In this document: positions 1 through 64,000 of the stretch, in pieces
Numbering within the stretch: position 1 is the first letter of the stretch
Layout of the letters: the number at the start of each line of letters is the position of its first letter
Assembly (NCBI RefSeq): GCF_000722635.1
Contig: NZ_JOKH01000001.1
Coordinates: 1,277,110 to 1,341,109 of the forward strand
Source: Endozoicomonas numazuensis
GTDB taxonomy: Bacteria; Pseudomonadota; Gammaproteobacteria; Pseudomonadales; Endozoicomonadaceae
Reading direction: 5' to 3'
DNA length: 64,000 nucleotides
Program-made: the position numbers and the translations under genes
The notes under the pieces: generated by a model
Databases searched by the model: none
Told to the model about the DNA's origin: nothing
The model's input: only the letters and a program-made list of their open reading frames with translations

Positions 1-1268
1 GATGCGTAAGCTTCAAAACTCCAGCCCTGGTCTTTATGGGCGGAAAACTCTTGGCCCAGAAGGTTTACTAAATCTGATGACTGGCTATAAGCCAGTAGAT
101 CATTCAAGTAGTCTTTTAATGAGTTTGCTTCAGATGACAGCTCTGATTTCTTTTCTGTCAGAGCATTAAGGGAGGCTTCGAAAGGTATGGCGGGTGCGAC
201 TCGAGCTGGACGATTTAAAGGTTTATTGGTCGTTTGAACAGCTTCTTCCTGAACAGGTCGGGACTGGCTAAGCGACTCACGTCTGCTGGAAATTTGCTCT
301 TTACTGAAGGAGTCCCTTCTAACAGGCTCCATATGACTTCTTTTATCGATATCCTGTCGGTATTCAGGGCTCAGGAAGGGACCTTCTCCCTTAATGGCAT
401 AATTGCGTTCAAGGCTTCTAAGATCTTCTGGAGTGGCTGCCAGAATTTCCTGGACTTCTTTCATTGTGCTCTCAAGCTTATCCCTTGCTTCTGGGGGGAG
501 TTGAGGGTTAGCCAGGGCTTTTTCCACATCTTTCTTAATTTGGCGAGCCTGTTCAAAGCATTGGCAGGTAAGAATAGTTTGGGCTTGAGTGGTTGGGAAG
601 AGGCTACCCGTTGTAGAATATCCTTGAGCATCAGGAAACTCTTCAACCAGACATTCGGTTAATGCTGGATAAGATTTTAACTGAGCTTTGATAGAGTCAG
701 GAAAAAATGAAGAAGTGAGCTCCTCTCTTTGAGTTCTCAACTGATCCATGCTTTTATCCAGGCCTTCTCTGAAGGACTGACCATTATCCTGTGCGTGCTT
801 CATGGGTTGATGAGCTTCGTATCGAGCACTCAGTACCATCATGGAAATACCGGCTTCTCGAAAGGCTTGTTGAACATGAGGTTTGGCCGCGGCCTTACCG
901 GATTTTCTGGTGAGGTTTGCCAACAGGTCTTCAAGTTCGCTAGGGTTTTTGGCGTGTTGAGATACAACCTTTAAAACCGACGCTTGAGTGCTTTTTTTGC
1001 TGCTGGCTGCTTTCTGGAGTTCACCAAGGGCTGCTGTAAACTCTTTTACGGCTTTCTTTTCAGCGGCTTTTGCAGGATTGTTGACGCTTCGGGAGAAGAT
1101 GCTTTTTCTAGGCAGCTTTTTGCCTTTTCCCTGCTGAGGAACAGTATTTTCTATGGTAGATACTGAGGCTCCTTTATGACGTCCCTGAGTTTTATCGACT
1201 TTCTGTTGGCCATGCTCAGACCATGTTGAACTGATAGGAATCTTGCTGCCGCTACTGATAATACTCAT
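1..1268 (-). CDS. Unknown large protein, N-terminal 422 codons (3' end outside window)
   Basis: An uninterrupted minus-strand frame starts at the ATG at 1266-1268 (MSIISSGSKIPISS...) and runs off the left edge. I read it by hand and found no stop in 422 codons. The product is hydrophilic, rich in Lys, Ser, Glu and Gln, and looks mostly helical. There is no signal peptide and no obvious membrane segment. The first 60 residues are Ser/Lys/Gln-rich and probably disordered. Short plus-strand frames over this stretch are shadows. I recognise no family. Long, polar, lineage-specific proteins of this kind in host-associated bacteria are often secreted effectors, but nothing here proves that. Confidence 0.7.
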   Translation of the reverse strand, partial: MSIISSGSKIPISSTWSEHGQQKVDKTQGRHKGASVSTIENTVPQQGKGKKLPRKSIFSRSVNNPAKAAEKKAVKEFTAALGELQKAASSKKSTQASVLKVVSQHAKNPSELEDLLANLTRKSGKAAAKPHVQQAFREAGISMMVLSARYEAHQPMKHAQDNGQSFREGLDKSMDQLRTQREELTSSFFPDSIKAQLKSYPALTECLVEEFPDAQGYSTTGSLFPTTQAQTILTCQCFEQARQIKKDVEKALANPQLPPEARDKLESTMKEVQEILAATPEDLRSLERNYAIKGEGPFLSPEYRQDIDKRSHMEPVRRDSFSKEQISSRRESLSQSRPVQEEAVQTTNKPLNRPARVAPAIPFEASLNALTEKKSELSSEANSLKDYLNDLLAYSQSSDLVNLLGQEFSAHKDQGWSFEAYA

Positions 1269-1398
1269 TACTCTATCCCTGAACTTTGAGTGCTTTCAGG
1301 TAATTATAGAGGTCGTGTTCCTGATTTATGACGACCCTTGAGTTTTGCAGAAGACTCCTTCTAACTGTCGGAAATATGACAGTAATTCTGCTTCTTTT

Positions 1399-1767
1399 TT
1401 ACTCTGGGCTGTGGCAAACGGCCTCAAGGTTATGGCCATTGAGATCTATAACAAATGCGCCGTAGTAATCAGGGTGGTAGATTTCCCGGATGCCCGGCGC
1501 ACCGTTATCCACAGCACCTGCTGCTATAGCCAGTTGATAAAACTTATCCACAGCGGATCGATCAGGAGCGTTGAAGGCGAGATGCATTGGGTTTTGAGGC
1601 GTTTCGCCTTGTCCAAACCAGAGTTCTGGCTTTTTCTGAGCCCCGAGGCCTGCCCAGCCCTCAACTTCCATGACCCGTTCTATCCCTAAGGGAGTCAGGA
1701 CTTTGCAGTAGAATTCTTTACTTTGTTGGTAGTCGATGACGGAAAAGCCAATGTGGTCAATGATCAT
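1399..1767 (-). CDS. VOC (glyoxalase/bleomycin-resistance fold) family protein
   Basis: This 122-residue protein has the single-module VOC pattern. It begins with DHIGFSVIDYQQSKEFYCKV (first metal-ligand His and the beta-alpha-beta start), has MHLAFNAPDRSAVDKF in the middle, and ends with YHPDYYGAFVIDLNGHNLEA, where the late Glu usually completes the metal site. Members include glyoxalase I-like lyases, dioxygenases and resistance proteins, and the substrate cannot be read from sequence. It lies 121 bp downstream of hldE on the same strand, with a hairpin between them, so it is probably a separate unit. A weak GGAA ribosome site precedes the ATG. Confidence 0.85.
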   Translation of the reverse strand: MIIDHIGFSVIDYQQSKEFYCKVLTPLGIERVMEVEGWAGLGAQKKPELWFGQGETPQNPMHLAFNAPDRSAVDKFYQLAIAAGAVDNGAPGIREIYHPDYYGAFVIDLNGHNLEAVCHSPE

Positions 1768-1833
1768 GCTGAGTTCCGGGAAAGTATGGTGGAAGCCAGC
1801 AGGATAAAACCCTGACTATTGCATGGAAAGAGG

Positions 1834-1865
1834 GAATGAGAGAAAGCCTGGACTTTCTCTCATTC
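1834..1865. terminator. 13-bp hairpin after hldE
   Basis: GAATGAGAGAAAG at 1834-1846 pairs perfectly with CTTTCTCTCATTC at 1853-1865 across a 6-nt loop. It sits 24 bp past the hldE stop and before the VOC gene, both on the minus strand. There is no clean T-run, so it is either a weak intrinsic terminator or an mRNA 3'-end stabiliser. Confidence 0.5.
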
Positions 1866-1888
1866 AGGGGAAGGCATCAGGCTGCTTC

Positions 1889-3322
1889 TCAGGACGTTTT
1901 GTCTTTGCGGATTTTTTCAACAATAGCGGTTGTCGAGCAGTTATCCAGAAATGCCAGAACCTTAACCTCACCACCGTATTCGTAGACGATAGGAGCACCG
2001 ACTACTTCATCAATGGTGTAATCGCCGCCTTTGACCAGGACGTCAGGTTTGACCATTCTCAAGAGTTCTTCAGGTGTATCTTCTTCAAAGCAAACGACCC
2101 AGTCCACAGCTTCCAGGCCAGCCAGTACAGCCATTCGGCGATCTTCCGAGTTGATGGGGCGGCCTTCGCCTTTCAATCGCTTAACAGAGGCATCGCTGTT
2201 GATAGCCAGAACAAGTCTGTCACCTTGCTGACGAGCCTGCTCCAGATAGCCCACATGACCGGCATGAATAATGTCAAAGCAGCCGTTAGTGAAGACGATC
2301 TTCTCTCCATGTGCCTGGGCATCTTCCAGAGCAATCTTGAGCTGGTCACGAGTGACTACGCCTCGTTCTGCCCCCAGCTCCCGGTTCACCTCACGACGCA
2401 GCTCAGGCATGCTCACGGTAGCGGTACCCAGTTTTGCAACCACGATACCAGCGGCAATATTGGCCAGAGCCGCTGCTTTAGGGAGCTCAGCTCCAGCAGC
2501 AAGTGCCGTGGCCAGAGTGGAAATAACCGTATCTCCGGCACCGGTGACATCAAATACTTCCCTGGCTCTGGCAGGCAGGTGAACTTCCTGTTCGTCTCTG
2601 CGGATCAGAGTCATGCCGTGTTCACTTCGGGTTATGAGTAGCGCTTCAAGTTCAAGCTCTTCCAGTAACGCGTGACCTTTGGTGACCAGCTCCTGCTCAT
2701 CCTTGCAGGGACCTACAACGGTTTCAAATTCGTGCAGATTGGGGGTGATAACCGTAGCGCCACGGTAACGCTCAAAATCTGTGCCTTTGGGGTCTACGAG
2801 AACCGGGATACCGCGGGTTCTAGCCAGTTTGATCAGTTGCTGATGATTTTGCAGAGTGCCCTTGTTGTAATCGGAAAGAATAACGGCCCCAATGTTTTCC
2901 AGCAGGTTAGCTGCTTTTTCTTTCAGAATATCGCTGCTCAAGCCAGTGAATGCTTCTTCATGATCCAGGCGAATCAATTGCTGATGCTGACTAATGACTC
3001 TGAGTTTGGTAATGGTTGGGATATCGTCCAGTCGGGCAAAGTCGCAGTAAACGCCCGCCGCTTCCAGGCGAGTTTGCAGGGAATCGGCCGCTTCATCATT
3101 ACCTGTGGCGGCAATCAGCCAAGCTGGAGCACCCAGCGAAGCGATATTCAGGGCTACGTTGCCAGCACCGCCAGGACGATCTTCAATCTGGTTGACGCGA
3201 ACGACAGGCACAGGCGCTTCAGGGGATATTCTGGAGGTGCCGCCATGCCAGTAGCGATCCAGCATGACATCGCCAATCACCAGAACCCTGGCTTGATCAA
3301 ATCGTGGCAGAGTCAGTTTCAT
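1889..3322 (-). CDS. hldE: Bifunctional heptose-7-phosphate kinase / heptose-1-phosphate adenylyltransferase HldE
   Basis: HldE makes ADP-heptose for the LPS inner core in the cytoplasm. It phosphorylates D-glycero-D-manno-heptose 7-phosphate and later adenylylates the 1-phosphate. The 477-residue length is the full two-domain size. Residues 1 to about 320 form the ribokinase/PfkB-type kinase, with RPGGAGNVALNIASLGA and the catalytic DVTGAGDTV. Residues from about 344 form the nucleotidyltransferase, with TNGCFDIIHAGHVGYLEQA containing the HxGH motif. The ATG follows GGAAAAGACTGA. It lies downstream of msbA on the same strand, an LPS gene order seen in other gammaproteobacteria. A degenerate palindromic repeat separates the two. 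Confidence 0.97.
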   Translation of the reverse strand: MKLTLPRFDQARVLVIGDVMLDRYWHGGTSRISPEAPVPVVRVNQIEDRPGGAGNVALNIASLGAPAWLIAATGNDEAADSLQTRLEAAGVYCDFARLDDIPTITKLRVISQHQQLIRLDHEEAFTGLSSDILKEKAANLLENIGAVILSDYNKGTLQNHQQLIKLARTRGIPVLVDPKGTDFERYRGATVITPNLHEFETVVGPCKDEQELVTKGHALLEELELEALLITRSEHGMTLIRRDEQEVHLPARAREVFDVTGAGDTVISTLATALAAGAELPKAAALANIAAGIVVAKLGTATVSMPELRREVNRELGAERGVVTRDQLKIALEDAQAHGEKIVFTNGCFDIIHAGHVGYLEQARQQGDRLVLAINSDASVKRLKGEGRPINSEDRRMAVLAGLEAVDWVVCFEEDTPEELLRMVKPDVLVKGGDYTIDEVVGAPIVYEYGGEVKVLAFLDNCSTTAIVEKIRKDKTS

Positions 3323-3345
3323 TCAGTCTTTTCCACTTGGGTATC

Positions 3346-3522
3346 ATAAGAGCCTGACCGATCAATCAACTCAGCCCGGCTCCTGGTAGATTTACCATGA
3401 AAACGTCCCGAGGGGTAATTCCATGGTAAGACCTTGGTTTTCTGAAAGAGTTCAGCCCTTAAAAAGTCTGACTCGTTCTATTGAATATCATATTCGACCA
3501 CTATTCCCAGTCAGGCTCCTGG
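3346..3522. repeat. Family 1 palindromic repeat, degenerate copy
   Basis: This copy has diverged from the 168-bp elements at 8436 and 33489. The left end (GAGCCTGACCGA, then CAGCCCGGC) and the right end (CTGACTCGTTCTATTGAAT, then CTATTCCCAGTCAGGCTCCT) align clearly with them. The middle is replaced by unrelated sequence holding its own small palindrome (TTACCATG/CATGGTAA). The outermost right repeat overlaps the last codons of msbA (Pro-Gly-Ala-stop). Confidence 0.7.
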
Positions 3523-5355
3523 CTGAGAAGAGTCCAGAGGCTTTACCTCTATGGCTTCTTCTTGCTCTTCCTGGAACTGCATCTGGTGCAGTTTGGCATA
3601 GTGACCTTCTTTGGCCAGCAGCTCTGCATGAGTGCCACTTTCGACAATTGCACCCTTATCCATCACGATAATACGGTCGGCATTTTCAATGGTGGAGAGC
3701 CGGTGAGCAATGACCAGAGTCGTTCGATTTTTCATGACTTCATCCAGTGCAGCCTGAATATGACGTTCGGATTCAGTGTCCAGGGCCGAAGTGGCTTCGT
3801 CGAGAATCAGAATAGGGGCGTCTTTTAGAATGGCTCTGGCTATAGCTAGGCGCTGACGCTGGCCACCAGAGAGCAGAACACCGTCCTCACCCACCAGAGT
3901 ATCCATGCCTTGGGTCATGTTCTTGATAAATTCGTTGGCATGGGCTGCTTCAGCAGCCAGATGAATGTCTGAGTCGTCTTTGTCTCGCAGGTCGCCATAG
4001 GCAATATTGCGAGCAACAGTGTCGTTAAAGAGGGTGACATTCTGGTCTACCAGAGCAATATGGCTACGAAGATTCTTCAGTGCATATTGATTAATCGGAG
4101 TGTCATCCAGAAGAATCTCACCCTGCTCATGGAGATAGAATCGAGGAACCAGGTTGGCCAGTGTGGTCTTTCCTGACCCGGAGCGGCCGACCAGAGCAAT
4201 GGTTTCTCCCGGCTCTACTGTGAAGCTGATATTGTTAAGGGCAGGCTTGTCCGCATTTTGGTACTGAAAAATCAGATTGCGAAATTCCAGCTTACCTTCC
4301 ACTCTGCTCTTTTCAAACGTTCCGTGGTCTGGCTCTTGTGGCTGGTCTGCCATTTCAAAAATGCTTTCTGCAGCGGCAATACCCTTTTGAATGTTGGCAT
4401 TCACTTCACTGAGCTGACGAATAGGCTTGGGTAGCAATGCCGCTGCTGTGACAAAACTGACCAGAGAAGCCGTTGTGGCATCCCCTTTAAGCCAGAGAAC
4501 CAGAAAGAACAATACAGCCAGGGCACTGTTTACCAGAAACTGCAGAGTGGGTGTATGTACCGCTGAGGCTTTGACCATTTTCAGACCCTGTCGGGTATTA
4601 CGGTCACTGGCGGTAAAGAAACGATTGGTCTCATAGCTCTCGCCACCAAAACCACGTACGACACGATATCCATTAATGGACTCGGAGCTGACATGGGTCA
4701 GATCTCCCATAGATGTCTGGATTTTGGTGCTGAGTTTGCGAAAGCGCTTGCTGGCGGTACTGACTACCAGGGCAATAAGTGGGGCGACAGCAATAAATAC
4801 CAGAGTCAGTTTCCAGTTAGTCAGAATCAGGTAGCCAAACAGGAAGATAACCGTCAGACCTTCCCGGACAACCACCTTGACTGCGTCGGTGGCAGCCGTG
4901 GTGACCATACCGACGTTATAAGTGATTCTGGCAATCAGATGACCCGAGTTATTGTTGTCGAAGTAATTGTTGGGCAGCTGAATCATACGGTTGAACATCA
5001 GGCAGCGCAGGTCGTGGACAACGGAAAGCGAGACCTTGGCCAGAAAGTAGTTACCCAGAAAAGAACCGATGCCCCTGAATATGGCTATAAACAGCATGAC
5101 CAGTGGGATCAGGGCTACCGAGGTCATGATGGAAGCAGGGAGAGCACCCCCCAGATCTTTGTTAATAGTGGCGAAGCTCCCTTCAAGCGCTTCAACAAAG
5201 TATTCCAGCAAGCGGGCAAACGCAGGCTGGCTGAGAGCAAAAATGACATAGCCCAGCAGGCTTAGGGCAAAAAAGCCCGAGTAGGGCTTTACATAGCTGA
5301 GAAGGCGCAGGTAGATCTGCAGGCTTCCCGCCTTGGCTTGTTCTGACATGGCCAT
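3511..5355 (-). CDS. msbA: Lipid A export ATP-binding/permease protein MsbA
   Basis: MsbA is a homodimeric inner-membrane ABC exporter that flips lipid A-core to the periplasmic face. The N-terminal half carries about six membrane helices. The C-terminal nucleotide-binding domain has Walker A (GRSGSGKTT), the signature LSGGQRQRLAIARAI, Walker B (ILILDEATSALD) and the H-loop histidine (IAHRLSTIE). I chose the ATG at 5355 (MAMSEQ..., 614 aa). A TTG 18 codons upstream (5409) keeps the frame open but is a weaker start. The final codons CCA-GGA-GCC-TGA lie inside the terminal inverted repeat of the palindromic element at 3346-3522, so the native C-terminus was altered. Confidence 0.96.
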   Translation of the reverse strand: MAMSEQAKAGSLQIYLRLLSYVKPYSGFFALSLLGYVIFALSQPAFARLLEYFVEALEGSFATINKDLGGALPASIMTSVALIPLVMLFIAIFRGIGSFLGNYFLAKVSLSVVHDLRCLMFNRMIQLPNNYFDNNNSGHLIARITYNVGMVTTAATDAVKVVVREGLTVIFLFGYLILTNWKLTLVFIAVAPLIALVVSTASKRFRKLSTKIQTSMGDLTHVSSESINGYRVVRGFGGESYETNRFFTASDRNTRQGLKMVKASAVHTPTLQFLVNSALAVLFFLVLWLKGDATTASLVSFVTAAALLPKPIRQLSEVNANIQKGIAAAESIFEMADQPQEPDHGTFEKSRVEGKLEFRNLIFQYQNADKPALNNISFTVEPGETIALVGRSGSGKTTLANLVPRFYLHEQGEILLDDTPINQYALKNLRSHIALVDQNVTLFNDTVARNIAYGDLRDKDDSDIHLAAEAAHANEFIKNMTQGMDTLVGEDGVLLSGGQRQRLAIARAILKDAPILILDEATSALDTESERHIQAALDEVMKNRTTLVIAHRLSTIENADRIIVMDKGAIVESGTHAELLAKEGHYAKLHQMQFQEEQEEAIEVKPLDSSQPGA

Positions 5356-5620
5356 TGTAATCAGTTGAAAATGAGAGGCTATTCTGGATGAATCTGGCGG
5401 CAGGCTCAATGGATACAGTCTTGAAAACCATGCTTTTTACTGTAAAAGACGATTTTAGCATAGCTTCATGGGTACTTTCTGCTCGGTATAGGGTATGATT
5501 GGCCGCCTTTTTTTTATGGAAATGCTGACTTGGGTCTATGATCTCAAAAGAGTTGAGCCAGACTGTTCAGCATACAGCCATGAGCTATGAATACAATTCC
5601 CTGGCATCTATTCATTAATA

Positions 5621-6313
5621 ATGCAGAGAATTGTTCTCGGTAATGGTGGGTATTCAACACAGATGAGTGGTATGCAGCGGTTATCTTCCACGGCTTATCA
5701 AGCCATGACGGAAGGAGCTGAGGTGATTGAACAGGATCATGACGGCTATAAGGTCCTGAGGCTGAAGGATAAGACTTTTTTAAAGCTCTTTCGGGTTAAA
5801 AGCACCATCAGTTCCGCCTGGCTCAGGCCATATTCTGTCCGGTTTGCCAGAAATGCTATTGAGTTGACTGCCAGGGGTATTCAAACCGTTGACATCATTG
5901 GCTGCTATCGTCTGGAAAGGTATAAGAATACGGCTGTACATTATCGGCCTTTACCGGGTCAGACGCTCAGACAGGTTTTTCCGGCTCTGAATGAAGGTGA
6001 AAACCGCATTCTGGCTGAGCAGGTAGCTCGATATATTGCCCAACTCCACGAGAAGGGCATTTATTTCCGCTCCCTGCACATGGGTAATATTCTGAAATTG
6101 CCTGATGGGGCTCTTGGGCTGATAGACATTGCCGATATGCGCTTTAGCCGAAGCCCCCTGAAACAAGAGTTAAGGCTCAGGAATTTACATCATCTCGCTC
6201 GATATGAGCAGGATGTTCAGTATTTGATTAAGGACCAGACATTTTGTACCACCTACGCCAGGCTGGCAGATGTAGAAGTGGACAAGGTCGCGGCTGTGAT
6301 GCACCGCTCCTGA
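5621..6313 (+). CDS. LPS/Kdo-kinase-like protein (WaaP / toluene-tolerance family)
   Basis: The 230-residue protein has a compact protein-kinase-like fold. It keeps an ATP-site lysine region (LKDKTFLKLFRVK), the catalytic-loop pattern ixfrSLHmgNIL (about residues 152-160) and the metal-binding segment LIDIADMRF (about 169-177). The usual HxDxxxxN is altered to SLHMGN, as happens in the LPS-kinase branch. Relatives phosphorylate core sugars of LPS. It is divergent from msbA-hldE, the same neighbourhood as the msbA-linked kinase in Pseudomonas, which supports a role in the cell envelope. An in-frame ATG at 5663 (MSGMQRL) is an alternative start. Confidence 0.8.
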   Translation: MQRIVLGNGGYSTQMSGMQRLSSTAYQAMTEGAEVIEQDHDGYKVLRLKDKTFLKLFRVKSTISSAWLRPYSVRFARNAIELTARGIQTVDIIGCYRLERYKNTAVHYRPLPGQTLRQVFPALNEGENRILAEQVARYIAQLHEKGIYFRSLHMGNILKLPDGALGLIDIADMRFSRSPLKQELRLRNLHHLARYEQDVQYLIKDQTFCTTYARLADVEVDKVAAVMHRS

Positions 6314-6370
6314 GAGCCTGGCTGGAATAAACGATCGGCAAAGAACTCAGAAAGTGCGTCCGCAGCTGTT

Positions 6371-6454
6371 AGAGCGTTCAAGACTGCTAGAGCGTTCACG
6401 ACTGTTTCGATCAATTCGATTAAATAGATCAACTATTTCACACGAATTGATCGA
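6371..6454. repeat. Tandem 18-bp repeat plus hairpin with the Family 1 loop, upstream of typA
   Basis: AGAGCGTTCAAGACTGCT (6371-6388) is followed directly by AGAGCGTTCACGACTGTT (6389-6406). A hairpin follows: TCGATCAATTCG (6407-6418) pairs perfectly with CGAATTGATCGA (6443-6454). The loop TTAAATAGATCAACTATT differs at one base from the loop of the 168-bp Family 1 elements, although the arms are different sequences. It occupies the 241-bp gap between the kinase gene and typA, 101 bp before the typA start, so it may be in the typA leader. Confidence 0.7.
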
Positions 6455-6554
6455 GACTGTTCAGAACGTTCATGGTTGCCACTCGTTCGACTGAGTTTTT
6501 ATCTCGACCCCGGTTTTCCAGACAGCCTCTACAAGATTTCAAGAGAGAAAGATA

Positions 6555-8369
6555 GTGATAGAAAAGTTACGCAATATTGCCATCATCGCACACGTTGACC
6601 ACGGTAAAACTACCCTGGTTGACAAACTGCTGCAGCAGTCCGGAACTCTGGGTCGTAAGGATCAGGGGGCGGAGCGCATCATGGATTCCAATGACCAGGA
6701 AAAGGAACGAGGCATTACCATCCTGGCCAAGAATACAGCGATCAATTGGCAGGACTACCACATTAATATTGTGGACACCCCTGGACACGCCGACTTCGGT
6801 GGTGAAGTGGAGCGTGTAATGTCCATGGTGGATTCGGTTCTGTTGCTGGTGGATGCTGTCGATGGTCCTATGCCTCAGACGCGTTTTGTAACCCAGAAAG
6901 CGTTTGAGCAGGGCTTGCGCCCTATCGTAGTTATCAACAAGGTTGACCGTCCTGGTGCTCGTCCAGACTGGGTCATGGACGAAGTGTTCGATCTGTTTGA
7001 TCGTCTGGGTGCGACTGAAGAACAGCTGGATTTCCCGGTTATCTACGCTTCTGCCCTGAACGGTATTGCCGGTGATGATCCTGAAAATATGGCCGAAGAC
7101 ATGACGCCATTGTTCAAGATGATTGTTGAGAACGTACCTTCTCCGGACGTTGATGTTGACGCACCTTTCCAGATGCAGATCTCTGCCCTGGACTACAACA
7201 GCTTCCTGGGTGTCATCGGTATCGGCCGTATCAAGCGTGGTACCCTGAAGCCTTCTACCCCAATTCGTCTGATTGGTGCTGATGGCAAGGAACGTAATGC
7301 CAAGATTCTGAAGGTGATGGGTCACCTGGGTCTGGAGCGTGTCGAAGTTGAAGAAGCTCGTGCTGGCGATATTGTGTGTGTAACGGGTATCGACAAGCTG
7401 AACATTTCTGACACTCTTTGCGATCCAAGCCATGTTGAAGCACTGACGCCACTGACGGTTGATGAACCTACCGTTAGTATGACCTTTCAGGTTAATGACT
7501 CTCCTTTTGCTGGTCAGGATGGTAAGTACGTTACTTCCCGTAATATCAAAGACCGTCTGGAGCGTGAACTGCTGCACAACGTAGCACTTCGTGTTGTACA
7601 GGGTGAAGATGCTGATAAGTTCAAGGTATCCGGTCGTGGTGAACTGCACCTGTCTGTACTGATTGAAACCATGCGTCGTGAAGGCTTTGAGATGGGTGTT
7701 TCCCGTCCTGAAGTTGTGGTGCGTGAGATCGATGGTGTTTTGCAGGAACCCTTTGAACACGTAGTGATTGATGTTGAAGAACAGCATCAGGGTTCATTGA
7801 TGGAAGAGATGGGGCTGCGTAAAGCAGAACTGACCAACATGGTGCCTGATGGCAAGGGTCGTATCCGTCTTGAGTTTACTATGCCGGCCCGTGGCCTGAT
7901 TGGTTTCCGCTCTCAGTTCCTGACCATGACATCCGGTAGTGGTATTCTGACGAATGTCTTTGATCACTATGGTGAAGTGAAAGATGGTTCTGTCAGCCAT
8001 CGTCAGAACGGTGTATTGATTTCCATGGTTAATGGCAAGGTACTGGGTTATTCGCTGTGGAACCTTCAAGACCGTGGTCGTTTGTTCCTGCCACCTAATG
8101 TGGAAGTGTATGAAGGTCAGGTAATTGGTCTGCACAATCGTGATAATGATCTGGTGGTTAACCCGATTAAAGGTAAGCAGCTGACCAACGTTCGAGCATC
8201 AGGTACAGATGAGAATATCCAGTTAACGCCTCATGTGAAGCATTCTCTGGAACAGGCTCTGGAATTTATTGACGATGATGAGCTGGTGGAAGTAACGCCA
8301 AACCACATTCGTATTCGTAAGAAATTCCTGAAAGAGCATGAGCGCAAGCGTGCCAGTCGCAGCAAGTAA
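6555..8369 (+). CDS. typA: Ribosome-associated translational GTPase TypA/BipA
   Basis: BipA is an EF-G-like GTPase that binds 70S ribosomes and helps 50S assembly and growth under stress or cold. The 604-residue length is standard. G1 is [15 protein letters not shown] (about residues 12-26), with switch [17 protein letters not shown] and G4 [15 protein letters not shown]. The C-terminal domain has [20 protein letters not shown] and ends in a basic tail ([16 protein letters not shown]). Translation starts at GTG 6555 behind AAGAGAGAAAG. The gene stands alone; the antisense frames inside it are shadows. A Family 1 element follows 66 bp after the stop. Confidence 0.98.
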
Positions 8370-8435
8370 TTGATTGGCTGTTCTAACCGGGAGTCAGGCT
8401 CCCGGTTAGAAGTCTTAGCCAATTGCCCAAGGTTT

Positions 8436-8603
8436 CTAGGAGGCTGACCGAGAATAGACAGCCCGGCCTAAAATCCAGAAAGAACGGCCATCTTTTCCAC
8501 TGAATTTGCTTAAATAGGTCAACTATTCGCACAAATTCAGTGAAAAAGCTGACTCGTTCTACTGAATTTTATGCTCGGACGCTATTCTCGGTCAGCCTCC
8601 TAG
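8436..8603. repeat. Family 1 palindromic element, full 168-bp copy A
   Basis: The 22-bp terminal inverted repeats are perfect: 8436-8457 begins CTAGGAGGCTGACCGAGAAT and 8582-8603 is its reverse complement. Inside, CACTGAATTTG (8498-8508) pairs with CAAATTCAGTG (8532-8542) around TTAAATAGGTCAACTATT, which itself contains AATAG/CTATT. There is no reading frame. It lies between the convergent typA and CAP-protein genes. The last bases of the right repeat supply the TAG stop of the CAP gene. It is nearly identical to the copy at 33489. Confidence 0.9.
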
Positions 8604-10237
8604 AATCTCGGCGAAGCAAAAACCTGAGTCCAATAAATCTCGTATTGACTAAAGGCTTTCTCTACGAAGCTGGCTCCCATCTCGGTGACATGGGGGTTCA
8701 TGATGTTTTTGCAGTGTCCCGGACTGCTCATCCAGCCTTTGAGAACTTCGTCCACCGTGGAGTAGCCGGCGGCAACGTTTTCACCATAGCTCTTCCAGAT
8801 GTAACCCTGTGCCTCAATTCGTTCATCAGGTTGGCTATTATCTGAACCTTTGTGATCCATGAAATCTTTGTTTGCCATATCTAAAGAATGTCTTTTAGCC
8901 GCTGCCTCCAGAGAATGATTCCACTTTAGCGCTACTACTGCTGGCATAGGAGTACTGCCACAAGTTTGTGGTCTGGAACGAATAGCATTGACCGCTGTTA
9001 GCATCGCATGGGCAAATCCTTGGGTAGGCTGCGTCTTAGGTCCGAGAGACTTAACGTAGTTATCTGCTTTGGAATAGATGTATTTCCAGGCTACATGGCC
9101 TTTCTGCGGCAAGGTATCTATATAGCTGGCCAATTCGGGGGGGATATCTCCAGCCTTTCCTTCACCCATACCGCCCAGTCGGGCTATCAAGGGCATTCGG
9201 GGTACAATGACTCCATTCCAGAAACTTTGTAAATAACCTTTAACGGTTTCCCATTTCTGATAGGTAGCAGCGGCTGTAACACCGATAGCACCCAGTTTGG
9301 CTACAATTTTTGCACAGTTTTTGCAGAAACGAGCGGTGTCGCCCTCGTGGTATTTCCTGGCTGCCTCTTCTCTACGCTTTTCTTCTTCTTGTTGCAGCTT
9401 GGCTTTCGCTGTGGTCTCTTCACGTTTTTTCCTATCTCTCCTCAGTTGGGTGAGGGACTCATTGTCGTTGCTGGCTCCGAATCGAAGCGCTGAGAAAAAG
9501 TAAGAAGGTATATCACCACTGCTGGCAGCAAAAATATCAAGCACCCTGACGGGGCTGTTTACTATGGAATTCAGCAAGCTTTTAACAGACACTTCTTCTG
9601 GAGCCTGTCGAGGTTGAAAATCGAAGATAATGGGTTGTACATGACCGGGAGTATCTCCCTCCCCAGGTGTTAAAAGGAGGCTGATATCTGCTGTGAGTAG
9701 GGCGCTGAAGAGTGTTTCTGGTTCTTCAGCCAGAGAAATAATGTTCTCTTCAACTTCATAGCTGCCGCCTTCAAACCCTGTGAAGGTCTGAGTGGCTATC
9801 CGTCCATCAGGTAATAACGTTACTGTCAGGATTTTTTTCTTTAGAAGAATGGCCAGCTGAATGTTCAGGTTGTTGATAGGCACACCCAGAGAAGGGCCAA
9901 CAGTATGACTTTCCATATAGATATGCAAAGCAGCTGGATTGATCTGGTCATTATCGTAATATTCGAGGTGCTGTCTGACCTGGCGATAGATTTCTATGAG
10001 TTCCTTGTCACTGAGCACTTTCATGATGGATCGGGCCCAGCAACTGCCCTGGTCAGCGCTTTTTGTGCAGCTTTCAGGCGTTTTATAACTATGACTTGAG
10101 AGATACTCATTCAGCTCATCAGGATGAGTCATTGGGAAGACATCTACTGTAGCAGCATGAGATAAGCCTGTTGCAATAGACAGGGTCAAAGCACTTATCA
10201 ATAAATAAATGGTTCTGTGAATAAATGGATGGTTCAT
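8600..10237 (-). CDS. Secreted CAP/SCP (PR-1-like) domain protein with a long N-terminal region
   Basis: The 545-residue protein starts with a signal peptide (IYLLISALTLSIATGLSHAA). Residues 30 to about 260 match no family I know. A charged coiled-coil stretch follows around 270-305 (TTAKAKLQQEEEKRREEAAR), then a short Cys motif (FCKNCAKI) and a spacer. The C-terminal ~135 residues are a bacterial CAP domain: HSLDMANKDFMDHKG, SYGENVAAGYSTVDEVLKGW, SSPGHCKNIMNPHVTEMG and the closing WTQVF, which keep the His/Glu/His cavity residues. CAP proteins are secreted and in various systems bind sterols, lipids or host targets; the role here is unknown. The TAG stop comes from the adjacent palindromic element. 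Confidence 0.88.
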   Translation of the reverse strand: MNHPFIHRTIYLLISALTLSIATGLSHAATVDVFPMTHPDELNEYLSSHSYKTPESCTKSADQGSCWARSIMKVLSDKELIEIYRQVRQHLEYYDNDQINPAALHIYMESHTVGPSLGVPINNLNIQLAILLKKKILTVTLLPDGRIATQTFTGFEGGSYEVEENIISLAEEPETLFSALLTADISLLLTPGEGDTPGHVQPIIFDFQPRQAPEEVSVKSLLNSIVNSPVRVLDIFAASSGDIPSYFFSALRFGASNDNESLTQLRRDRKKREETTAKAKLQQEEEKRREEAARKYHEGDTARFCKNCAKIVAKLGAIGVTAAATYQKWETVKGYLQSFWNGVIVPRMPLIARLGGMGEGKAGDIPPELASYIDTLPQKGHVAWKYIYSKADNYVKSLGPKTQPTQGFAHAMLTAVNAIRSRPQTCGSTPMPAVVALKWNHSLEAAAKRHSLDMANKDFMDHKGSDNSQPDERIEAQGYIWKSYGENVAAGYSTVDEVLKGWMSSPGHCKNIMNPHVTEMGASFVEKAFSQYEIYWTQVFASPRF

Positions 10238-10476
10238 TGAGTCCTACTCGTTGTTTCATTGTTATGCAGGAACGCTCCTTGCTTTCCTGATCAGCTATGA
10301 AACTCTGATAGTTCTGAGATGTAAAAGTTCCTTAAGGTTGTATACCTGTGACAATTCTTGGAAACTTTGGTTTTTAAGAGTAATGTACAGAGTCATAGGT
10401 TCAGGGAGTGGATCAAACACTCTGTTTGTTCGGCTGACTGGCTTCGCTTGATTCAGTGACTTCTGAAGGAAGGTTC

Positions 10477-11430
10477 ATGCGCACGCTTTACCCGGCTATC
10501 AAGCCATTCTCTGTCTTCAAACTGGCTGTCGATGCTGTTCATCAAGTATATGTGGAAGAGTGCGGGAGTCCTGACGGTATTCCTGTATTGTTTGTCCATG
10601 GTGGACCGGGGGTGGGCGCTTCGGAGAAAGCACGCCGTTTTTTTGATCCCGAGAAATACCGGATTATCCTTTTTGATCAGCGCGGCTGTGGCCGATCGGC
10701 TCCCCATGCAGAATTGAAAGGGAATACCACCCAGAACCTGATTGCGGATATGGAATTGATCCGAGAGCATTTGGGCATTGATAAGTGGATTTTGTTCGGA
10801 GGGTCCTGGGGTTCTACTCTTTCTCTGCTTTATGCTCAGGCTCATCCTAAACGAGTTATGGCTATGGTGCTCAGGGGTATATTTCTCTCCAGACAGAAAG
10901 ATTTTGACTGGCTCTACAGTGAAAGTGGTGCCGGAAGAGTATTTCCAGATCACTGGAAACATTTTGAAGAAATTATTCCGGAAAGTGAACGAGGTAATAT
11001 GCTGGAAGCTTATTACCGTCGCTTGACCGGCGATGATGAACTGGCACGAATGAGTGCTGCCAAGCATTGGTCTCTATGGGAAGGGCGAATCAGTACTTTG
11101 AAGCCCTGCCCGGATGTAGAGGAGTACTGCAGTGAGCCTCACAATGCGCTGGCTATTTCAAGAATTGAAGCTCACTTCTTTATGAATGACAGTTTTATTG
11201 AACCTCACCAAATCATTCGTGATATGAAATATATCGATCAGATTCCAGGCATTATTGTCCATGGTCGTTACGATATGATCTGCCCTTTGGATAATGCCCA
11301 GGTGCTGGCGGATCATTGGGCCGAAGCTGAGCTTCAGGTTGTCAGGGAGGCGGGTCACGCTTCCACCGAGCCTGGTATCGTAGACGCTTTAGTGATCGCA
11401 ACGGATAAGTTGGCGGTTAAATTCGGTTGA
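10477..11430 (+). CDS. pip: Proline iminopeptidase (alpha/beta hydrolase, S33)
   Basis: The enzyme removes N-terminal proline from peptides in the cytoplasm. The 317-residue protein has the oxyanion motif VLFVHGGPGVGAS, FDQRGCGRSAPHA, the nucleophile elbow FGGSWGSTLSLLYAQAHP (Ser in GxSxG), the acid in IIVHGRYDMICP and the catalytic His in REAGHASTEPG. I chose the ATG at 10477 because GAAGGAAGG sits just before it; a GTG at 10456 extends the frame by seven codons with a poorer site. It is divergent from the CAP gene and lies 90 bp before dtd, possibly in one transcript. Confidence 0.95.
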   Translation: MRTLYPAIKPFSVFKLAVDAVHQVYVEECGSPDGIPVLFVHGGPGVGASEKARRFFDPEKYRIILFDQRGCGRSAPHAELKGNTTQNLIADMELIREHLGIDKWILFGGSWGSTLSLLYAQAHPKRVMAMVLRGIFLSRQKDFDWLYSESGAGRVFPDHWKHFEEIIPESERGNMLEAYYRRLTGDDELARMSAAKHWSLWEGRISTLKPCPDVEEYCSEPHNALAISRIEAHFFMNDSFIEPHQIIRDMKYIDQIPGIIVHGRYDMICPLDNAQVLADHWAEAELQVVREAGHASTEPGIVDALVIATDKLAVKFG

Positions 11431-11520
11431 TGATAAAACCGTTCCAGTGATTTTCATCGAAGCCCCGGTCGTCAAGGTTGGGGCTGATACCCTTGATAAA
11501 CTTCTGAAGTAGGATAACCC

Positions 11521-11958
11521 ATGCGTGGATTGATCCAACGTGTTCAGTTTGCCGATGTAAAAGTAGACGGTAAAACCGTAGGTGAGATCGGTGAAGGATT
11601 GTTGCTTTTACTGGGTGTAGAAAAAGACGATGATCAGGCAAAAGCCGACAAACTTTTGGACAAGGTACTGAAATATAGGGTATTCAGTGATCAGGATGGA
11701 AAAATGAACCTTGGGTTGAAAGAGACCGGAGGCGGGCTGCTGGTTGTCTCGCAGTTCACTCTTGTGGCCGATACCCGCAAAGGACTGCGTCCCGGTTTCA
11801 GCTCCGGTGCTTCACCTGATCATGGTGAGAAAATGTACAATTATTTTGTTGGGTGTGCACAAACTCTTCATCATGATGTGGCAACCGGCCGTTTTGGGGC
11901 GGACATGAAAGTGTCTTTGTTGAATGATGGACCCGTTACTTTCAATCTCGAAGTTTAA
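11521..11958 (+). CDS. dtd: D-aminoacyl-tRNA deacylase
   Basis: Dtd hydrolyses D-aminoacyl-tRNAs and glycyl-tRNA(Ala), keeping D-residues out of proteins. The 145-residue length is typical. Diagnostic segments are MRGLIQRV at the start, [12 protein letters not shown], the active-site [19 protein letters not shown] and the cross-subunit Gly-cis-Pro region in [17 protein letters not shown]. The start follows AGGATAACCC. A GC-rich hairpin (AGCCCC/GGGGCT, about 11461-11483) lies between pip and dtd. Confidence 0.97.
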
Positions 11959-12044
11959 TCTGATATTCCTGCAGTTCTGTCCTCTCAGGTGCGAATTCAG
12001 CATTGAGAGGTCAGGCATTGACTCTATTAAAGTCTCCTCAAAAT

Positions 12045-12152
12045 CCGTTCGGGCTGAGCTTGTCGAAGCCCAATGCCATAACCCTTTGACAGGCTCAGGG
12101 CGAACGGAGTCCGGGTGAAAATCGGGAAGTTATTTTGGGACAAATCCTTAGT
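12045..12152. repeat. Family 2 palindromic repeat, partial copy
   Basis: An inverted repeat runs from CCGTTCGGGCTGAGCTTGTC (from 12045) to GACAGGCTCAGGGCGAACGG (ending 12107). It is followed by the flank GGGAAGTTATTTTGGGACAA at 12124-12143 and then ATCCTTAG. The same flank recurs at 19266 and, on both sides, at 33250-33396. It fills much of the 341-bp gap between dtd and the next gene; I see no gene in the rest. Confidence 0.75.
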
Positions 12153-12299
12153 TGTGTAGGTGAACTCAGATCCTGATATTAGGTGTTGAATCATCGCTCT
12201 TCAGACAACGGAGGAGAATTGCCAAAGCCCGTTTTATCATCAACACTCAAATCCATCTGACTCAGCTCCCTGAATTTTCTCGCTGAATAAGGTGAAGAA

Positions 12300-13916
12300 A
12301 TGGCCCGTAAATTGTTTTTCTGGATTGCTATTGGCGGTTCGCTGATAACGCTGATGCTGTCGTTCTTCTGGCCAGGACTGCTCTGGCTATTTGTTTTTCT
12401 GGTGCCTTATATCCTGGTTGGGCTTATTGATCTGACTTGGACCAGTCATAACGTTTTGCAAAATTATCCGGTCATTGGCCATATGCGCTATGCGTTGGAA
12501 TTTATCAGTCCTGAGATTCATCAGTATTTTATTGAGTCGAATCAGAGCGGCAGACCTTTTAATCGTGAAATCCGTAACCTGGTGTATTCAAGAGCCAAGG
12601 GGAATTCCGAAACCCAGCCTTTTGGCACCCAGTTTGACCTGACCGATTGTGGCCATCATCGTGCCAATCATTCCCTGACACCCAAGCAGGTTGATATTTC
12701 TCATGGAAAGGTATTGATCGGTGGACATTCTTGTCCACAACCTTATCTGGCTTCAAGGTTGAATATTTCTGGTATGAGCTTTGGTGCTTTAAGTGCCAAT
12801 GCCATTAAAGCCATGAATGCAGGGGCACGCAGGGGGGGCTTTGCTCAAAATACGGGGGAGGGAGGATTAAGTCAGCATCATCTGGCAGAAGGGGGAGATC
12901 TGATCTGGCAGATCGGAACGGGTTACTTCGGATGTCGTACAGAAACGGGAGGCTTCGACGAAGACGTTTTTACTGAGAAAGTGAAGCATGAAGCAGTGAA
13001 GATGGTTGAGATTAAGTTGTCTCAGGGAGCCAAACCCTCTCATGGTGGTGTTCTGCCTGCGGTCAAAGTCTCGAAAGAAATTGCTGAAGCCAGAGGTGTG
13101 CCCGAAGGCGTGACGGTTGTGTCTCCTCCCGCACACTCAGCCTTTTCTACTCCAAGAGAGTTGATGCTATTTGTTGACCGTCTCCGGGGTCTTTCGGGAA
13201 AACCGGTAGGTTTTAAGCTCTGTCCAGGTAACAGGGTGGAGTTTATGGGTATCTGTAAAGCGATGCTGGAAACCGGTTTGGCTCCGGACTTTATTACTGT
13301 TGATGGCGCTGAGGGAGGGACTGGGGCCGCTCCAGTTGAATACACTGATCGCCTGGGGATGCCGCTGAATGAAGCACTGGTTTTTATACATAACAGTTTG
13401 GTGGGGACGGGTCTTAGAGACAGAGTGAAAATTATTGCCAGCGGTAAGGTGGCTTCAGGCTTTGATATGGTGACAAAAATCGCTCTGGGGGCAGATCTGT
13501 GTAATTCGGCCAGAGCCATGATGTTTGCTGTAGGGTGTATTCAGGCCTTGAAGTGCAACACGAACCATTGTCCAACCGGAGTAACGACTCAGGATCCGAT
13601 CAGGGGAAAGGCAATTAATATTGCTGAAAAACAGATCAGGGTAGCGAACTACCATCGGGCTACGGTGGCCAGCTTTCTGGATATTGTCGGTGCTATGGGG
13701 TTGGAAAGCCCTGACCCGTTGTGTGCGAGGCATATCTTTCGCCGTTTGGCTGATCAGACAGAAGCCTCTTATGCCACTATTTACTCAGTCCTGGAAGCAC
13801 GGTGCTTGCTGGAGGGGGAAGATGTTTTCGGATACAGCGATTACTGGGCTCAGGCATCGGCCGATGAGTTTTTGCCTTTTGAGGGATCAAGTCAGCCTAC
13901 TGAAAAGTTTGCCTGA
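12300..13916 (+). CDS. FMN-binding glutamate-synthase-domain protein, membrane-anchored
   Basis: The 538-residue protein begins with a hydrophobic stretch of one or two membrane helices (LFFWIAIGGSLITLMLSFFW and the next ~20 residues). The FMN/glutamate-synthase barrel follows: ISGMSFGALSANAIKAMNAG, NTGEGGLS, IKLSQGAKPSHGGVLP, TVDGAEGGTGAAP and NHCPTGVTTQDP with the cluster-region Cys. It lacks the amidotransferase domain and the rest of GltB, so it is not a complete glutamate synthase. Relatives are stand-alone GltB2-type proteins of unproven substrate. The ATG follows AAGGTGAAGAA. It is convergent with argS, with a terminator between. Confidence 0.88.
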   Translation: MARKLFFWIAIGGSLITLMLSFFWPGLLWLFVFLVPYILVGLIDLTWTSHNVLQNYPVIGHMRYALEFISPEIHQYFIESNQSGRPFNREIRNLVYSRAKGNSETQPFGTQFDLTDCGHHRANHSLTPKQVDISHGKVLIGGHSCPQPYLASRLNISGMSFGALSANAIKAMNAGARRGGFAQNTGEGGLSQHHLAEGGDLIWQIGTGYFGCRTETGGFDEDVFTEKVKHEAVKMVEIKLSQGAKPSHGGVLPAVKVSKEIAEARGVPEGVTVVSPPAHSAFSTPRELMLFVDRLRGLSGKPVGFKLCPGNRVEFMGICKAMLETGLAPDFITVDGAEGGTGAAPVEYTDRLGMPLNEALVFIHNSLVGTGLRDRVKIIASGKVASGFDMVTKIALGADLCNSARAMMFAVGCIQALKCNTNHCPTGVTTQDPIRGKAINIAEKQIRVANYHRATVASFLDIVGAMGLESPDPLCARHIFRRLADQTEASYATIYSVLEARCLLEGEDVFGYSDYWAQASADEFLPFEGSSQPTEKFA

Positions 13917-13926
13917 ATAAAGGCAG

Positions 13927-13954
13927 AAAAAAAAAGCCGGCTTCAGAAGCCGGC
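13927..13954 (-). terminator. Intrinsic terminator of argS
   Basis: GCCGGCTTC (13936-13944) and GAAGCCGGC (13946-13954) form a GC-rich stem. Read on the minus strand it is followed by nine Ts (complement of 13927-13935). It lies 22 bp past the argS stop. The plus-strand side has no T-run, so it mainly serves argS. Confidence 0.9.
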
Positions 13955-13975
13955 ATTGGATAGATGTGAGCAGGA

Positions 13976-15718
13976 TTACATCTGTTCGACTGTTTCAATA
14001 CCCATCAGATCAAGGCCTGTTTTGAGAATATGGGCGGTCAGAGCGCAGAGTTGTAAACGACTGTTTTTAACCGGGTCGCTAACACCTTCCTTGTTCACCG
14101 GGCAATTTTCATAAAAACTCATGAACGCGCCGGACAGGTCATACAGGTAGCTGCAAAGCACGTGGGGAGTGCCTTCTCGGGCAGCTTGTTCAATGGTTTC
14201 ACTGAAACGATTCAATTTCAGAGCCAGGTCTCTTTCTGTAGGTTCTTCGATAAGAATGTTGCCAGCCAGATCGGATTCAGAAACACCGGCCTTACGGAAA
14301 ATGCTTTTAACCCGAGTGTATGCATAGAGCAGGTAAGGTGCAGTATTACCTTCGAAAGCCAGCATGGTATCCCAGTCGAATACGTAGTCGCTGGTGCGGT
14401 TTTTAGACAGGTCGGCGTATTTCACCGATCCCATGGCAACCGCTTTAATGACTTTAACCTTTTGTTCTTCGCTGAGGTCAGAGGCTTTGGTAGCAATCAG
14501 TCTGGCGGCACGTTCTTCAGCCTCGTCCAGCAGGTCAACCAGTTTAATGGTCGTACCCGCACGAGTTTTGAAGGGTTTGCCATCTTTGCCCAGCATCATG
14601 CCAAACGCATGGTGTTCAGTACGGGTGTCTTCATTTACAAAGCCCACTTTTCGGGCAATGGTGAAGATCTGGTTAAAGTGTTGCCCCTGACGAGCATCGA
14701 CATAATAGAGCACGCGATCAGCATTCAGGCTGTGAGTTCGGTGGCGCAGTGCTGCCAGGTCGGTGGTGGAGTATAGGAAGCCTCCACCGGATTTTTTGAT
14801 GATGACGCCCATCGGATCACCATCCTTGTTTTTGAACTCGTCCAGAAAAACCACTTTGGCTCCCTGGTCTTCGCTCAACAAACCTTTGTTGTCCAGCTCT
14901 TTAATGATGGTTGGCAGGCTGTCGTTATAGGCGCTTTCACCCATGACGTCGGATGGCGTCAGGGAAACATTCAGTCGCTCGTAGACTTCCTGATTGTGAG
15001 ACAGGGTGATATCAACCAGTTTTTTCCAGAGCTTCAGGCAGTGCTCATTGCCAGACTGTAATTCTACAACGTACTTCCGGGCCTTGGTGGCGAACTCTTC
15101 GTCATCGTCAAAGCGCTTTTTGGCAGCCTTGTAAAAGGTTTCCATACTGGCCAGTTCCATAGCCTCGGCTTCCTGACTGTCCTGTTCCAGTTCTTCTAGG
15201 TGAGCGATCAGCATACCGAACTGGGTGCCCCAGTCGCCCAGGTGGTTCTGGCGAATAACTTTGTGGCCCAGAAATTCCAGAGTACGTGCTGTGGCATCAC
15301 CGATGATGGTGGAGCGAATGTGGCCAATGTGCATTTCTTTGGCAACGTTGGGCGCAGAGTAATCCACAACTACGGTTTCCGGGGTGGTGACCGAGGCTAC
15401 ACCGGTACGATCATCCTTCAAGGCTTCCTGCAGTTTGGCAGCCAGCCATTCAGGCTTGAGGTAGATATTGATAAAGCCTGGCCCGGCAATTTCAGTCTTT
15501 TCAGCAATGCCTTCCAGATCCAGGTTTTCTTCTACTTTCTGAGCCAGGTCACGAGGCTTGAGTCCCATTTTCTTCGCTGCAGCCATCACTGCATTGCACT
15601 GGTAGTCACCGAAGTTGGCACGTGCGCTCTGTCGAACCATTGTGGGGGTATCTTCCGGAGCTCCGGCAGCCATCAGTGCTTTGATGACTCTGTCTTCAAG
15701 CAGCTTAAGAATATTCAT
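13976..15718 (-). CDS. argS: Arginyl-tRNA synthetase
   Basis: ArgS charges tRNA(Arg) and is a class Ia synthetase. The start is ATG 15718 ([15 protein letters not shown]), the conserved ArgS N-terminus, preceded by AAGGA; a longer frame to 15769 is unlikely. The 580-residue protein shows the class I HIGH motif in [20 protein letters not shown], the [14 protein letters not shown] segment, the catalytic-core [15 protein letters not shown] and the anticodon-binding end ([22 protein letters not shown] splits over the last helix). Its order with the SPOR gene and hslVU matches Pseudomonas-type genomes. Confidence 0.98.
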
Positions 15719-16313
15719 GGAAAAAAGTCCTTGGTCTGAAACTCGTATTCGATGATTTTTTTCGCTCATAGCGGTTTATCTTGAAAAATATTATGTGCTG
15801 TCTGTGTCTCGTTACTGGAGGCGCTTCAAAATATGTTTCTATCGCTATGAACATCTCTAAGAGCAGGGCAGTTTGAACTTCCCGGTCAACGTTAGCCTTG
15901 TTCTGCAAAAAAGCATGGTGTCGATGGTGGTGGTTACTGAAAAGCAACCTGTCAGCCTTGGCATCGTCACAAGGTGATTGTCAGGCAACAGGGGCGGTTG
16001 CCGAGAATAAAGGCAATACCTGATGTTGACTGAAGCCGTTCATGACTCACCGAATGAGAGGCAGATGGAGTGGCTGATGAGAGTGATTTCATAGCGGGAA
16101 ATAATAGCGAATAAAACCACTTTGAGACAATAGCCAGCATTACTGAAATTAAAGTCATATGGGGCAGTCACTGCCATGGTAACGTCAGGCATCCATGGTA
16201 ATATGAACTCGTTCGTGAAAATGGTCTTTTAAAAAAGGATATTGTGTAAAACCATGGTTCATGTGTGAGGGTGAACGAGCTACCTCTCCTGTCATGGGCT
16301 TTACATCAGGCAT
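15719..16313. other. 595-bp divergent intergenic region
   Basis: This gap separates the divergently transcribed argS and SPOR genes and must hold both promoters. I found no convincing gene, repeat or RNA; the short frames lack ribosome sites and family features. Two CCATGGTAA copies at about 16172 and 16193 are the only short repeats I noticed. Confidence 0.5.
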
Positions 16314-16910
16314 ATGAGCACCCGTACCCCATCAAAAAGAGGCGCCAGCAAGGCGGCTTCTCGAAAGAAATCCGGTCAACAGTCCAGACTACCTGGCTGG
16401 ATGTGGCTGATCACAGGCTTTGCCGCTGGCTTTTTTGTGGCTTTTCTGTTCAGACTGACACCTGCCCCTATTCCTGTTGATGCTTCCTTGAAGGGAGCTG
16501 GAACAGTCAAGTCAGACAAGAAAGAGCCTGAGCCCGTCTTTGATTTTTATACGGTACTGCCCGAGCAAGAAGTCATTTTGCCAGAACCCGTTGACCGTCA
16601 GCCTGCCAAAGTAACCGCCAGAGAGAAATCGGCCTCTGAATCTGAGCCCAAAACGAAAACGGCGACTAAGTCAGGGGTGAAATATTTGCTACAGGCAGGC
16701 TCCTTTCGCAGCGCCAAAGATGCAGAACGCTTGAAGGCTCAGTTACTGCTGGCAGGACAGGGGCCTCGGGTTGTTAAGGTAACCGTTGGCGCTGGAGAAT
16801 CCTGGCATCGGGTTCAGCTGGGGCCGTTTGAAACGTCCGAGAGTATCGATCAGGCAAAAAAAGTACTGGCCGACTTCAAGATTGATGGATTGTTGTTAAG
16901 AATGAAGTAG
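16314..16910 (+). CDS. SPOR-domain inner-membrane protein (FtsN-like)
   Basis: The 198-residue protein has a basic cytoplasmic tail rich in Arg, Lys and Ser, then one membrane helix (residues ~29-47, WMWLITGFAAGFFVAFLF), then a Pro/Glu/Lys-rich periplasmic linker. The C-terminal SPOR domain of about 75 residues starts YLLQAGSFRSAKDAERLKAQ and contains WHRVQLGPF. SPOR domains bind septal peptidoglycan with denuded glycans, so a division role like FtsN is likely. The position between argS and hslVU matches the SPOR gene in Pseudomonas, although here oligopeptidase B intervenes. Confidence 0.9.
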   Translation: MSTRTPSKRGASKAASRKKSGQQSRLPGWMWLITGFAAGFFVAFLFRLTPAPIPVDASLKGAGTVKSDKKEPEPVFDFYTVLPEQEVILPEPVDRQPAKVTAREKSASESEPKTKTATKSGVKYLLQAGSFRSAKDAERLKAQLLLAGQGPRVVKVTVGAGESWHRVQLGPFETSESIDQAKKVLADFKIDGLLLRMK

Positions 16911-17051
16911 TCCTTTCGGCCAGTATTGGGAAGTGAGCCCTATCAGAACGAATAAAAAAACGCTTCTTCCCGTTCGACTGTATTTTCAATGCGTTCGTCA
17001 ACAGTACGTGATTTTCCCCTGAGCCATGATAGAACCATTCAGGTATAGATT

Positions 17052-19154
17052 ATGAAAGCACCAGTAGCATCAAAAAAGCCCTATGAGATTGTTCAACATG
17101 GTATTCGCCGGGTGGATGATTACCATTGGCTGAGAGATGAAAACTGGCAGAAGTTTATTGCTGGTGATCTGGATTTTGCTGATCCGGCGGTTCTGGAGCA
17201 CATCCAGTCTGAGAATGCTTATAAAGATGAGTTGATGAAAGGCTACAAGGATGTTGAAGAAACCCTCTACGGTGAAGTCCTGTCCCGTATCAAGGAGGAT
17301 GACGAGTCCTGGCCGTACAAGGAAGGTGACTATTTCTATTACTCAAGAGAAGAAAAAGGTAAAGACTATCCGATTCTCTGCCGCAAACAGGGGTCCCGGA
17401 AAGCCGCAGAAGAAATCTACTTCGACATCAATAAGGAAGCTGAAGGTAAAGAGCTTTATATCTTCGGAGCTTCTGGCACTAACGTTAATCAGACCCATTT
17501 TGCCTACAGTTTCAATCTGACAGGCTCTATGGAAAAGACGGTTCGGGTAAGGGATCTGAACACTGGCCAGGATCTTGATTGGGAGTTTCCCAATAGTAAT
17601 GGGTCGTTTCTCTGGCACGGTAATGAGCATCTTTACATTGTAGAGCGGGATGAGTCAGGACGTGGTCGAGACGTCTATAAGGTTAATATTCATAGCGGTG
17701 TCGCTGAGAAAGAACTGATCTTTTCCAAGCCCGAAGCATACGACAACATGTTTTTGTCCTTATCCCGAACCAATGATCGTGAGTATTTCATGATTCATCT
17801 GGATAGTGGGTCTACTCATGTCGTGTATCTGGCTGATCGGAAGTCAGATCAGTTTGAGAAGTTTGCGGTAGGCGAAAATGATGTTTCTTTCTCACTGGAA
17901 CATTACCGGGGTGATTTCTATATTTTGACCAATCAGGGGGGGGCTAATGACTTTAAAGTGATGAAGTGCCCGACTGACTCTCAAGTAGCTGACGCTTCGG
18001 CAAAGTGGGCACAGGAGAACTGGCTGGAGTTTATCCCTGAACAGAAAAACTTATGCTTGAGCAGCATTCATTTCTACAGTCATTTTTTGGTTGTTGAACG
18101 TAAGAATAACCAGAACGTTCTGGATGAAGTGGTTGTGATGGATATGAACTCGAAAGCGTTCTCAACCCTCTCTATGCCCGATGAAGCTTATTGTCTGGAG
18201 TTCTATGGCGATTGGGATCATAAAGCCACTGTTGTCAGGCTTGACTACGATTCGCCAATAGCCCCAAACACTGTTTTTGAACTGAATCTGGAAAGTAGCG
18301 CTCTGACAGAAGTTTATCGCAAGGATGTCCCCAACTTTGATTCATCACTGTATGAGGTGAAGAGAGAGTTTGCTCAGGCGCGAGATGGTCAGCAGATTCC
18401 ATTGACCATTATCTACAGAAAAGGCACAAAGCGTGATGGTTCGAATAAAGCCATGGTTTATGGTTATGGCTCCTATGGTTACGGCATGTCTGCTGGCTTT
18501 TCCTCACCTAAATTCAGCCTTATTGATCGCGGCTTTGTCTATGTCATTGCCCATATTCGGGGTGGCGATGACAAAGGCTATGACTGGTATCTTAATGGCA
18601 AGATGCAGCACAAGATGAATACGTTTAATGATTTCATTGATGGCTGCGAGCACCTGATTGATCGTAACTATACGACAAAAGGCCAGATTTCTATCAATGG
18701 CGGCAGCGCGGGGGGACTCTTGATGGGGGCTGTTACCAACCTGAGGCCGGATTTGTTTGGTTGTGTTGTGGCTGATGTGGCTTTTGTCGATGTGATCAAT
18801 ACTATCAGTGATGCGTCATTGCCCTTAACCGCTCCAGAGTGGGAGGAGTGGGGTAACCCCATCACCAGTAAAGAGGACTTTGAGTACATCTCAGGATACT
18901 CTCCCTACGACAATGTTGAAGCTAAGGATTACCCTCCGATGCTTTACAACTCGGGTATTTCCGATGAACAGGTGACGTATTGGGAGCCTGCCAAAATGGT
19001 GGCCAAGCTCAGGGCGTTGAAAACAGATGACCATCCGCTGATCCTTAATATGAAAATGCATGCGGGCCATGCGGGAGCCAGTAAGCGATATGAATGGATT
19101 GAGGATATAGCTTTTGATTACGCTTTTATTCTGAAGTGTTTTGATATGAGATAA
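17052..19154 (+). CDS. ptrB: Oligopeptidase B (prolyl oligopeptidase family, S9A)
   Basis: The serine peptidase cleaves short peptides after Arg or Lys. The 700-residue protein starts with the PtrB signature region (HGIRRVDDYHWLRDENWQ). A seven-bladed propeller (about residues 80-400) precedes the alpha/beta-hydrolase domain: YGYGSYGYGMSAGFSSPKFS, HIRGGDDKGYDWY, the nucleophile in INGGSAGGLLMGAV (Ser ~553), the acid in GISDEQVTYWEP and the His in KMHAGHAGASKRYEW. There is no signal peptide, so it is probably cytoplasmic. It interrupts the usual SPOR-hslV neighbourhood and is followed by two repeats and a terminator. Confidence 0.93.
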   Translation: MKAPVASKKPYEIVQHGIRRVDDYHWLRDENWQKFIAGDLDFADPAVLEHIQSENAYKDELMKGYKDVEETLYGEVLSRIKEDDESWPYKEGDYFYYSREEKGKDYPILCRKQGSRKAAEEIYFDINKEAEGKELYIFGASGTNVNQTHFAYSFNLTGSMEKTVRVRDLNTGQDLDWEFPNSNGSFLWHGNEHLYIVERDESGRGRDVYKVNIHSGVAEKELIFSKPEAYDNMFLSLSRTNDREYFMIHLDSGSTHVVYLADRKSDQFEKFAVGENDVSFSLEHYRGDFYILTNQGGANDFKVMKCPTDSQVADASAKWAQENWLEFIPEQKNLCLSSIHFYSHFLVVERKNNQNVLDEVVVMDMNSKAFSTLSMPDEAYCLEFYGDWDHKATVVRLDYDSPIAPNTVFELNLESSALTEVYRKDVPNFDSSLYEVKREFAQARDGQQIPLTIIYRKGTKRDGSNKAMVYGYGSYGYGMSAGFSSPKFSLIDRGFVYVIAHIRGGDDKGYDWYLNGKMQHKMNTFNDFIDGCEHLIDRNYTTKGQISINGGSAGGLLMGAVTNLRPDLFGCVVADVAFVDVINTISDASLPLTAPEWEEWGNPITSKEDFEYISGYSPYDNVEAKDYPPMLYNSGISDEQVTYWEPAKMVAKLRALKTDDHPLILNMKMHAGHAGASKRYEWIEDIAFDYAFILKCFDMR

Positions 19155-19185
19155 ATAGACCTGTCACCATTGAATTTGACCAAGC

Positions 19186-19293
19186 CCTGTTTCGGCTGAG
19201 TCTGCCGAAGCCCAGTGCTACCTCCTTCGGCAGGCTCAGGATGAACGGGACTAGAGTTTCAATTGAGGGTTTATTTCGAGACAAATCCTTAAG
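19186..19293. repeat. Family 2 palindromic repeat, partial copy
   Basis: The arms are TTTCGGCTGAGTCTGCCGAAG (one base variable at each end; about 19190-19209) and CTTCGGCAGGCTCAGGATGA (from 19224). The flank GAGACAAATCCTTAAGTTGT (19278-19297) is shared with the copies at 12045 and 33250. The changes relative to the other copies fall on both arms (CCGAAG with CTTCGG), so base pairing is kept. Confidence 0.7.
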
Positions 19294-19378
19294 TTGTTTA
19301 CGTCTGTTTTAATTCTTGTGTTTCAGATGTTTGTTCATTAATAGGATGAACTTTCATATTCCTGAAAAGTAACCTTTG

Positions 19379-19402
19379 AGCCCGAAGCAGTCGGGCTTTT
19401 AT
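19379..19402 (+). terminator. Intrinsic terminator
   Basis: AGCCCGA (19379-19385), loop AGCAG, TCGGGCT (19391-19397), then TTTAT. It is oriented for plus-strand transcripts and lies 225 bp past the oligopeptidase B stop, before the Family 1 element. Confidence 0.7.
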
Positions 19403-19412
19403 ATGAACAGAA

Positions 19413-19580
19413 CCAGGAGCCTGTCGGACTTAAGCTTTCGAGCATGAAATTCAGTAGAGCGAGTCAGCTTTTTCGTTGGATTTGTGCGAATAGTTGACCT
19501 ATTTAAGCAAATTCAACGGAAAAGATGGCCGCTCTTTCTGGATTTCAGGCCGGGCTGTCTATTCTCGGTCAGCCTCCTAG
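19413..19580. repeat. Family 1 palindromic element, chimeric copy C (inverted)
   Basis: The length is 168 bp, in the opposite orientation to copy A. The end at 19559-19580 is the standard terminal repeat (CTATTCTCGGTCAGCCTCCT...). The other end is the variant CCAGGAGCCTGTCGGACTTA that also bounds the elements at 43868 and 61179. The central hairpin arms are CGTTGAATTTG / CAAATCCAACG (on the copy A strand) around the same TTAAATAGGTCAACTATT loop, so the arms have changed in step with each other. Confidence 0.88.
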
Positions 19581-19610
19581 GCCTCCTGCGAAACTTTTTT
19601 GACTGCCGCC

Positions 19611-19638
19611 CTTGATAATTCAGACTCATCCCCAATAT
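19611..19638 (+). promoter_or_regulatory. Candidate sigma-32 heat-shock promoter of hslVU
   Basis: CTTGATA (19611-19617), a 12-bp spacer, then CCCCAATAT (19630-19638) closely resembles the sigma-32 consensus CTTGAAA-N12-14-CCCCATnT. It lies 40 bp upstream of the hslV start, and hslVU is a classical heat-shock operon. It begins 30 bp after the end of the palindromic element. Confidence 0.6.
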
Positions 19639-19677
19639 TAAGATTCAAATCAAGCAAAATGCCAAAAGGAGCCCACC

Positions 19678-20226
19678 TTGGAACAGTATCGTGGCACCAC
19701 CATTCTGTCCGTTCGTCGAAATGACAGTGTGGTCGTAGGCGGTGATGGTCAGGTTTCTCTGGGTAACGCCGTAATCAAGGGCAATGCCCATAAGGTGCGT
19801 CGCCTGTTTAAAGGCAAGGTCATTGCAGGCTTTGCAGGTGGTACAGCAGACGCCTTTACACTTTTCGAGCGCTTTGAAGCTCAGTTGGAAAAACACCAGG
19901 GGCGCCTGGAAAAAGCCGCCGTTGAACTGGCGAAAGAGTGGCGTACTGACAGAACTTTGCAGCGTCTCGAAGCCATGTTAATCGTGGCAGATGCTAAAGC
20001 TTCTCTGGTGATTACCGGAAATGGTGATGTCATGGTCACAGACGATGGCATTCTGGCGATCGGCTCAGGCGGCTTTTTTGCTCAGTCTGCAGCTAAGGCG
20101 CTTTATCAGAATACTGATCTTGGCGCTCGGGATATCGTAGAAAAAAGCCTGGCAATAGCTGCAGATGTCTGTGTCTATACCAACCAGAACCAAGTTATTG
20201 AAGAAATCAAGATAGAGCAGTCCTGA
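19678..20226 (+). CDS. hslV: ATP-dependent protease subunit HslV (ClpQ)
   Basis: HslV is the N-terminal-threonine peptidase core of the HslUV heat-shock protease, a double hexamer related to the proteasome beta subunit. The 182-residue protein starts [20 protein letters not shown], so the catalytic Thr7 needs removal of a six-residue propeptide. [20 protein letters not shown] and [16 protein letters not shown] are family signatures. The start is a TTG behind AAAAGGAG; no ATG is in frame near it. hslU follows after 103 bp. Confidence 0.97.
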
Positions 20227-20329
20227 ACTGAAAAGCGGTGACTTGGAGACCGTAGTTGTATTAACAGGTTTCTCTAAGACAATGCCTTAATGGTGAATTG
20301 ACTGATCTTTCTTTTGCAGAGTTTGTGAC

Positions 20330-21670
20330 ATGTCGAATATGACCCCTCGTGAAATCGTTCACGAACTGAATAAGCATATTATTGGGCAGGATGATGCCAA
20401 GCGTGCCGTAGCGATTGCTCTTCGCAATCGCTGGCGTCGTATGCAGCTGGATGAAGAGCTGCGAAACGAAATCTCACCCAAGAATATTTTGATGATTGGG
20501 CCTACCGGTGTCGGTAAGACAGAGATTGCACGTCGTCTGGCAAAGCTGGCAAATGCTCCTTTCATCAAGGTGGAAGCGACCAAGTTTACAGAAGTTGGTT
20601 ATGTAGGACGCGACGTCGAGTCTATTATCAGGGACTTGGTTGATGCGGCTATTAAAATGCTGCGTGAACAGGAAGTTGAGCGAGTTAAGCATCGTGCTCT
20701 GGACGCTGCAGAAGAGCGGATACTGGATGCATTATTGCCTCCTCCTCGCTCTTTCTCGGAAGAGTCCGAGAAGCCTCAGGACAATTCAACCCGTCAGGTC
20801 TTCCGCAAGAAGCTTCGTGAAGGACAGTTGGATGATAAGGACATTGAGATAGATGTTCGCGAAGCGGCTATGGGCGTGGAAATCATGGCGCCTCCCGGCA
20901 TGGAAGAAATGACCAGTCAGCTCCAGAATATGTTCTCAAACCTGAACACGGGTAAGCAGAAGAAGCGTAAGCTGAAAGTCAAAGACGCTATGAAGCTGGT
21001 TCAGGACGAAGAAGCTGCAAAACTGGTTAATGAGGATGAGCTCAAAACCCGGGCGATTGATTCCGTTGAACAGAATGGCATTGTCTTCATTGATGAAATC
21101 GACAAAGTAGCCAAGCGTTCTACCGGAGGAAGTGCTGATGTATCCCGCGAAGGTGTTCAGCGAGACTTGCTGCCATTGATCGAAGGTTGCACTGTTTCCA
21201 CCAAGTACGGAATGATCAAAACAGATCATATTCTGTTCATGGCTTCAGGTGCTTTTCATCTGGCTAAGCCCTCTGACCTGATTCCTGAATTACAAGGGCG
21301 CCTGCCTATTCGTGTCGAGTTGAAAGCGCTGACAACTAAAGATTTTGTGCGGATTCTGACCGAGCCCGATGCTTCTCTGACCGAGCAATATCAGGCGCTT
21401 CTGAAAACAGAAGCGCTCAATATTTCTTTTTCTGAAGATGGCATTGCCCGTATAGCAGAAGTAGCCTGGACTGTTAACGAGAACACCGAAAATATCGGTG
21501 CCCGTCGTTTACACACTGTAATGGAGCGTTTGTTGGAAGAAGTCTCATACAGTGCTGCAGACCTCTCCCTGGAACACAGCGAGTCACCGCTGCTGATTGA
21601 TGCTGCGTATGTTAACGAGCATCTGGGTGAGCTGGTTCAGGACGAAGATCTGAGTCGTTATATTCTCTGA
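20330..21670 (+). CDS. hslU: ATP-dependent protease ATPase subunit HslU (ClpY)
   Basis: HslU is the AAA+ hexamer that unfolds substrates and feeds HslV. The 446-residue length is usual. It has [20 protein letters not shown] at the start, Walker [18 protein letters not shown], the pore GYVGRDV loop, the inserted I domain (~110-240), Walker [15 protein letters not shown], and the conserved C-terminal SRYIL that inserts into HslV. Its last 59 bp overlap the 3' end of the convergent Wzz-type gene. Confidence 0.98.
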
Positions 21671-22856
21671 TTGTCTCGTCGGTCATACTGGGATAATTAT
21701 GGCCGGCTATTTTCTGTCTCTCTTTTCTATTGTTAATAGCGATGCGAATAAGAGCCAGGAAAACGCCGGCCATTAATCCAAGAATACCACCTAAAGCAAT
21801 AATGAGTTTTTTGTTGGGTTTGGTGGGTGAGACAGGTACCAGAGCTGGCTGTTCAATAGTGGCTGGTGTCATGGCAGAAAAATCAAGTTTCAGACTGTTA
21901 AGCTGTTTCAGTTCAAATACACGACCAGATACCCCTTTAATATACGGCTTGGATGCGTCTTCTTCTAGTTTTGGATTGCTGTAAAAACGATATTTTTCAG
22001 TCCTGTTTCTAATAACATCAATCCTGGATTTAAGTAGTTTTTCTCCCAGTAAATAAGTGGCACCGTTAAGAATGGTGGCATTCACTTCAGTTGCTCTAAG
22101 CTCTGTTAAGCCGGCGGCTCTAGCCTGAGTTAAGGCTTCATCCAGCTCTGTAAGTCTCAGCGAGTTACTTGAAACAAAGTTTGATTCCAGGTGTTCAATT
22201 TGAGTTTTTAATTTTTGATGCTGTACACGAACCTGTGCAGAAAAATCTGCTTGCATGGTTTGATTAAACTGTTCTCGTGCATAAGGCAGAATAATTGTAT
22301 TGATTACTCGAGCTGTTTCTTCAGGGTTGTCAGATGTATAGTGAATTTGAGTTCGTTTCGTGCTTTTATCAGATGAAATAGAAAGATTTGATAGAAATGC
22401 CTGGTAATTAGCTGCCAGTGATTTCTTGTCTTGAGGTTGTCCGGTTTCAGGGTCAGGCATAGCCAGTAATGACTGTTTAAAGGCATATCGGCTGGTAGCT
22501 GGACTGGTAAGGTATTTCAGATAGAGCTGGTAAGCTTTGTCTGGTGTCAGATAGTTATCTGTCTGTTGACTGCCTTTATCACTGCCTTTGACTTGGTTGG
22601 GAATGAAAGGCGTACTGCTGTTCCATGCTGCAAAGCTGGCTTCTGGAGATTCATTAATAATAGCCACAGAAGTGAAGCTTTTTGGGAGCATGAATGCAAT
22701 CAGAGCGGCAGCAAAAAGAGCAGTCAATGTTGATGCAAGAATCAGCCATTTATGTGAAAAGAGCTTCTCTACCAACTCGAAAAGATCGATTTCATCATCA
22801 GGATAGTGGTTATGGTATAGCGAGTTTGGAGTCAGTGGGTTATTCATGCCTGACAT
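21612..22856 (-). CDS. Wzz-type polysaccharide chain-length determinant protein
   Basis: The 414-residue protein has the PCP/Wzz layout. A short cytoplasmic N-terminus ([18 protein letters not shown]) precedes TM1 (~residues 35-57, [20 protein letters not shown]). A large periplasmic helical domain follows, then a Pro-rich segment ([11 protein letters not shown]) and TM2 (~349-372, [20 protein letters not shown]). Such proteins set the modal length of O-antigen or other surface polysaccharide made by the Wzy pathway. No wzx or wzy is nearby. The C-terminal tail is ~40 residues, and its end overlaps hslU antisense by 59 bp. Confidence 0.9.
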
Positions 22857-23147
22857 AAAATCCTTAAGGCTCGATTATAGATTAGTAACTTTGCCTTATT
22901 ATCCTGAATATACAAGTCGATGTCTTCTGTGATTTCATGATTACCGGCTAATACAGTTGCCTACAAGGCTAATGGAGCAACGATTATTTCCTGGCAATAT
23001 TAGGTACTGTCGTCAAGAATCTTGCGAGTATATTCAGTTGAGTGCATTGAATAATAGGTTTGCATACTGGTTTAATGCTTGATTTCCCCTTTGTTCTGGT
23101 AGGCTACGTTCTTCCTGGATTTTGATAATTTCAAATAGGTCCTCCAC

Positions 23148-23531
23148 ATGCAGCGTAAAATCCCTGAAGCATTGAACCTCCATAGACAGTCACAGCAGCT
23201 GGAGCTGAAGTACAGCTCGGAAGAAACCTATCAGCTCAGCAGTGAAATGCTTCGTGTCCACAGCCCTTCTGCGGAGGTCAGGGGGCACGGTAATCCTGTA
23301 CTGCAAACGGGTAAAAAGCAGGTTCAGATCACCAGTATGGAAATGGTGGGCCATTATGCGATTAAAATTCACTTTAGTGATGGACACGACAGTGGTATCT
23401 ACGATTGGGGCTACCTGTACGACCTTTGCAGAAACCAGCAGAAATACTGGGAGGCTTATCTTGAAAAGCTTCATCAGGCGGGCGAGAGCAGGGAGCCTGA
23501 TACGGACGTGGTTAAACTGATGATCAGTTGA
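23148..23531 (+). CDS. DUF971 (gamma-butyrobetaine-hydroxylase-like N-terminal) protein
   Basis: The 127-residue protein carries the DUF971 core: LNLHRQSQQLELKYSSEETY, LSSEMLRVHSPSAEVRGHG and YAIKIHFSDGHDSGIYDWGY. This matches the N-terminal domain of gamma-butyrobetaine hydroxylase; stand-alone versions lie next to hslVU in many gammaproteobacteria, as here, apart from the intervening Wzz gene. The fold is suggested to bind metal or act in FeS handling, but its function is not settled. The ATG follows AGGTCC. The stop overlaps the convergent downstream gene by 8 bp. Confidence 0.88.
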   Translation: MQRKIPEALNLHRQSQQLELKYSSEETYQLSSEMLRVHSPSAEVRGHGNPVLQTGKKQVQITSMEMVGHYAIKIHFSDGHDSGIYDWGYLYDLCRNQQKYWEAYLEKLHQAGESREPDTDVVKLMIS

Positions 23532-24009
23532 ACAATGAACCTTTGGGTTTCCAGAGGAAAACAGCTTTATCCCAGGGACATTCATAGAGCTGCATCATGG
23601 TTTTTTCGTTATGAGTCATGACTACCTGATAAGTGATAGATTCTCTCTGGGGTTTGCTGGTGAGGATGATAGTGGCAGGCCTACTCATCAGAACAGGAGT
23701 TCCACCCAGATTTCGAGTCTGCTGGTAGAGAATGTTCATGATGGTGGTAATGCTTCCGTCGTCTGGATCGTACGAGAAATTTTCGTTAAATGAAATTCTG
23801 TAAGTGCGGTTATCTGCAGGCAGGTCACTGATATTTTTACTCAGTTTGCAGTTATTCAGATCCAGATAGCCTGTGGGAGCACGGTTGCTTTTTACGGCAG
23901 ACAGCAGCCAGCGGTGTCCCATGATTTTTGAGTTGGGCAGTGCCTGGGCTACAACGGGCATGAGTATAGCCAGTATCGTCAGTATTTTTACCCGGTATGA
24001 AGTTCTCAT
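23524..24009 (-). CDS. Small secreted hypothetical protein
   Basis: The 161-residue protein has a clear signal peptide (VKILTILAILMPVVAQALP, cleavage probably near residue 23). The mature part has two Cys (NNCKLS and YECPW), consistent with one disulfide. The segment LLSAVKSNRAPTGYLDLNNC loosely recalls the start of VirK-family secreted proteins, but I am not confident of it. It is convergent with the DUF971 gene, overlapping it by 8 bp. Confidence 0.7.
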   Translation of the reverse strand: MRTSYRVKILTILAILMPVVAQALPNSKIMGHRWLLSAVKSNRAPTGYLDLNNCKLSKNISDLPADNRTYRISFNENFSYDPDDGSITTIMNILYQQTRNLGGTPVLMSRPATIILTSKPQRESITYQVVMTHNEKTMMQLYECPWDKAVFLWKPKGSLFN

Positions 24010-24191
24010 GTCTGCTTTTCTTCAGAATTAGCTTTCTGAACACTGTATCGGCCACTTGACCTGAAAATTTCATAGTTGAGGTTTGTCCTGCTTCGTTCAT
24101 GTCTCAGTCACAGCTCGATTAGAATTTTTCTGTACCAACTTGTAACGCAGTGACTCTCTGTATATCCTTTGTGCCTTTTAAAATCGTCTAA

Positions 24192-24884
<693 letters not shown>

Positions 24885-24921
24885 TACGCTTTTGAAACCA
24901 CATCGCAAGATGTGTATTTAA

Positions 24922-24950
24922 GAAAAAGGACGCTTGTGCGTCCTTTTTTA
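24922..24950. terminator. Terminator after adk
   Basis: AAAAAGGACGC - TTGT - GCGTCCTTTTTT forms a stem flanked by an A-run and a T-run, so it can act in both directions. It lies about 40 bp past the adk stop. Confidence 0.9.
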
Positions 24951-25036
24951 CGTTTTCAGGATACTCTCTCATGATCGGACAACTATATAATGCGCCGTTG
25001 AATGCATGAGATGCACCTATCTACAGAGATACTTTG

Positions 25037-25708
25037 ATGAAAATTCTGGCTCTTGATACCGCTACAGAAGCCTGTTCAGTTGCATTGAACCTGAATGGTG
25101 AGATTGTTGAGCATTTTGAGTTGCTGCCCAGAAGACATAGTCGTGAGCTACTGGGAATGATCGACAATCTACTGAAAAAGCAGAATGTCAGCTTGTCTGA
25201 TCTCGATGCTTTGGCTTTTGGCTGTGGGCCCGGTGCATTCACAGGACTCAGAGTCGCTACGGCTATGGTGCAGGGGCTTGCCTTTGCTATTGATAAACCG
25301 GTCGTACAGGTATCAACACTAAGAGCTCTGGCTCAGGAAGGTCTCAGGGTGCATCAATCAAACGCTGTGTTGGCGGCTATTGATGCCCGTATGGGAGAAG
25401 TGTACTGGGGAGCCTTCAAGGCCAAAGACGGACTGATGCAACCTGTTATTAACGAGAGGGTCATAGCTCCTGAGCGGGTGATCGTACCTGAAGGTGAAGA
25501 AAACTGGTTGGGGATGGGAACAGGTTGGCAGTTCGAGGATCAGCTGGCTGCCAAAACAATTAATTGTTTTCCTGATGCTTATCCCAGGGCGGCAGATATA
25601 GCAATTCTGGCAGCAGCCGATTTTAACGAAGGGCATGCTGTACCTGCCGAAAGAACCAGGCCTGTTTATCTCAGAGATAAGGTAGCGCTCAAAAAAAGTG
25701 AACGATAA
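25037..25708 (+). CDS. tsaB: tRNA threonylcarbamoyladenosine biosynthesis protein TsaB
   Basis: TsaB is the partner that activates TsaD in t6A37 formation on ANN-decoding tRNAs. The 223-residue protein has the ASKHA-fold N-terminus (MKILALDTATEACSVALN), HSRELLGMIDNLL and the signature LAFGCGPGAFTGLRVATAMV. ATG 25037 is preferred to the in-frame TTG three bases upstream. Confidence 0.96.
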   Translation: MKILALDTATEACSVALNLNGEIVEHFELLPRRHSRELLGMIDNLLKKQNVSLSDLDALAFGCGPGAFTGLRVATAMVQGLAFAIDKPVVQVSTLRALAQEGLRVHQSNAVLAAIDARMGEVYWGAFKAKDGLMQPVINERVIAPERVIVPEGEENWLGMGTGWQFEDQLAAKTINCFPDAYPRAADIAILAAADFNEGHAVPAERTRPVYLRDKVALKKSER

Positions 25709-25824
25709 AAATCATTCACTTCACTGATAACAGTTATAGTCCTGAAGTGCCAAGGTTTCTCATCAATGAGGTCGGCTTTGAAACCTGCAAGGACTGATAT
25801 TACCCAGTAAAGGGAGATGCTATC

Positions 25825-26628
25825 GTGGATAGCCTTCAGATTATTATTCTTGCTCTGCTTCAGGGCGTTACTGAGTTTCTGCCGATTTCCAGTTCAGGTC
25901 ATTTGATTTTGCCAGCACAGCTGCTGGGATGGAGTGATCAGGGGTTAGCATTTGATGTTGCCGTTCATATAGGTACCCTGGTGGCTGTTGTAGGGTATTT
26001 TAGAAAAGATCTGATTCGGATTGGCCTGGACTGGTTTGGGTCTTTAAGTGGTAAAGGTTCAACGGTGAATAGCCGCTTGGGGTGGTATCTGATTTTTGCT
26101 ACCTTGCCAGCTATTCTGGTTGGCTTTTTATTAAAATCTATGGGCTTGGACGAAGCCATGCGCAGTATCGCAGTGATTGCTGGTACTACCTTGATATTCG
26201 GTGCTCTTTTGGGCTGGGCCGACTACAAGGGGAAAAAAATACAGCCTATAGAAAAGCTGACTTTTCGTCAGGCTATGATTATCGGGTTGGCTCAGGCTGT
26301 TGCCTTGATTCCGGGAACCTCCCGTTCTGGCATTACCATTACCGCAGGCCTCATGCTCGGAATGACTCGTGAGGCAGCCGCCCGCTTTTCGTTCCTGCTT
26401 TCCATTCCCGTGATTTTGGGAGCCGGGTTGCTCCTGACGCTGGATCTGGTGAAAGCCACAGAGCCGGTAAACTGGAATGTTCTGTTCTCTGGTGCATTGG
26501 TCGCGGCAGTCAGTGCCTGGATCTGTATTTACTTCTTCCTGTCTTTTATCAATCGAATCGGGTTGATGCCTTTTGTGATTTATCGCTTTATTCTTGGTGC
26601 GGTATTGATTGCAGTGATGGTTGTTTAA
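25825..26628 (+). CDS. uppP: Undecaprenyl-diphosphatase UppP (BacA)
   Basis: UppP is the integral membrane phosphatase that recycles undecaprenyl pyrophosphate to the monophosphate carrier for peptidoglycan and LPS sugars. The 267-residue protein has the two catalytic motifs: LQGVTEFLPISSSGHLIL at the start and IPGTSRSGITITAGLMLGM in the middle, plus about eight hydrophobic segments. Translation starts at a GTG (25825) behind AAGGGAG. Confidence 0.97.
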   Translation: MDSLQIIILALLQGVTEFLPISSSGHLILPAQLLGWSDQGLAFDVAVHIGTLVAVVGYFRKDLIRIGLDWFGSLSGKGSTVNSRLGWYLIFATLPAILVGFLLKSMGLDEAMRSIAVIAGTTLIFGALLGWADYKGKKIQPIEKLTFRQAMIIGLAQAVALIPGTSRSGITITAGLMLGMTREAAARFSFLLSIPVILGAGLLLTLDLVKATEPVNWNVLFSGALVAAVSAWICIYFFLSFINRIGLMPFVIYRFILGAVLIAVMVV

Positions 26629-26652
26629 CCGTACTTATTTTCAGAGTCAGAT

Positions 26653-26689
26653 ATAAAACCACCTTTTCAGTTTGAATGGGTGGTTTTAT
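26653..26689. terminator. Hairpin terminator after uppP
   Basis: ATAAAACCACC (26653-26663) pairs with GGTGGTTTTAT (26679-26689). The stem contains its own A- and T-runs. It lies 25 bp past uppP, and the next gene starts 230 bp on. Confidence 0.8.
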
Positions 26690-26917
26690 CGGTGAATTAA
26701 AGTTCACATTTTTTTTTGAAAAAGTGGCTTTATTTTCAGTTTGTAAATTCCAGTTGATCATTTGCTTAAACAGGCTTTACTTCTCATAGATAGCAATTAA
26801 GGGCAGGTCAGGCAAGACTGTACCTGCTTCAGATTTATAGGGATGAAAAATTTTTTCACCCTTATAAACGCGATGAGAAAATAATGCTTAATCCAAAGCT
26901 GTTTCTGAGGATTTGAT

Positions 26918-27577
26918 ATGACTCTGAGAATTAATGATGTTGCCCCGGATTTTACGGCTCAAACCACCCGTGGCTCTATCCGGTTTCATGACTGGATAGG
27001 TGATTCATGGGCTATTTTGTTCTCCCATCCAAAAGACTTTACTCCGGTCTGCACAACGGAGTTGGGTTATATGGCGCGTCTGCAGCCTGAGTTTGAGCGG
27101 CGGAACTGCAAGATTATTGGCTTGAGTGTGGATCCGGTTGATGACCATGAACGTTGGGCCAGAGATATTGAAGAAACTCAGGGTTACCTGCCACAGTACC
27201 CAATGATTGGTGATACAGATCTTAATGTTGCCAAGTTATATAGCATGCTGCCAGCTGATGCGGGAGAAAGCTCTGAGGGGAGAACTGCTGCTACTAATGC
27301 GACGGTTAGAACTGTGTTTATTATTGGTCCTGACAAGCAGATTAAGCTAATGATGACCTATCCAATGACCACTGGCAGGAATTTCGATGAAATACTTCGG
27401 TCATTGGATTCGATTCAACTGACCAGCAGGCACACAGTCGCAACCCCTGTGAACTGGCAGCCTGGTGAAGATGTGATTATTCCCCCTGCGGTCACAGAAG
27501 AAGAAGCCAAAAAGAAATTTCCGGAAGGGTGGAAGACCCTAAAACCTTATCTCAGAGTGGTCGCACAGCCAGATTAG
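26918..27577 (+). CDS. 1-Cys peroxiredoxin (Prx6-type)
   Basis: The enzyme reduces peroxides in the cytoplasm. The peroxidatic Cys45 lies in SHPKDFTPVCTTELG. The 219-residue length and the C-terminal arm (VNWQPGEDVIIPPAVTEEEA...FPEGW) are those of the Prx6 subgroup, which lacks a conserved resolving Cys. TNATVRTVFIIGPD is the usual core strand. It stands alone with a terminator on each side. Confidence 0.95.
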   Translation: MTLRINDVAPDFTAQTTRGSIRFHDWIGDSWAILFSHPKDFTPVCTTELGYMARLQPEFERRNCKIIGLSVDPVDDHERWARDIEETQGYLPQYPMIGDTDLNVAKLYSMLPADAGESSEGRTAATNATVRTVFIIGPDKQIKLMMTYPMTTGRNFDEILRSLDSIQLTSRHTVATPVNWQPGEDVIIPPAVTEEEAKKKFPEGWKTLKPYLRVVAQPD

Positions 27578-27606
27578 TCTCTGGTTCTTTCCTTATTTGT
27601 ATACAG

Positions 27607-27635
27607 CAGCAGGCACAGCCTGCTGTTTTTTTTTT
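27607..27635 (+). terminator. Intrinsic terminator of the peroxiredoxin gene
   Basis: CAGCAGGC - ACA - GCCTGCTG (27607-27625) is followed by ten Ts. This is a textbook plus-strand terminator 30 bp past the stop. Confidence 0.93.
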
Positions 27636-27816
27636 ACCGTGAAACAATTCTGCATTCCTGAGGGTGGCGAAAAATGGTTTCAGGTGCTGATGATTGATTT
27701 ATGGCTTGAGTTATTCTAAATGACCGCGTTGTTCAATGAGTGATGATTTCAAGTTTTTAAACACCCAAGCAGTGTTAAAATCCTGCTCATCTCGAAAATT
27801 TGTGAGCTGAAGGCGA

Positions 27817-28605
27817 ATGGCCCGTTCTGTCGTTGTACAAAATCATCAAGATCCTGTTAAGCAGGCCTATCTGGATACACTGCTTCAAGCAATGGATGGA
27901 GCTTGTTTGATATCGGATGCAGATAGCTGTCCGGAAGGCACTCTTATTCTTGGGTTTGAAGATGAGCGACTTTCGTTGAAACGTGTCAGCGGCAAAGAGA
28001 AGCCCATCAGTGTTGATTTTGTTGGTGGTAAAGCGGGTCATCGACGCAAGTATGGTGGCGGGAAAGGGCAAGACATCGCCAAAGCTGTAGGGTTGAATAA
28101 AGGTGCTAAACCCCGTGTTCTGGATGCAACGGGAGGACTGGGGCGAGATGCTTTCGTTCTTGCCAGTCTTGGTTGTCAGGTCACTGTGATCGAGCGCTCT
28201 CCGGTTATTGCTGCACTGCTTGAAGACGGCATTAGACGCGCTATGGAGGATCCGGAAATTTCAGAGATCGCTACACGTATGCAGTTGATTAAAAATGACA
28301 GCCGTCGTGCAATGGAGTCTGAGCTGGCTTCAGGGGAGCAGTTTGATGTTGTCTATCTGGATCCCATGTTTCCGCATAAAGAGAAGTCAGCTGAAGTAAA
28401 AAAAGAAATGAAAGTTTTTCAGGATCTTTTATCAGGAGATCCGGATGCTGACGAACTTCTTGCGCCTGCTCTGCAACTGGCTCGATTCCGGGTGGTGGTT
28501 AAAAGACCCCGGCTATCTCCGGAACTGGGTAATGTTGCGCCGACGTATAAACTCGAGGGCAAGGCATGCAGATACGATATCCATGCTCTGAAGGCTTTTG
28601 AGTAA
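27817..28605 (+). CDS. rsmJ: 16S rRNA (guanine1516-N2)-methyltransferase RsmJ
   Basis: RsmJ methylates G1516 of 16S rRNA using SAM. The 262-residue protein has the family block VDFVGGKAGHRRKYGGGKGQ, the SAM-binding VLDATGGLGRDAFVLASLG and the catalytic-type DVVYLDPMFPHKEKSAEVKK. The ATG follows GAAGGCG. It is convergent with plsB. Confidence 0.95.
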   Translation: MARSVVVQNHQDPVKQAYLDTLLQAMDGACLISDADSCPEGTLILGFEDERLSLKRVSGKEKPISVDFVGGKAGHRRKYGGGKGQDIAKAVGLNKGAKPRVLDATGGLGRDAFVLASLGCQVTVIERSPVIAALLEDGIRRAMEDPEISEIATRMQLIKNDSRRAMESELASGEQFDVVYLDPMFPHKEKSAEVKKEMKVFQDLLSGDPDADELLAPALQLARFRVVVKRPRLSPELGNVAPTYKLEGKACRYDIHALKAFE

Positions 28606-28627
28606 AAGATTTATTGTTCTTCTGATT

Positions 28628-28664
28628 CATCTTTCACCATCCCATAGTGAGACGGTGAAAGATG
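28628..28664. terminator. Hairpin between rsmJ and plsB
   Basis: CATCTTTCACC (28628-28638) pairs perfectly with GGTGAAAGATG (28654-28664) across a 15-nt loop. It lies between convergent genes and may serve both; there is no strong T-run. Confidence 0.55.
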
Positions 28665-28699
28665 AGGCGTGCCCTTGAAGGTCGAGGTCCGGAAGTGGA

Positions 28700-31180
28700 T
28701 TAATGCTCTTCGATGGGTGCAGGCTGTGTCTTGGTTGTCTGCAGAATGCTGTGACGCACTTCGCTGGTCAGAACCTTAAAGGCTTCATCGGCAACCATTT
28801 TGACTTCATTGCCAAAATTAAGCTTATTGGTTTGAGTAATCTCGACCACATTATTCAGTCGTAGTTGCTCGATAAAGTTTTTGAACAATGCCTTGTCAAA
28901 GAACTCGGGGGCGTTCAACCCGTGAATAATTGACAGCCTCTGAGCCAGATCGCGACTCTGGTTTTCCAGTATTTCCTGCTCAATGCTGCCGCTGCCATTA
29001 CTGATCAGCAGGCTTATGACCATGAAAAAGCGCTCAAGAGTCTGCGCGATGGCACGGGAAAGAACCGTCAAGGTGACATACTGAGCAGAACTGTGCTCAG
29101 GCTGTCGGTAGTAACCTTCGTGATCACTGATAATCAGCCCTTCACTTTCCAACGTATCCAGCCATTTTGCGACTACTTTCAGAAAGCCCCTCTCACTCCA
29201 TTTAAGGAAGAGTTCGGACTTTAGATAAGGGTATAAAATGGAGCAAACCCGGAATATTTCTCTCTGTGTCATGGCACTGTTATTGATAAACAAACAACTC
29301 AGTAGGGAAGGAACTGCAAACATATGCAGAACGTTATTCCGGTAATAGGTCATCATTACCGCTGTTTTTTCATCAAGAGTGTAAACATCACCCAGAGAAT
29401 CACTGAACTTGTTGAGAACATCCAGCTTTTCGACATATCGGATAACACTGTGACCATCCATGTCGGTAATAACCGTTTTGTCACTGTATGGGGATTTTTT
29501 GAGCAGCCGCAGGTAGATTTCTATCAGCAATACCAGCTCTTGTTCACCCAGAGCGTGACGAGGAGTTGAAAGCAGGGCCATGGAAACCAGGTTAACCGGG
29601 TTGATGACTGCGGCTGAGTTAATCTCACTGGCAATATTGAAAGCGAGTGTATTGGTGGTTTTTTTCAGCCACTCCGGCTTAAAACTGTCTGATAGCTCTT
29701 CCTGCCACTGTGGTACTTCTTTATCCAGAAAATCACCCATGCTGATGGGGTTTCCGAAGTTGATCCAGGCTTTACCAAACTGATCTTTCAAGGCGGCCAG
29801 AGTACGGACAACGTCCAGAGGAGACTCTTTTTTCTTACTCTTGCCTCTCAGTTCACCCATATAGGTGCTGACTTCCAGTAACTTTTCATAGCCGATGTAT
29901 ACCGGTACAAAAAGCACCGGCTTGCGGTTGTCTCTCAAATAGCTTCTCAAACTGATTGAGAGCATGCCGGTTTTTGGGTTCAGAGTCCGTCCTGTTCTGG
30001 AACGGCCACCTTCAACAAAGTATTCAATCGGAAAGCCACGACTCGAGAGAGTATGCATGTATTCATGAAAGACTGCGCTGTACAGAGGGTTACCTCTGAA
30101 TGTTCTTCTCATGAAGAAAGCACCGCCCTTACGAAGAATGGTGCCAACGACGGGCATGTTCAGATTGATACCGGCCGCAATATGGGGAGGCGTAAGGCCT
30201 TCGTAATACAAGGCGTATGAAAGCAACAAATAGTCGATATGGCTTCGGTGGCAAGGCACATAAACAATACTGTGTTTCTGGGAGAGCTCTTTGATGGGCT
30301 CGACATTATTGATTGATACGCCGTCGTACAGTTTATTCCAGAACCAGGTCAGCAGGATGTCCATAAACCTGAGCACCGGGTAAGAGTAGTCTGAAGCTAT
30401 TTCGTTCGCATATTGTCGTGCTTTCGTTTCTGCTTCAACCAGGGTGACTTCCTGGGCGGCGGCTTCAGCTTCAATGGCTTTACGAAGCTGGGGAGTATGA
30501 ATCAGACCGTTGACCAGTATTCTTCGATGAGAAAGGTCGGGACCAATGACCGACTCCCTGAGTTGGCGAAAGTGTACTCTGAGAATACGGCCCACTTTTC
30601 GCAGTGTTCTGGAATGCTCCTGACCTTCGTCCACCATGTCTCTAAGGGACATGGACGGGTTGAAGTGAACCATGGTCTGTCTACCGTGTAGCAGAATAGC
30701 CATGAATTTACTGAACCGACCACCAAGGCTGAAGTTCCAATCAAACAGAAGCTTGAGGGCAGACTGCTCTTTATCCGGAGCACGTCCCCAAAAAATACTG
30801 ACAGGTACCAGTTGCACATCCTGACCCGGATGTTCCTCGGTTTCCTTGAGTAGGTTCTCAAGGGTGTCTGCAGCTTCCGGGTGTTCTCTCTGAAGCAGAA
30901 CACCTCTTTGCTGGGTCAGATAAAAATAGGCTTGATCACCGCTCTTACGATCCTTGTGAATAAACGCATAGGGTCTTGGAAGGCCAGCTTTTCGGCACTC
31001 CTGCTCAACCACCATAAGATCAGACAGTGAGCGGTTGCGAAGAACATAGCAGACAGGTTTGTCTGGCTGAATCCCAAGGCTTTCTGCGGTGTTGTTATGA
31101 ACAGTAGTTCTAACCCATGTGAACAACAGCTTTCTCAAGCTGTGAAACAAAAAGCGACTGAGAGTATTGGGTTTGTGCAT
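28700..31180 (-). CDS. plsB: Glycerol-3-phosphate 1-O-acyltransferase PlsB
   Basis: PlsB acylates sn-glycerol 3-phosphate at position 1 at the inner membrane, the first step of phospholipid synthesis. The 826-residue length is the large PlsB type. Acyltransferase motif I is VPCHRSHIDYLLLSYALYYE (His near residue 307, as in E. coli). Motif II is KGGAFFMRRTFRGNPLY, motif III is FPIEYFVEGGRSRTGR, and motif IV is VPVYIGYEKLLE. There is no operon partner; the gene ahead on the same strand starts about 390 bp upstream. Confidence 0.98.
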   Translation of the reverse strand: MHKPNTLSRFLFHSLRKLLFTWVRTTVHNNTAESLGIQPDKPVCYVLRNRSLSDLMVVEQECRKAGLPRPYAFIHKDRKSGDQAYFYLTQQRGVLLQREHPEAADTLENLLKETEEHPGQDVQLVPVSIFWGRAPDKEQSALKLLFDWNFSLGGRFSKFMAILLHGRQTMVHFNPSMSLRDMVDEGQEHSRTLRKVGRILRVHFRQLRESVIGPDLSHRRILVNGLIHTPQLRKAIEAEAAAQEVTLVEAETKARQYANEIASDYSYPVLRFMDILLTWFWNKLYDGVSINNVEPIKELSQKHSIVYVPCHRSHIDYLLLSYALYYEGLTPPHIAAGINLNMPVVGTILRKGGAFFMRRTFRGNPLYSAVFHEYMHTLSSRGFPIEYFVEGGRSRTGRTLNPKTGMLSISLRSYLRDNRKPVLFVPVYIGYEKLLEVSTYMGELRGKSKKKESPLDVVRTLAALKDQFGKAWINFGNPISMGDFLDKEVPQWQEELSDSFKPEWLKKTTNTLAFNIASEINSAAVINPVNLVSMALLSTPRHALGEQELVLLIEIYLRLLKKSPYSDKTVITDMDGHSVIRYVEKLDVLNKFSDSLGDVYTLDEKTAVMMTYYRNNVLHMFAVPSLLSCLFINNSAMTQREIFRVCSILYPYLKSELFLKWSERGFLKVVAKWLDTLESEGLIISDHEGYYRQPEHSSAQYVTLTVLSRAIAQTLERFFMVISLLISNGSGSIEQEILENQSRDLAQRLSIIHGLNAPEFFDKALFKNFIEQLRLNNVVEITQTNKLNFGNEVKMVADEAFKVLTSEVRHSILQTTKTQPAPIEEH

Positions 31181-31568
31181 GGAGCGGGCCGCGGCCTGAA
31201 ATCAAGAGGGTAAATGACAATTTTATCATGAAAATACGGCTTTACTCGCAACTCAAGAGAAACGAAGTCCAAGCATGTATGATCAATTAGATAGAAGCCG
31301 GGCAGTCTATTCTCTGTCAGGCTCCTAGCCGCCTTAGAGAAAATATCGTTGTATCCGTGAGCCTTTAGTGTGAATGATCAGGCTGGACGACATTTCCAGG
31401 ACAAAGCTGGCTTAATCGGAGGATTCTAGCTTGAATATAGGCGGTGGCGCAAAGAAGAAAGTGTTTATCTTGCAAGATAGAGTAGAACGAACGTGAGGCT
31501 TTGAGTCTTCTGGCCATTTAGACAACTAGCCAGAGAAGCGGTATTGCCCCTCTGGATGTCCAAATATT
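31181..31568. other. 388-bp intergenic region with a Family 1 end fragment
   Basis: At 31297-31328 a fragment (GCCGGGCAGTCTATTCTCTG, then TCAGGCTCCTAG) matches the end of the 168-bp palindromic element in inverted orientation; the rest of the element is gone. No gene is visible. The plsB promoter should lie at the left side. Confidence 0.6.
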
Positions 31569-31955
31569 TCAGAGCGCGTTAGGCCATGAAACAGTACTTT
31601 CTTCACCGGATTCTGTCATCTGCCACCATTCATCCATATCTTCACCATCAGACCAGGGAGCCGCATTAGCTCTCACTCTGCATTTGGCGAAATTGTTCAG
31701 ACTTCTGGCGCAGGCCATATCATCATTCCATGGGGTTTTATTGGCTTTGAACCAGATGCTGGTCCAGGCTTTGCCAACGGCACCCTCGACAATCATTACA
31801 GGCGTTGACCCGCCCTGACTATGGAGGAGAAAGTCATGAACTTTCTTGCCACTGCTCAGGGATTCAACGGTGTCAAAATGAGCCGTGAACCATTTCTGGA
31901 TCATCTCAAGGCTCAGATCTTTAACATAAATTTCTAGATCTTCAACGTTATTCAT
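31569..31955 (-). CDS. Conserved-looking hypothetical protein
   Basis: The 128-residue acidic soluble protein has no signal peptide. Its Trp-rich pattern (QKWFTAHF, KAWTSIWFKANKTPWND, MDEWWQM) and a well-formed central beta segment suggest a folded domain, but I recognise no family. It lies 51 bp downstream of dapE on the same strand, so it may be cotranscribed with it. Confidence 0.7.
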   Translation of the reverse strand: MNNVEDLEIYVKDLSLEMIQKWFTAHFDTVESLSSGKKVHDFLLHSQGGSTPVMIVEGAVGKAWTSIWFKANKTPWNDDMACARSLNNFAKCRVRANAAPWSDGEDMDEWWQMTESGEESTVSWPNAL

Positions 31956-32006
31956 AAGGCCTATAGCGTTAGAGAGCAGTCATGAACGGAAGAAACGCGT
32001 ATGTGA

Positions 32007-33170
<1,164 letters not shown>

Positions 33171-33249
33171 TCACTTTGAAAGATGATTGTACCACTTAAA
33201 CCGCGCCAATATAGAAAGTACAAGCTTTTGGTGTAGAGTCTTGCGTGGC

Positions 33250-33396
33250 TTAGGATTTGTCTTGAAATAACTTCCCGATTAAAACATGAACTCCGTTCAC
33301 CCTGAGCCTGTCGAAGGGTGGTGGCTCTGGGCTTCGACAGGCTCAGCCCGAACGGGGGGTGGTCAAATAAGGAAGTTATTTACGGACTATTCCTTA
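33250..33396. repeat. Family 2 palindromic element, most complete copy
   Basis: Outer inverted repeats TTAGGATTTGTCTTGAAATA (from 33250, continuing ACTTCC) and GGAAGTTATTTACGGACTAT (33371-33390, then TCCTTAA) enclose an inner inverted repeat. That inner repeat runs from CCGTTCACCCTGAGCCTGTC (33293) to GACAGGCTCAGCCCGAACGG (ending 33355). No reading frame is present. Partial copies lie at 12045 and 19186. Confidence 0.78.
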
Positions 33397-33488
33397 ATAT
33401 AGAATCAGCAAGCTGATCCTTGCCACATCACTGTGTGAATAGGATTAAGGTTATGAACAAGAATCTGCTTGAAGGACTGAAATGAGTA

Positions 33489-33656
33489 CTAGGAGGCTGA
33501 CCGAGAATAGACAGCCCGGCCTAAAATCCAGAAAGAACGGCCATCTTTTCCACTGAATTTGCTTAAATAGGTCAACTATTCGCACAAATTCAGTGAAAAA
33601 GCTGACTCGTTCTACTGAATTTTACGCTCGGACGCTATTCTCGGTCAGCCTCCTAG
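33489..33656. repeat. Family 1 palindromic element, full 168-bp copy B
   Basis: Base for base almost identical to copy A (8436-8603) and in the same orientation, with perfect 22-bp terminal repeats and the same central hairpin. The main visible change is TTTACGCTCGG for TTTATGCTCGG near the right end. Together with the Family 2 element at 33250 it fills the 634-bp gap upstream of dapE. Confidence 0.92.
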
Positions 33657-33771
33657 GTGCATGATTTTCGAGTAGTATTGGATTGGTCTTCGGCTGGATG
33701 TGCGTTAAAGTGCCTCTTCAAATGGGTAGTTTTACGAGCTGCCAGCAATAAGCATTGGAAGGAATACAACA

Positions 33772-34116
33772 TTGGATGTGAAGAAGTATTGCGATATACG
33801 AAGCTTTGAGCCCGATGAACAAACACTGAAAGCACTCGAGGAAATCGAAAGGCAAACAAAGTTATCCAATACGCTTAAGGCGCTAGTTAGTTCTGTACCA
33901 CTGTATAAGATATTTGTTGAGCCCAGCCCTAAAGGTAAAACAACTTTTGATGCACTTACCTATGACTGGCTTGAGTTTGAGAAAAGCCTTAAATCTATAG
34001 ATCGCAGAAAGAGAACAGCGATATGGAATATTTCTCAGGAAGAAGGGACGCAAACTCTTTCTCATAATTACAATAATATTAAATTCTGGAAGTGCGTAGC
34101 CAATGCAACACGTTAG
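33772..34116 (+). CDS. Small hypothetical protein
   Basis: The 114-residue soluble protein is basic and helix-rich (EQTLKALEEIERQTKLSNTL) and belongs to no family I know. The start is a TTG (33772) with AAGGA about 8 bp upstream; a GTG two codons later is an alternative. The stop overlaps the start of the next gene by 14 bp, so the two are probably translated together. The Family 1 element ends 115 bp upstream. Confidence 0.5.
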   Translation: MDVKKYCDIRSFEPDEQTLKALEEIERQTKLSNTLKALVSSVPLYKIFVEPSPKGKTTFDALTYDWLEFEKSLKSIDRRKRTAIWNISQEEGTQTLSHNYNNIKFWKCVANATR

Positions 34117-34549
34117 AATAATCCTGACCTTGGCTTTATTTATTCTGATTCCTAGATTATCAATTGCTGCAGAATGCCGAGTTGGAGTGTTAAATATTCC
34201 TGAATCCCATTGGTTAAGGCAGCAGGATGTAGAGACTCAAAAGAAAGTAATCGTATGGCTTGGCATCAGGAACTCTTACTTTTGTGATCGAATGCTTATG
34301 GCTGAGGAAATGATGCAGGATATTGAGGAGGCTGCAAGAACTGGTAATAGAGATGAGCTTGATTTCAATATCAATCTTTCCATATCACTTGTGCCTTCTG
34401 AAAAGAAAAGAGCAGAGATAGTATTTCTGGTAGGCGAAAAAAGGCTCAACGGACTTGTAACCAATCATCCTGAATCTTTTGATCCAATTGCGACAGGTGA
34501 AGCCTGGGGCATCATACCCGTCTTCCCAGAAGGATCGCAGGATCAATAG
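34103..34549 (+). CDS. Small exported hypothetical protein
   Basis: The 148-residue protein has a signal peptide (IILTLALFILIPRLSIAAEC) and three Cys, one directly after the predicted cleavage. The mature part contains VVW/LGI-type strands and an acidic helix (MLMAEEMMQDIEEAARTG). I recognise no family. It overlaps the upstream small gene and is followed by a strong terminator. Confidence 0.6.
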   Translation: MQHVRIILTLALFILIPRLSIAAECRVGVLNIPESHWLRQQDVETQKKVIVWLGIRNSYFCDRMLMAEEMMQDIEEAARTGNRDELDFNINLSISLVPSEKKRAEIVFLVGEKRLNGLVTNHPESFDPIATGEAWGIIPVFPEGSQDQ

Positions 34550-34642
34550 CCTCAAAGGCAGAATTAAGACTGGTATTTTTCGATCTTCTCTCTGCTCAGG
34601 AACCAGAATCATTAACAGAAAATCAGGCGCTTGCGCCTATCC

Positions 34643-34682
34643 AAAACGCCAATGACCAGCTATGGCCGGTCATTGGCGTTTT
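34643..34682. terminator. Bidirectional terminator between convergent genes
   Basis: AAAACGCCAATGACC (34643-34657) pairs with GGTCATTGGCGTTTT (34668-34682), a 15-bp stem with T-runs on both sides. It lies between the small exported-protein gene and nth and abuts the nth stop. A second short hairpin (AGGCGC TT GCGCCT) lies at 34625-34638. Confidence 0.9.
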
Positions 34683-34683
34683 G

Positions 34684-35316
34684 TCAGGAAGTCTTTTCCT
34701 TAAATTCACACAGATCTTCAATGATACAGCTCCCGCATTGCGGCTTTCTGGCTTTGCAAACATAGCGTCCATGGAGTATCAGCCAGTGATGAGCATCCAG
34801 CAGAAAATCTTTAGGGATCAGTCGGACCAGCCTTTTTTCCACTTCCAGAACATTCTTGCCCGGGGCAATCCCGGTACGGTTAGATACCCTGAATATGTGG
34901 GTGTCTACCGCCATGGCAGGTTGCTTAAAAGCGGTGTTCAGAACAACATTAGCGGTCTTTCTGCCAACGCCGGGTAAAGCCTCCAAAGCATCACGAGTAT
35001 CGGGTACTTCGGAATCATGCAGATCGATCAGCATTTTGCAGGTTTTGATGACATTCTCAGCCTTGGCATTGAACAGTCCAATGGTTTTTATGTATTCCTT
35101 AAGGCCATCCACACCCAAATCAAAAATAGCTTTAGGTGTATTGGCGATTGGGAATAACTTGTCAGTGGCCTTGTTGACACCAACATCTGTTGCCTGAGCT
35201 GACAGAATTACGGCGATCAGAAGTTCAAATGGTGAAGAATAATTCAACTCCGTAGTCGGGTTGGGGTTCTGGTCCCGCAACCGGGTAAATATCTGGGTCC
35301 TTTTTTCCTTGTTCAT
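34684..35316 (-). CDS. nth: Endonuclease III (DNA glycosylase/AP lyase)
   Basis: Nth excises oxidised pyrimidines and cleaves AP sites. The 210-residue protein starts at ATG 35316 (MNKEKRTQIF) behind CAGGAAA; a TTG five codons upstream is less likely. It has the helix-hairpin-helix LPGVGRKTANVVL with the catalytic Lys, the Asp in VDTHIFRVSNR and a 4Fe-4S loop C-x6-C-x2-C-x5-C (CKARKPQCGSCIIEDLC). In many gammaproteobacteria nth directly follows rnfE; here an opposite-strand gene lies between. Confidence 0.97.
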   Translation of the reverse strand: MNKEKRTQIFTRLRDQNPNPTTELNYSSPFELLIAVILSAQATDVGVNKATDKLFPIANTPKAIFDLGVDGLKEYIKTIGLFNAKAENVIKTCKMLIDLHDSEVPDTRDALEALPGVGRKTANVVLNTAFKQPAMAVDTHIFRVSNRTGIAPGKNVLEVEKRLVRLIPKDFLLDAHHWLILHGRYVCKARKPQCGSCIIEDLCEFKEKTS

Positions 35317-35496
35317 CCGGTTTTCCTGCAAAGCCTGTGGGGTGAGAAATATCGATTGCCAGAGCTCTTTCTGAGGAGTGGGCTGGCAAATCGTGACTCA
35401 GGTCAAAAAAATATGAGGGCGATTCTAGCATGAAGGCCAGATAGCTCATGAAAGAAGGCAATATTTTCTATATTTAATGAAACTTTTCAGGCATGG

Positions 35497-36132
35497 ATGC
35501 ATGAATTCAAGATTATTGTTTTTATTCTCATTTTTTTCCTGCAGTTTGCCTTCGCATCCGATTCAGAAAGTATTTTCTCCCGAGGGAAAATCAGCAGTCT
35601 GGTAACGAATGCAGCTGAGACATTTACGGGCTATTACTCTGCCAATGATTATTTCTGCGGTTCGGTGAATGTGATGCTGGTGGAAGGCTGGGAAATAACA
35701 AGTGTCAAAGTCACCAATGGTTCCATACAAAACCAGTTCCAGTTTAAACAAAGCCGGATTGATCGGAGTATTTTTCGGCCTAATGGCTACAGTACCAATT
35801 TACTGCAAATCAGGCAGCTGACCGGATATGTCTCCATGGCTAATATTTACTGGTCTGCCAACCCGATTGACTTCACCCTCTCAATGAAGCACAAAAAGAG
35901 TGCTCAAGTACTGCAATTTCGTATCCAGAAAGAGGTATGCAGTCTTTCCCGGGTAGGGTCGGTATTGGTGGAACAGCTAACCAGTGAAAATGTTCGGTGG
36001 CTGATCAAAAATTCTGTGTTGGATGATCAGGGCCGGCGAGTAGGTTGGGCCCATAATGCTTTCTTTACTCCGGCTTATGTCATTATTCCTTCACCGAAAA
36101 AGTGGCCAGGCTTGGGGAGTATGCCAAATTAA
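35497..36132 (+). CDS. Exported hypothetical protein between nth and rnfE
   Basis: The 211-residue protein has a signal peptide (FKIIVFILIFFLQFAFAS). The mature part is beta-rich and polar, with two Cys (DYFCGS, KEVCSL). I recognise no family. It is on the plus strand between two minus-strand genes that are neighbours in related genomes, so it looks like an insertion. Its AT-richer composition is consistent with that. Confidence 0.65.
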   Translation: MHEFKIIVFILIFFLQFAFASDSESIFSRGKISSLVTNAAETFTGYYSANDYFCGSVNVMLVEGWEITSVKVTNGSIQNQFQFKQSRIDRSIFRPNGYSTNLLQIRQLTGYVSMANIYWSANPIDFTLSMKHKKSAQVLQFRIQKEVCSLSRVGSVLVEQLTSENVRWLIKNSVLDDQGRRVGWAHNAFFTPAYVIIPSPKKWPGLGSMPN

Positions 36133-36289
36133 TCCTGTGTAATGTGTCTTTTATTTAGCCTAAATAAAAGTTTGCTGAGGAAAATGCTCAGTTCCTGGAG
36201 GCAGCTAGTCGGTTCAGACGTTATCGAGAGCGGTGGAGAAGAGGTGCTTTAGAAACGGATTTATGAAGAGTGACAGTATCTGGTTGCTT

Positions 36290-36323
36290 GCAGACTTATG
36301 GGTATGCTCTCCCATAAGTCTGC
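36290..36323. terminator. Hairpin terminator after rnfE and the hypothetical gene
   Basis: GCAGACTTATGGG (36290-36302) pairs perfectly with CCCATAAGTCTGC (36311-36323), followed by TTTACT. It lies between convergent genes, 18 bp beyond the rnfE stop. Confidence 0.75.
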
Positions 36324-36340
36324 TTTACTAAATAGCTCGG

Positions 36341-37102
36341 TTAGCTGATGTTTCCAGTCACACGAACGCGCTTGCTTCCCGCTTCTGATAAAGGTTCCTG
36401 AGCTTTTCTGGCATCTTCCTGCCTTTTGTCGATGACATTTTTGATGGCAATCAGAAAGCCCATAAAGACAAAGGCTCCGGGTGGAAGAATGGCGAACAGG
36501 AACTGTTTGTAATCTTGAAAAACGACAATCGTCCAGTTTTGAGCAACAGGGCCCAGCAATAGATCCATACCTGAGAACAGGGTTCCCTGGCCGATCAGTT
36601 CTCGCAGAGCTCCCAACAGAACCAATATCGCAGCAAAGCCGGCCCCCATCATGAAACCATCGAATGCGGCAGGCACAACAGGCTGCTTGGAAGCGTAGGC
36701 GTCTGCGCGTCCAAGTATGATGCAGTTAGTGACAATCAGAGGAATGAAAATACCCAGAATCTTGTAGAGCTCGTAGGTATAGGCCTGCATCAGTAACTCA
36801 ATACAGGTAGTAAAGGAGGCGATCACCATGACAAAAACAGGCAGACGAATAGCGTCAGTAATCTGATGTCGAATCAAAGAGACAACGATATTGGAGCCCA
36901 TGACAACCAGCATGGTGGCTATTCCGAGTCCCAGTGCATTTACAACACTGTTCGATACCCCAAGCAGAGGACAAAGACCCAGAAGTTGAACCAACGCCGG
37001 GTTGTTGTTCCAGAGCCCGTCCCAGGCAATTTTGGCGGCAGATTGATCAGCGAATAATGATTTTTTCTGCAGCTCTGAATCAGTAGCAACGTCATCAGTC
37101 AT
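36341..37102 (-). CDS. rnfE: Electron transport complex subunit RnfE (RsxE)
   Basis: RnfE is an integral-membrane subunit of the Rnf complex, which couples ferredoxin/NADH electron transfer to ion movement, or in RsxC-type use keeps SoxR reduced. The 253-residue protein has about six hydrophobic helices and the conserved [40 protein letters not shown] and [15 protein letters not shown]. It overlaps the rnfG stop by 8 bp and is the last gene of the operon. Confidence 0.96.
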
Positions 37103-37823
37103 CTTTCTGCTCCCTTGCCATGGCTTTCATGGCTGTTTCTCCCTGTTTAAAGAGTGCTTCCCTGTGAGAGTCAAAATAGCTCAGGGTTCGATAAACAGAT
37201 GCCACAACGGCCCTGGGTGTGATAGTGGCTCCCGTAAATTGATCAAACTGGCCGCCATCTCGCTTTACGCCCCAGTCTTCAGGTGCCGGGTCCAGAAGCG
37301 ATTTACCCCGGAATTGTAAAATCCAGTCAGAAACTTTGGTGTCTATTTTATCACCCAGTCCCGGCGTTTCCTTATGTTGGGTTGCTCTTACACCTGCGAG
37401 AGTTCCATCCGTGTAGATGCCAACCAGCAGTTCGATTTTTCCAGCGTAGCCATCCGGTGCAATGGCGGGGAGAATGACCGCAACGGGTTTACCCTCCTTG
37501 AACGCTACGTAGCCATACTTTTCGGAAGTTGTTGCCAGCAAATCATTGGCAGGCAGACTGATTCGGGTATCCAGAATACTATTGTCGTGTGTTTCATCCG
37601 GAAGAATTTCTTTCAGCGCCCGGGCTTCAAAAGCACGAATCTGGGCATGAATCTTCTCTTCTGTGAAAACAAATGTCAGGGCAATAAGACCTACGGTGAG
37701 AATGGCAAACAAACCCAGTGTCAGACTGTTGCGGACTATGCTGCTGGCCAGACCGGAAGAACGCTTCTTTTCTTCAGAAGAAGGCTGCTCTGGCTCATTT
37801 TGACTTTCTTTCGCTATGGGCAT
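37095..37823 (-). CDS. rnfG: Electron transport complex subunit RnfG (RsxG)
   Basis: RnfG is a single-span protein with a periplasmic domain carrying covalently bound FMN. The 242-residue protein has a ~30-residue polar N-terminus, one helix ([20 protein letters not shown]) and the FMN attachment motif [18 protein letters not shown] near the C-terminus (Thr in the xGAT pattern). The order rnfD-rnfG-rnfE is canonical. Confidence 0.96.
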
Positions 37824-37873
37824 TCGTCAGTCACTCATTTCGAATTCATTCACTCAGGGGCGTTCTATTTAGC

Positions 37874-38947
37874 TCAAGGCTGCTTTGGCAGACCCTTGTT
37901 AGGTTTTTTATGGCCATAGGTTCTGGGTTGGGTGTAATAATCAATCATGGGTGCAGCCATGTTCATTAGCAGGGTGGCAAAGGCGACACCGTCCGGATAT
38001 CCACCCCAGGCGCGAATAAGATAGACAAGTATCCCGATGCCAGCACCAAAGATAAGCTTACCTTTGTTACTGGTTGCACTGCTAACCGGGTCGGTAATAA
38101 TAAAAAAGGCTCCCAGCATGGTGGCACCACTGAATAAGTGGAATAAAGGAGAGCCATGGCTGCCTGATCCGGTTCCACCCCAGAACAAGGTAGACATCAC
38201 CAGTATTGCTCCCAGCATGCCAACAGGGGCATGCCAGGTGAAGACCTTTTTGTAAATCAGGAAAAGGCCGCCTGCCAGATACGCCATGTTAATCCACAGC
38301 CAGCCACGTCCGGCAAAATACTGCAGTGCAGGATCTACTGACCAGAGTTCTTTCATGGTTAATGATGAGTTCTCGCGAACAACATCCAGCGGAGTTGCCA
38401 TGCTGATGGCGTCAATGTTGATAGGTTGACCCAGCAGGGGAAATATTGTGAAAAGTGCATCGCTGAAACTTTTCACAGCCGTGTGCCCATCAGCACCTGT
38501 TTCTGAGCCAAGAGGTGGCAGCCATTGAGTCATTTCCTGGGGGAAGGAAATCAATAACAGTACATATCCCAGCATAGCGGGGTTAAACGGATTGTTACCC
38601 AGACCCCCATAGAGCTGTTTGCCAATAATAATCGCAAAAGAAACTCCTACCAGAGTCAGCCACCATGGGGCGAGGGGCGGCAGTGCCAGAGCCAGTAAAA
38701 CGGCAGTGACAATAGCCGAGCCATCAGATAAATAAAAGCTGATGGGGCGACGTCGTATATTAAGTATCAGGGCTTCAGAGCCCAGGGCAATCAACACGCA
38801 CCAGGCGAGATTGATCAAAGTCCCCCAGCCAAAGAAAACTGTCTGCATGGCCAAGCCTGGCACTGTGGCCAGGAGAACCAGTTTCATTACCTGCTGCGTG
38901 CGGTTAGGGCCGCGAGCATGAGGGGATGTCTGCCTTACCAGAGTCAT
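37874..38947 (-). CDS. rnfD: Electron transport complex subunit RnfD (RsxD)
   Basis: RnfD is an integral-membrane flavoprotein subunit. The 357-residue protein has about nine hydrophobic segments, the GGLGNNPFNPAMLGYVLLLI signature and the FMN-threonine region LFSGATMLGAFFIITDPVSS. It ends in a short basic tail (GHKKPNKGLPKQ). A 50-bp gap separates it from rnfG. Confidence 0.96.
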   Translation of the reverse strand: MTLVRQTSPHARGPNRTQQVMKLVLLATVPGLAMQTVFFGWGTLINLAWCVLIALGSEALILNIRRRPISFYLSDGSAIVTAVLLALALPPLAPWWLTLVGVSFAIIIGKQLYGGLGNNPFNPAMLGYVLLLISFPQEMTQWLPPLGSETGADGHTAVKSFSDALFTIFPLLGQPINIDAISMATPLDVVRENSSLTMKELWSVDPALQYFAGRGWLWINMAYLAGGLFLIYKKVFTWHAPVGMLGAILVMSTLFWGGTGSGSHGSPLFHLFSGATMLGAFFIITDPVSSATSNKGKLIFGAGIGILVYLIRAWGGYPDGVAFATLLMNMAAPMIDYYTQPRTYGHKKPNKGLPKQP

Positions 38948-38977
38948 CGTGAATTCCGACTGTTTATCAAATGAGAA

Positions 38978-41668
38978 TCAACCTGCCTGAGCGGCCAGCG
39001 CTTTTTCGGCTTCGGCTGCTTTGGTTTGTGCTTCAATCAGAGCTGCTTCCAGAGCACTGGTATCGCCTTCTGCGTTCTCCAGTGCCCGTTGTGCTTTCTT
39101 GACCGCTGCTCTGGCCATGGCGTTCTCGATTTTCAGTTTTTTGAGATCATCGCCGACTTGAATTTTGGCTGGAGACGAAGGTTTAGTCGCTTCAGGCTCT
39201 GTCACTGAGACTGATGGTTTACCTTGTTCCAGTTTTTCAAGCTTGCCACGACATTCGTCTACTTTTTCCTGAAGTGATGCGGTGTCATCTGAACCCGATT
39301 CCTGAGCTTTGACCCGTTCGCGCTGAGCTTTCTTCAGTGCAGCTTTGGCTATTGCCTGTTCGATCTTGAGTTTTTTATCGTCGGCAGGCTCAGGTTGCTT
39401 CGTCTGTTGGGTATCAGCAGAAGATATATCCGGTTTTGCAGATATCAGAGAGTCAACTTTCTTTTGGCTCTCTTCCACTGCCTTTTCCAGTGCAGATGTT
39501 TCTGGGCTGCCTTCCTCTCTGGCTTTATTCAAGGCTCGTTCTGCTTTCTTTAAAGCAGCCTTGGCCATTGCCTGCTCTACTTTAAGCTTTTTCTCATCAA
39601 CGGAAGGTTTGGCAGGTTTTTCTGTGGTGGTGCTAGCTAATGCATTGGCCAATGAGTCTGCTTTCTTACGGCACTCTTCCACCGCTTCCTTCAGTGCTTC
39701 AGTTTCTGAACTGCCTTCTTCAAGTGCGGATGCCAAAGCCCGTTCCGCTTTTTTCAATGCTGCTTTCGCCATCGCTGATTCTATTTTCAGTTTTTTGATG
39801 GCTTCAGCGTCCTGGGCCGTTTCTGTTTTAGGGGGGGCTGCGGACGCTGTTTCAAATTCTTTCTGTAATTTGGCAACCTGGTTTTCCAGCATGCTGACAT
39901 CAGCACTTAACTTGTCAGCATCGCCTTCTCCCGATTCCTGAGCCTGACTCAAGGCTCTGCGGGTTTTCTTCAGCTGGGCGTTGGCCAGAGACAGCTGGAT
40001 TTTAAGCTCTTTCTGATCTGCAGACAGTGCTGCTTTAGTGGACTTGTTACCGGCTGAACCTGCAGCAGCTTTTTTTGCCTTGGCTCTTTCAATAGCCGCT
40101 TGAACGGGGTCTATTGTTGTTCCTTTATTACCTGAAGACATTTTACCGGCCGAAGATTCTTTCTCTGCCTTTAGCTTGGCAGCGCGTTCAGCATTCGCCC
40201 GGCGCTTGGCTTCTTTTTCAGCTTGCTCTTTTTCCAGGCGGGCTTGTCGGTTTTCGTAACGGACTTTAGAGCGTTCAGCTTTGGCGTGTTTGGCTTCCTG
40301 AGTCCGGATTTCACCTTTGGAAGCCCGGTAGTATTGGACCAGTGGAATACTGCTGGGGCAGACGAAGGAGCATGCACCGCATTCAATACAGTCAAACAGA
40401 TTGTGGTGTTTCAGTTGTTCATGGTTTTCAGACTTTGCATGCCAGTAGAGCTGCTGAGGTAGCAAAGACGACGGACAGACTTCTGCACACATACCGCATC
40501 GAATACAGGCTTGGGCAGGCATGGCGGAAGGAAATTCTTCCTGTGTACCTGCTATCAGACAGTTGGTGGTTTTAGTGACGGGGACATCGAGTTCATTCAA
40601 TGTGAAACCCATCATAGGCCCACCCATAATGAGTGTTGCCAGCTGCTGATCGTTTGCGCCAGCAGAAGACAGCAGGTGTTGCGTAGGGGTGCCTAATAGC
40701 ACTTCAAGATTACCCGGGCGAGCCAGTGCTTCACCCGTCATGGTTGTGATTCTTGAAATCAGGGGTTTGCCATGTTGAACAGCATCATAAACAGCGACAG
40801 TTGTGCCCACGTTTTGAACTGCAATGCCGAGGTCCGAAGGGAGTTTGCCAGAAGGTACTTCGAGCCCTGTGAGTATCTGAATCAGCTGTTTTTCACCACC
40901 TGAAGGGTATTTGGTTGGGAAAACAACCACTTTCATCTGATGACTGTGGCTGTTTTGGGCAACGGCTTTCTTAACAGCAGCTATGGCTTCTGGCTTGTTA
41001 TCTTCAATACCTATCAGGCAGCGTTCGGCATTCAGGAGGTATTGTAAGATTCTGGCACCGGCCACCATACTGTCGGCACGTTCTCTCATGAGCATATCGT
41101 CTGCAGTGATATAGGGCTCACACTCGGTGCCATTCAGTATCAAGGTGTGTATTGGGCTTCTTGGAGACAGTTTCACGGCGGTAGGAAAACCTGCACCGCC
41201 CATGCCGGCAATACCCGATTGGCGAATATGTTCAATCAGTGTTGAAGGTTCTACAGAGGTGTAATCTCTTATTGGTTTAAGATCGCACCACTGGTCTTTT
41301 CCATCAGGGATTATTGTAATGCACTCGTCGTGCATGCCAGAAGGGTGAGGTATCGCTTCAGAACGGATTGCTGCAATGCTACCAGAGGTAGGGGCATGAA
41401 CAGGCACACTGACGAAACCGGTAGCTCTGGCAATCATCTGTCCTTTTAATACTTGTTGGCCAACAGTGACGACAGGTTCAGCAGGCGAGCCTGCATGTTG
41501 CGACAGAGGAAGAATTAATTTCTCTGGCATGGGGGCCGGTTTGATCGGCGTGCCAGTCGATTGATGTTTGTTTTCTTCTGGGTGAACACCACCGGTCAGT
41601 GGCCAGACTCGCTGTCTGGATTCAGTGATGTCCTTGAGAGGCAGGTTCATACGATCTGATGCGTTCAA
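38978..41668 (-). CDS. rnfC: Electron transport complex subunit RnfC (RsxC) with a long repetitive C-terminus
   Basis: RnfC is the peripheral NADH/ferredoxin-interacting subunit. In the 896-residue protein, residues 1 to ~450 are the conserved core: GGVHPEENK, the nucleotide-site [13 protein letters not shown], and two 4Fe-4S motifs [12 protein letters not shown] and [12 protein letters not shown]. Residues ~450-545 are a charged Lys/Glu/Ala linker. From ~548 to the end are five helical units of 50-70 residues, each starting around [20 protein letters not shown] and ending in a short helix before an acidic linker. The start overlaps the rnfB stop (ATGA). Confidence 0.96.
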
Positions 41669-42252
41669 ACTGTTTGCCCTCTCATATCAGTGGCGATCAG
41701 GCCGGGTGCTTCTTCCTTGGAGGGCAAGGTCCAGCTCCAGGTACGGGTTGTTCTTTCTATGGCAATCATGTCAATACAGTCAACAGGACAGGGTTCAACA
41801 CAAAGATCACAGCCTGTGCACTCATCTTTCATGACCGTGTGCATCTGTTTGGCAGCGCCGAGAATGGCATCGACCGGGCAAGCCTGAAGACACTTGGTAC
41901 AGCCGATGCATTCATCTTCACGAATATAAGCGACCATGGGAGGCTTTTCAGCGCCGTGCTCTTCGTCCAGAGGTTCTGGCTCCACGTCCAGTAAATCAGC
42001 CAGCTCATTAATGGTTGACTGGCCTCCGGGCGGGCAGCGGTTAATAGACTCTCCGCTGACAATGGCTTCTGCATAAGGACGACAGCCCGGAAAACCACAC
42101 TGACCACACTGGGTCTGGGGCAATAATTCATTTACCTGATCAATGATAGGGTTGCCCTCGACCTTAAAGCGGACGCTGGCAAAGCCCAGTATTGCACCAA
42201 AGGCCAGGGCCAGTATCAGCAGGGCAACAATGGCGAAGAAGACGATTTCCAT
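41665..42252 (-). CDS. rnfB: Electron transport complex subunit RnfB (RsxB)
   Basis: RnfB is the ferredoxin-like electron carrier of the complex. The 195-residue protein has an N-terminal helix ([20 protein letters not shown]), the 4Fe-4S motif [20 protein letters not shown] of the Rnf/NqrF type, and two classic ferredoxin motifs [16 protein letters not shown] and [16 protein letters not shown]. It lies 20 bp after rnfA. Confidence 0.97.
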
Positions 42253-42271
42253 AATCCTTATCAGGTCTCCC

Positions 42272-42865
42272 TTACAGTTTGATCAGACCGGTGAAGCCCA
42301 TAAAGGCCAGTGACATCAGGCCAGCACTGATCATGCCGATGGCAGCTCCTCTGAAAGGAGTAGGAACATCGGCAGCAGCAATGCGTTCACGCATGGCAGA
42401 AAATAAAACAAGTACCAGTGAGAAACCGGCAGCAGCCCCAAAACCATAGGTGGCAGAATCGACCAGAGAGCTGTTCAGTCGGTTGCTGTTCAAGAGAGCA
42501 ACACCCAACACAGCACAATTACTGGTAATCAGCGGAAGGAATACGCCGAGGACTCGGTGGAGCAGGGGGCTGACTTTCCTGACCACCATTTCGGTAAACT
42601 GAACCACAACTGCGATAACAAGAATGAAGGCAATTGTTTTCAGGAACTCCAGGCCCAGTGGAATGAGCAGGTACTGGTAGGTCAGGTAACTGCATATAGA
42701 AGCAAGAGTGAGTACAAACGTGGTAGCCAGAGACATTCCCATGGCCGACTCCAGTTTGTTGGAGACACCCATAAACGGACAGAGGCCCAGAAACTGTACC
42801 AGTACAAAGTTGTTGACCAGGATGGCACTGATCATGATCAGTACCAGTTCGCTCATCTGTTCCAT
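42272..42865 (-). CDS. rnfA: Electron transport complex subunit RnfA (RsxA)
   Basis: RnfA is an integral-membrane subunit, homologous to and paired with RnfE. I chose the ATG at 42865 ([11 protein letters not shown], 197 aa), with GGTAGAG just before it. MSELVLI (42856) is equally possible, and the frame upstream to 42922 is longer than the family. [20 protein letters not shown] and [15 protein letters not shown] are family hallmarks, with six hydrophobic helices. It is the first gene of rnfABCDGE. Confidence 0.95.
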
Positions 42866-42922
42866 TTTGACTCTACCGAGAGTGTGTTCGAGGGCAGGCT
42901 GACCGTTGAATGCCCTGTTCAA

Positions 42923-43228
42923 TGATCAGCAGTGTCAATACCCGAATATGACCGTCAAGTATATATGCCAGAAAAACACAGTTAAATGGCCTTTAAAGAT
43001 CTAAAAGGAATAAATATAAAACTGCTCATGCGCTTACTTGAGCTACGAAAACCAGCCTAGAGAAACAGGGTGGACTTTTCTGGCCACATTTATTGCGAAA
43101 AACGGCGGGATTATAGCGGGATTGGAACGCTGATGCATTGTGGAAATCCATAGCTCGAATATAGAAGCTATTGCAATCAGGTCGTCAGAGAAGAAAGGGG
43201 ACAGTGTGGAAAAACTATCCCGGCTAAT
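42923..43228. other. 306-bp region upstream of rnfA
   Basis: It lies between the rnfA start region and the marR stop, both on the minus strand, and should contain the rnf operon promoter. I see no convincing gene, terminator or repeat; the short plus-strand frame at 43140-43463 is antisense to marR. Confidence 0.4.
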
Positions 43229-43810
43229 TCAGGCGTTGTTACTTTCGTTATTGAGGCGGGACAGTAGATCCTGCCCATTACCCAGCAATGAAGAAATCAG
43301 GTTTCGCAAGTCATCTAATTCCAGGGATGAAAGGCGTCCAAATACTTGCTCATTGTATTGCTCCAGTTCCAGCAGGGTTGCATCGATCTTGCATTTCCCA
43401 CTCCTTGTCAGGCGGAGCAGAACGCTTCTGCGGTCTTTGGGATTGGTGGCTTTCAGTATGTAGCCGGCTTCAACCAGCTTGTTAACTTCTACAGTGATGA
43501 AGGCACCAGAGACATTCAGCATGGAGGCTACATCTCTGACGTTGACGCCTCTGGTATTATTGGGTTCAGCCAGTGCCAGAAGAATATTCAGCTGTGGAGT
43601 ACTCAGCCCGACTTTTTCAGCCATAATTTTTTTGATTGAAGTGACTGTCGAGGAGAGCTGGTCAAGATTTCGCAGCAGATTCTGATATTGGCAGGGGCGT
43701 GTATCTGCCAATTCCGGGGATGCCGGTGGCATGTCGGAGAAAGGAGATTCTGAGATCAGCGCGGCGCCAAAAGGTGCCTTGCCTGCTATAAAAGGGTTGA
43801 ATTTTGCCAT
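43229..43810 (-). CDS. MarR-family transcriptional regulator
   Basis: The 193-residue protein has a ~45-residue N-terminal extension followed by a MarR winged helix: STPQLNILLALAEPNNTRGV, the recognition region VASMLNVSGAFITVEVNKL, and the wing NPKDRRSVLLRLTRSGK with the conserved DRR. The C-terminal helix supports dimerisation. MarR proteins repress nearby or own promoters and respond to small aromatic or oxidant signals; the target is not evident. It ends about 360 bp upstream of the rnfA start. Confidence 0.9.
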   Translation of the reverse strand: MAKFNPFIAGKAPFGAALISESPFSDMPPASPELADTRPCQYQNLLRNLDQLSSTVTSIKKIMAEKVGLSTPQLNILLALAEPNNTRGVNVRDVASMLNVSGAFITVEVNKLVEAGYILKATNPKDRRSVLLRLTRSGKCKIDATLLELEQYNEQVFGRLSSLELDDLRNLISSLLGNGQDLLSRLNNESNNA

Positions 43811-43867
43811 AACAACCTGACTGTCTTTTCATCGTTATTTTTAATATGAAAATTCCAGAGGCCTTCG

Positions 43868-43981
43868 CCAGGAGGCTGTCGGACTTAAGGCTGATTCGGG
43901 CTGAAATCCAGAGCTGTTTAAGGCTGAAGCCTAACGCTACTGAATGTCATGCTCGAAAGCTTACGTCCAAAAGGTTCCTGG
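43868..43981. repeat. Family 1 variant, 114-bp shortened copy
   Basis: It starts CCAGGAGGCTGTCGGACTTA and ends with a decayed complement (GAAAGCTTACGTCC...TTCCTGG), the same variant ends as copy C at 19413. TGAAATCCAGA and CTACTGAATGTCATGCTCGA match internal parts of the 168-bp element, but the central TTAAATAGGTCAAC hairpin is missing. The 96-codon frame across it (43846-44136) is probably not a gene. Confidence 0.7.
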
Positions 43982-44394
43982 TCTGGCAGGCTTCTGGAGT
44001 GCCGCAGGCAAAGAAAGAACATTCCTTTCGCTCATGGCTGCCTATTGAAGATGCCTTACGGATTTTAAAAGAATGTGAACAGGCTATCGTTCTGGTGAAC
44101 TTAATGCTTAAGTCCTATTCTCGATCAGATTCGTGAGTCCGGCATTCGTTCATGGCTAATCGACTGAGGATAACAATGATAGGCTGGATTGACTATGTGT
44201 GCAGGGGAAAAAGGCACTGAAAGTGCCCATAATTGAGCAATAAAATGGTGCGTGTGCACTTTAGTGGTGAGATTTGGCTGTTTTTGATGATTTAAATGCC
44301 AAAGTAGACACTTCTCATTTTGTACTAAAAGTATTAAGTTAGCGATCCGCGACTCTATCAGCTACTGGCTGGCAATCCCCTCTCAGGATCCAAG
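43982..44394. other. 413-bp region without a clear gene
   Basis: It follows the shortened repeat. A small hairpin GGCACT-GAA-AGTGCC at 44213-44227 has an A-run before it, so it would terminate minus-strand transcripts. No gene is recognised. The promoter of the acyltransferase gene at 44395 is expected at the right end. Confidence 0.4.
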
Positions 44395-44928
44395 ATGTAC
44401 ACTCTGAAAGACTATTTTCAAGCTGAGATTATCAAGAAGCCAAACAAGAAATTTTCTTGGCTCACTGTCGTTAGAAGAGCCCTGCGCAGCAGAAGATATA
44501 ACTTTCTGTTTTGGTTTCGTATTGCCGACAAACTATATAACAGTGATAGCAGTTTCAAAAAATCCATAGCTCGGAAAATTAATAAACGACTAATGAACCG
44601 GTATTCAGTAGAAATAATGCTGGGAGCTAAAATAGATTTGGGCTTAAGTGTAGGTCATGCCTGTGGCGTTGTGGTTACCAGTAATGTTCGAATAGGGAAG
44701 AATTTTACGATTTTACAGAATTCTACTGTGGGGTCGGATGGGAAGTGTGATGAACCGATTATCATTGGAAATAATGTTTCCATAGGCGCTAATTCATGCA
44801 TTATTGGAACAGGTATTACTATTGGAGACAATGTCAAACTAGGGGCTATGAGCTTTGTGAACAAGGATATACCCAGCAACTCCACTTATATTACAAAAAA
44901 GCAGAATGTCATTATTCCTTGTGATTGA
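44395..44928 (+). CDS. Hexapeptide-repeat acyltransferase (serine acetyltransferase / LPS O-acetyltransferase-like)
   Basis: The 177-residue protein has an N-terminal basic helical region (SWLTVVRRALRSRRYNFLFW) and then a left-handed beta-helix of isoleucine-rich hexapeptides (IDLGLSVGHACGVVVTSNVRIGK split over turns; IGNNVSIGANSCIIGTGITI; IGDNVKLGAMSFV). The layout matches small CysE-like transferases in surface-polysaccharide loci. The GHACG segment replaces the usual active-site His pattern of CysE. It lacks the CysE N-terminal domain, so acetylation of a sugar is more likely than cysteine synthesis. The composition is AT-richer than its neighbours. Confidence 0.82.
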   Translation: MYTLKDYFQAEIIKKPNKKFSWLTVVRRALRSRRYNFLFWFRIADKLYNSDSSFKKSIARKINKRLMNRYSVEIMLGAKIDLGLSVGHACGVVVTSNVRIGKNFTILQNSTVGSDGKCDEPIIIGNNVSIGANSCIIGTGITIGDNVKLGAMSFVNKDIPSNSTYITKKQNVIIPCD

Positions 44929-45013
44929 GAGTAGTGCCTGAAGCTTCTTTTAATCAATTGTTGTTGTCTCACAAGCTGGTACAGGTTAACTCTGCCAATG
45001 TTGTCGGGTTTAT

Positions 45014-45640
45014 TTATTCCCATAGGGGGTGTTTGGCCATAATCTGTAAAAACAGCTCAGATTCAATAAAACTTGTCAGCCATTTTTGAACGCCCTTGTA
45101 AGAGGTTGAATAGAACCAGTCTCGGTCTACATGGGCGAATTGTCGTATAAAGGGGACAATAGCCATATCTGCCAGAGTCACTTTTTGCCCCATTAAATAG
45201 TTCTGATGGCTGAGCTTGCTATTCAGCAACTCAATGAATAGCTCTCCCTGGCTACGATAATATTCCATGGGATGCTCAGGGTGTCGATCCGCGTATTTAT
45301 AACGATCCAGCTGCGGCTTGAAATCAAAATCACTTTTTTGGATCAACGCCATGATTTCAGTTTTGTCAGCTGAGTTCTCAGGTACCCAGTGCTGAGGATC
45401 ATTGACAGCAAGAGCCCAGAGCATGATGTCCAGGCTTTCATCAATGACCTTGCCTTCAGGAAGTATCAGAACAGGAACGGTGCCTTTTGGAGAGGCTGAA
45501 AGCATGGACTGAGGCTTGTTTCTCAGGATTATCTCTCGGTGCTCGAGAGAAATCTCAGCATATGTCAGAGCCAGTCTTGCACGCATGGCGTAAGGGCATC
45601 GACGAAAAGAGTAAAGAATAGGCTGATTGTTGTCGTTCAC
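45014..45640 (-). CDS. Glutathione S-transferase family protein
   Basis: The 208-residue protein starts with the thioredoxin-like domain (ILYSFRRCPYAMRARLALTY) with a Cys in the CPYA position, typical of omega/beta-like GSTs that do thiol transfer. SPKGTVPVLILPEGKVIDES contains the cis-Pro and the gamma-glutamyl site. The helical C-terminal domain has YLMGQKVTLADMAIVPFIRQ. The substrate is unknown. Confidence 0.9.
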   Translation of the reverse strand: MNDNNQPILYSFRRCPYAMRARLALTYAEISLEHREIILRNKPQSMLSASPKGTVPVLILPEGKVIDESLDIMLWALAVNDPQHWVPENSADKTEIMALIQKSDFDFKPQLDRYKYADRHPEHPMEYYRSQGELFIELLNSKLSHQNYLMGQKVTLADMAIVPFIRQFAHVDRDWFYSTSYKGVQKWLTSFIESELFLQIMAKHPLWE

Positions 45641-45801
45641 TGAGGTTCTCTGTTGTGAGAGTGCTGAAAGTGATCTGCAGCACTCATCTTTCCTGATGCT
45701 TATGGCTGTTTCAGGGATTTTGCACGAACCTGTTCAGGTTGGCCAGCTTCTGTGCTCATGGTCGATGACGAAATGATGGCTGTGTTCGACCGGTAGCTGC
45801 T

Positions 45802-46630
45802 TCAGATCCGGTGCGCGTGAGTGTGCGTCAGCACCTCAGGGTCAGGGTTTGGGTAAGTCAGGCTGGCATATATGATACCTGCGATGACGATCGTTGCCAT
45901 GAGCAGGTAGGAAGCGGATAAGCCTAAGGTTGTACTGCTCCAGCCTGCCAGCAGGTAAGTTAAAAGCCAGCAGATGTGGGACAAGGAAAAATTAGCCGCA
46001 AAGTAAGCAGCCTCCTAGGCAGGCAGGAGCGGTTCACCAGGGCTCTGGCAGGTGTCTGAATAAACGACAATTCCATACCCATCATCAAGCAGGTCAGCAG
46101 GAATAAAGGCCAACTCGGTTCTGTTGATCCGGTGATGAGAGCCAGAGCGATGAAACCGCCCCCTGCAAGTATGGCTGATCGGGCAGGCATTTTTTTCAGC
46201 CAACCGGGAAGCTTCAGAGCAATCAGCATTGAACCTAAACCTGCAACCGACATGGCCAAAGTTGTTTCCTGCTCACCGCCTTTCAGGCTCTCTTTAACAT
46301 ATACCCATCGCCTTTCAAGATGCTACGTTGTTGCCAGCGTTCGCTCACCCTGATCACCTACTACTTGTAAGCTCACAGGGCTTCGCTCACTTGTCGCCTG
46401 GTAGCATCTTGAAATCCAATGGGTATAGACAGCCGTGTTAACGATCAGCATGGCACTGCCACTGGCTACGGCAAAATAAGCGCCCCATAAAGCTCTGAGT
46501 CTGGGGGGTTTCAGGTAGGAACTGAGGCCAAAGTGAAGATTATTAATTATTCCTTTCTGTCGTTTGGATTCCAGATCATAAGCCATTCGACTCCAGGAAA
46601 GGGCTTTCATGTAGTCATCCCGATCAGCAA
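45802..46630 (-). pseudogene. MFS transporter remnant broken by deletion, insertion and frameshift
   Basis: Three minus-strand fragments belong to one major-facilitator protein. (1) 46428 to ~46630 encodes MAYDLESKRQKGIINNLHFG... to SGSAMLIVNTAV. (2) 46019-46299 continues YVKESLKGGEQETTLAMSVA through the membrane segments to ARALVNRSCLP. (3) 45802 to ~46007 reads AAYFAANFSLSHICWLLTYL to a His-containing tail (LTHTHAHRI). Between 1 and 2 lies a 128-bp palindrome at a TA site; removing it restores the frame exactly. Between 2 and 3 is a frameshift beside CAGCCTCCTAG (46008-46018), the end of the Family 1 repeat. The N-terminal half is deleted at the junction with the SDR remnant. Confidence 0.88.
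46300..46427. repeat. Family 3: 128-bp TATACCC-ended palindromic element
   Basis: It begins TATACCCATCGCCTTTCAAG (46300) and ends CTTGAAATCCAATGGGTATA (to 46427). Inverted repeats of about 28 bp with a few mismatches include GATGCTAC/GTAGCATC. Inside is a second imperfect repeat (GCGTTCGCTCACCCTG / CAGGGCTTCGCTCAC-like). The flanking TA is duplicated, and the MFS frame resumes if the element and one TA are removed. The layout resembles TATACCC-ended palindromes I recall from enterobacterial genomes. Confidence 0.82.
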
Positions 46631-47074
46631 GATCCTGCCGAGTGGGGCCGAATGATCAGCGTTAATATTAATGGTGTGCTCAACGGTCTTGGAGAGTTTA
46701 TTGGCAAAATGAAAAAGCGTAAGGGCGGAACTGTTATTAACCTGAGCTCCATTGCCGGTGTTAAGGGCTTTCCAAATCATATGGCTTATTGTGGCACTAA
46801 ATTTGCCGTACATGGTGTGTCTGAAACCTTGCGTGAAGAAGTGGCCGATGACAACGTGAGAGTGATTACTGTTGCGCCCGGTGTTGTGGGAACTGAACTG
46901 TTGAGCCACACTGCGTCAAATGACATCAAGGATGGGTATGAATCCTGGAAAGACCGAATGGGTGGGGTGATTCATCCTGAAGATATTGCCAGTTGTGTGA
47001 GCTTTGCTTACAACCAACCACAGAATGTCTGTGTGCGTGAGATCGTTGTCTCTGCTACTCGTCAACAGCCTTAA
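46622..47074 (+). pseudogene. Short-chain dehydrogenase/reductase (SDR), 5'-truncated
   Basis: The frame retains the central and C-terminal SDR core: EWGRMISVNINGVLNG, TVINLSSIAGVKG (active-site Ser), the YxxxK in MAYCGTKFAVHGVSE and VRVITVAPGVVGTEL. The N-terminal half with the GxxxGxG NAD(P)-binding motif is missing. The frame reads back to about 46622 and there meets the truncated end of the divergent MFS fragment, so one deletion probably removed both 5' ends. A 140-codon ORF from ATG 46652 could still be translated but would not bind cofactor. Confidence 0.8.
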
Positions 47075-47082
47075 AGCTTTCA

Positions 47083-47113
47083 GGGCAGGTCGGTACATAG
47101 TCCTGCCCTTTTT
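47083..47113 (+). terminator. Intrinsic terminator after the SDR remnant
   Basis: GGGCAGG (47083-47089) pairs with CCTGCCC (47102-47108), followed by TTTTT. It lies 9 bp past the SDR stop. Confidence 0.88.
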
Positions 47114-47194
47114 ATTTATTATGAAAAGACAGCTCTCAGCCTTTGCAGCAATTGTGAGGTTTTGGGATAAGCTGCCTCTTCCGTTTATGGCTGT

Positions 47195-48625
47195 TTATAC
47201 TTCTGTTTCCAGTTGATTGTTGTTTTCTACAAAGTCACTGTTCGAGACTTCTTCGGCTTGCCCGTTCCTGGGCGATAGGTAAGACACGAGAATGGCTACC
47301 ACGATGCATGAATATGACAACCACATGTAGGGGAGGTACTCGATTGTTGATACCCCTAAAATACCTGCCATAAAAATACCATTATCACTCCAGGGCACCA
47401 TACCTGAGGTCAAGGTACCACCGAATTCACTGTTACGAGACAGTAAATGTCTGTCTGCTTTCATTCGGTCATAAGTTTTTGCCAGCAGTCTCGGAGTGAG
47501 GATCAAAGATACATACATGGCACTGCCCAGAAGGTTGCCCATAAAGGCGGTGACAATAGTGAATCCAGTCAGGCTGGTTTCGCTCTTGATTTTCTTTTCC
47601 ATCCTTTGGGCAATGGCAGAAATAATGCCGACTTTGTCCAGTAAACCACCAAAACCCAGACCGAAAATGATGACAGCCAAAGAGCCAAGCATGTTATACA
47701 TACCGCCACTGCTCAATAGTTGGTCCAGCATGCTGATGCCGGTGTCGGGAGAGGTCAGAATCCAGGCACTTCTCAGTGACAGTATGGGATCTTGTCCCTG
47801 AAATACAAAAGCCCAAACTGAGCCAAGAAAGGCACCAAAAGAGATAACTGGAAACGCCGGTTTATTCCTGGCCAATAGTGTAATCACAATGACAGGAGGG
47901 ATCAGAGAGACCCAGGAAATATGAAAGTGAGAGTCCAGCGCCTGGGTAATCTGATCAATCTGATTCAGGTCTATGCTTTGCCCATATTGAAGTCCAGTCA
48001 TGCCAAACAGAACGATCGTGATCAGATAACTGGTTACACTGATGGGTAGCATTCTCTTGATGTGGGAGGGAACCTTAACTCCCGACATACTGGAAGCAAG
48101 AATGACACTGTCGGATAAAGGGGATAATTTGTCACCAAAATAGACGCCTGACAGAACAGCGCCTGCGATTACCGGGGCGGGTATTCCCATCCCCTGACCA
48201 ATTCCCATCATGGCTATACCTGCAGTACCTGCTGCGCCCCATGAAGTACCTGTAGCCAGAGCGGTAATAGAGCAGATTAATACGGTTGTCGGTAAGAACA
48301 ATAATGGACTGATACTGTTAAGGCCAAAGTAAATGATGGAGGGAACAACGCCGCCTGATACCCACGTACCCGTTAAGACCCCAACAGACAACAGAATAAG
48401 GATGGCCGACATGCCGTCGTGAATGCCTTTGGATGCAGCTTTTTCCAGTTCATCATAGGCATGACCCAGATAAAGACCCAGGGTTATAACCAGGAACCAG
48501 CCAGAGAAAAGAGCAAGCTGGACGGGTAGTCCAAAGCTGATGGTAAAGGAAGAAGCCAGGCAAAGAAACGTACCCAGCACCAGGCTGATCTGGAGAAGCG
48601 ATGGAAGTCTTGTTGTATGAGTCAT
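47195..48625 (-). CDS. nhaC: Na+/H+ antiporter, NhaC family
   Basis: The 476-residue inner-membrane protein has about 11-12 hydrophobic helices. It shows NhaC-family signatures: VGVLTGTWVSGGVVPSIIYF, ALATGTSWGAAGTAGIAMMG, SGVYFGDKLSPLSDSVILAS and GTLTSGMVPWSDNGIFMAGI with its conserved charged positions. It exchanges Na+ for H+, or malate/lactate in close paralogues (MleN), so the substrate is not certain. It suits a sodium-based marine physiology together with Rnf. Confidence 0.92.
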   Translation of the reverse strand: MTHTTRLPSLLQISLVLGTFLCLASSFTISFGLPVQLALFSGWFLVITLGLYLGHAYDELEKAASKGIHDGMSAILILLSVGVLTGTWVSGGVVPSIIYFGLNSISPLLFLPTTVLICSITALATGTSWGAAGTAGIAMMGIGQGMGIPAPVIAGAVLSGVYFGDKLSPLSDSVILASSMSGVKVPSHIKRMLPISVTSYLITIVLFGMTGLQYGQSIDLNQIDQITQALDSHFHISWVSLIPPVIVITLLARNKPAFPVISFGAFLGSVWAFVFQGQDPILSLRSAWILTSPDTGISMLDQLLSSGGMYNMLGSLAVIIFGLGFGGLLDKVGIISAIAQRMEKKIKSETSLTGFTIVTAFMGNLLGSAMYVSLILTPRLLAKTYDRMKADRHLLSRNSEFGGTLTSGMVPWSDNGIFMAGILGVSTIEYLPYMWLSYSCIVVAILVSYLSPRNGQAEEVSNSDFVENNNQLETEV

Positions 48626-49024
48626 AGGCTCTCCATAGATAGGGTTGAAAATTAAAAGTTGTGCTTTTTTATCAGATACTTAGGTATTCTGGCCTGCATG
48701 GAAATTTAGACCGCAGGAAAAAATAAAGGTGCCCTTATTTTGGAAGAAAAAGATAAATGGCAGGTTCCCGGAGTATTCAGACAGGTCGTGTCGATGCGAG
48801 GCTATACAGCGAAGGAACATAAACTGCTGGAACACCGTCATGGACGCCCTAAAAAGCGTCTTTTGGAAGAACTGAGCCCAAAACTATTTGTGAACACTTC
48901 CTAGTAATAGGTATAAAAGCAGGTTTTTTCCAGCCAAAATGATCATCAAGCAGGGCTGACTGGTTGAAAAAACCATGAATGTGGTAGGCTCTGCCTTTAT
49001 TCCCGTTTATCTGACAGGTTGTTA
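48626..49024. other. 399-bp region with a possible gene remnant
   Basis: A 54-codon plus-strand frame at 48740-48904 (LEEKDKWQVPGVFRQVV..., ending LSPKLFVNTS) has coding-like Lys/Arg/Glu content but only a TTG start and no ribosome site. It may be the tail of a lost gene. I recognise no family. The rest should hold the nhaC promoter and that of the DUF2288 gene. Confidence 0.35.
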
Positions 49025-49333
49025 ATGAGTGACTCTGTAGACCCCAATGAGCTGAACAAAGCCAAACTCAATCTGGAAACCGCCAAAATTGCTTGGGATG
49101 ACCTTCAGCGTTATTTTGCGTCAGGCCATCTTCTGGCAGTGGCTCCGGGTCTTGACATTGTAACTGTGGCTCACAGTATCTCTATTGATGATAAAGCTGT
49201 GGTGGAAGGCTGGTTGAATGAAAAGAAGCTGGGCCCCGTCAGTGATGATCAGGCAAGAAACTGGCATGACCAAAAAGCGGATTTATGGGCTGTCGTCGTG
49301 CGTCCATGGGTGCTGGTTCAGGACAGGAACTGA
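49025..49333 (+). CDS. DUF2288 family protein
   Basis: The 102-residue protein matches DUF2288: KAKLNLETAKIAWDDLQRYF, LLAVAPGLDIVTVAHSISID and the closing LWAVVVRPWVLVQ. The family is common in gammaproteobacteria and cyanobacteria and has no assigned function. I chose ATG 49025 rather than the in-frame TTG six bases upstream; ACAGG precedes it. arfB starts 9 bp after its stop, so they form an operon with ybaK. Confidence 0.88.
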   Translation: MSDSVDPNELNKAKLNLETAKIAWDDLQRYFASGHLLAVAPGLDIVTVAHSISIDDKAVVEGWLNEKKLGPVSDDQARNWHDQKADLWAVVVRPWVLVQDRN

Positions 49334-49342
49334 GCACAGTCC

Positions 49343-49759
49343 ATGCTGAAGATTTCCAATACCGTTACGATCCCTGTCGATGAGATAGAGCTCAGTTTTA
49401 TCCGTGCTCAGGGGGCAGGGGGACAGAACGTTAATAAAGTCTCCTCGGCCGTTCATTTAAGGTTTGATATCAAAGCATCATCCTTGCCTGATTTTTATAA
49501 AGAAAGGCTGCTGGCTTTCAGTGACCAGAGGATTACTTCTGATGGGGTCATTGTTATCAAGGCGCAGTCATTCAGAACTCAGGAAAAGAATCGTGAAGAT
49601 GCTCTGAGTCGGCTGCTGGGGTTAATTCAAAAGGCGACGGTGGTTTCTAAAAAAAGAAAAGCAACCAAGCCTACCCGGTCCTCACAGAGAAAGCGCATGG
49701 ATCGGAAAAATCAGCGGGGTAAGACCAAAGTGCTGAGAGGTCAGGTAAAAGGCTGGTGA
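49343..49759 (+). CDS. arfB: Alternative ribosome-rescue factor ArfB (YaeJ), peptidyl-tRNA hydrolase
   Basis: ArfB releases peptides from ribosomes stalled at mRNA ends. The 138-residue protein has the catalytic GGQ in IRAQGAGGQNVNKVSSAVHL, the class-I-release-factor-like core, and the long basic tail (KKRKATKPTRSSQRKRMDRK...) that enters the empty mRNA channel. The basic tail separates it from full release factors. Confidence 0.96.
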   Translation: MLKISNTVTIPVDEIELSFIRAQGAGGQNVNKVSSAVHLRFDIKASSLPDFYKERLLAFSDQRITSDGVIVIKAQSFRTQEKNREDALSRLLGLIQKATVVSKKRKATKPTRSSQRKRMDRKNQRGKTKVLRGQVKGW

Positions 49760-49792
49760 TAATGCGTTGATTTCAGAGAGTAGAAGTAAGTT

Positions 49793-50272
49793 ATGACACC
49801 CGCTATTAATGCTGCCAAACGAGCCAGAGTTCAGTATTCAGTCCATCAATATGAACATAATCCAAACTGTGATTCCTACGGTGCAGAAGCCGCAGAGAAA
49901 ATGGGACAAGACCCCTTACAGGTATTCAAAACCTTGATCGTATCCCTGGATTCAGGGAAGTTTGCGGTAGGTATTGTACCTGTTGCCTCACAGCTGGATC
50001 TTAAAGGAATGGCTGTAGCCTGCGGTGCCAAAAAGGTGATGATGGCTGACCAGGGCGATGCTGCACGTATAACAGGCTACCTTCCTGGTGGCATTAGTCC
50101 ACTGGGTCAGAAAAAACGGCTACTGACTGTTTTGGATAAAAGCGCGGAATCCTTTGATACTATTTATGTCAGTGCGGGAAGAAGAGGTTTGGAAATAGAG
50201 CTTAAACCTTCCGACCTTCTGGAATTGACAGCCGGCCAATGGGGAGCAATTGCGAAAAGTTACAGCGGTTGA
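49793..50272 (+). CDS. ybaK: Cys-tRNA(Pro)/Cys-tRNA(Cys) deacylase YbaK
   Basis: YbaK clears Cys mischarged onto tRNA(Pro). The 159-residue protein has the INS-superfamily pattern: HQYEHNPNCDSYGAEAAEKM, QVFKTLIVSL (conserved Lys), AVGIVPVASQLDLKGMA and the Gly-rich ITGYLPGGISPLGQKKRL. It follows arfB by 33 bp, so DUF2288-arfB-ybaK is probably one transcript around translation quality control. Confidence 0.95.
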   Translation: MTPAINAAKRARVQYSVHQYEHNPNCDSYGAEAAEKMGQDPLQVFKTLIVSLDSGKFAVGIVPVASQLDLKGMAVACGAKKVMMADQGDAARITGYLPGGISPLGQKKRLLTVLDKSAESFDTIYVSAGRRGLEIELKPSDLLELTAGQWGAIAKSYSG

Positions 50273-50444
50273 GCTTTATCCGTCATCCCTCTTTCTGTTC
50301 TGTATCTACCACACGGTCGTTTATGATCACTGGTGAGATATTTCGTTGATTTATGTAATTTTTTCATGGAATGGCTTGCAAAAAATCTGGCTGATCATAG
50401 GATGGCTGATTCATAGGTGTTGGATACAAGAGACTTTCTGATTG

Positions 50445-51371
50445 ATGATAAAACGATTTGCTTCTTTTATGGCCATTCTCATGGCGTTCAGTTTTGTCCT
50501 AAATGTGCCGGTGGCAGATGCCAAGAAGTTTGGCGGAGGCAAGAGTTTTGGTCGCTCCCAAAGTACAGCCTCAGCACCTAAACAGCCTGCAGCTTCGCCT
50601 CAGCAAGGTAGCAAGCAAACAGCTGCTCAAAGCTCCCGTAAAGGTATGTTGGGAGGGTTGTTGGGCGGCCTGCTGGCAGGAGGTCTGATTGCCGCTTTGT
50701 TTGGAGGTGCGTTCAGTGGTCTCCAGATCATGGATATTCTGATTCTTGCCCTGTTGGCTTTCGTACTTTTCAAAGTATTCCGCAGTATGAATCGAGCCAA
50801 AGCTATGGCCGCAGGTCATGGTGGTCATCATGCTCATTATACCCCTGAGCAACCAGGGCAGAGTCAGCAACCTCCTTCACTGGGTGGCTTGTTTGGCCAG
50901 AATAAAGAGCAACAAGATGTCATTGGAGAGACTACTCAACCTTCAGGGTTTGGCTCAGCCCAGCCTCAAGCGGGTTTTGGAGCCAGTGATGTACCCATGA
51001 ATCTGCCCGATGGTTTCAATCTGAGCGAGTTCATGAATGGTGCCAGAGATCATTACCGTACGCTTCAGGAAGCCTGGAACAAGAATGATCTGGAAACCAT
51101 TCGCGAGTATCTGGATCCTGAACTGTTTCTGCAGTTAAAAGCGGAAAGAGCCACCCTGACGGCTGAGCAGCATACAGAAGTGATGTTTGTAGACGCTGAG
51201 CTGGGCAGGGCTGATTACAATGCCAGTGTGGCAGAAATCAGTGTGCGTTTTACGGGTAAATATCGCGATACCGTTGAAGGTGTGGAAGAAGATATCAAGG
51301 ATATCTGGCACCTGCAGCGCAATCTGGTAGAACCTGATGCGCCTTGGCTGATTGTAGGCATCGAAGAGTAA
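50445..51371 (+). CDS. Tim44-like domain protein, exported or membrane-anchored
   Basis: The 308-residue protein has a signal peptide (MIKRFASFMAILMAFSFVLN...VADA), a Ser/Gln-rich stretch (FGGGKSFGRSQSTASAPKQP), a Gly-rich transmembrane region (GMLGGLLGGLLAGGLIAALF then IMDILILALLAFVLFKVF), a His/Gln/Pro-rich linker, and a C-terminal Tim44-like domain (~190-308: FMNGARDHYRTLQEAWNKND, IREYLDPELF, DIKDIWHLQRNL). In bacteria such proteins lie at the inner membrane, with proposed roles in membrane-protein handling. The start is ATG 50445 rather than TTG 50442. Confidence 0.92.
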   Translation: MIKRFASFMAILMAFSFVLNVPVADAKKFGGGKSFGRSQSTASAPKQPAASPQQGSKQTAAQSSRKGMLGGLLGGLLAGGLIAALFGGAFSGLQIMDILILALLAFVLFKVFRSMNRAKAMAAGHGGHHAHYTPEQPGQSQQPPSLGGLFGQNKEQQDVIGETTQPSGFGSAQPQAGFGASDVPMNLPDGFNLSEFMNGARDHYRTLQEAWNKNDLETIREYLDPELFLQLKAERATLTAEQHTEVMFVDAELGRADYNASVAEISVRFTGKYRDTVEGVEEDIKDIWHLQRNLVEPDAPWLIVGIEE

Positions 51372-51380
51372 AAGGTGTAA

Positions 51381-51410
51381 AGGGAAAGGGGCTCTGCCTT
51401 TCCCTGATTT
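51381..51410 (+). terminator. Terminator after the Tim44-like gene
   Basis: AGGGAAAGG (51381-51389) pairs with CCTTTCCCT (51397-51405), followed by GATTTT. It lies 10 bp past the stop. Confidence 0.8.
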
Positions 51411-51506
51411 TACAGATTTTTAGCAAAATCGTCGTAAACCCTAGCCCAATCGGGCGGGGATATAAGACGGGAACGCGCAGAGCGTTCCGCCTGCAAGTTG
51501 GTTCAA

Positions 51507-51772
51507 TCATTCGGGTGTACTCTGACTGTTCACGTACTCTTTCAATGTCTCAATAGTTGCACCTCCAGCGCTACAGGCAAAATAAGATCGTGACCACAAC
51601 CTTCCAGATTTGCTCTGCGTCATAAGGTGTGTATTCAGCATTCTTAACCGTCTGGACGATACTGATTTCAAGTTATTCACCATGACACTGATCGCCAGCC
51701 CAGATGAACCACTAATTTCGTAACACTATGCCGTCTGCGAAGGTAGTCATGTAGTAAATCCTTATCGTGTAC
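51507..51772 (-). pseudogene. Remnant of IS200/IS605 TnpA (Y1 transposase)
   Basis: The minus strand reads DYLRRRHSVTKLVVHL (N-terminal Y1 transposase region) at about 51700-51750. After an internal deletion and frame change it reads LAISVMVNNLKSVSSRRLRM ... RSYFACSAGGATIETLKEYV, ending STPE-stop at 51507. The first part is the start of TnpA and the second its C-terminus. The HUH metal motif is deleted and the catalytic-Tyr segment is degraded, so it is inactive. Confidence 0.78.
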
Positions 51773-51846
51773 ACTCACTTGAAATAACCCGTAATAAGTA
51801 TATTATTTCAAGCATTTTAGTAATGAACGCTCACTTGTAAATAGCT

Positions 51847-53015
51847 ATGCTGAAAGCCACCAAAGTACGCATCTACCCGACACCGAAACAGGCGGATTTT
51901 CTCAATCGCCAGTTCGGTTCTGTGCGCTTTGTGTGGAACAAGGCATTGGCTATCAAGACCCATTACTACAGGGTACAGGAACAGAACCTCTCCCCGAAAA
52001 AAGACCTGAAGCCATTGCTGGCGACTGCCAAGAAAAGCCGCAAGTACTCATGGCTGAAAGAGACTGATTCGATTGCACTGCAACAGTCCATTATCAATCT
52101 GGACAAGGCTTTCCAGAACTTCTTTAACCCTAAACTGCAAGCCCGGTTTCCCCGATTCAAGTCAAAGCATGGTAAGCAAAGTAGCTACCACTGCACCTCC
52201 GTTTCCGTGGGCAATGACTGGATCAAGGTACCTAAATGCCAACCCATCAAGGCCAGAGTTCACCGGGAGATAGCCGGGAAGGTTAAGTCTATCACCTTGA
52301 CCAGAACGGCCAGCGACAAGTATTACGCTTCCATTCTTGCCGAAGATGGCCAGAAAGTAAACCGGTTGCTGCCCTGCAAGCCAGCAAGGTTGTGGGCATA
52401 GATGCCGGTTTGACCGATATCGCCATTACCAGCAATGGGCTGAAGACCAGTAATCCACGATTCCTGAAGAACGCCCAGAGAAACCTGAAGCGCAAGCAGA
52501 AAGTGCTGTCCCGTTGCAAGAAAGGCTCCAAAGGCAGAGCCAAGGCCAGACTGCTTGTTGCAAAGGCGCATGAGCGTGTCGCCTTTGCCCGTAATGACTT
52601 CCAGCACAAACTGTCCAGACAACTCGTTGACGAAAACCAAGCGGTGGTTGTGGAGACGCTGAAGGTCAAGAACATGCTCAAGAACCATTGCCTTGCCCGA
52701 TCCATTGCCGACGCAGGCTGGCATTCCTTCGTCATCAAGCTCGACTATAAAGCGAAACAGGCCGGTAAACATCTAGTGAAAATTGACCAGTGGTTTGCCT
52801 CGTCAAAAACCTGTTCCTGCTGTGATCGAAAGCAAGAGGAAATGCCGCTCAATGTGCGGTCATGGACGTGTGATTGTGGAGCTGTCCATGATCGGGACAT
52901 TAACGCCGCCATCAACATAAAGCGGCAAGGCATTTTGAAGTTAAAGGCGGAAGGGCTGTCCGTCTCTGCTGATGGAGGCCAGCGTAAGTCCGGCACACTG
53001 CCGGTTGCTGCCTGA
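51847..53015 (+). pseudogene. tnpB: TnpB (IS605 OrfB, RNA-guided nuclease family), frameshifted
   Basis: Codons 1-184 (51847-52401) run MLKATKVRIYPTPKQADFLN... to GQKVNRLLP and then shift frame. The second part (frame open from about 52359; ATG/GTG-like restart 52392; to 53015) reads KPVAALQASKVVGIDAGLTD onward. Together they make a ~390-residue TnpB. All three RuvC acids survive: Asp in VVGIDAG, Glu in VVVETLKVKNML, Asp in VHDRDINAAIN. The zinc finger is also present (CSCCDRK...WTCDCGA). The shift lies near 52354-52361 (one extra base) and separates the N-terminal wedge/REC part from the nuclease, so no full protein is made. Confidence 0.9.
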
Positions 53016-53040
53016 GAAGTCAGAAGCCTTGCTCGATAGA

Positions 53041-54760
53041 GGGTGTCTTAAAAGCCAAAATTCAAACCCAGTGAGGCGCTTTGCTCGGTGTAGAATGACA
53101 CTTCATTGGGACTCTTTCCCAGCTGTCCATTTTTTCTATAAATGGGTGACACTTCTCAAACAACGCCCAGAGAAGCCAGTTGTACCATAAAATAGCGTAA
53201 ATATTGGCCTTTACAGCCCTACTCAGGTTGTAAGCCAGCAAGTGCAAACCAAATTCCAGTTTAACCTTTTCCAGCCCCTTGCGACGGAAGCGGTTTAATC
53301 CCTGTACATCCCGTAAATAGGCAAACACAGGTTCAACCATCGCCTTCCTTTTGCTGAAAGACTTTTTGGCTTTCGGATGCTGCATAACCTGCCTCAGTGC
53401 ATCTTTAGCATCATCCATTGCATAGCGCTTTATGCGCCGCCCCTTCTTATTGCTCGTGCATTTATCTTTGAGAAGGCAGCCTTCGCAAGGCCCATTGCCA
53501 TATATCTTCTGCTCCTTTGTGCGAGCGCTCCCTTTTATCTTACCAATGGGAGTCAACTCTTTTCCTGCAGGGCAACGATAAACGTCATTGGTTTCATCGT
53601 AATAAAAATGTCCCTTCTGGAACTTTTTGGATTCTTTGGGTTTGCCTGGTTCTTTACCCTCAGGGCATAGCAGGCTGATATCGTGCTCCAGACTGGTTGC
53701 AATGACTTCATCATTAAAATAACCAGCATCCAATAGCATTTCATCGACTGGTTTACCCGTGATCTGCATTGACTGATCAAGCATTGGATTTACGACAGTA
53801 GTTTCATTGGTAGGGTCTACAGCCTGAGCCAGTACCACCCGCTTGTTATTAGCTAATACGGATGGCTTGTAACTCGTTGTGTACCCTCGCCCCCGTTTCA
53901 TCTTTTGGACAACAGCTTCAGGCTCTGTAGGGCTTACGACAGCACTTTCTGACTTACCGTTCTTCTTTCGCTTCGCGTTGCGTTCAACGACTGCTTCGAG
54001 AGCACTGCTGGCCATCTCCAGATTCTTTTGGCTTTCAGGGCAATCTGGATGGTTGTCAGCTTGCGTTTGTGCTGCTTCATGCACCTGTTGCGCAGCTTCC
54101 TGCTTCATCAGGTTGTAATTTGAGCAAGCGGCTTCTATAACGGTCCCATCACCAGCCAGACAACTTCCATCGGAGTCTGTTTTTTTGAGAACGGCTCGTG
54201 TCAGGCTTTCAAAGAAAGCACCGGTCATGGACTCGCTGTGCATATTGATGAAGCGACCAATAATGGCATGGTCTGGAAAAATCCCTCCGGTAACCCACAT
54301 ACAGCCAAGATCGACACGGGCTAATCGTTCCAGAGTTCTCAACGAGGTAATGCCTTGCATAATGCCATAGAGAATCAAACCCATCATATTACGGGGTGAA
54401 TAAGGAGGACGTCCTTCTAATGCATACCTTTGCTCAAAATCAGACCAGTCCTGTTCATCAAGAAGGGATGCAACGGTAAAAGGTGTTTTTTGACCGGTTA
54501 GTTCAAGGTGCTCTTTCAGGTTAGTGTTGCCAAGAGTGATTGCGTTGGGGTCAGGAGCAACAAAACGTCGTTTGCCTGTTTTGTTGGCTGATCTTTTGGA
54601 TTCATCCTGTTTTTTGTGATCAGAACTACTGGCTGTACCTGAAAAAATATCGAGCTGTGGAGCAGTATTAATTTTTATTTGAGTTCTTGTCGTCATGCTG
54701 AAGCCGGTAAAGCTACTTGAATATACAGATTACCGGCTTGTAGTAGGTTTTGCGACACCC
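53041..54760 (-). mobile_element. IS1182-family insertion sequence
   Basis: The ends GGGTGTCTTAAAAGCC (53041) and, inverted, GGGTGTCGCAAAACC (from 54760) are short imperfect terminal inverted repeats. TCGATAG is present on both sides (53033-53039 and 54761-54767), a 7-bp target duplication (8 bp if the ambiguous A/G is counted). The element lies in the loop of the IS605-type right-end hairpin, and joining the flanks restores that hairpin. It contains one full transposase gene. Confidence 0.85.
53062..54696 (-). CDS. IS1182-family (IS5-like DDE) transposase
   Basis: The 544-residue protein is an intact DDE transposase with the IS1182 layout. The N-terminal DNA-binding/DUF772-type region has SPRNMMGLILYGIMQGITSL and HAIIGRFINMHS. 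The first Asp lies in LAGDGTVIEAACSNY, the second in DEMLLDAGYFNDEV, and the Cys-rich segment is CEGCLLKDKCTSNKKGRRI. The Glu region is KRKAMVEPVFAYLRDVQGLN (YREK-like), followed by HLLAYNLSRAVK. It seems complete, so it may be functional and more recent than its host element. Confidence 0.93.
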   Translation of the reverse strand: MTTRTQIKINTAPQLDIFSGTASSSDHKKQDESKRSANKTGKRRFVAPDPNAITLGNTNLKEHLELTGQKTPFTVASLLDEQDWSDFEQRYALEGRPPYSPRNMMGLILYGIMQGITSLRTLERLARVDLGCMWVTGGIFPDHAIIGRFINMHSESMTGAFFESLTRAVLKKTDSDGSCLAGDGTVIEAACSNYNLMKQEAAQQVHEAAQTQADNHPDCPESQKNLEMASSALEAVVERNAKRKKNGKSESAVVSPTEPEAVVQKMKRGRGYTTSYKPSVLANNKRVVLAQAVDPTNETTVVNPMLDQSMQITGKPVDEMLLDAGYFNDEVIATSLEHDISLLCPEGKEPGKPKESKKFQKGHFYYDETNDVYRCPAGKELTPIGKIKGSARTKEQKIYGNGPCEGCLLKDKCTSNKKGRRIKRYAMDDAKDALRQVMQHPKAKKSFSKRKAMVEPVFAYLRDVQGLNRFRRKGLEKVKLEFGLHLLAYNLSRAVKANIYAILWYNWLLWALFEKCHPFIEKMDSWERVPMKCHSTPSKAPHWV

Positions 54761-54779
54761 TCGATAGGGCGGGGAGCAG

Positions 54780-55619
54780 TCACTTGCTGGCCACCATGGA
54801 GCTATCGGCCATGACCTGTTCATACTTCTGGGTCAGCACCTGCATTTTCTTGAGAATGGATTCTGTGGTAACGGATATAACCGTAGGCACAAAACGGCCA
54901 TCCTTATACTGAGTAAATCCTGATTTGGAAAACATCCATTGAGCTTTAACCTTCGAAAGGAGTTTCCTGATTTCGGGTGTATTCATCGGGGACTGATGGA
55001 GTTCATCTAATGAGTCTTCGAACAGTTTCAGAGATTCTTCAAAGCTTTTCTCAAAGTCGCCCCCTTCAACCTCCCAAGCCAATGCCTGGTAATACATAGC
55101 AATTTTCTGGCTGAGTGCCCGCTGCCGGCCTGAAATGTTCACCAGTCTGGCTTTGCTGGTTGCAGAGTGCTTTTCAATCAGAGTAACCAGCTCATTACTG
55201 CTGTTAAAAACAGTTAAAGCTTGTTGAATGAGGCCAGTTGCTGCCTGTTTATTCGGTTCAGTCAATGCCATCTTTTTGTAAGCCTGCCAATGGATATCAA
55301 CATCAGTCAGTTGACTTTTAATTTCATCAGTGGGGGCGTATTCCGACAATGCCTGAAAGTTGCTTTCAAAGAGATCGATGCTTTTATCGCGCTGCTCTTT
55401 GGCGTCTTCTGAGTTAATGTCGGCACCTATCATGAGATAGCTTTTTGCGATTCGCTGAGAAAGCATCCGTTGCAAACCCGAAGTATTAACCGCTTCAGCA
55501 TCGTTTAAGGCGGCTGTACCTGTCCCTGAGTACGCCAGCAAATACACCATTACAAAGCCCAGATGTCGAAAGCGACATAAAAACGGGCGGAAGCCGGGGA
55601 GTATTCTGGAAATATGCAC
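54780..55619 (-). CDS. PilJ-type (type IV pili MCP N-terminal domain) sensor-like protein, probably 3'-altered
   Basis: The 279-residue protein has an N-terminal hydrophobic segment or signal (GFVMVYLLAYSGTGTAA). Two PilJ/NarX-type helical repeats follow, marked by NTSGLQRMLSQRIAKSYLMI (~44) and NISGRQRALSQKIAMYYQAL (~160). Such domains are periplasmic ligand-sensing modules, but there is no second membrane helix or HAMP/MCP part, so it may be free or a partner protein. Its TGA stop (54780-54782) lies in the terminal AGTCAC of the IS605-type element, so the original C-terminus is uncertain. Confidence 0.8.
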   Translation of the reverse strand: MHISRILPGFRPFLCRFRHLGFVMVYLLAYSGTGTAALNDAEAVNTSGLQRMLSQRIAKSYLMIGADINSEDAKEQRDKSIDLFESNFQALSEYAPTDEIKSQLTDVDIHWQAYKKMALTEPNKQAATGLIQQALTVFNSSNELVTLIEKHSATSKARLVNISGRQRALSQKIAMYYQALAWEVEGGDFEKSFEESLKLFEDSLDELHQSPMNTPEIRKLLSKVKAQWMFSKSGFTQYKDGRFVPTVISVTTESILKKMQVLTQKYEQVMADSSMVASK

Positions 55620-55853
55620 TGTTATTATTCACTCTTTGCACTGTTTATGAGCAGCCTGCCCAATAAAGGATTCAACAGGCTGTGTCAGAATCAGGAAAAG
55701 CAGAATATGTGCCAGAGATGTCTATTTGTCGGAAAAGCTATACGATGGAAGTAGTCTGTATTTAAATGCCGCTGAATCTGGCAAAATCATTTCATATTAG
55801 TCACTGCGGCAACACCCTGTTCGCGCCAGTCATCAACAGAATTATGGCTCAGC

Positions 55854-57320
55854 ATGTTTGAACAAACCTTCAAGAATCTAGACGATATCCTTCATAAAGA
55901 CGCAGGGTGCTCCAGCGAGCTGGATTACACAGAGCAAACCTCATGGATGCTGTTCCTGAAGTACCTGGACGACCTGGAATACCAGCGTTCCCAGGAAGCG
56001 GAGATGATGGGTGATGACTACAGCTACATCATCGACAAGGCTCACCGCTGGAGCGAGTGGGCAGCGCCAAAAGATAAAGACGGCAACTTCGACCACAACG
56101 AAGCCATGACCGGCTCCGACCTGATGGAATACGTCGATGGTGAACTGTTCCCCTACCTGAAAGGTTTTAAACGGCGTGCCGCCAGCCCCAATACCATCGA
56201 CTACAAAATTGGCGAGATTTTTGGCGAGATCAAAAACAAAATCCAGAGCGGCTACTCACTGCGAGACTGCCTGGAGAAAGTGGATGAACTGCGCTTCCAG
56301 AGCCAGGAAGAAAAGCACGAACTCTCCCACCTGTATGAAACCAAAATCAAGAATATGGGCAATGCCGGGCGCAATGGTGGCGAGTATTACACCCCACGCC
56401 CGCTCATCCGCGCCATGATTGATGTGGTACACCCAAAAACCGGTGAAACAATCTACGACGGTGCGGCAGGTTCAGCAGGCTTCTTGTGCGAAGCCTACGA
56501 CTATTTGCGCCAGGGCGGAGCCGCCAAAAAGAAGCTCTCCACCAGTGACCTGACAACCCTGCAGGAAAGCACCTTCTACGCCAAAGAGAAGAAATCCCTC
56601 GCCTATGTGATTGCGATTATGAATATGATCCTCCACGGCATTGAAGCGCCCAATGTGCTGCACACCAACACCCTGACGGAAAGCCTGAAAGATATTCAGC
56701 CCAGCCATCAGCACGATGTGATTCTCGCTAACCCGCCCTTTGGTGGCAAAGAGCGCAAAGAGGTGCAGCAGAACTTCCCCATTAAAACCGGGGAAACCGC
56801 CTTCCTGTTTTTGCAGCACTTTATCAAGATGCTCAAACCCGGTGGCCGTGCGGCGATAGTTATCAAAAACACCTTCCTCTCGAATACCGATAACGCCGCC
56901 ATTGCCCTGCGTAAAGAACTGCTGGAAAACTGCAACCTGCATACGGTGCTGGACTGCCCCGCCAAAACCTTTTTAGGCGCAGGGGTAAAAACCGTGGTGC
57001 TGTTCTTTACCAAGGGAGAAGCCACCAAGAATGTCTGGTTCTACCAGCTTGACCCTGGCCGCAGCCTGGGCAAAACCAATCCGCTGAATGACAACGACCT
57101 GAAAGAGTTTGTCACCCTGCAAAAGGCCTTTGGTGATTCGGAGAAATCCTGGTCGCTGGCTGTGGATAACCTTGATGCAAACACCTGGGACTTGTCGGTG
57201 AAAAACCCCAATGTGGATGATGAGGTGAAGCTGCGAGCGCCTTCTGAGATTATCGAAGAGATCATTGCCCTGGATAAAGAGAGTGAAGGGATTCTGGCTA
57301 GTATTCGAGGGTTACTGTGA
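55854..57320 (+). CDS. hsdM: Type I restriction-modification DNA N6-adenine methyltransferase HsdM
   Basis: HsdM forms the M2S methylase and the core of the R2M2S complex. The 488-residue protein has the helical N-terminal domain (DYTEQTSWMLFLKYLDDLEY), the GEYYTPRPLIRAMIDVV segment before SAM motif I (YDGAAGSAGFLCEAYDYL) and catalytic motif IV ANPPFGG (~residues 292-298). The usual DPACGTGG is varied to DGAAGSAG. The hsdS ATG overlaps its stop (TGATG), showing translational coupling. Confidence 0.96.
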   Translation: MFEQTFKNLDDILHKDAGCSSELDYTEQTSWMLFLKYLDDLEYQRSQEAEMMGDDYSYIIDKAHRWSEWAAPKDKDGNFDHNEAMTGSDLMEYVDGELFPYLKGFKRRAASPNTIDYKIGEIFGEIKNKIQSGYSLRDCLEKVDELRFQSQEEKHELSHLYETKIKNMGNAGRNGGEYYTPRPLIRAMIDVVHPKTGETIYDGAAGSAGFLCEAYDYLRQGGAAKKKLSTSDLTTLQESTFYAKEKKSLAYVIAIMNMILHGIEAPNVLHTNTLTESLKDIQPSHQHDVILANPPFGGKERKEVQQNFPIKTGETAFLFLQHFIKMLKPGGRAAIVIKNTFLSNTDNAAIALRKELLENCNLHTVLDCPAKTFLGAGVKTVVLFFTKGEATKNVWFYQLDPGRSLGKTNPLNDNDLKEFVTLQKAFGDSEKSWSLAVDNLDANTWDLSVKNPNVDDEVKLRAPSEIIEEIIALDKESEGILASIRGLL

Positions 57321-58588
57321 TGGCTCGATGGTCAAAAGATAAGCTCGTAAACCTGACGACAAAAATAGGTAGCGGTGCAACACCTAAGGGAGGCAAAGCT
57401 GCTTATAAGGTTGAAGGAATATCATTAATTCGCAGCATGAATGTTCATGATAACTATTTTAAGCCAAAGGATCTTGCATTCATTGACGAGCAACAAGCAG
57501 ATAAGCTTTCAAACGTTGTAGTTGAAAAGCTGGATGTTCTTCTAAATATTACTGGCGCATCTGTTGCTCGATGCTCAGTGGTAAACGAATCTTATTTGCC
57601 TGCAAGAGTTAACCAGCACGTTGCGATTCTACGACCAAAGAGTGAGGTAATCGATAGCCACTTTTTGTCTTATTTACTGGTTTCACACGAATACAAGAAA
57701 AAATTACTTCATTCTGGGAATAAAGCAGGGTCTACACGGGAAGCTTTAACTAAAAGCCAACTGCAAAATTTTGAAATTGAGTTTCCTGAACTCCCAGAAC
57801 AAAAACGCATCGTCGCCATTCTGGATCAAGCCTTTGCCGAGATTGAGCAAGCCCGCGCCCTTGCCGAGAAGAACCTCAACAACGCCCGTGAACTGTTTGA
57901 AAGCTACCTGCAGCAGGTGTTTAGCCAGCGTGGTGAGGGGTGGGTTGAGGCGGATATTGAGAGCCTTGTTAGTAATGGGATTTTAGATAAGCCACTTGAT
58001 GGTAATCATGGTGACATACACCCCAAAAAAGCTGACTTTGTGGAGAAAGGTGTGCCTTTCATTATGGCATCTGATCTTGTAGATGGGACAGTTGACACTG
58101 GTGGTTGTAATTTCATCACCCGACAGCAAGCAGATACTTTAAGAAAAGGGTTCGCAAAGGATGGTGATGTTTTAATTTCTCATAAAGCTACAATCGGTCG
58201 TACAGCAATATTAAAGACTGATTTGGATTACGTAATGCTGACTCCACAAGTAACCTATTATCGGATTCTTGATGGAAGCTCGCTTGCAGCTGAATATTTA
58301 TATTGGTATTTCAATTCACCTGTTTTTTTGAAAGAAATGAGGATCGTCGCAGGTGTTGGTTCCACTAGATCATATATTGGAATAACCAAGCAGCGTCAGT
58401 TACAAATTTCATTTCCAGATATTGATATACAAAGGAAAATCAGCCAAAAATTATGCTCTCTGGACAAAGAAATAAAAAGAATAGTTCCAGTTTATGAACG
58501 GAAACTGGCAGCTCTCGACGAACTCAAAAAATCCATCCTACAACAAGCCTTCACCGGCCAGCTAACAACAAGTAAGGAAGTCGCCTGA
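57320..58588 (+). CDS. hsdS: Type I restriction-modification specificity subunit HsdS
   Basis: HsdS recognises a bipartite DNA target. The 422-residue protein has two target-recognition domains (~1-150 and ~215-375), each followed by a conserved helical spacer: ELPEQKRIVAILDQAFAEIE (with LAEKNLNNARELFESYLQQV) and DIQRKISQKLCSLDKEIKRI (with LAALDELKKSILQQAFTGQL). The start is ATG 57320; a GTG three bases earlier is in frame. The TRDs are visibly more AT-rich than the spacers and than hsdM/hsdR, as expected for exchangeable specificity domains. The stop overlaps the hsdR start (TGATG). Confidence 0.95.
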   Translation: MARWSKDKLVNLTTKIGSGATPKGGKAAYKVEGISLIRSMNVHDNYFKPKDLAFIDEQQADKLSNVVVEKLDVLLNITGASVARCSVVNESYLPARVNQHVAILRPKSEVIDSHFLSYLLVSHEYKKKLLHSGNKAGSTREALTKSQLQNFEIEFPELPEQKRIVAILDQAFAEIEQARALAEKNLNNARELFESYLQQVFSQRGEGWVEADIESLVSNGILDKPLDGNHGDIHPKKADFVEKGVPFIMASDLVDGTVDTGGCNFITRQQADTLRKGFAKDGDVLISHKATIGRTAILKTDLDYVMLTPQVTYYRILDGSSLAAEYLYWYFNSPVFLKEMRIVAGVGSTRSYIGITKQRQLQISFPDIDIQRKISQKLCSLDKEIKRIVPVYERKLAALDELKKSILQQAFTGQLTTSKEVA

Positions 58589-61179
58589 TGAATACTGCAG
58601 GGAAGCGTAACGAAGCCGATACCCGTGCCGAACTGATTGACCCAAAACTCAAAGCCGCTGGCTGGAGTGTGGTGGAGCAGAGTTACATTCGTCGTGAGGT
58701 TATCTGTCCCGGCATTATCTTAACCGGCGGCAAGCGTGGCCCTGCAGTCACCAGTGATTATGTATTGGTCTACCGTGGCCGTAAGCTGGCTGCGGTGGAG
58801 GCGAAGAAAGAAGGTTTAAGTTATACCGAAGGGGTTCGCCAAGCCAAGGACTATGCGACAAGGTTGCAGTGCCGTATCGCTTATGCCACCAATGGCCATG
58901 AGATTTACCAGATTGATAGGCAAACAGGAGAAGAGGCGCTGGTTGATGACTTCCTCTCACCTGAGGCGCTCTGGTTACTGACCTTTGCAGATCAAGATAA
59001 CGGCGCTCCCGATTATAAAGCCGTCTGGCGTAACCGTTTCAGTGCTATTCCCTTTGAAATCAAAGGCGACTGGCAACCCCGTTACTACCAGGAAAACGCC
59101 ATTAATAATGCGCTGGAGGCCATCGCCGAAGGCAAGCAACGCATACTGCTCACCCTGGCGACAGGCACGGGCAAAACCTGTATCGCCTTTCAGATTGCCT
59201 GGACGCTGTTTCAGGGGCGCTGGAGCCTGAGCACACAGAAAGCGCCGGATGCTTCTACTCGACGACCCCGTATTCTGTTTCTGGCAGACCGCAACGTACT
59301 GGCGAATCAGGCCTTTAATGATTTCTCCGCCTTTGGTGACGATGCGATTGTGCGTATTGCGCCAGACGCTATAAAGAAACATGGCAAGGTGCCCAAGAAT
59401 GCCAGCGTGTTCTTCACCATCTTCCAGACCTTTATGAGCGGTAAGGATGAAGACGGCAACGATGCCCCGTACTTTGGTGATTACCCAGCAGACTTCTTTG
59501 ATTTTATCGTGATTGATGAGTGTCACCGGGGCGGCGCGAACGATGAAAGCAGCTGGCGGGAGATTCTTAACTACTTCAGCCCTGCCGTTCAGCTGGGTTT
59601 AACAGCAACACCGAAACGCACCGAGAATGCCGACACCTATGGCTACTTCGGTGAGCCTGTGTACAGCTACACCCTCAAAGAGGGGATTAACGATGGTTTC
59701 TTAACGCCATTCAAAGTGTACCCCATTGTCGGCACCATGGATGAGTATATTTATACCCCCGGCGATGGCGTGCTGGTGCAGGGAAAACCAGAGCCCGGCA
59801 AACTCTACAAAGAGGGTGACTTTAACCGCACCATTATCATCCCTGCCCGTGAACAGCGGCGGGTGAAATACTGGATGGACAAGATTAACCCTCACCAAAA
59901 GACCATCGTCTTCTGTGCCACCCAATCCCACGCAGGCATGGTACGTGACTTCATCAATCAGTATGCCGTTAAGAAAGGCTGGACAACCAATACTAGCTAC
60001 TGTGTGCGTGTTACGGCCAACGATGGCACTGCCGGTGAGAATGACCTCAAGACATTCTCTGATAATGAGAAGACCATTCCGACCATTCTCACCACCTCGA
60101 AAAAGCTATCGACTGGCGTAGATGCCCGAAACGTACGAAATATTGTGTTGATGCGCCCCTGTAACAACATGATCGAGTTTAAGCAGATTATCGGACGCGG
60201 CACCCGGGTTTTTGAAGGCAAAGAGTTCTTCACTATTTACGATTTTGTGAAGGCTCACCATAACTTCTCTGACCCCGAGTGGGATGGCGAACCTATCGCA
60301 CCTGAACCCTGCAAGGTGTGTAGCGAAAGCCCTTGTATCTGCGTACCGGAACCCTGTGGCGAATGTGGTTTTCACCCTTGCGCCTGCCCCGAGCCGAATT
60401 GCCCGGAATGTGGTCAGCAACCTTGCGCTTGCCCCGAGCCGAATTGCCCAGAATGTGGTCAGCAGCCTTGTGCCTGCCCCAGGCCGAATTGCCCGGAGTG
60501 CGGCCAGCGACCTTGCGTGTGTGGCCCCAAAGTCTGTGAAGTGTGTGGCGATTCTCCGTGTTCCTGTGAAACCCCTCCGCCGCCAGAGAAGATCATCATC
60601 AAGCTCCACGATGGCAAGGCCCGGCAGATTAAGCATATCTCTTCCGTGATGTACTGGGGGCCGGATGGGAAGCCCATCACCGCGAAAGAGTTTGTTGAGC
60701 GCATGTTTGAAGACCTGCCTCGCTTCTTCACCAATGAAGATCAGCTGCGTGAGATATGGGGCGACCCAGATACCCGCGAGAAGCTGCGTCAGGACCTCAC
60801 AGAAGCAGGCTATGACGATGAAAAGCTCGACAGCATGAAAGAGCTGATAGATGCCCGGGACAGTGATGTGTATGACGTTCTGGCTTATGTCGCTTATGCC
60901 GCTGAGGTACATACCCGGAAAGAGCGAGCAGAGAAGGCCAAACCACTGATCTACAGCGCATTCACTGATGAAAAGCAGCAAGAATTTATCAACTTTGTTT
61001 TGGATAAGTACGTTCAGGATGATGTCGATGAACTGTCCAAGAGTAAAATGCGCAGCATGGTCGAGCTGAAGTACAACACGATCAGTGATGCGGCTGAGGT
61101 GCTGGGTTCCCCAGCCGTGATTGGTAAAACCTTTATGGGCTTTCAGAAGTATCTGTATCAGACGGATACACTGAGCTAA
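58588..61179 (+). CDS. hsdR: Type I restriction endonuclease HsdR (EcoEI-like) with a Cys-rich repeat insert
   Basis: HsdR is the ATP-dependent DNA translocase and nuclease. The 863-residue protein has a PD-(D/E)xK nuclease (Asp57 in VTSDYVLVY; AVEAKKE with Glu71 and Lys73), Walker A TGTGKT (192-197), DECH (310-313), TATPKR (339-344) and the second RecA domain with QIIGRGTRVFEGKEF. The C-terminal EcoEI-type domain starts near residue 668. Between them (572-666) is a Pro/Cys insert with six C-x2-C-x4-C-x-C modules (24 Cys), three of them encoded by a 45-bp tandem repeat. The start overlaps the hsdS stop. Confidence 0.95.
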   Translation: MNTAGKRNEADTRAELIDPKLKAAGWSVVEQSYIRREVICPGIILTGGKRGPAVTSDYVLVYRGRKLAAVEAKKEGLSYTEGVRQAKDYATRLQCRIAYATNGHEIYQIDRQTGEEALVDDFLSPEALWLLTFADQDNGAPDYKAVWRNRFSAIPFEIKGDWQPRYYQENAINNALEAIAEGKQRILLTLATGTGKTCIAFQIAWTLFQGRWSLSTQKAPDASTRRPRILFLADRNVLANQAFNDFSAFGDDAIVRIAPDAIKKHGKVPKNASVFFTIFQTFMSGKDEDGNDAPYFGDYPADFFDFIVIDECHRGGANDESSWREILNYFSPAVQLGLTATPKRTENADTYGYFGEPVYSYTLKEGINDGFLTPFKVYPIVGTMDEYIYTPGDGVLVQGKPEPGKLYKEGDFNRTIIIPAREQRRVKYWMDKINPHQKTIVFCATQSHAGMVRDFINQYAVKKGWTTNTSYCVRVTANDGTAGENDLKTFSDNEKTIPTILTTSKKLSTGVDARNVRNIVLMRPCNNMIEFKQIIGRGTRVFEGKEFFTIYDFVKAHHNFSDPEWDGEPIAPEPCKVCSESPCICVPEPCGECGFHPCACPEPNCPECGQQPCACPEPNCPECGQQPCACPRPNCPECGQRPCVCGPKVCEVCGDSPCSCETPPPPEKIIIKLHDGKARQIKHISSVMYWGPDGKPITAKEFVERMFEDLPRFFTNEDQLREIWGDPDTREKLRQDLTEAGYDDEKLDSMKELIDARDSDVYDVLAYVAYAAEVHTRKERAEKAKPLIYSAFTDEKQQEFINFVLDKYVQDDVDELSKSKMRSMVELKYNTISDAAEVLGSPAVIGKTFMGFQKYLYQTDTLS
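60382..60516 (+). repeat. Three tandem 45-bp repeats inside hsdR
   Basis: The units at 60382-60426, 60427-60471 and 60472-60516 each start GCYTGCCCC and encode ACPEPNCPECGQQPC (third unit: Arg for Glu, Arg for Gln). They differ at a few bases each. The unit length is a multiple of three, so copy number can change without shifting frame. Confidence 0.92.
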
Positions 61180-61234
61180 CCCAGGAGTCTGTCGGACTTA
61201 TACTCGAAAGTATAAGTCCGACAGACTCCTGGGT
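61179..61234. terminator. Perfect 26-bp hairpin between hsdR and tag (Family 1 variant ends)
   Basis: The arms 61179-61204 and 61209-61234 are exact complements around CGAA. They contain CCAGGAGTCTGTCGGACTTA, the variant end of the Family 1 elements at 19413 and 43868, joined head to head with no interior. The arm starts in the hsdR stop codon. It separates convergent genes and may stop both transcripts, although there is no T-run. Confidence 0.8.
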
Positions 61235-61236
61235 GT

Positions 61237-61818
61237 TTATGCAGGGTATGAGGGGCAGGTCACAAGGTGGTCGTTCACCATGCCCATGGCTTGCATGTAG
61301 GCATAACAGATGGTGCTGCCGACAAATGAAAAACCTCTTTTCTTAAGGTCTTTGCTCATGGCGTCGGACTCGGGTGTGGTAACCGGTACTTCTGATAACG
61401 ATTGCCATTGGTTCACTACGGGAGTGTGATTAACAAAAGACCAGATGTATCGGTCGAAGCTGCCAAATTCTTCCTGTATTTTCAGAAAGGCTTTTGCGTT
61501 TTTTATAGCGCTGTTCACTTTCAGCCGGTTTCTTACAATGCCTTCATCCAGCAAGAGTCTTTCTACGTCTTGATCGGTGTATTGAGCAACCATGTTCGGG
61601 TCAAAGCCAGCAAAGGCCTTGTGATAGCCTGATCTGCGTTTGAGGATGGTGATCCAGCTAAGGCCTGCCTGGGCGCCTTCCAGAATCAGGAACTCAAACA
61701 GTTTTTGATCATCATGACAAGGAACTCCCCATTCTTCGTCATGGTATCGGATGTAGTCCGGGTCATTGGTGCACCACGTACAACGTTGATTTGTCAAAAG
61801 AATGACTCCCGTTTTCAT
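61237..61818 (-). CDS. tag: DNA-3-methyladenine glycosylase I
   Basis: Tag removes 3-methyladenine from alkylated DNA. The 193-residue protein has the zinc and base-pocket residues: RCTWCTNDPDYIRYHDEEWG at the start, EGAQAGLSWITILKRRSGYH, and the C-terminal GFSFVGSTICYAYMQAMGMV with ...NDHLVTCPSY carrying His/Cys ligands. The longer N-terminus (MKTGVILLTNQ) is slightly extended relative to E. coli. It is convergent with hsdR. Confidence 0.96.
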   Translation of the reverse strand: MKTGVILLTNQRCTWCTNDPDYIRYHDEEWGVPCHDDQKLFEFLILEGAQAGLSWITILKRRSGYHKAFAGFDPNMVAQYTDQDVERLLLDEGIVRNRLKVNSAIKNAKAFLKIQEEFGSFDRYIWSFVNHTPVVNQWQSLSEVPVTTPESDAMSKDLKKRGFSFVGSTICYAYMQAMGMVNDHLVTCPSYPA

Positions 61819-61922
61819 TCACAGGTAGTGTGACATTGTATTTAACTACTCAATGGCAGGTTCAGGCTGTTTTCAGTCGCTTTGGCTAAGCTGATACAGT
61901 AGCAACTTCATGGAACGAAGTC

Positions 61923-64000
61923 ATGCCATCCCAAGCTTCATCATCTGGCTCTGTTTTGCCACCAACATCGCCTCGTTTACCGGATGCGTCCCCATCAGAC
62001 ATTGTTGCTTCATCAGACATTGTTGCTTCATCAGGCTTTCGGGATGTTTCTGTCGTTGAAGGTGAGAAGGGGCTTACCTCTTCAGATGATGAAGACTGGC
62101 ACACCCCGCCTCAGAGCCTGGACACCCGAAATCCTCAGATAGTCAACGCGCAACCCTTGATTCAGATCGATGAGACACCTGCTCTTGCTGAAGCAGCTCC
62201 GGAAGCCTCTGTCATCGCAAACCCCGCTCGGCCTCAAATCAAATCGAGTCTGTTTGAAAGGCTGTTGGCCTCAGTCATTATCTGGGTGCTGGACTTTAAA
62301 AAAGTACGAGCAAAAGTAAGCTTTCGAAGGGCAGTTGTTGTCAGGCAGCTGAACAAGCAATTGAAATGGGTCAGAAAGGCTATTCGTAATAAGCCCGGAA
62401 AGAAAACTCTGGATGAGCGCAGAGTCTTGAAAAGGCAGTTGATGCGCTTGCGCAAAGAGAAAAAGCAGGCAAGAGTCGCAAGAGATTATGAAATTCGTAG
62501 CTATCTCAAACTGTTTCGAGCGCTAAAAGCTTTGCATAAAGGGCAAATACAGGAGCATACCGTTCACCTTGACGGATTGGCGTTGCAAGGCGACAAAGCC
62601 ACCTTAAGAAATGTTGAATTAAGAGTCCATAAGGTGGAGCTGGTGGATTCGGATACAGGTGAAACCTACCCTAAAATCACGGTGGATATTAAAGGTTCTG
62701 TTGACGTAAATGCGCCTGGTCAGCGCCCTCTTAAGATGGACGTTGAGATCAAGGATATGGAAACCAGTATTCAGGGCAGGATGGTTCCTGGCATTAATGC
62801 CTATATCAGTGGGAAGGGCGTTACGGGCCTGTTTAAGGCTCTTCATCGTATACGTAAACAGAAAGGAAAATTCTTCCAACTGAGTAGAGCAGGGATCTCC
62901 ATCGGAAAAATAAAAGCCTCTCTGGATGAGCTTGATCCAAAAACCCTGATTGCGATCAAAGGGAACTCGAAGACTACGTTAAAAGAGGATGTTAGCAAGG
63001 CGTTTTCTGTTCTGGGGCATCCATTTGATCTGACGGTGGACGAACTTGAAGTCGCCCGGAAAGGAGTTGTAGCGCCACTGGCAAAAATGGAAGCACTCAA
63101 GCTGGCCTATGAACTTAAACCCCTGGATCAGAGAGAAGGAGAGACGGAAAGAACACTGACGGTTAAGGCGGGTGTGATAGATGTTGATACCGGAGGTGTT
63201 TCTGATGCTCTGTATGGTGCTGCCCGAGAGAAAAGACTTAAACCTATGGGCTTAATGCTATCTGACACTGCTAACAACTTTGACTGGATTTCTGAACTGG
63301 AAAAGCAGTCCGCCGGACTCAGGGCTGAAACCAGGGAACTTAGCCTTGAAGTAAAGGTGCATGTATCAAAAGACGCAGAAGGGCAGATGGTTGTCGGGGA
63401 TTCTCATGTGGAATTCGGTTCAGACCATATAATGCTTCGGAACAAGGGGGCTGCAAAAGTACATATGGATCTGGATGGGGTTCATCTGGAAGGTGATCTG
63501 ACCGGTGAGAAAACAGAATTTAGTGGTCATGCAACAGCTTGTTCAGGTGGCCTGGAGCTAAATCAGAAACTGGGGACTGGCACCGGTAACCGCATTGATT
63601 GTCACTCAGACTTTACTGGCCAGGGTGTCAAAGTGTCCGGGACTCTGCAGAAGGGGCAGCTTACAACAGATGTAGGGGCTGAACGGTTAACGGTTGATAC
63701 TCATGGCCATCCCTCTTCCATACACCTGGGTAATACTCGAATTGAGCTGCCAGGAAATCTGAGTGGGCAGATGCAGGCGCTATCAGTTTGCCTCAAAGCT
63801 GATCAAAAAAGCAGTTCTGAATTAAAGGCGGGTGCAGGCAAGACTCATTTCTCAGGTAGTGGGCAGGTGGTTGTTAACACCCAGACCAGTAAATTGTCTG
63901 TTCCCGTTCGCGGCAATGTAACACTGGGTCATTGTGAGATCACGACAGAGAAGTTCAAAGAAGGCGATTTAAAGCAGCCTGTAACGGTCACTGAAGTCAC
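61923..64000 (+). CDS. Unknown large protein, N-terminal 692 codons (3' end outside window)
   Basis: An uninterrupted frame runs from ATG 61923 (MPSQASSSGSVLPPTSPRLP) to the window end; I read every codon. Residues 1-110 are Ser/Pro/Asp-rich and disordered, with a short tandem (SDIVAS twice). Next comes a hydrophobic/basic stretch (LFERLLASVIIWVLDFKKVR), then a very basic helical segment (to ~205). After that the protein is beta-rich with alternating Val/Leu/Thr and many Gly/Asp, e.g. HLDGLALQGDKATLRNVELR and VHLEGDLTGEKTEFSGHATA. There is no Sec signal. It vaguely resembles AsmA/TamB-like or adhesin beta repeats, but I recognise no family. Secretion by another route is possible and unproven. 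Confidence 0.75.
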   Translation, partial: MPSQASSSGSVLPPTSPRLPDASPSDIVASSDIVASSGFRDVSVVEGEKGLTSSDDEDWHTPPQSLDTRNPQIVNAQPLIQIDETPALAEAAPEASVIANPARPQIKSSLFERLLASVIIWVLDFKKVRAKVSFRRAVVVRQLNKQLKWVRKAIRNKPGKKTLDERRVLKRQLMRLRKEKKQARVARDYEIRSYLKLFRALKALHKGQIQEHTVHLDGLALQGDKATLRNVELRVHKVELVDSDTGETYPKITVDIKGSVDVNAPGQRPLKMDVEIKDMETSIQGRMVPGINAYISGKGVTGLFKALHRIRKQKGKFFQLSRAGISIGKIKASLDELDPKTLIAIKGNSKTTLKEDVSKAFSVLGHPFDLTVDELEVARKGVVAPLAKMEALKLAYELKPLDQREGETERTLTVKAGVIDVDTGGVSDALYGAAREKRLKPMGLMLSDTANNFDWISELEKQSAGLRAETRELSLEVKVHVSKDAEGQMVVGDSHVEFGSDHIMLRNKGAAKVHMDLDGVHLEGDLTGEKTEFSGHATACSGGLELNQKLGTGTGNRIDCHSDFTGQGVKVSGTLQKGQLTTDVGAERLTVDTHGHPSSIHLGNTRIELPGNLSGQMQALSVCLKADQKSSSELKAGAGKTHFSGSGQVVVNTQTSKLSVPVRGNVTLGHCEITTEKFKEGDLKQPVTVTEV

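Follow-up and report, generated by a model that had tools for sequence, protein, structure and literature searches.

Within the window, a 64-kb stretch of Endozoicomonas numazuensis DNA, positions 8436–8603 (plus strand) hold a MITE copy (copy 1) consisting of a 160-bp element (8440–8599) with a CTAG on each side, at 8436–8439 and 8600–8603. These tetramers are read as target duplicates on the basis of the 4-bp duplication shown on copies of an insertion sequence (IS) described below. The perfect 22-bp terminal inverted repeats occupy 8436–8457 (plus strand) and 8582–8603 (minus strand), and the left one is identical to the repeat of that IS. The complement of the right CTAG provides the TAG stop of the minus-strand gene 8600–10237. 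Additionally, an inverted repeat (TTCTAACCGGGAGTCAGGCTCCCGGTTAGAA) at 8381–8411, after typA, has a similar counterpart in the related genome G001 and is a probable terminator.

The sequence 8436–8603 is a near-complete palindrome that folds as one hairpin, with a DNA fold of −51.9 kcal/mol. Shuffled versions of copy 1 averaged −16.0 kcal/mol (s.d. 3.1), and none of 200 folded as low. Six open reading frames of at least 20 amino acids overlap the sequence, one of them being the neighboring gene 8600–10237. Only a single 28-aa frame, taken as chance, lies wholly inside, in agreement with the original prediction of no ORF; the element is short and without a transposase gene, as a MITE should be. 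An RNA element of a known family was rejected, as the whole window contained no Rfam match at gathering cut-offs; six weak sub-threshold matches of microRNA type around copy 1 were attributed to chance similarity with a long hairpin.

Further copies in the window

Two additional full-length copies are present in the window. Copy 2 (33489–33656, plus strand) is identical to copy 1 at 167 of 168 bases and has perfect 22-bp ends, and copy 3 (19413–19580, minus strand; 89% identity) has one standard and one variant end. Both had been described in similar terms in the original prediction. For degenerate copies, we used a profile made from the 168-bp copies of the examined stretch of contig C1, with a limit of E 1. 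It matched an enlarged, degenerate copy at 6314–6529 (plus strand, E 2e-11), which was absent from the earlier list. A degenerate item had been placed at 3346, and the right half of an element was indeed matched at 3459–3522 (plus strand, E 2e-10). Similarly, the fragment proposed at 31297 corresponds to a decayed copy at 31192–31328 (minus strand) that is clear only at its end, 31295–31328 (E 1e-5), the extension to 31192 being weak (E 0.013).

The remaining items fared less well. At 43868, where a shortened variant had been proposed, pieces of the family are present, but as scattered remnants and not as an intact shortened element: a decayed fragment at 44075–44132 (plus strand, E 4e-4) and weak profile pieces nearby at 43929–43962 (E 0.06) and 43869–43912 (E 0.2). 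The profile search at E ≤ 1 gave no match to the items at 61179 and 46008. The latter matches over only 12 bases, indistinguishable from chance at that length, and we do not retain it as a fragment. The former does hold two variant ends, as claimed, at 61180–61233, without being a family member by profile. Directly after the stop of gene 58588–61179, these 54 bp form a perfect hairpin from an end sequence (CCAGGAGTCTGTCGGACTTA) that is related to, yet distinct from, that of the MITE. The variant end of copy 3 is a close form of this hairpin end. Within 1.6 Mb there are 11 occurrences of a 12-mer of the hairpin, CTGTCGGACTTA, some of them outside full ends.

Genomic copies, partner insertion sequence and target site

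A search of the 6.34-Mb genome with the 20-bp end at ≤1 mismatch found 291 ends (141 + 150), and the reversed control found none (0 + 0). Estimated from these ends rather than counted directly, the number of genome-wide copies would be about 145, which suggests well over a hundred. Of 244 candidates, 40 were scored by BLAST, and 21 of those 40 were identical to copy 1 over all 168 bp. Thus, the family extends well outside the window, with the many dispersed and partly identical copies expected of a MITE. Pairing over the initial 1.6 Mb of contig C1 gave 48 candidates, of which 45 were ≤200 bp long. All stretches examined gave 80 distinct insertion sites; 70 of the elements measure 168 bp, and a further 5 have a 106-bp form that is a deletion of the longer one. 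The MITE had no match in a plasmid collection.

Across the family, 23 of 38 genomes have the end, representing four of eight genera, with controls at 0. The MITE query matched 10 of 11 genomes of the genus (its own included), mostly over the end region only, and a full-length relative of the MITE (82%) is found in G035, from genus g8. Four genomes (G005, G008, G009 and G010) hold 31–83 ends each, and the transposase of the partner IS had no match in them at E ≤ 1e-100. The MITEs may have outlived the transposase there, or another enzyme may serve them.

The autonomous partner predicted to lie elsewhere was located at 349706–351416 of contig C1 (genome G000). This IS is 1,711 bp long and has perfect 22-bp ends identical to those of the MITE (22/22 at both ends), so that the MITE repeats match an autonomous element in their own genome. 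Its intact gene encodes 504 aa and matches the IS1182 equivalog NF033551 (NCBIfam) with 379.8 bits (cut-off 270; E 2e-113), and the protein carries the Pfam domains DDE_Tnp_1_6, DUF772 and DDE_Tnp_1. Members of the IS1182 family have one ORF, a length of 1.3–1.95 kb and terminal repeats, a format that the partner fits with its single ORF and 22-bp repeats. The ends in common and the uninterrupted transposase gene are direct observations, and from these sequence features the MITE is very probably moved in trans by the IS enzyme. In the resulting scheme, the IS1182-family transposase would mobilize the MITE, which would insert into CTAG and duplicate it.

Intact genes for this transposase number three in the genome itself (plus fragments), two in G002 and 17, at 86% identity, in G003. 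Only one of the three resident copies retains both of its own ends in perfect form. The copy at C1:880149 has the last 12 bp of one end missing or changed, and the copy on contig C9 (L070, 1,826 bp) is a chimera of IS bases 1–1682 and 150 bp of MITE that supply the right end. Thus, the IS and the MITE recombine. G021, a genome from another genus, has numerous copies of transposase relatives at ~71% identity. A contig scan, from which the genome itself and near genomes may be left out, found two further relatives on MAG contigs (61–62% identity), both of which keep the end (1–2 mismatches in 18) and CTAG. Beyond the 22-bp ends, the MITE and the IS had no significant sequence in common, and a simple deletion derivative of the IS was therefore rejected as the origin of the MITE. 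A second, distant transposase of the IS1182 family is encoded in the window at 53062–54696 (minus strand, 544 aa; 290 bits, cut-off 270). It is ~27% identical to the partner enzyme and is one of ten such copies in the genome; the ends of its element look different by eye (GAGGGTGTC).

To define the target, we compared the 4-mers flanking IS insertions. Among distinct full-length insertions, 24 of 25 had equal flanking 4-mers and one was unequal. Our table of 22 distinct sites, from which four copies were dropped (L211 and L214 because their ends had diverged too far, L080 and L200 because they share the left flanks of L072 and L199), has equal 4-mers at 22 of 22: CTAG at 20 and the non-palindromic CTCG and GTAG at one each. 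The three further distinct sites are L200 and L211 (both CTAG/CTAG) and the unequal L214 (GTAG/CTAG), an IS copy of G021 with a 71% transposase. Apart from that unequal site, these are the 4-bp target repeats expected of IS1182. At 65 distinct sites of young MITEs, the flanks read CTAG/CTAG at 49, CCAG/CCAG at one and unequal 4-mers at 15, including TTAG/CTAG three times; we put the unequal pairs down to mutation or to recombination between copies. Thus, the target duplication is 4 bp with CTAG preferred, and of the predicted target, TA or CTAG, the CTAG holds and TA alone does not. Mutated duplicates nearly always change CTAG to CCAG on the plus strand of the contig (15, with CTAG to CTGG once) and at either element end, although the contig strand should be arbitrary (C1:1–1,600,000 and ten stretches of C2, C3 and C5).

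By a flank-pattern test, 16 of the 80 sites abut another element or end, and the clear cases share one CTAG; the edge of an element is therefore itself a target. Targeting of a CTAG at the edge of an existing element would give tandem copies with one common CTAG.

Empty sites and gene ends

Comparison of orthologous sites showed copies 1 and 3 to be missing in relatives. Copy 1 is absent in G001, G008, G009 and G010, the four of ten other genomes with both flanks alignable, and G001 reads CTTAG at the site. For copy 3, no MITE was seen by eye between the aligned flanks in the same four genomes. Copy 2 lies within a 1.5-kb stretch without a match in the four relatives compared, save short repeats in G008, and therefore has no clean empty site. 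Target duplication and empty orthologous sites, both typical of a MITE, are thus present, with unequal 4-mers at the 15 of 65 young sites. Two observations bear out the predicted repeated and recent mobility: identical copies coexist with older subfamilies, and relatives have orthologous sites that lack the element. Of the two outcomes named beforehand as refuting recent mobility, confinement to the window and constant presence at orthologous sites, neither was seen. In addition, G001 has a MITE in the same intergene as the element at C1:521396, and G008 has one near C1:529970.

The elements had also been described as dispersed at gene ends. Control CTAGs were taken from the 1.6 Mb that also supplied the elements; 476 of 789 such controls lie within a called gene, compared with none of 45 elements. 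Of the elements, 9 of 45 sit precisely at a TAG stop, and the figure for non-genic control CTAGs is 22 of 307 (Fisher p = 0.009, uncorrected). By a second criterion on the larger set, the counts were 12 of 80 versus 18 of 296 non-coding CTAGs (p = 0.017, uncorrected). Convergent intergenes hold 13 of 45 elements versus 47 of 313 intergenic control CTAGs (p = 0.03, uncorrected), and only two of the 22 IS sites involve a stop codon. All of these statistics rest on a simple hexamer gene caller, which would call a gene split by an element as two pieces; flanks were therefore inspected, and none of the 45 elements had same-strand called genes touching both its sides. The stop-codon enrichment is real but modest, roughly 3-fold over non-coding CTAG, so that the siting at gene ends stands in this limited form.

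The proposed explanation lies in the target: CTAG reads identically on both strands and includes TAG. Insertion on a C-TAG stop would regenerate the stop, and two convergent genes could keep one stop each. Because the stop would be regenerated, stop-codon sites would be tolerated and elements would appear at gene ends; the remaining insertions would be intergenic because selection loses genic ones. This accounts for the siting in sequence terms: the palindromic target carries a stop on both strands, and its duplication restores the target.

Comparison with relatives points to native stops in 3 of 3 cases. The gene 8600–10237, ending on the right CTAG of copy 1, has TAA at the same place in G001 (by eye), and its stop is thus native. 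At C1:525340, the stop of the neighboring gene is native as well (by eye; TAA in G010). At C1:519757–519924 (L034:4758–4925), the CTAG stops of two convergent genes, of the PBP1A family and malic-enzyme-like (the latter below the family cut-off), lie at the two edges of the element. Here all six relatives with both flanks aligned have 91–148 bp of other sequence containing what is by eye a hairpin terminator, with the alignment stopping short of the edges in G006 and G007. It is possible that the MITE replaced a terminator via recombination between two insertions.

Covariation and maintenance of the palindrome

MITEs of other genomes of the genus and of genus g5 have about the same length and the same ends but a different interior that still pairs, and the hairpin covaries strongly between MITE lineages. 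A pair of ends was found in 38 of 40 stretches. After copy 1 and three further G000 copies were added, 32 elements were 163–170 bp long, and 30 were aligned, L229 (sequence equal to L228) and L233 (interior replaced) being left out. Changes on both sides occurred in 16 of 64 pairs in A1 (19 rows of the other type; 98.4% of cells paired), in 14 of 64 pairs in A2 (11 rows of the query type; 96.4%) and in 27 of 59 pairs in A3 (20 of the rows, both types; 97.1%). When partners were slid by 1–3 columns, ≤48.4% paired. In none of 500 shuffles for each alignment did as many pairs or cells change on both sides; related rows inflate this test, and the hairpin structures came from the alignments themselves. 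The measure of further pair types was weaker, being matched by 28, 9 and 3 of 500 shuffles for A1, A2 and A3.

The 70 own-genome 168-bp copies were then split by age. At paired positions, the 61 young copies (≥95% identical to copy 1) have changed on one side 53 times and on both sides twice. In contrast, the 9 older copies have 51 two-sided paired cells, 1 two-sided unpaired cell and 37 one-sided cells, and as they represent few lineages, these counts are not independent. Thus, pairing is kept between lineages and not in place on the timescale of the last burst. Distinct G-T versus A-C changes numbered 3 versus 8 in A1 and 5 versus 12 in A2, and the young own-genome copies had 14 versus 12 such cells. 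Because G-T is not clearly favored over A-C, there is no sign of selection on the RNA of one strand.

We hold with high confidence that the element is a 160-bp non-autonomous MITE plus a 4-bp duplicate, mobilized in trans by the resident IS1182-family IS at CTAG targets, with its symmetry most likely kept at transposition. Selection at that step fits best: the palindrome spans the whole element and its sequence underwent compensatory changes between lineages, and as copies in place decay uncompensated, the most likely reason for the lasting symmetry is that symmetric copies are the best at transposing, for example through a cruciform bringing the two ends together. A genuine possibility, though not one we favor, is that arm-to-arm correction, by template switching between the arms during replication, keeps the palindrome instead of such selection. 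One-step conversion of this kind would give double Watson-Crick changes far in excess of intermediates, as is seen in the interior of A1 (66 double cells, 7 G-T, 13 A-C and 3 other). The predominance of one-sided changes in the 61 young copies (53 versus 2) means that correction is not fast in place; a slow rate is compatible.

That the hairpin acts as a host RNA, a transcription terminator or 3′-end stabilizer kept at gene ends for this reason, appears improbable. The elements on stops and the excess between convergent genes are in its favor, as is the element at C1:519757, which stands where all six aligned relatives have a hairpin terminator by eye. However, the gene-end enrichment is small, young copies lose pairing uncompensated, G-T is not clearly favored over A-C, and Rfam gave nothing in the window at gathering cut-offs, with sub-threshold matches of microRNA type only around copy 1. 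Least credible, and very improbable, is an IS630/mariner-like MITE with a TA duplication inside CTAG. A few unequal sites fit TA, namely TTAG/CTAG at 3 of 65 young MITE sites and GTAG/CTAG at the IS copy L214. A TA-only duplication was nevertheless rejected, since the GTAG/GTAG around a G003 IS copy needs a 4-bp duplication and is incompatible with TA; additionally, the partner transposase belongs to IS1182 and not to IS630.

Selection at transposition could be taken one step further, a step we offer as a tentative and rather doubtful proposal. The whole-length palindrome, beyond the terminal repeats, would be part of the preferred transposition substrate of this DDE-type (IS1182) transposon; jumping lineages would renew symmetry by paired changes as inserted copies decay one-sidedly, and palindromic MITEs would thus out-multiply their 1.7-kb parent. 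The genome has one parent copy with an intact gene and both ends perfect and its own, compared with well over a hundred MITEs. The covariation also bears, in a testable way, on the frequent hairpin form of bacterial MITEs, which may be favored in the process of transposition rather than for the sake of the host.

By sequence tests, the element is assigned as a MITE of an IS1182-family IS, a new member of a kind known from MITEPye1, and it represents a very abundant bacterial MITE linked to its probable transposase, with the target fixed as CTAG and a 4-bp duplication. A search of open-licence literature found no paper on the element, none with its end sequence and none combining Endozoicomonas, MITE and transposase, and the accessible portions of PMC8370563 and PMC6053426 contain nothing on an IS1182 MITE. 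MITEPye1 of Paracoccus yeei, as presented in the accessible part of its report, is IS1182-related, with terminal repeats like those of ISPye18 (PMC11578231). It shares with our element the lack of an ORF, IS1182-type ends, 4-bp direct repeats, an intergenic location and a long stem-loop. Unlike MITEPye1, with 18-bp repeats and 1–3 copies per chromosome in that account, the element described here has well over a hundred copies, a CTAG target and lineage covariation (PMC11578231). The IS1182 element ISPsy36 of Pseudomonas syringae pv. actinidiae (~1.66 kb) is similar in format to the partner IS and, in the consulted text, likewise has a palindromic 4-bp target repeat, GGCC rather than CTAG; the word MITE is absent from the main text of that paper (PMC8027508). 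MITEPsy1 of P. syringae pv. phaseolicola is described in the sections consulted as ~100 nt long, with a 4-nt duplication, a CTAG or YTAA target and transposition in vivo (PMC3189936). It shares CTAG and the 4-nt duplication with our element and differs in its ISPsy2-like ends ("IS5?"), its six copies and its other terminal repeats (PMC3189936).

BrickBuilt of Porphyromonas gingivalis is a MITE with an internal minisatellite and target duplications of varying length; its ends and host differ from ours, and the available part of its description does not mention a whole-length palindrome (PMC4596501). An internal tandem repeat is a feature in common, here in one relative, L232 (PMC4596501). In 8 of 38 elements extracted from related genomes, a module of ~46 bp (GGCAACTGCTCCTGCGTTGCTCTAGCTCCTGCATCCATGCAGTCGT or near it) was seen by eye in one MITE arm. 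The carriers are L231, L232, L233, L239, L245, L251, L255 and L260, with four tandem units in L232.
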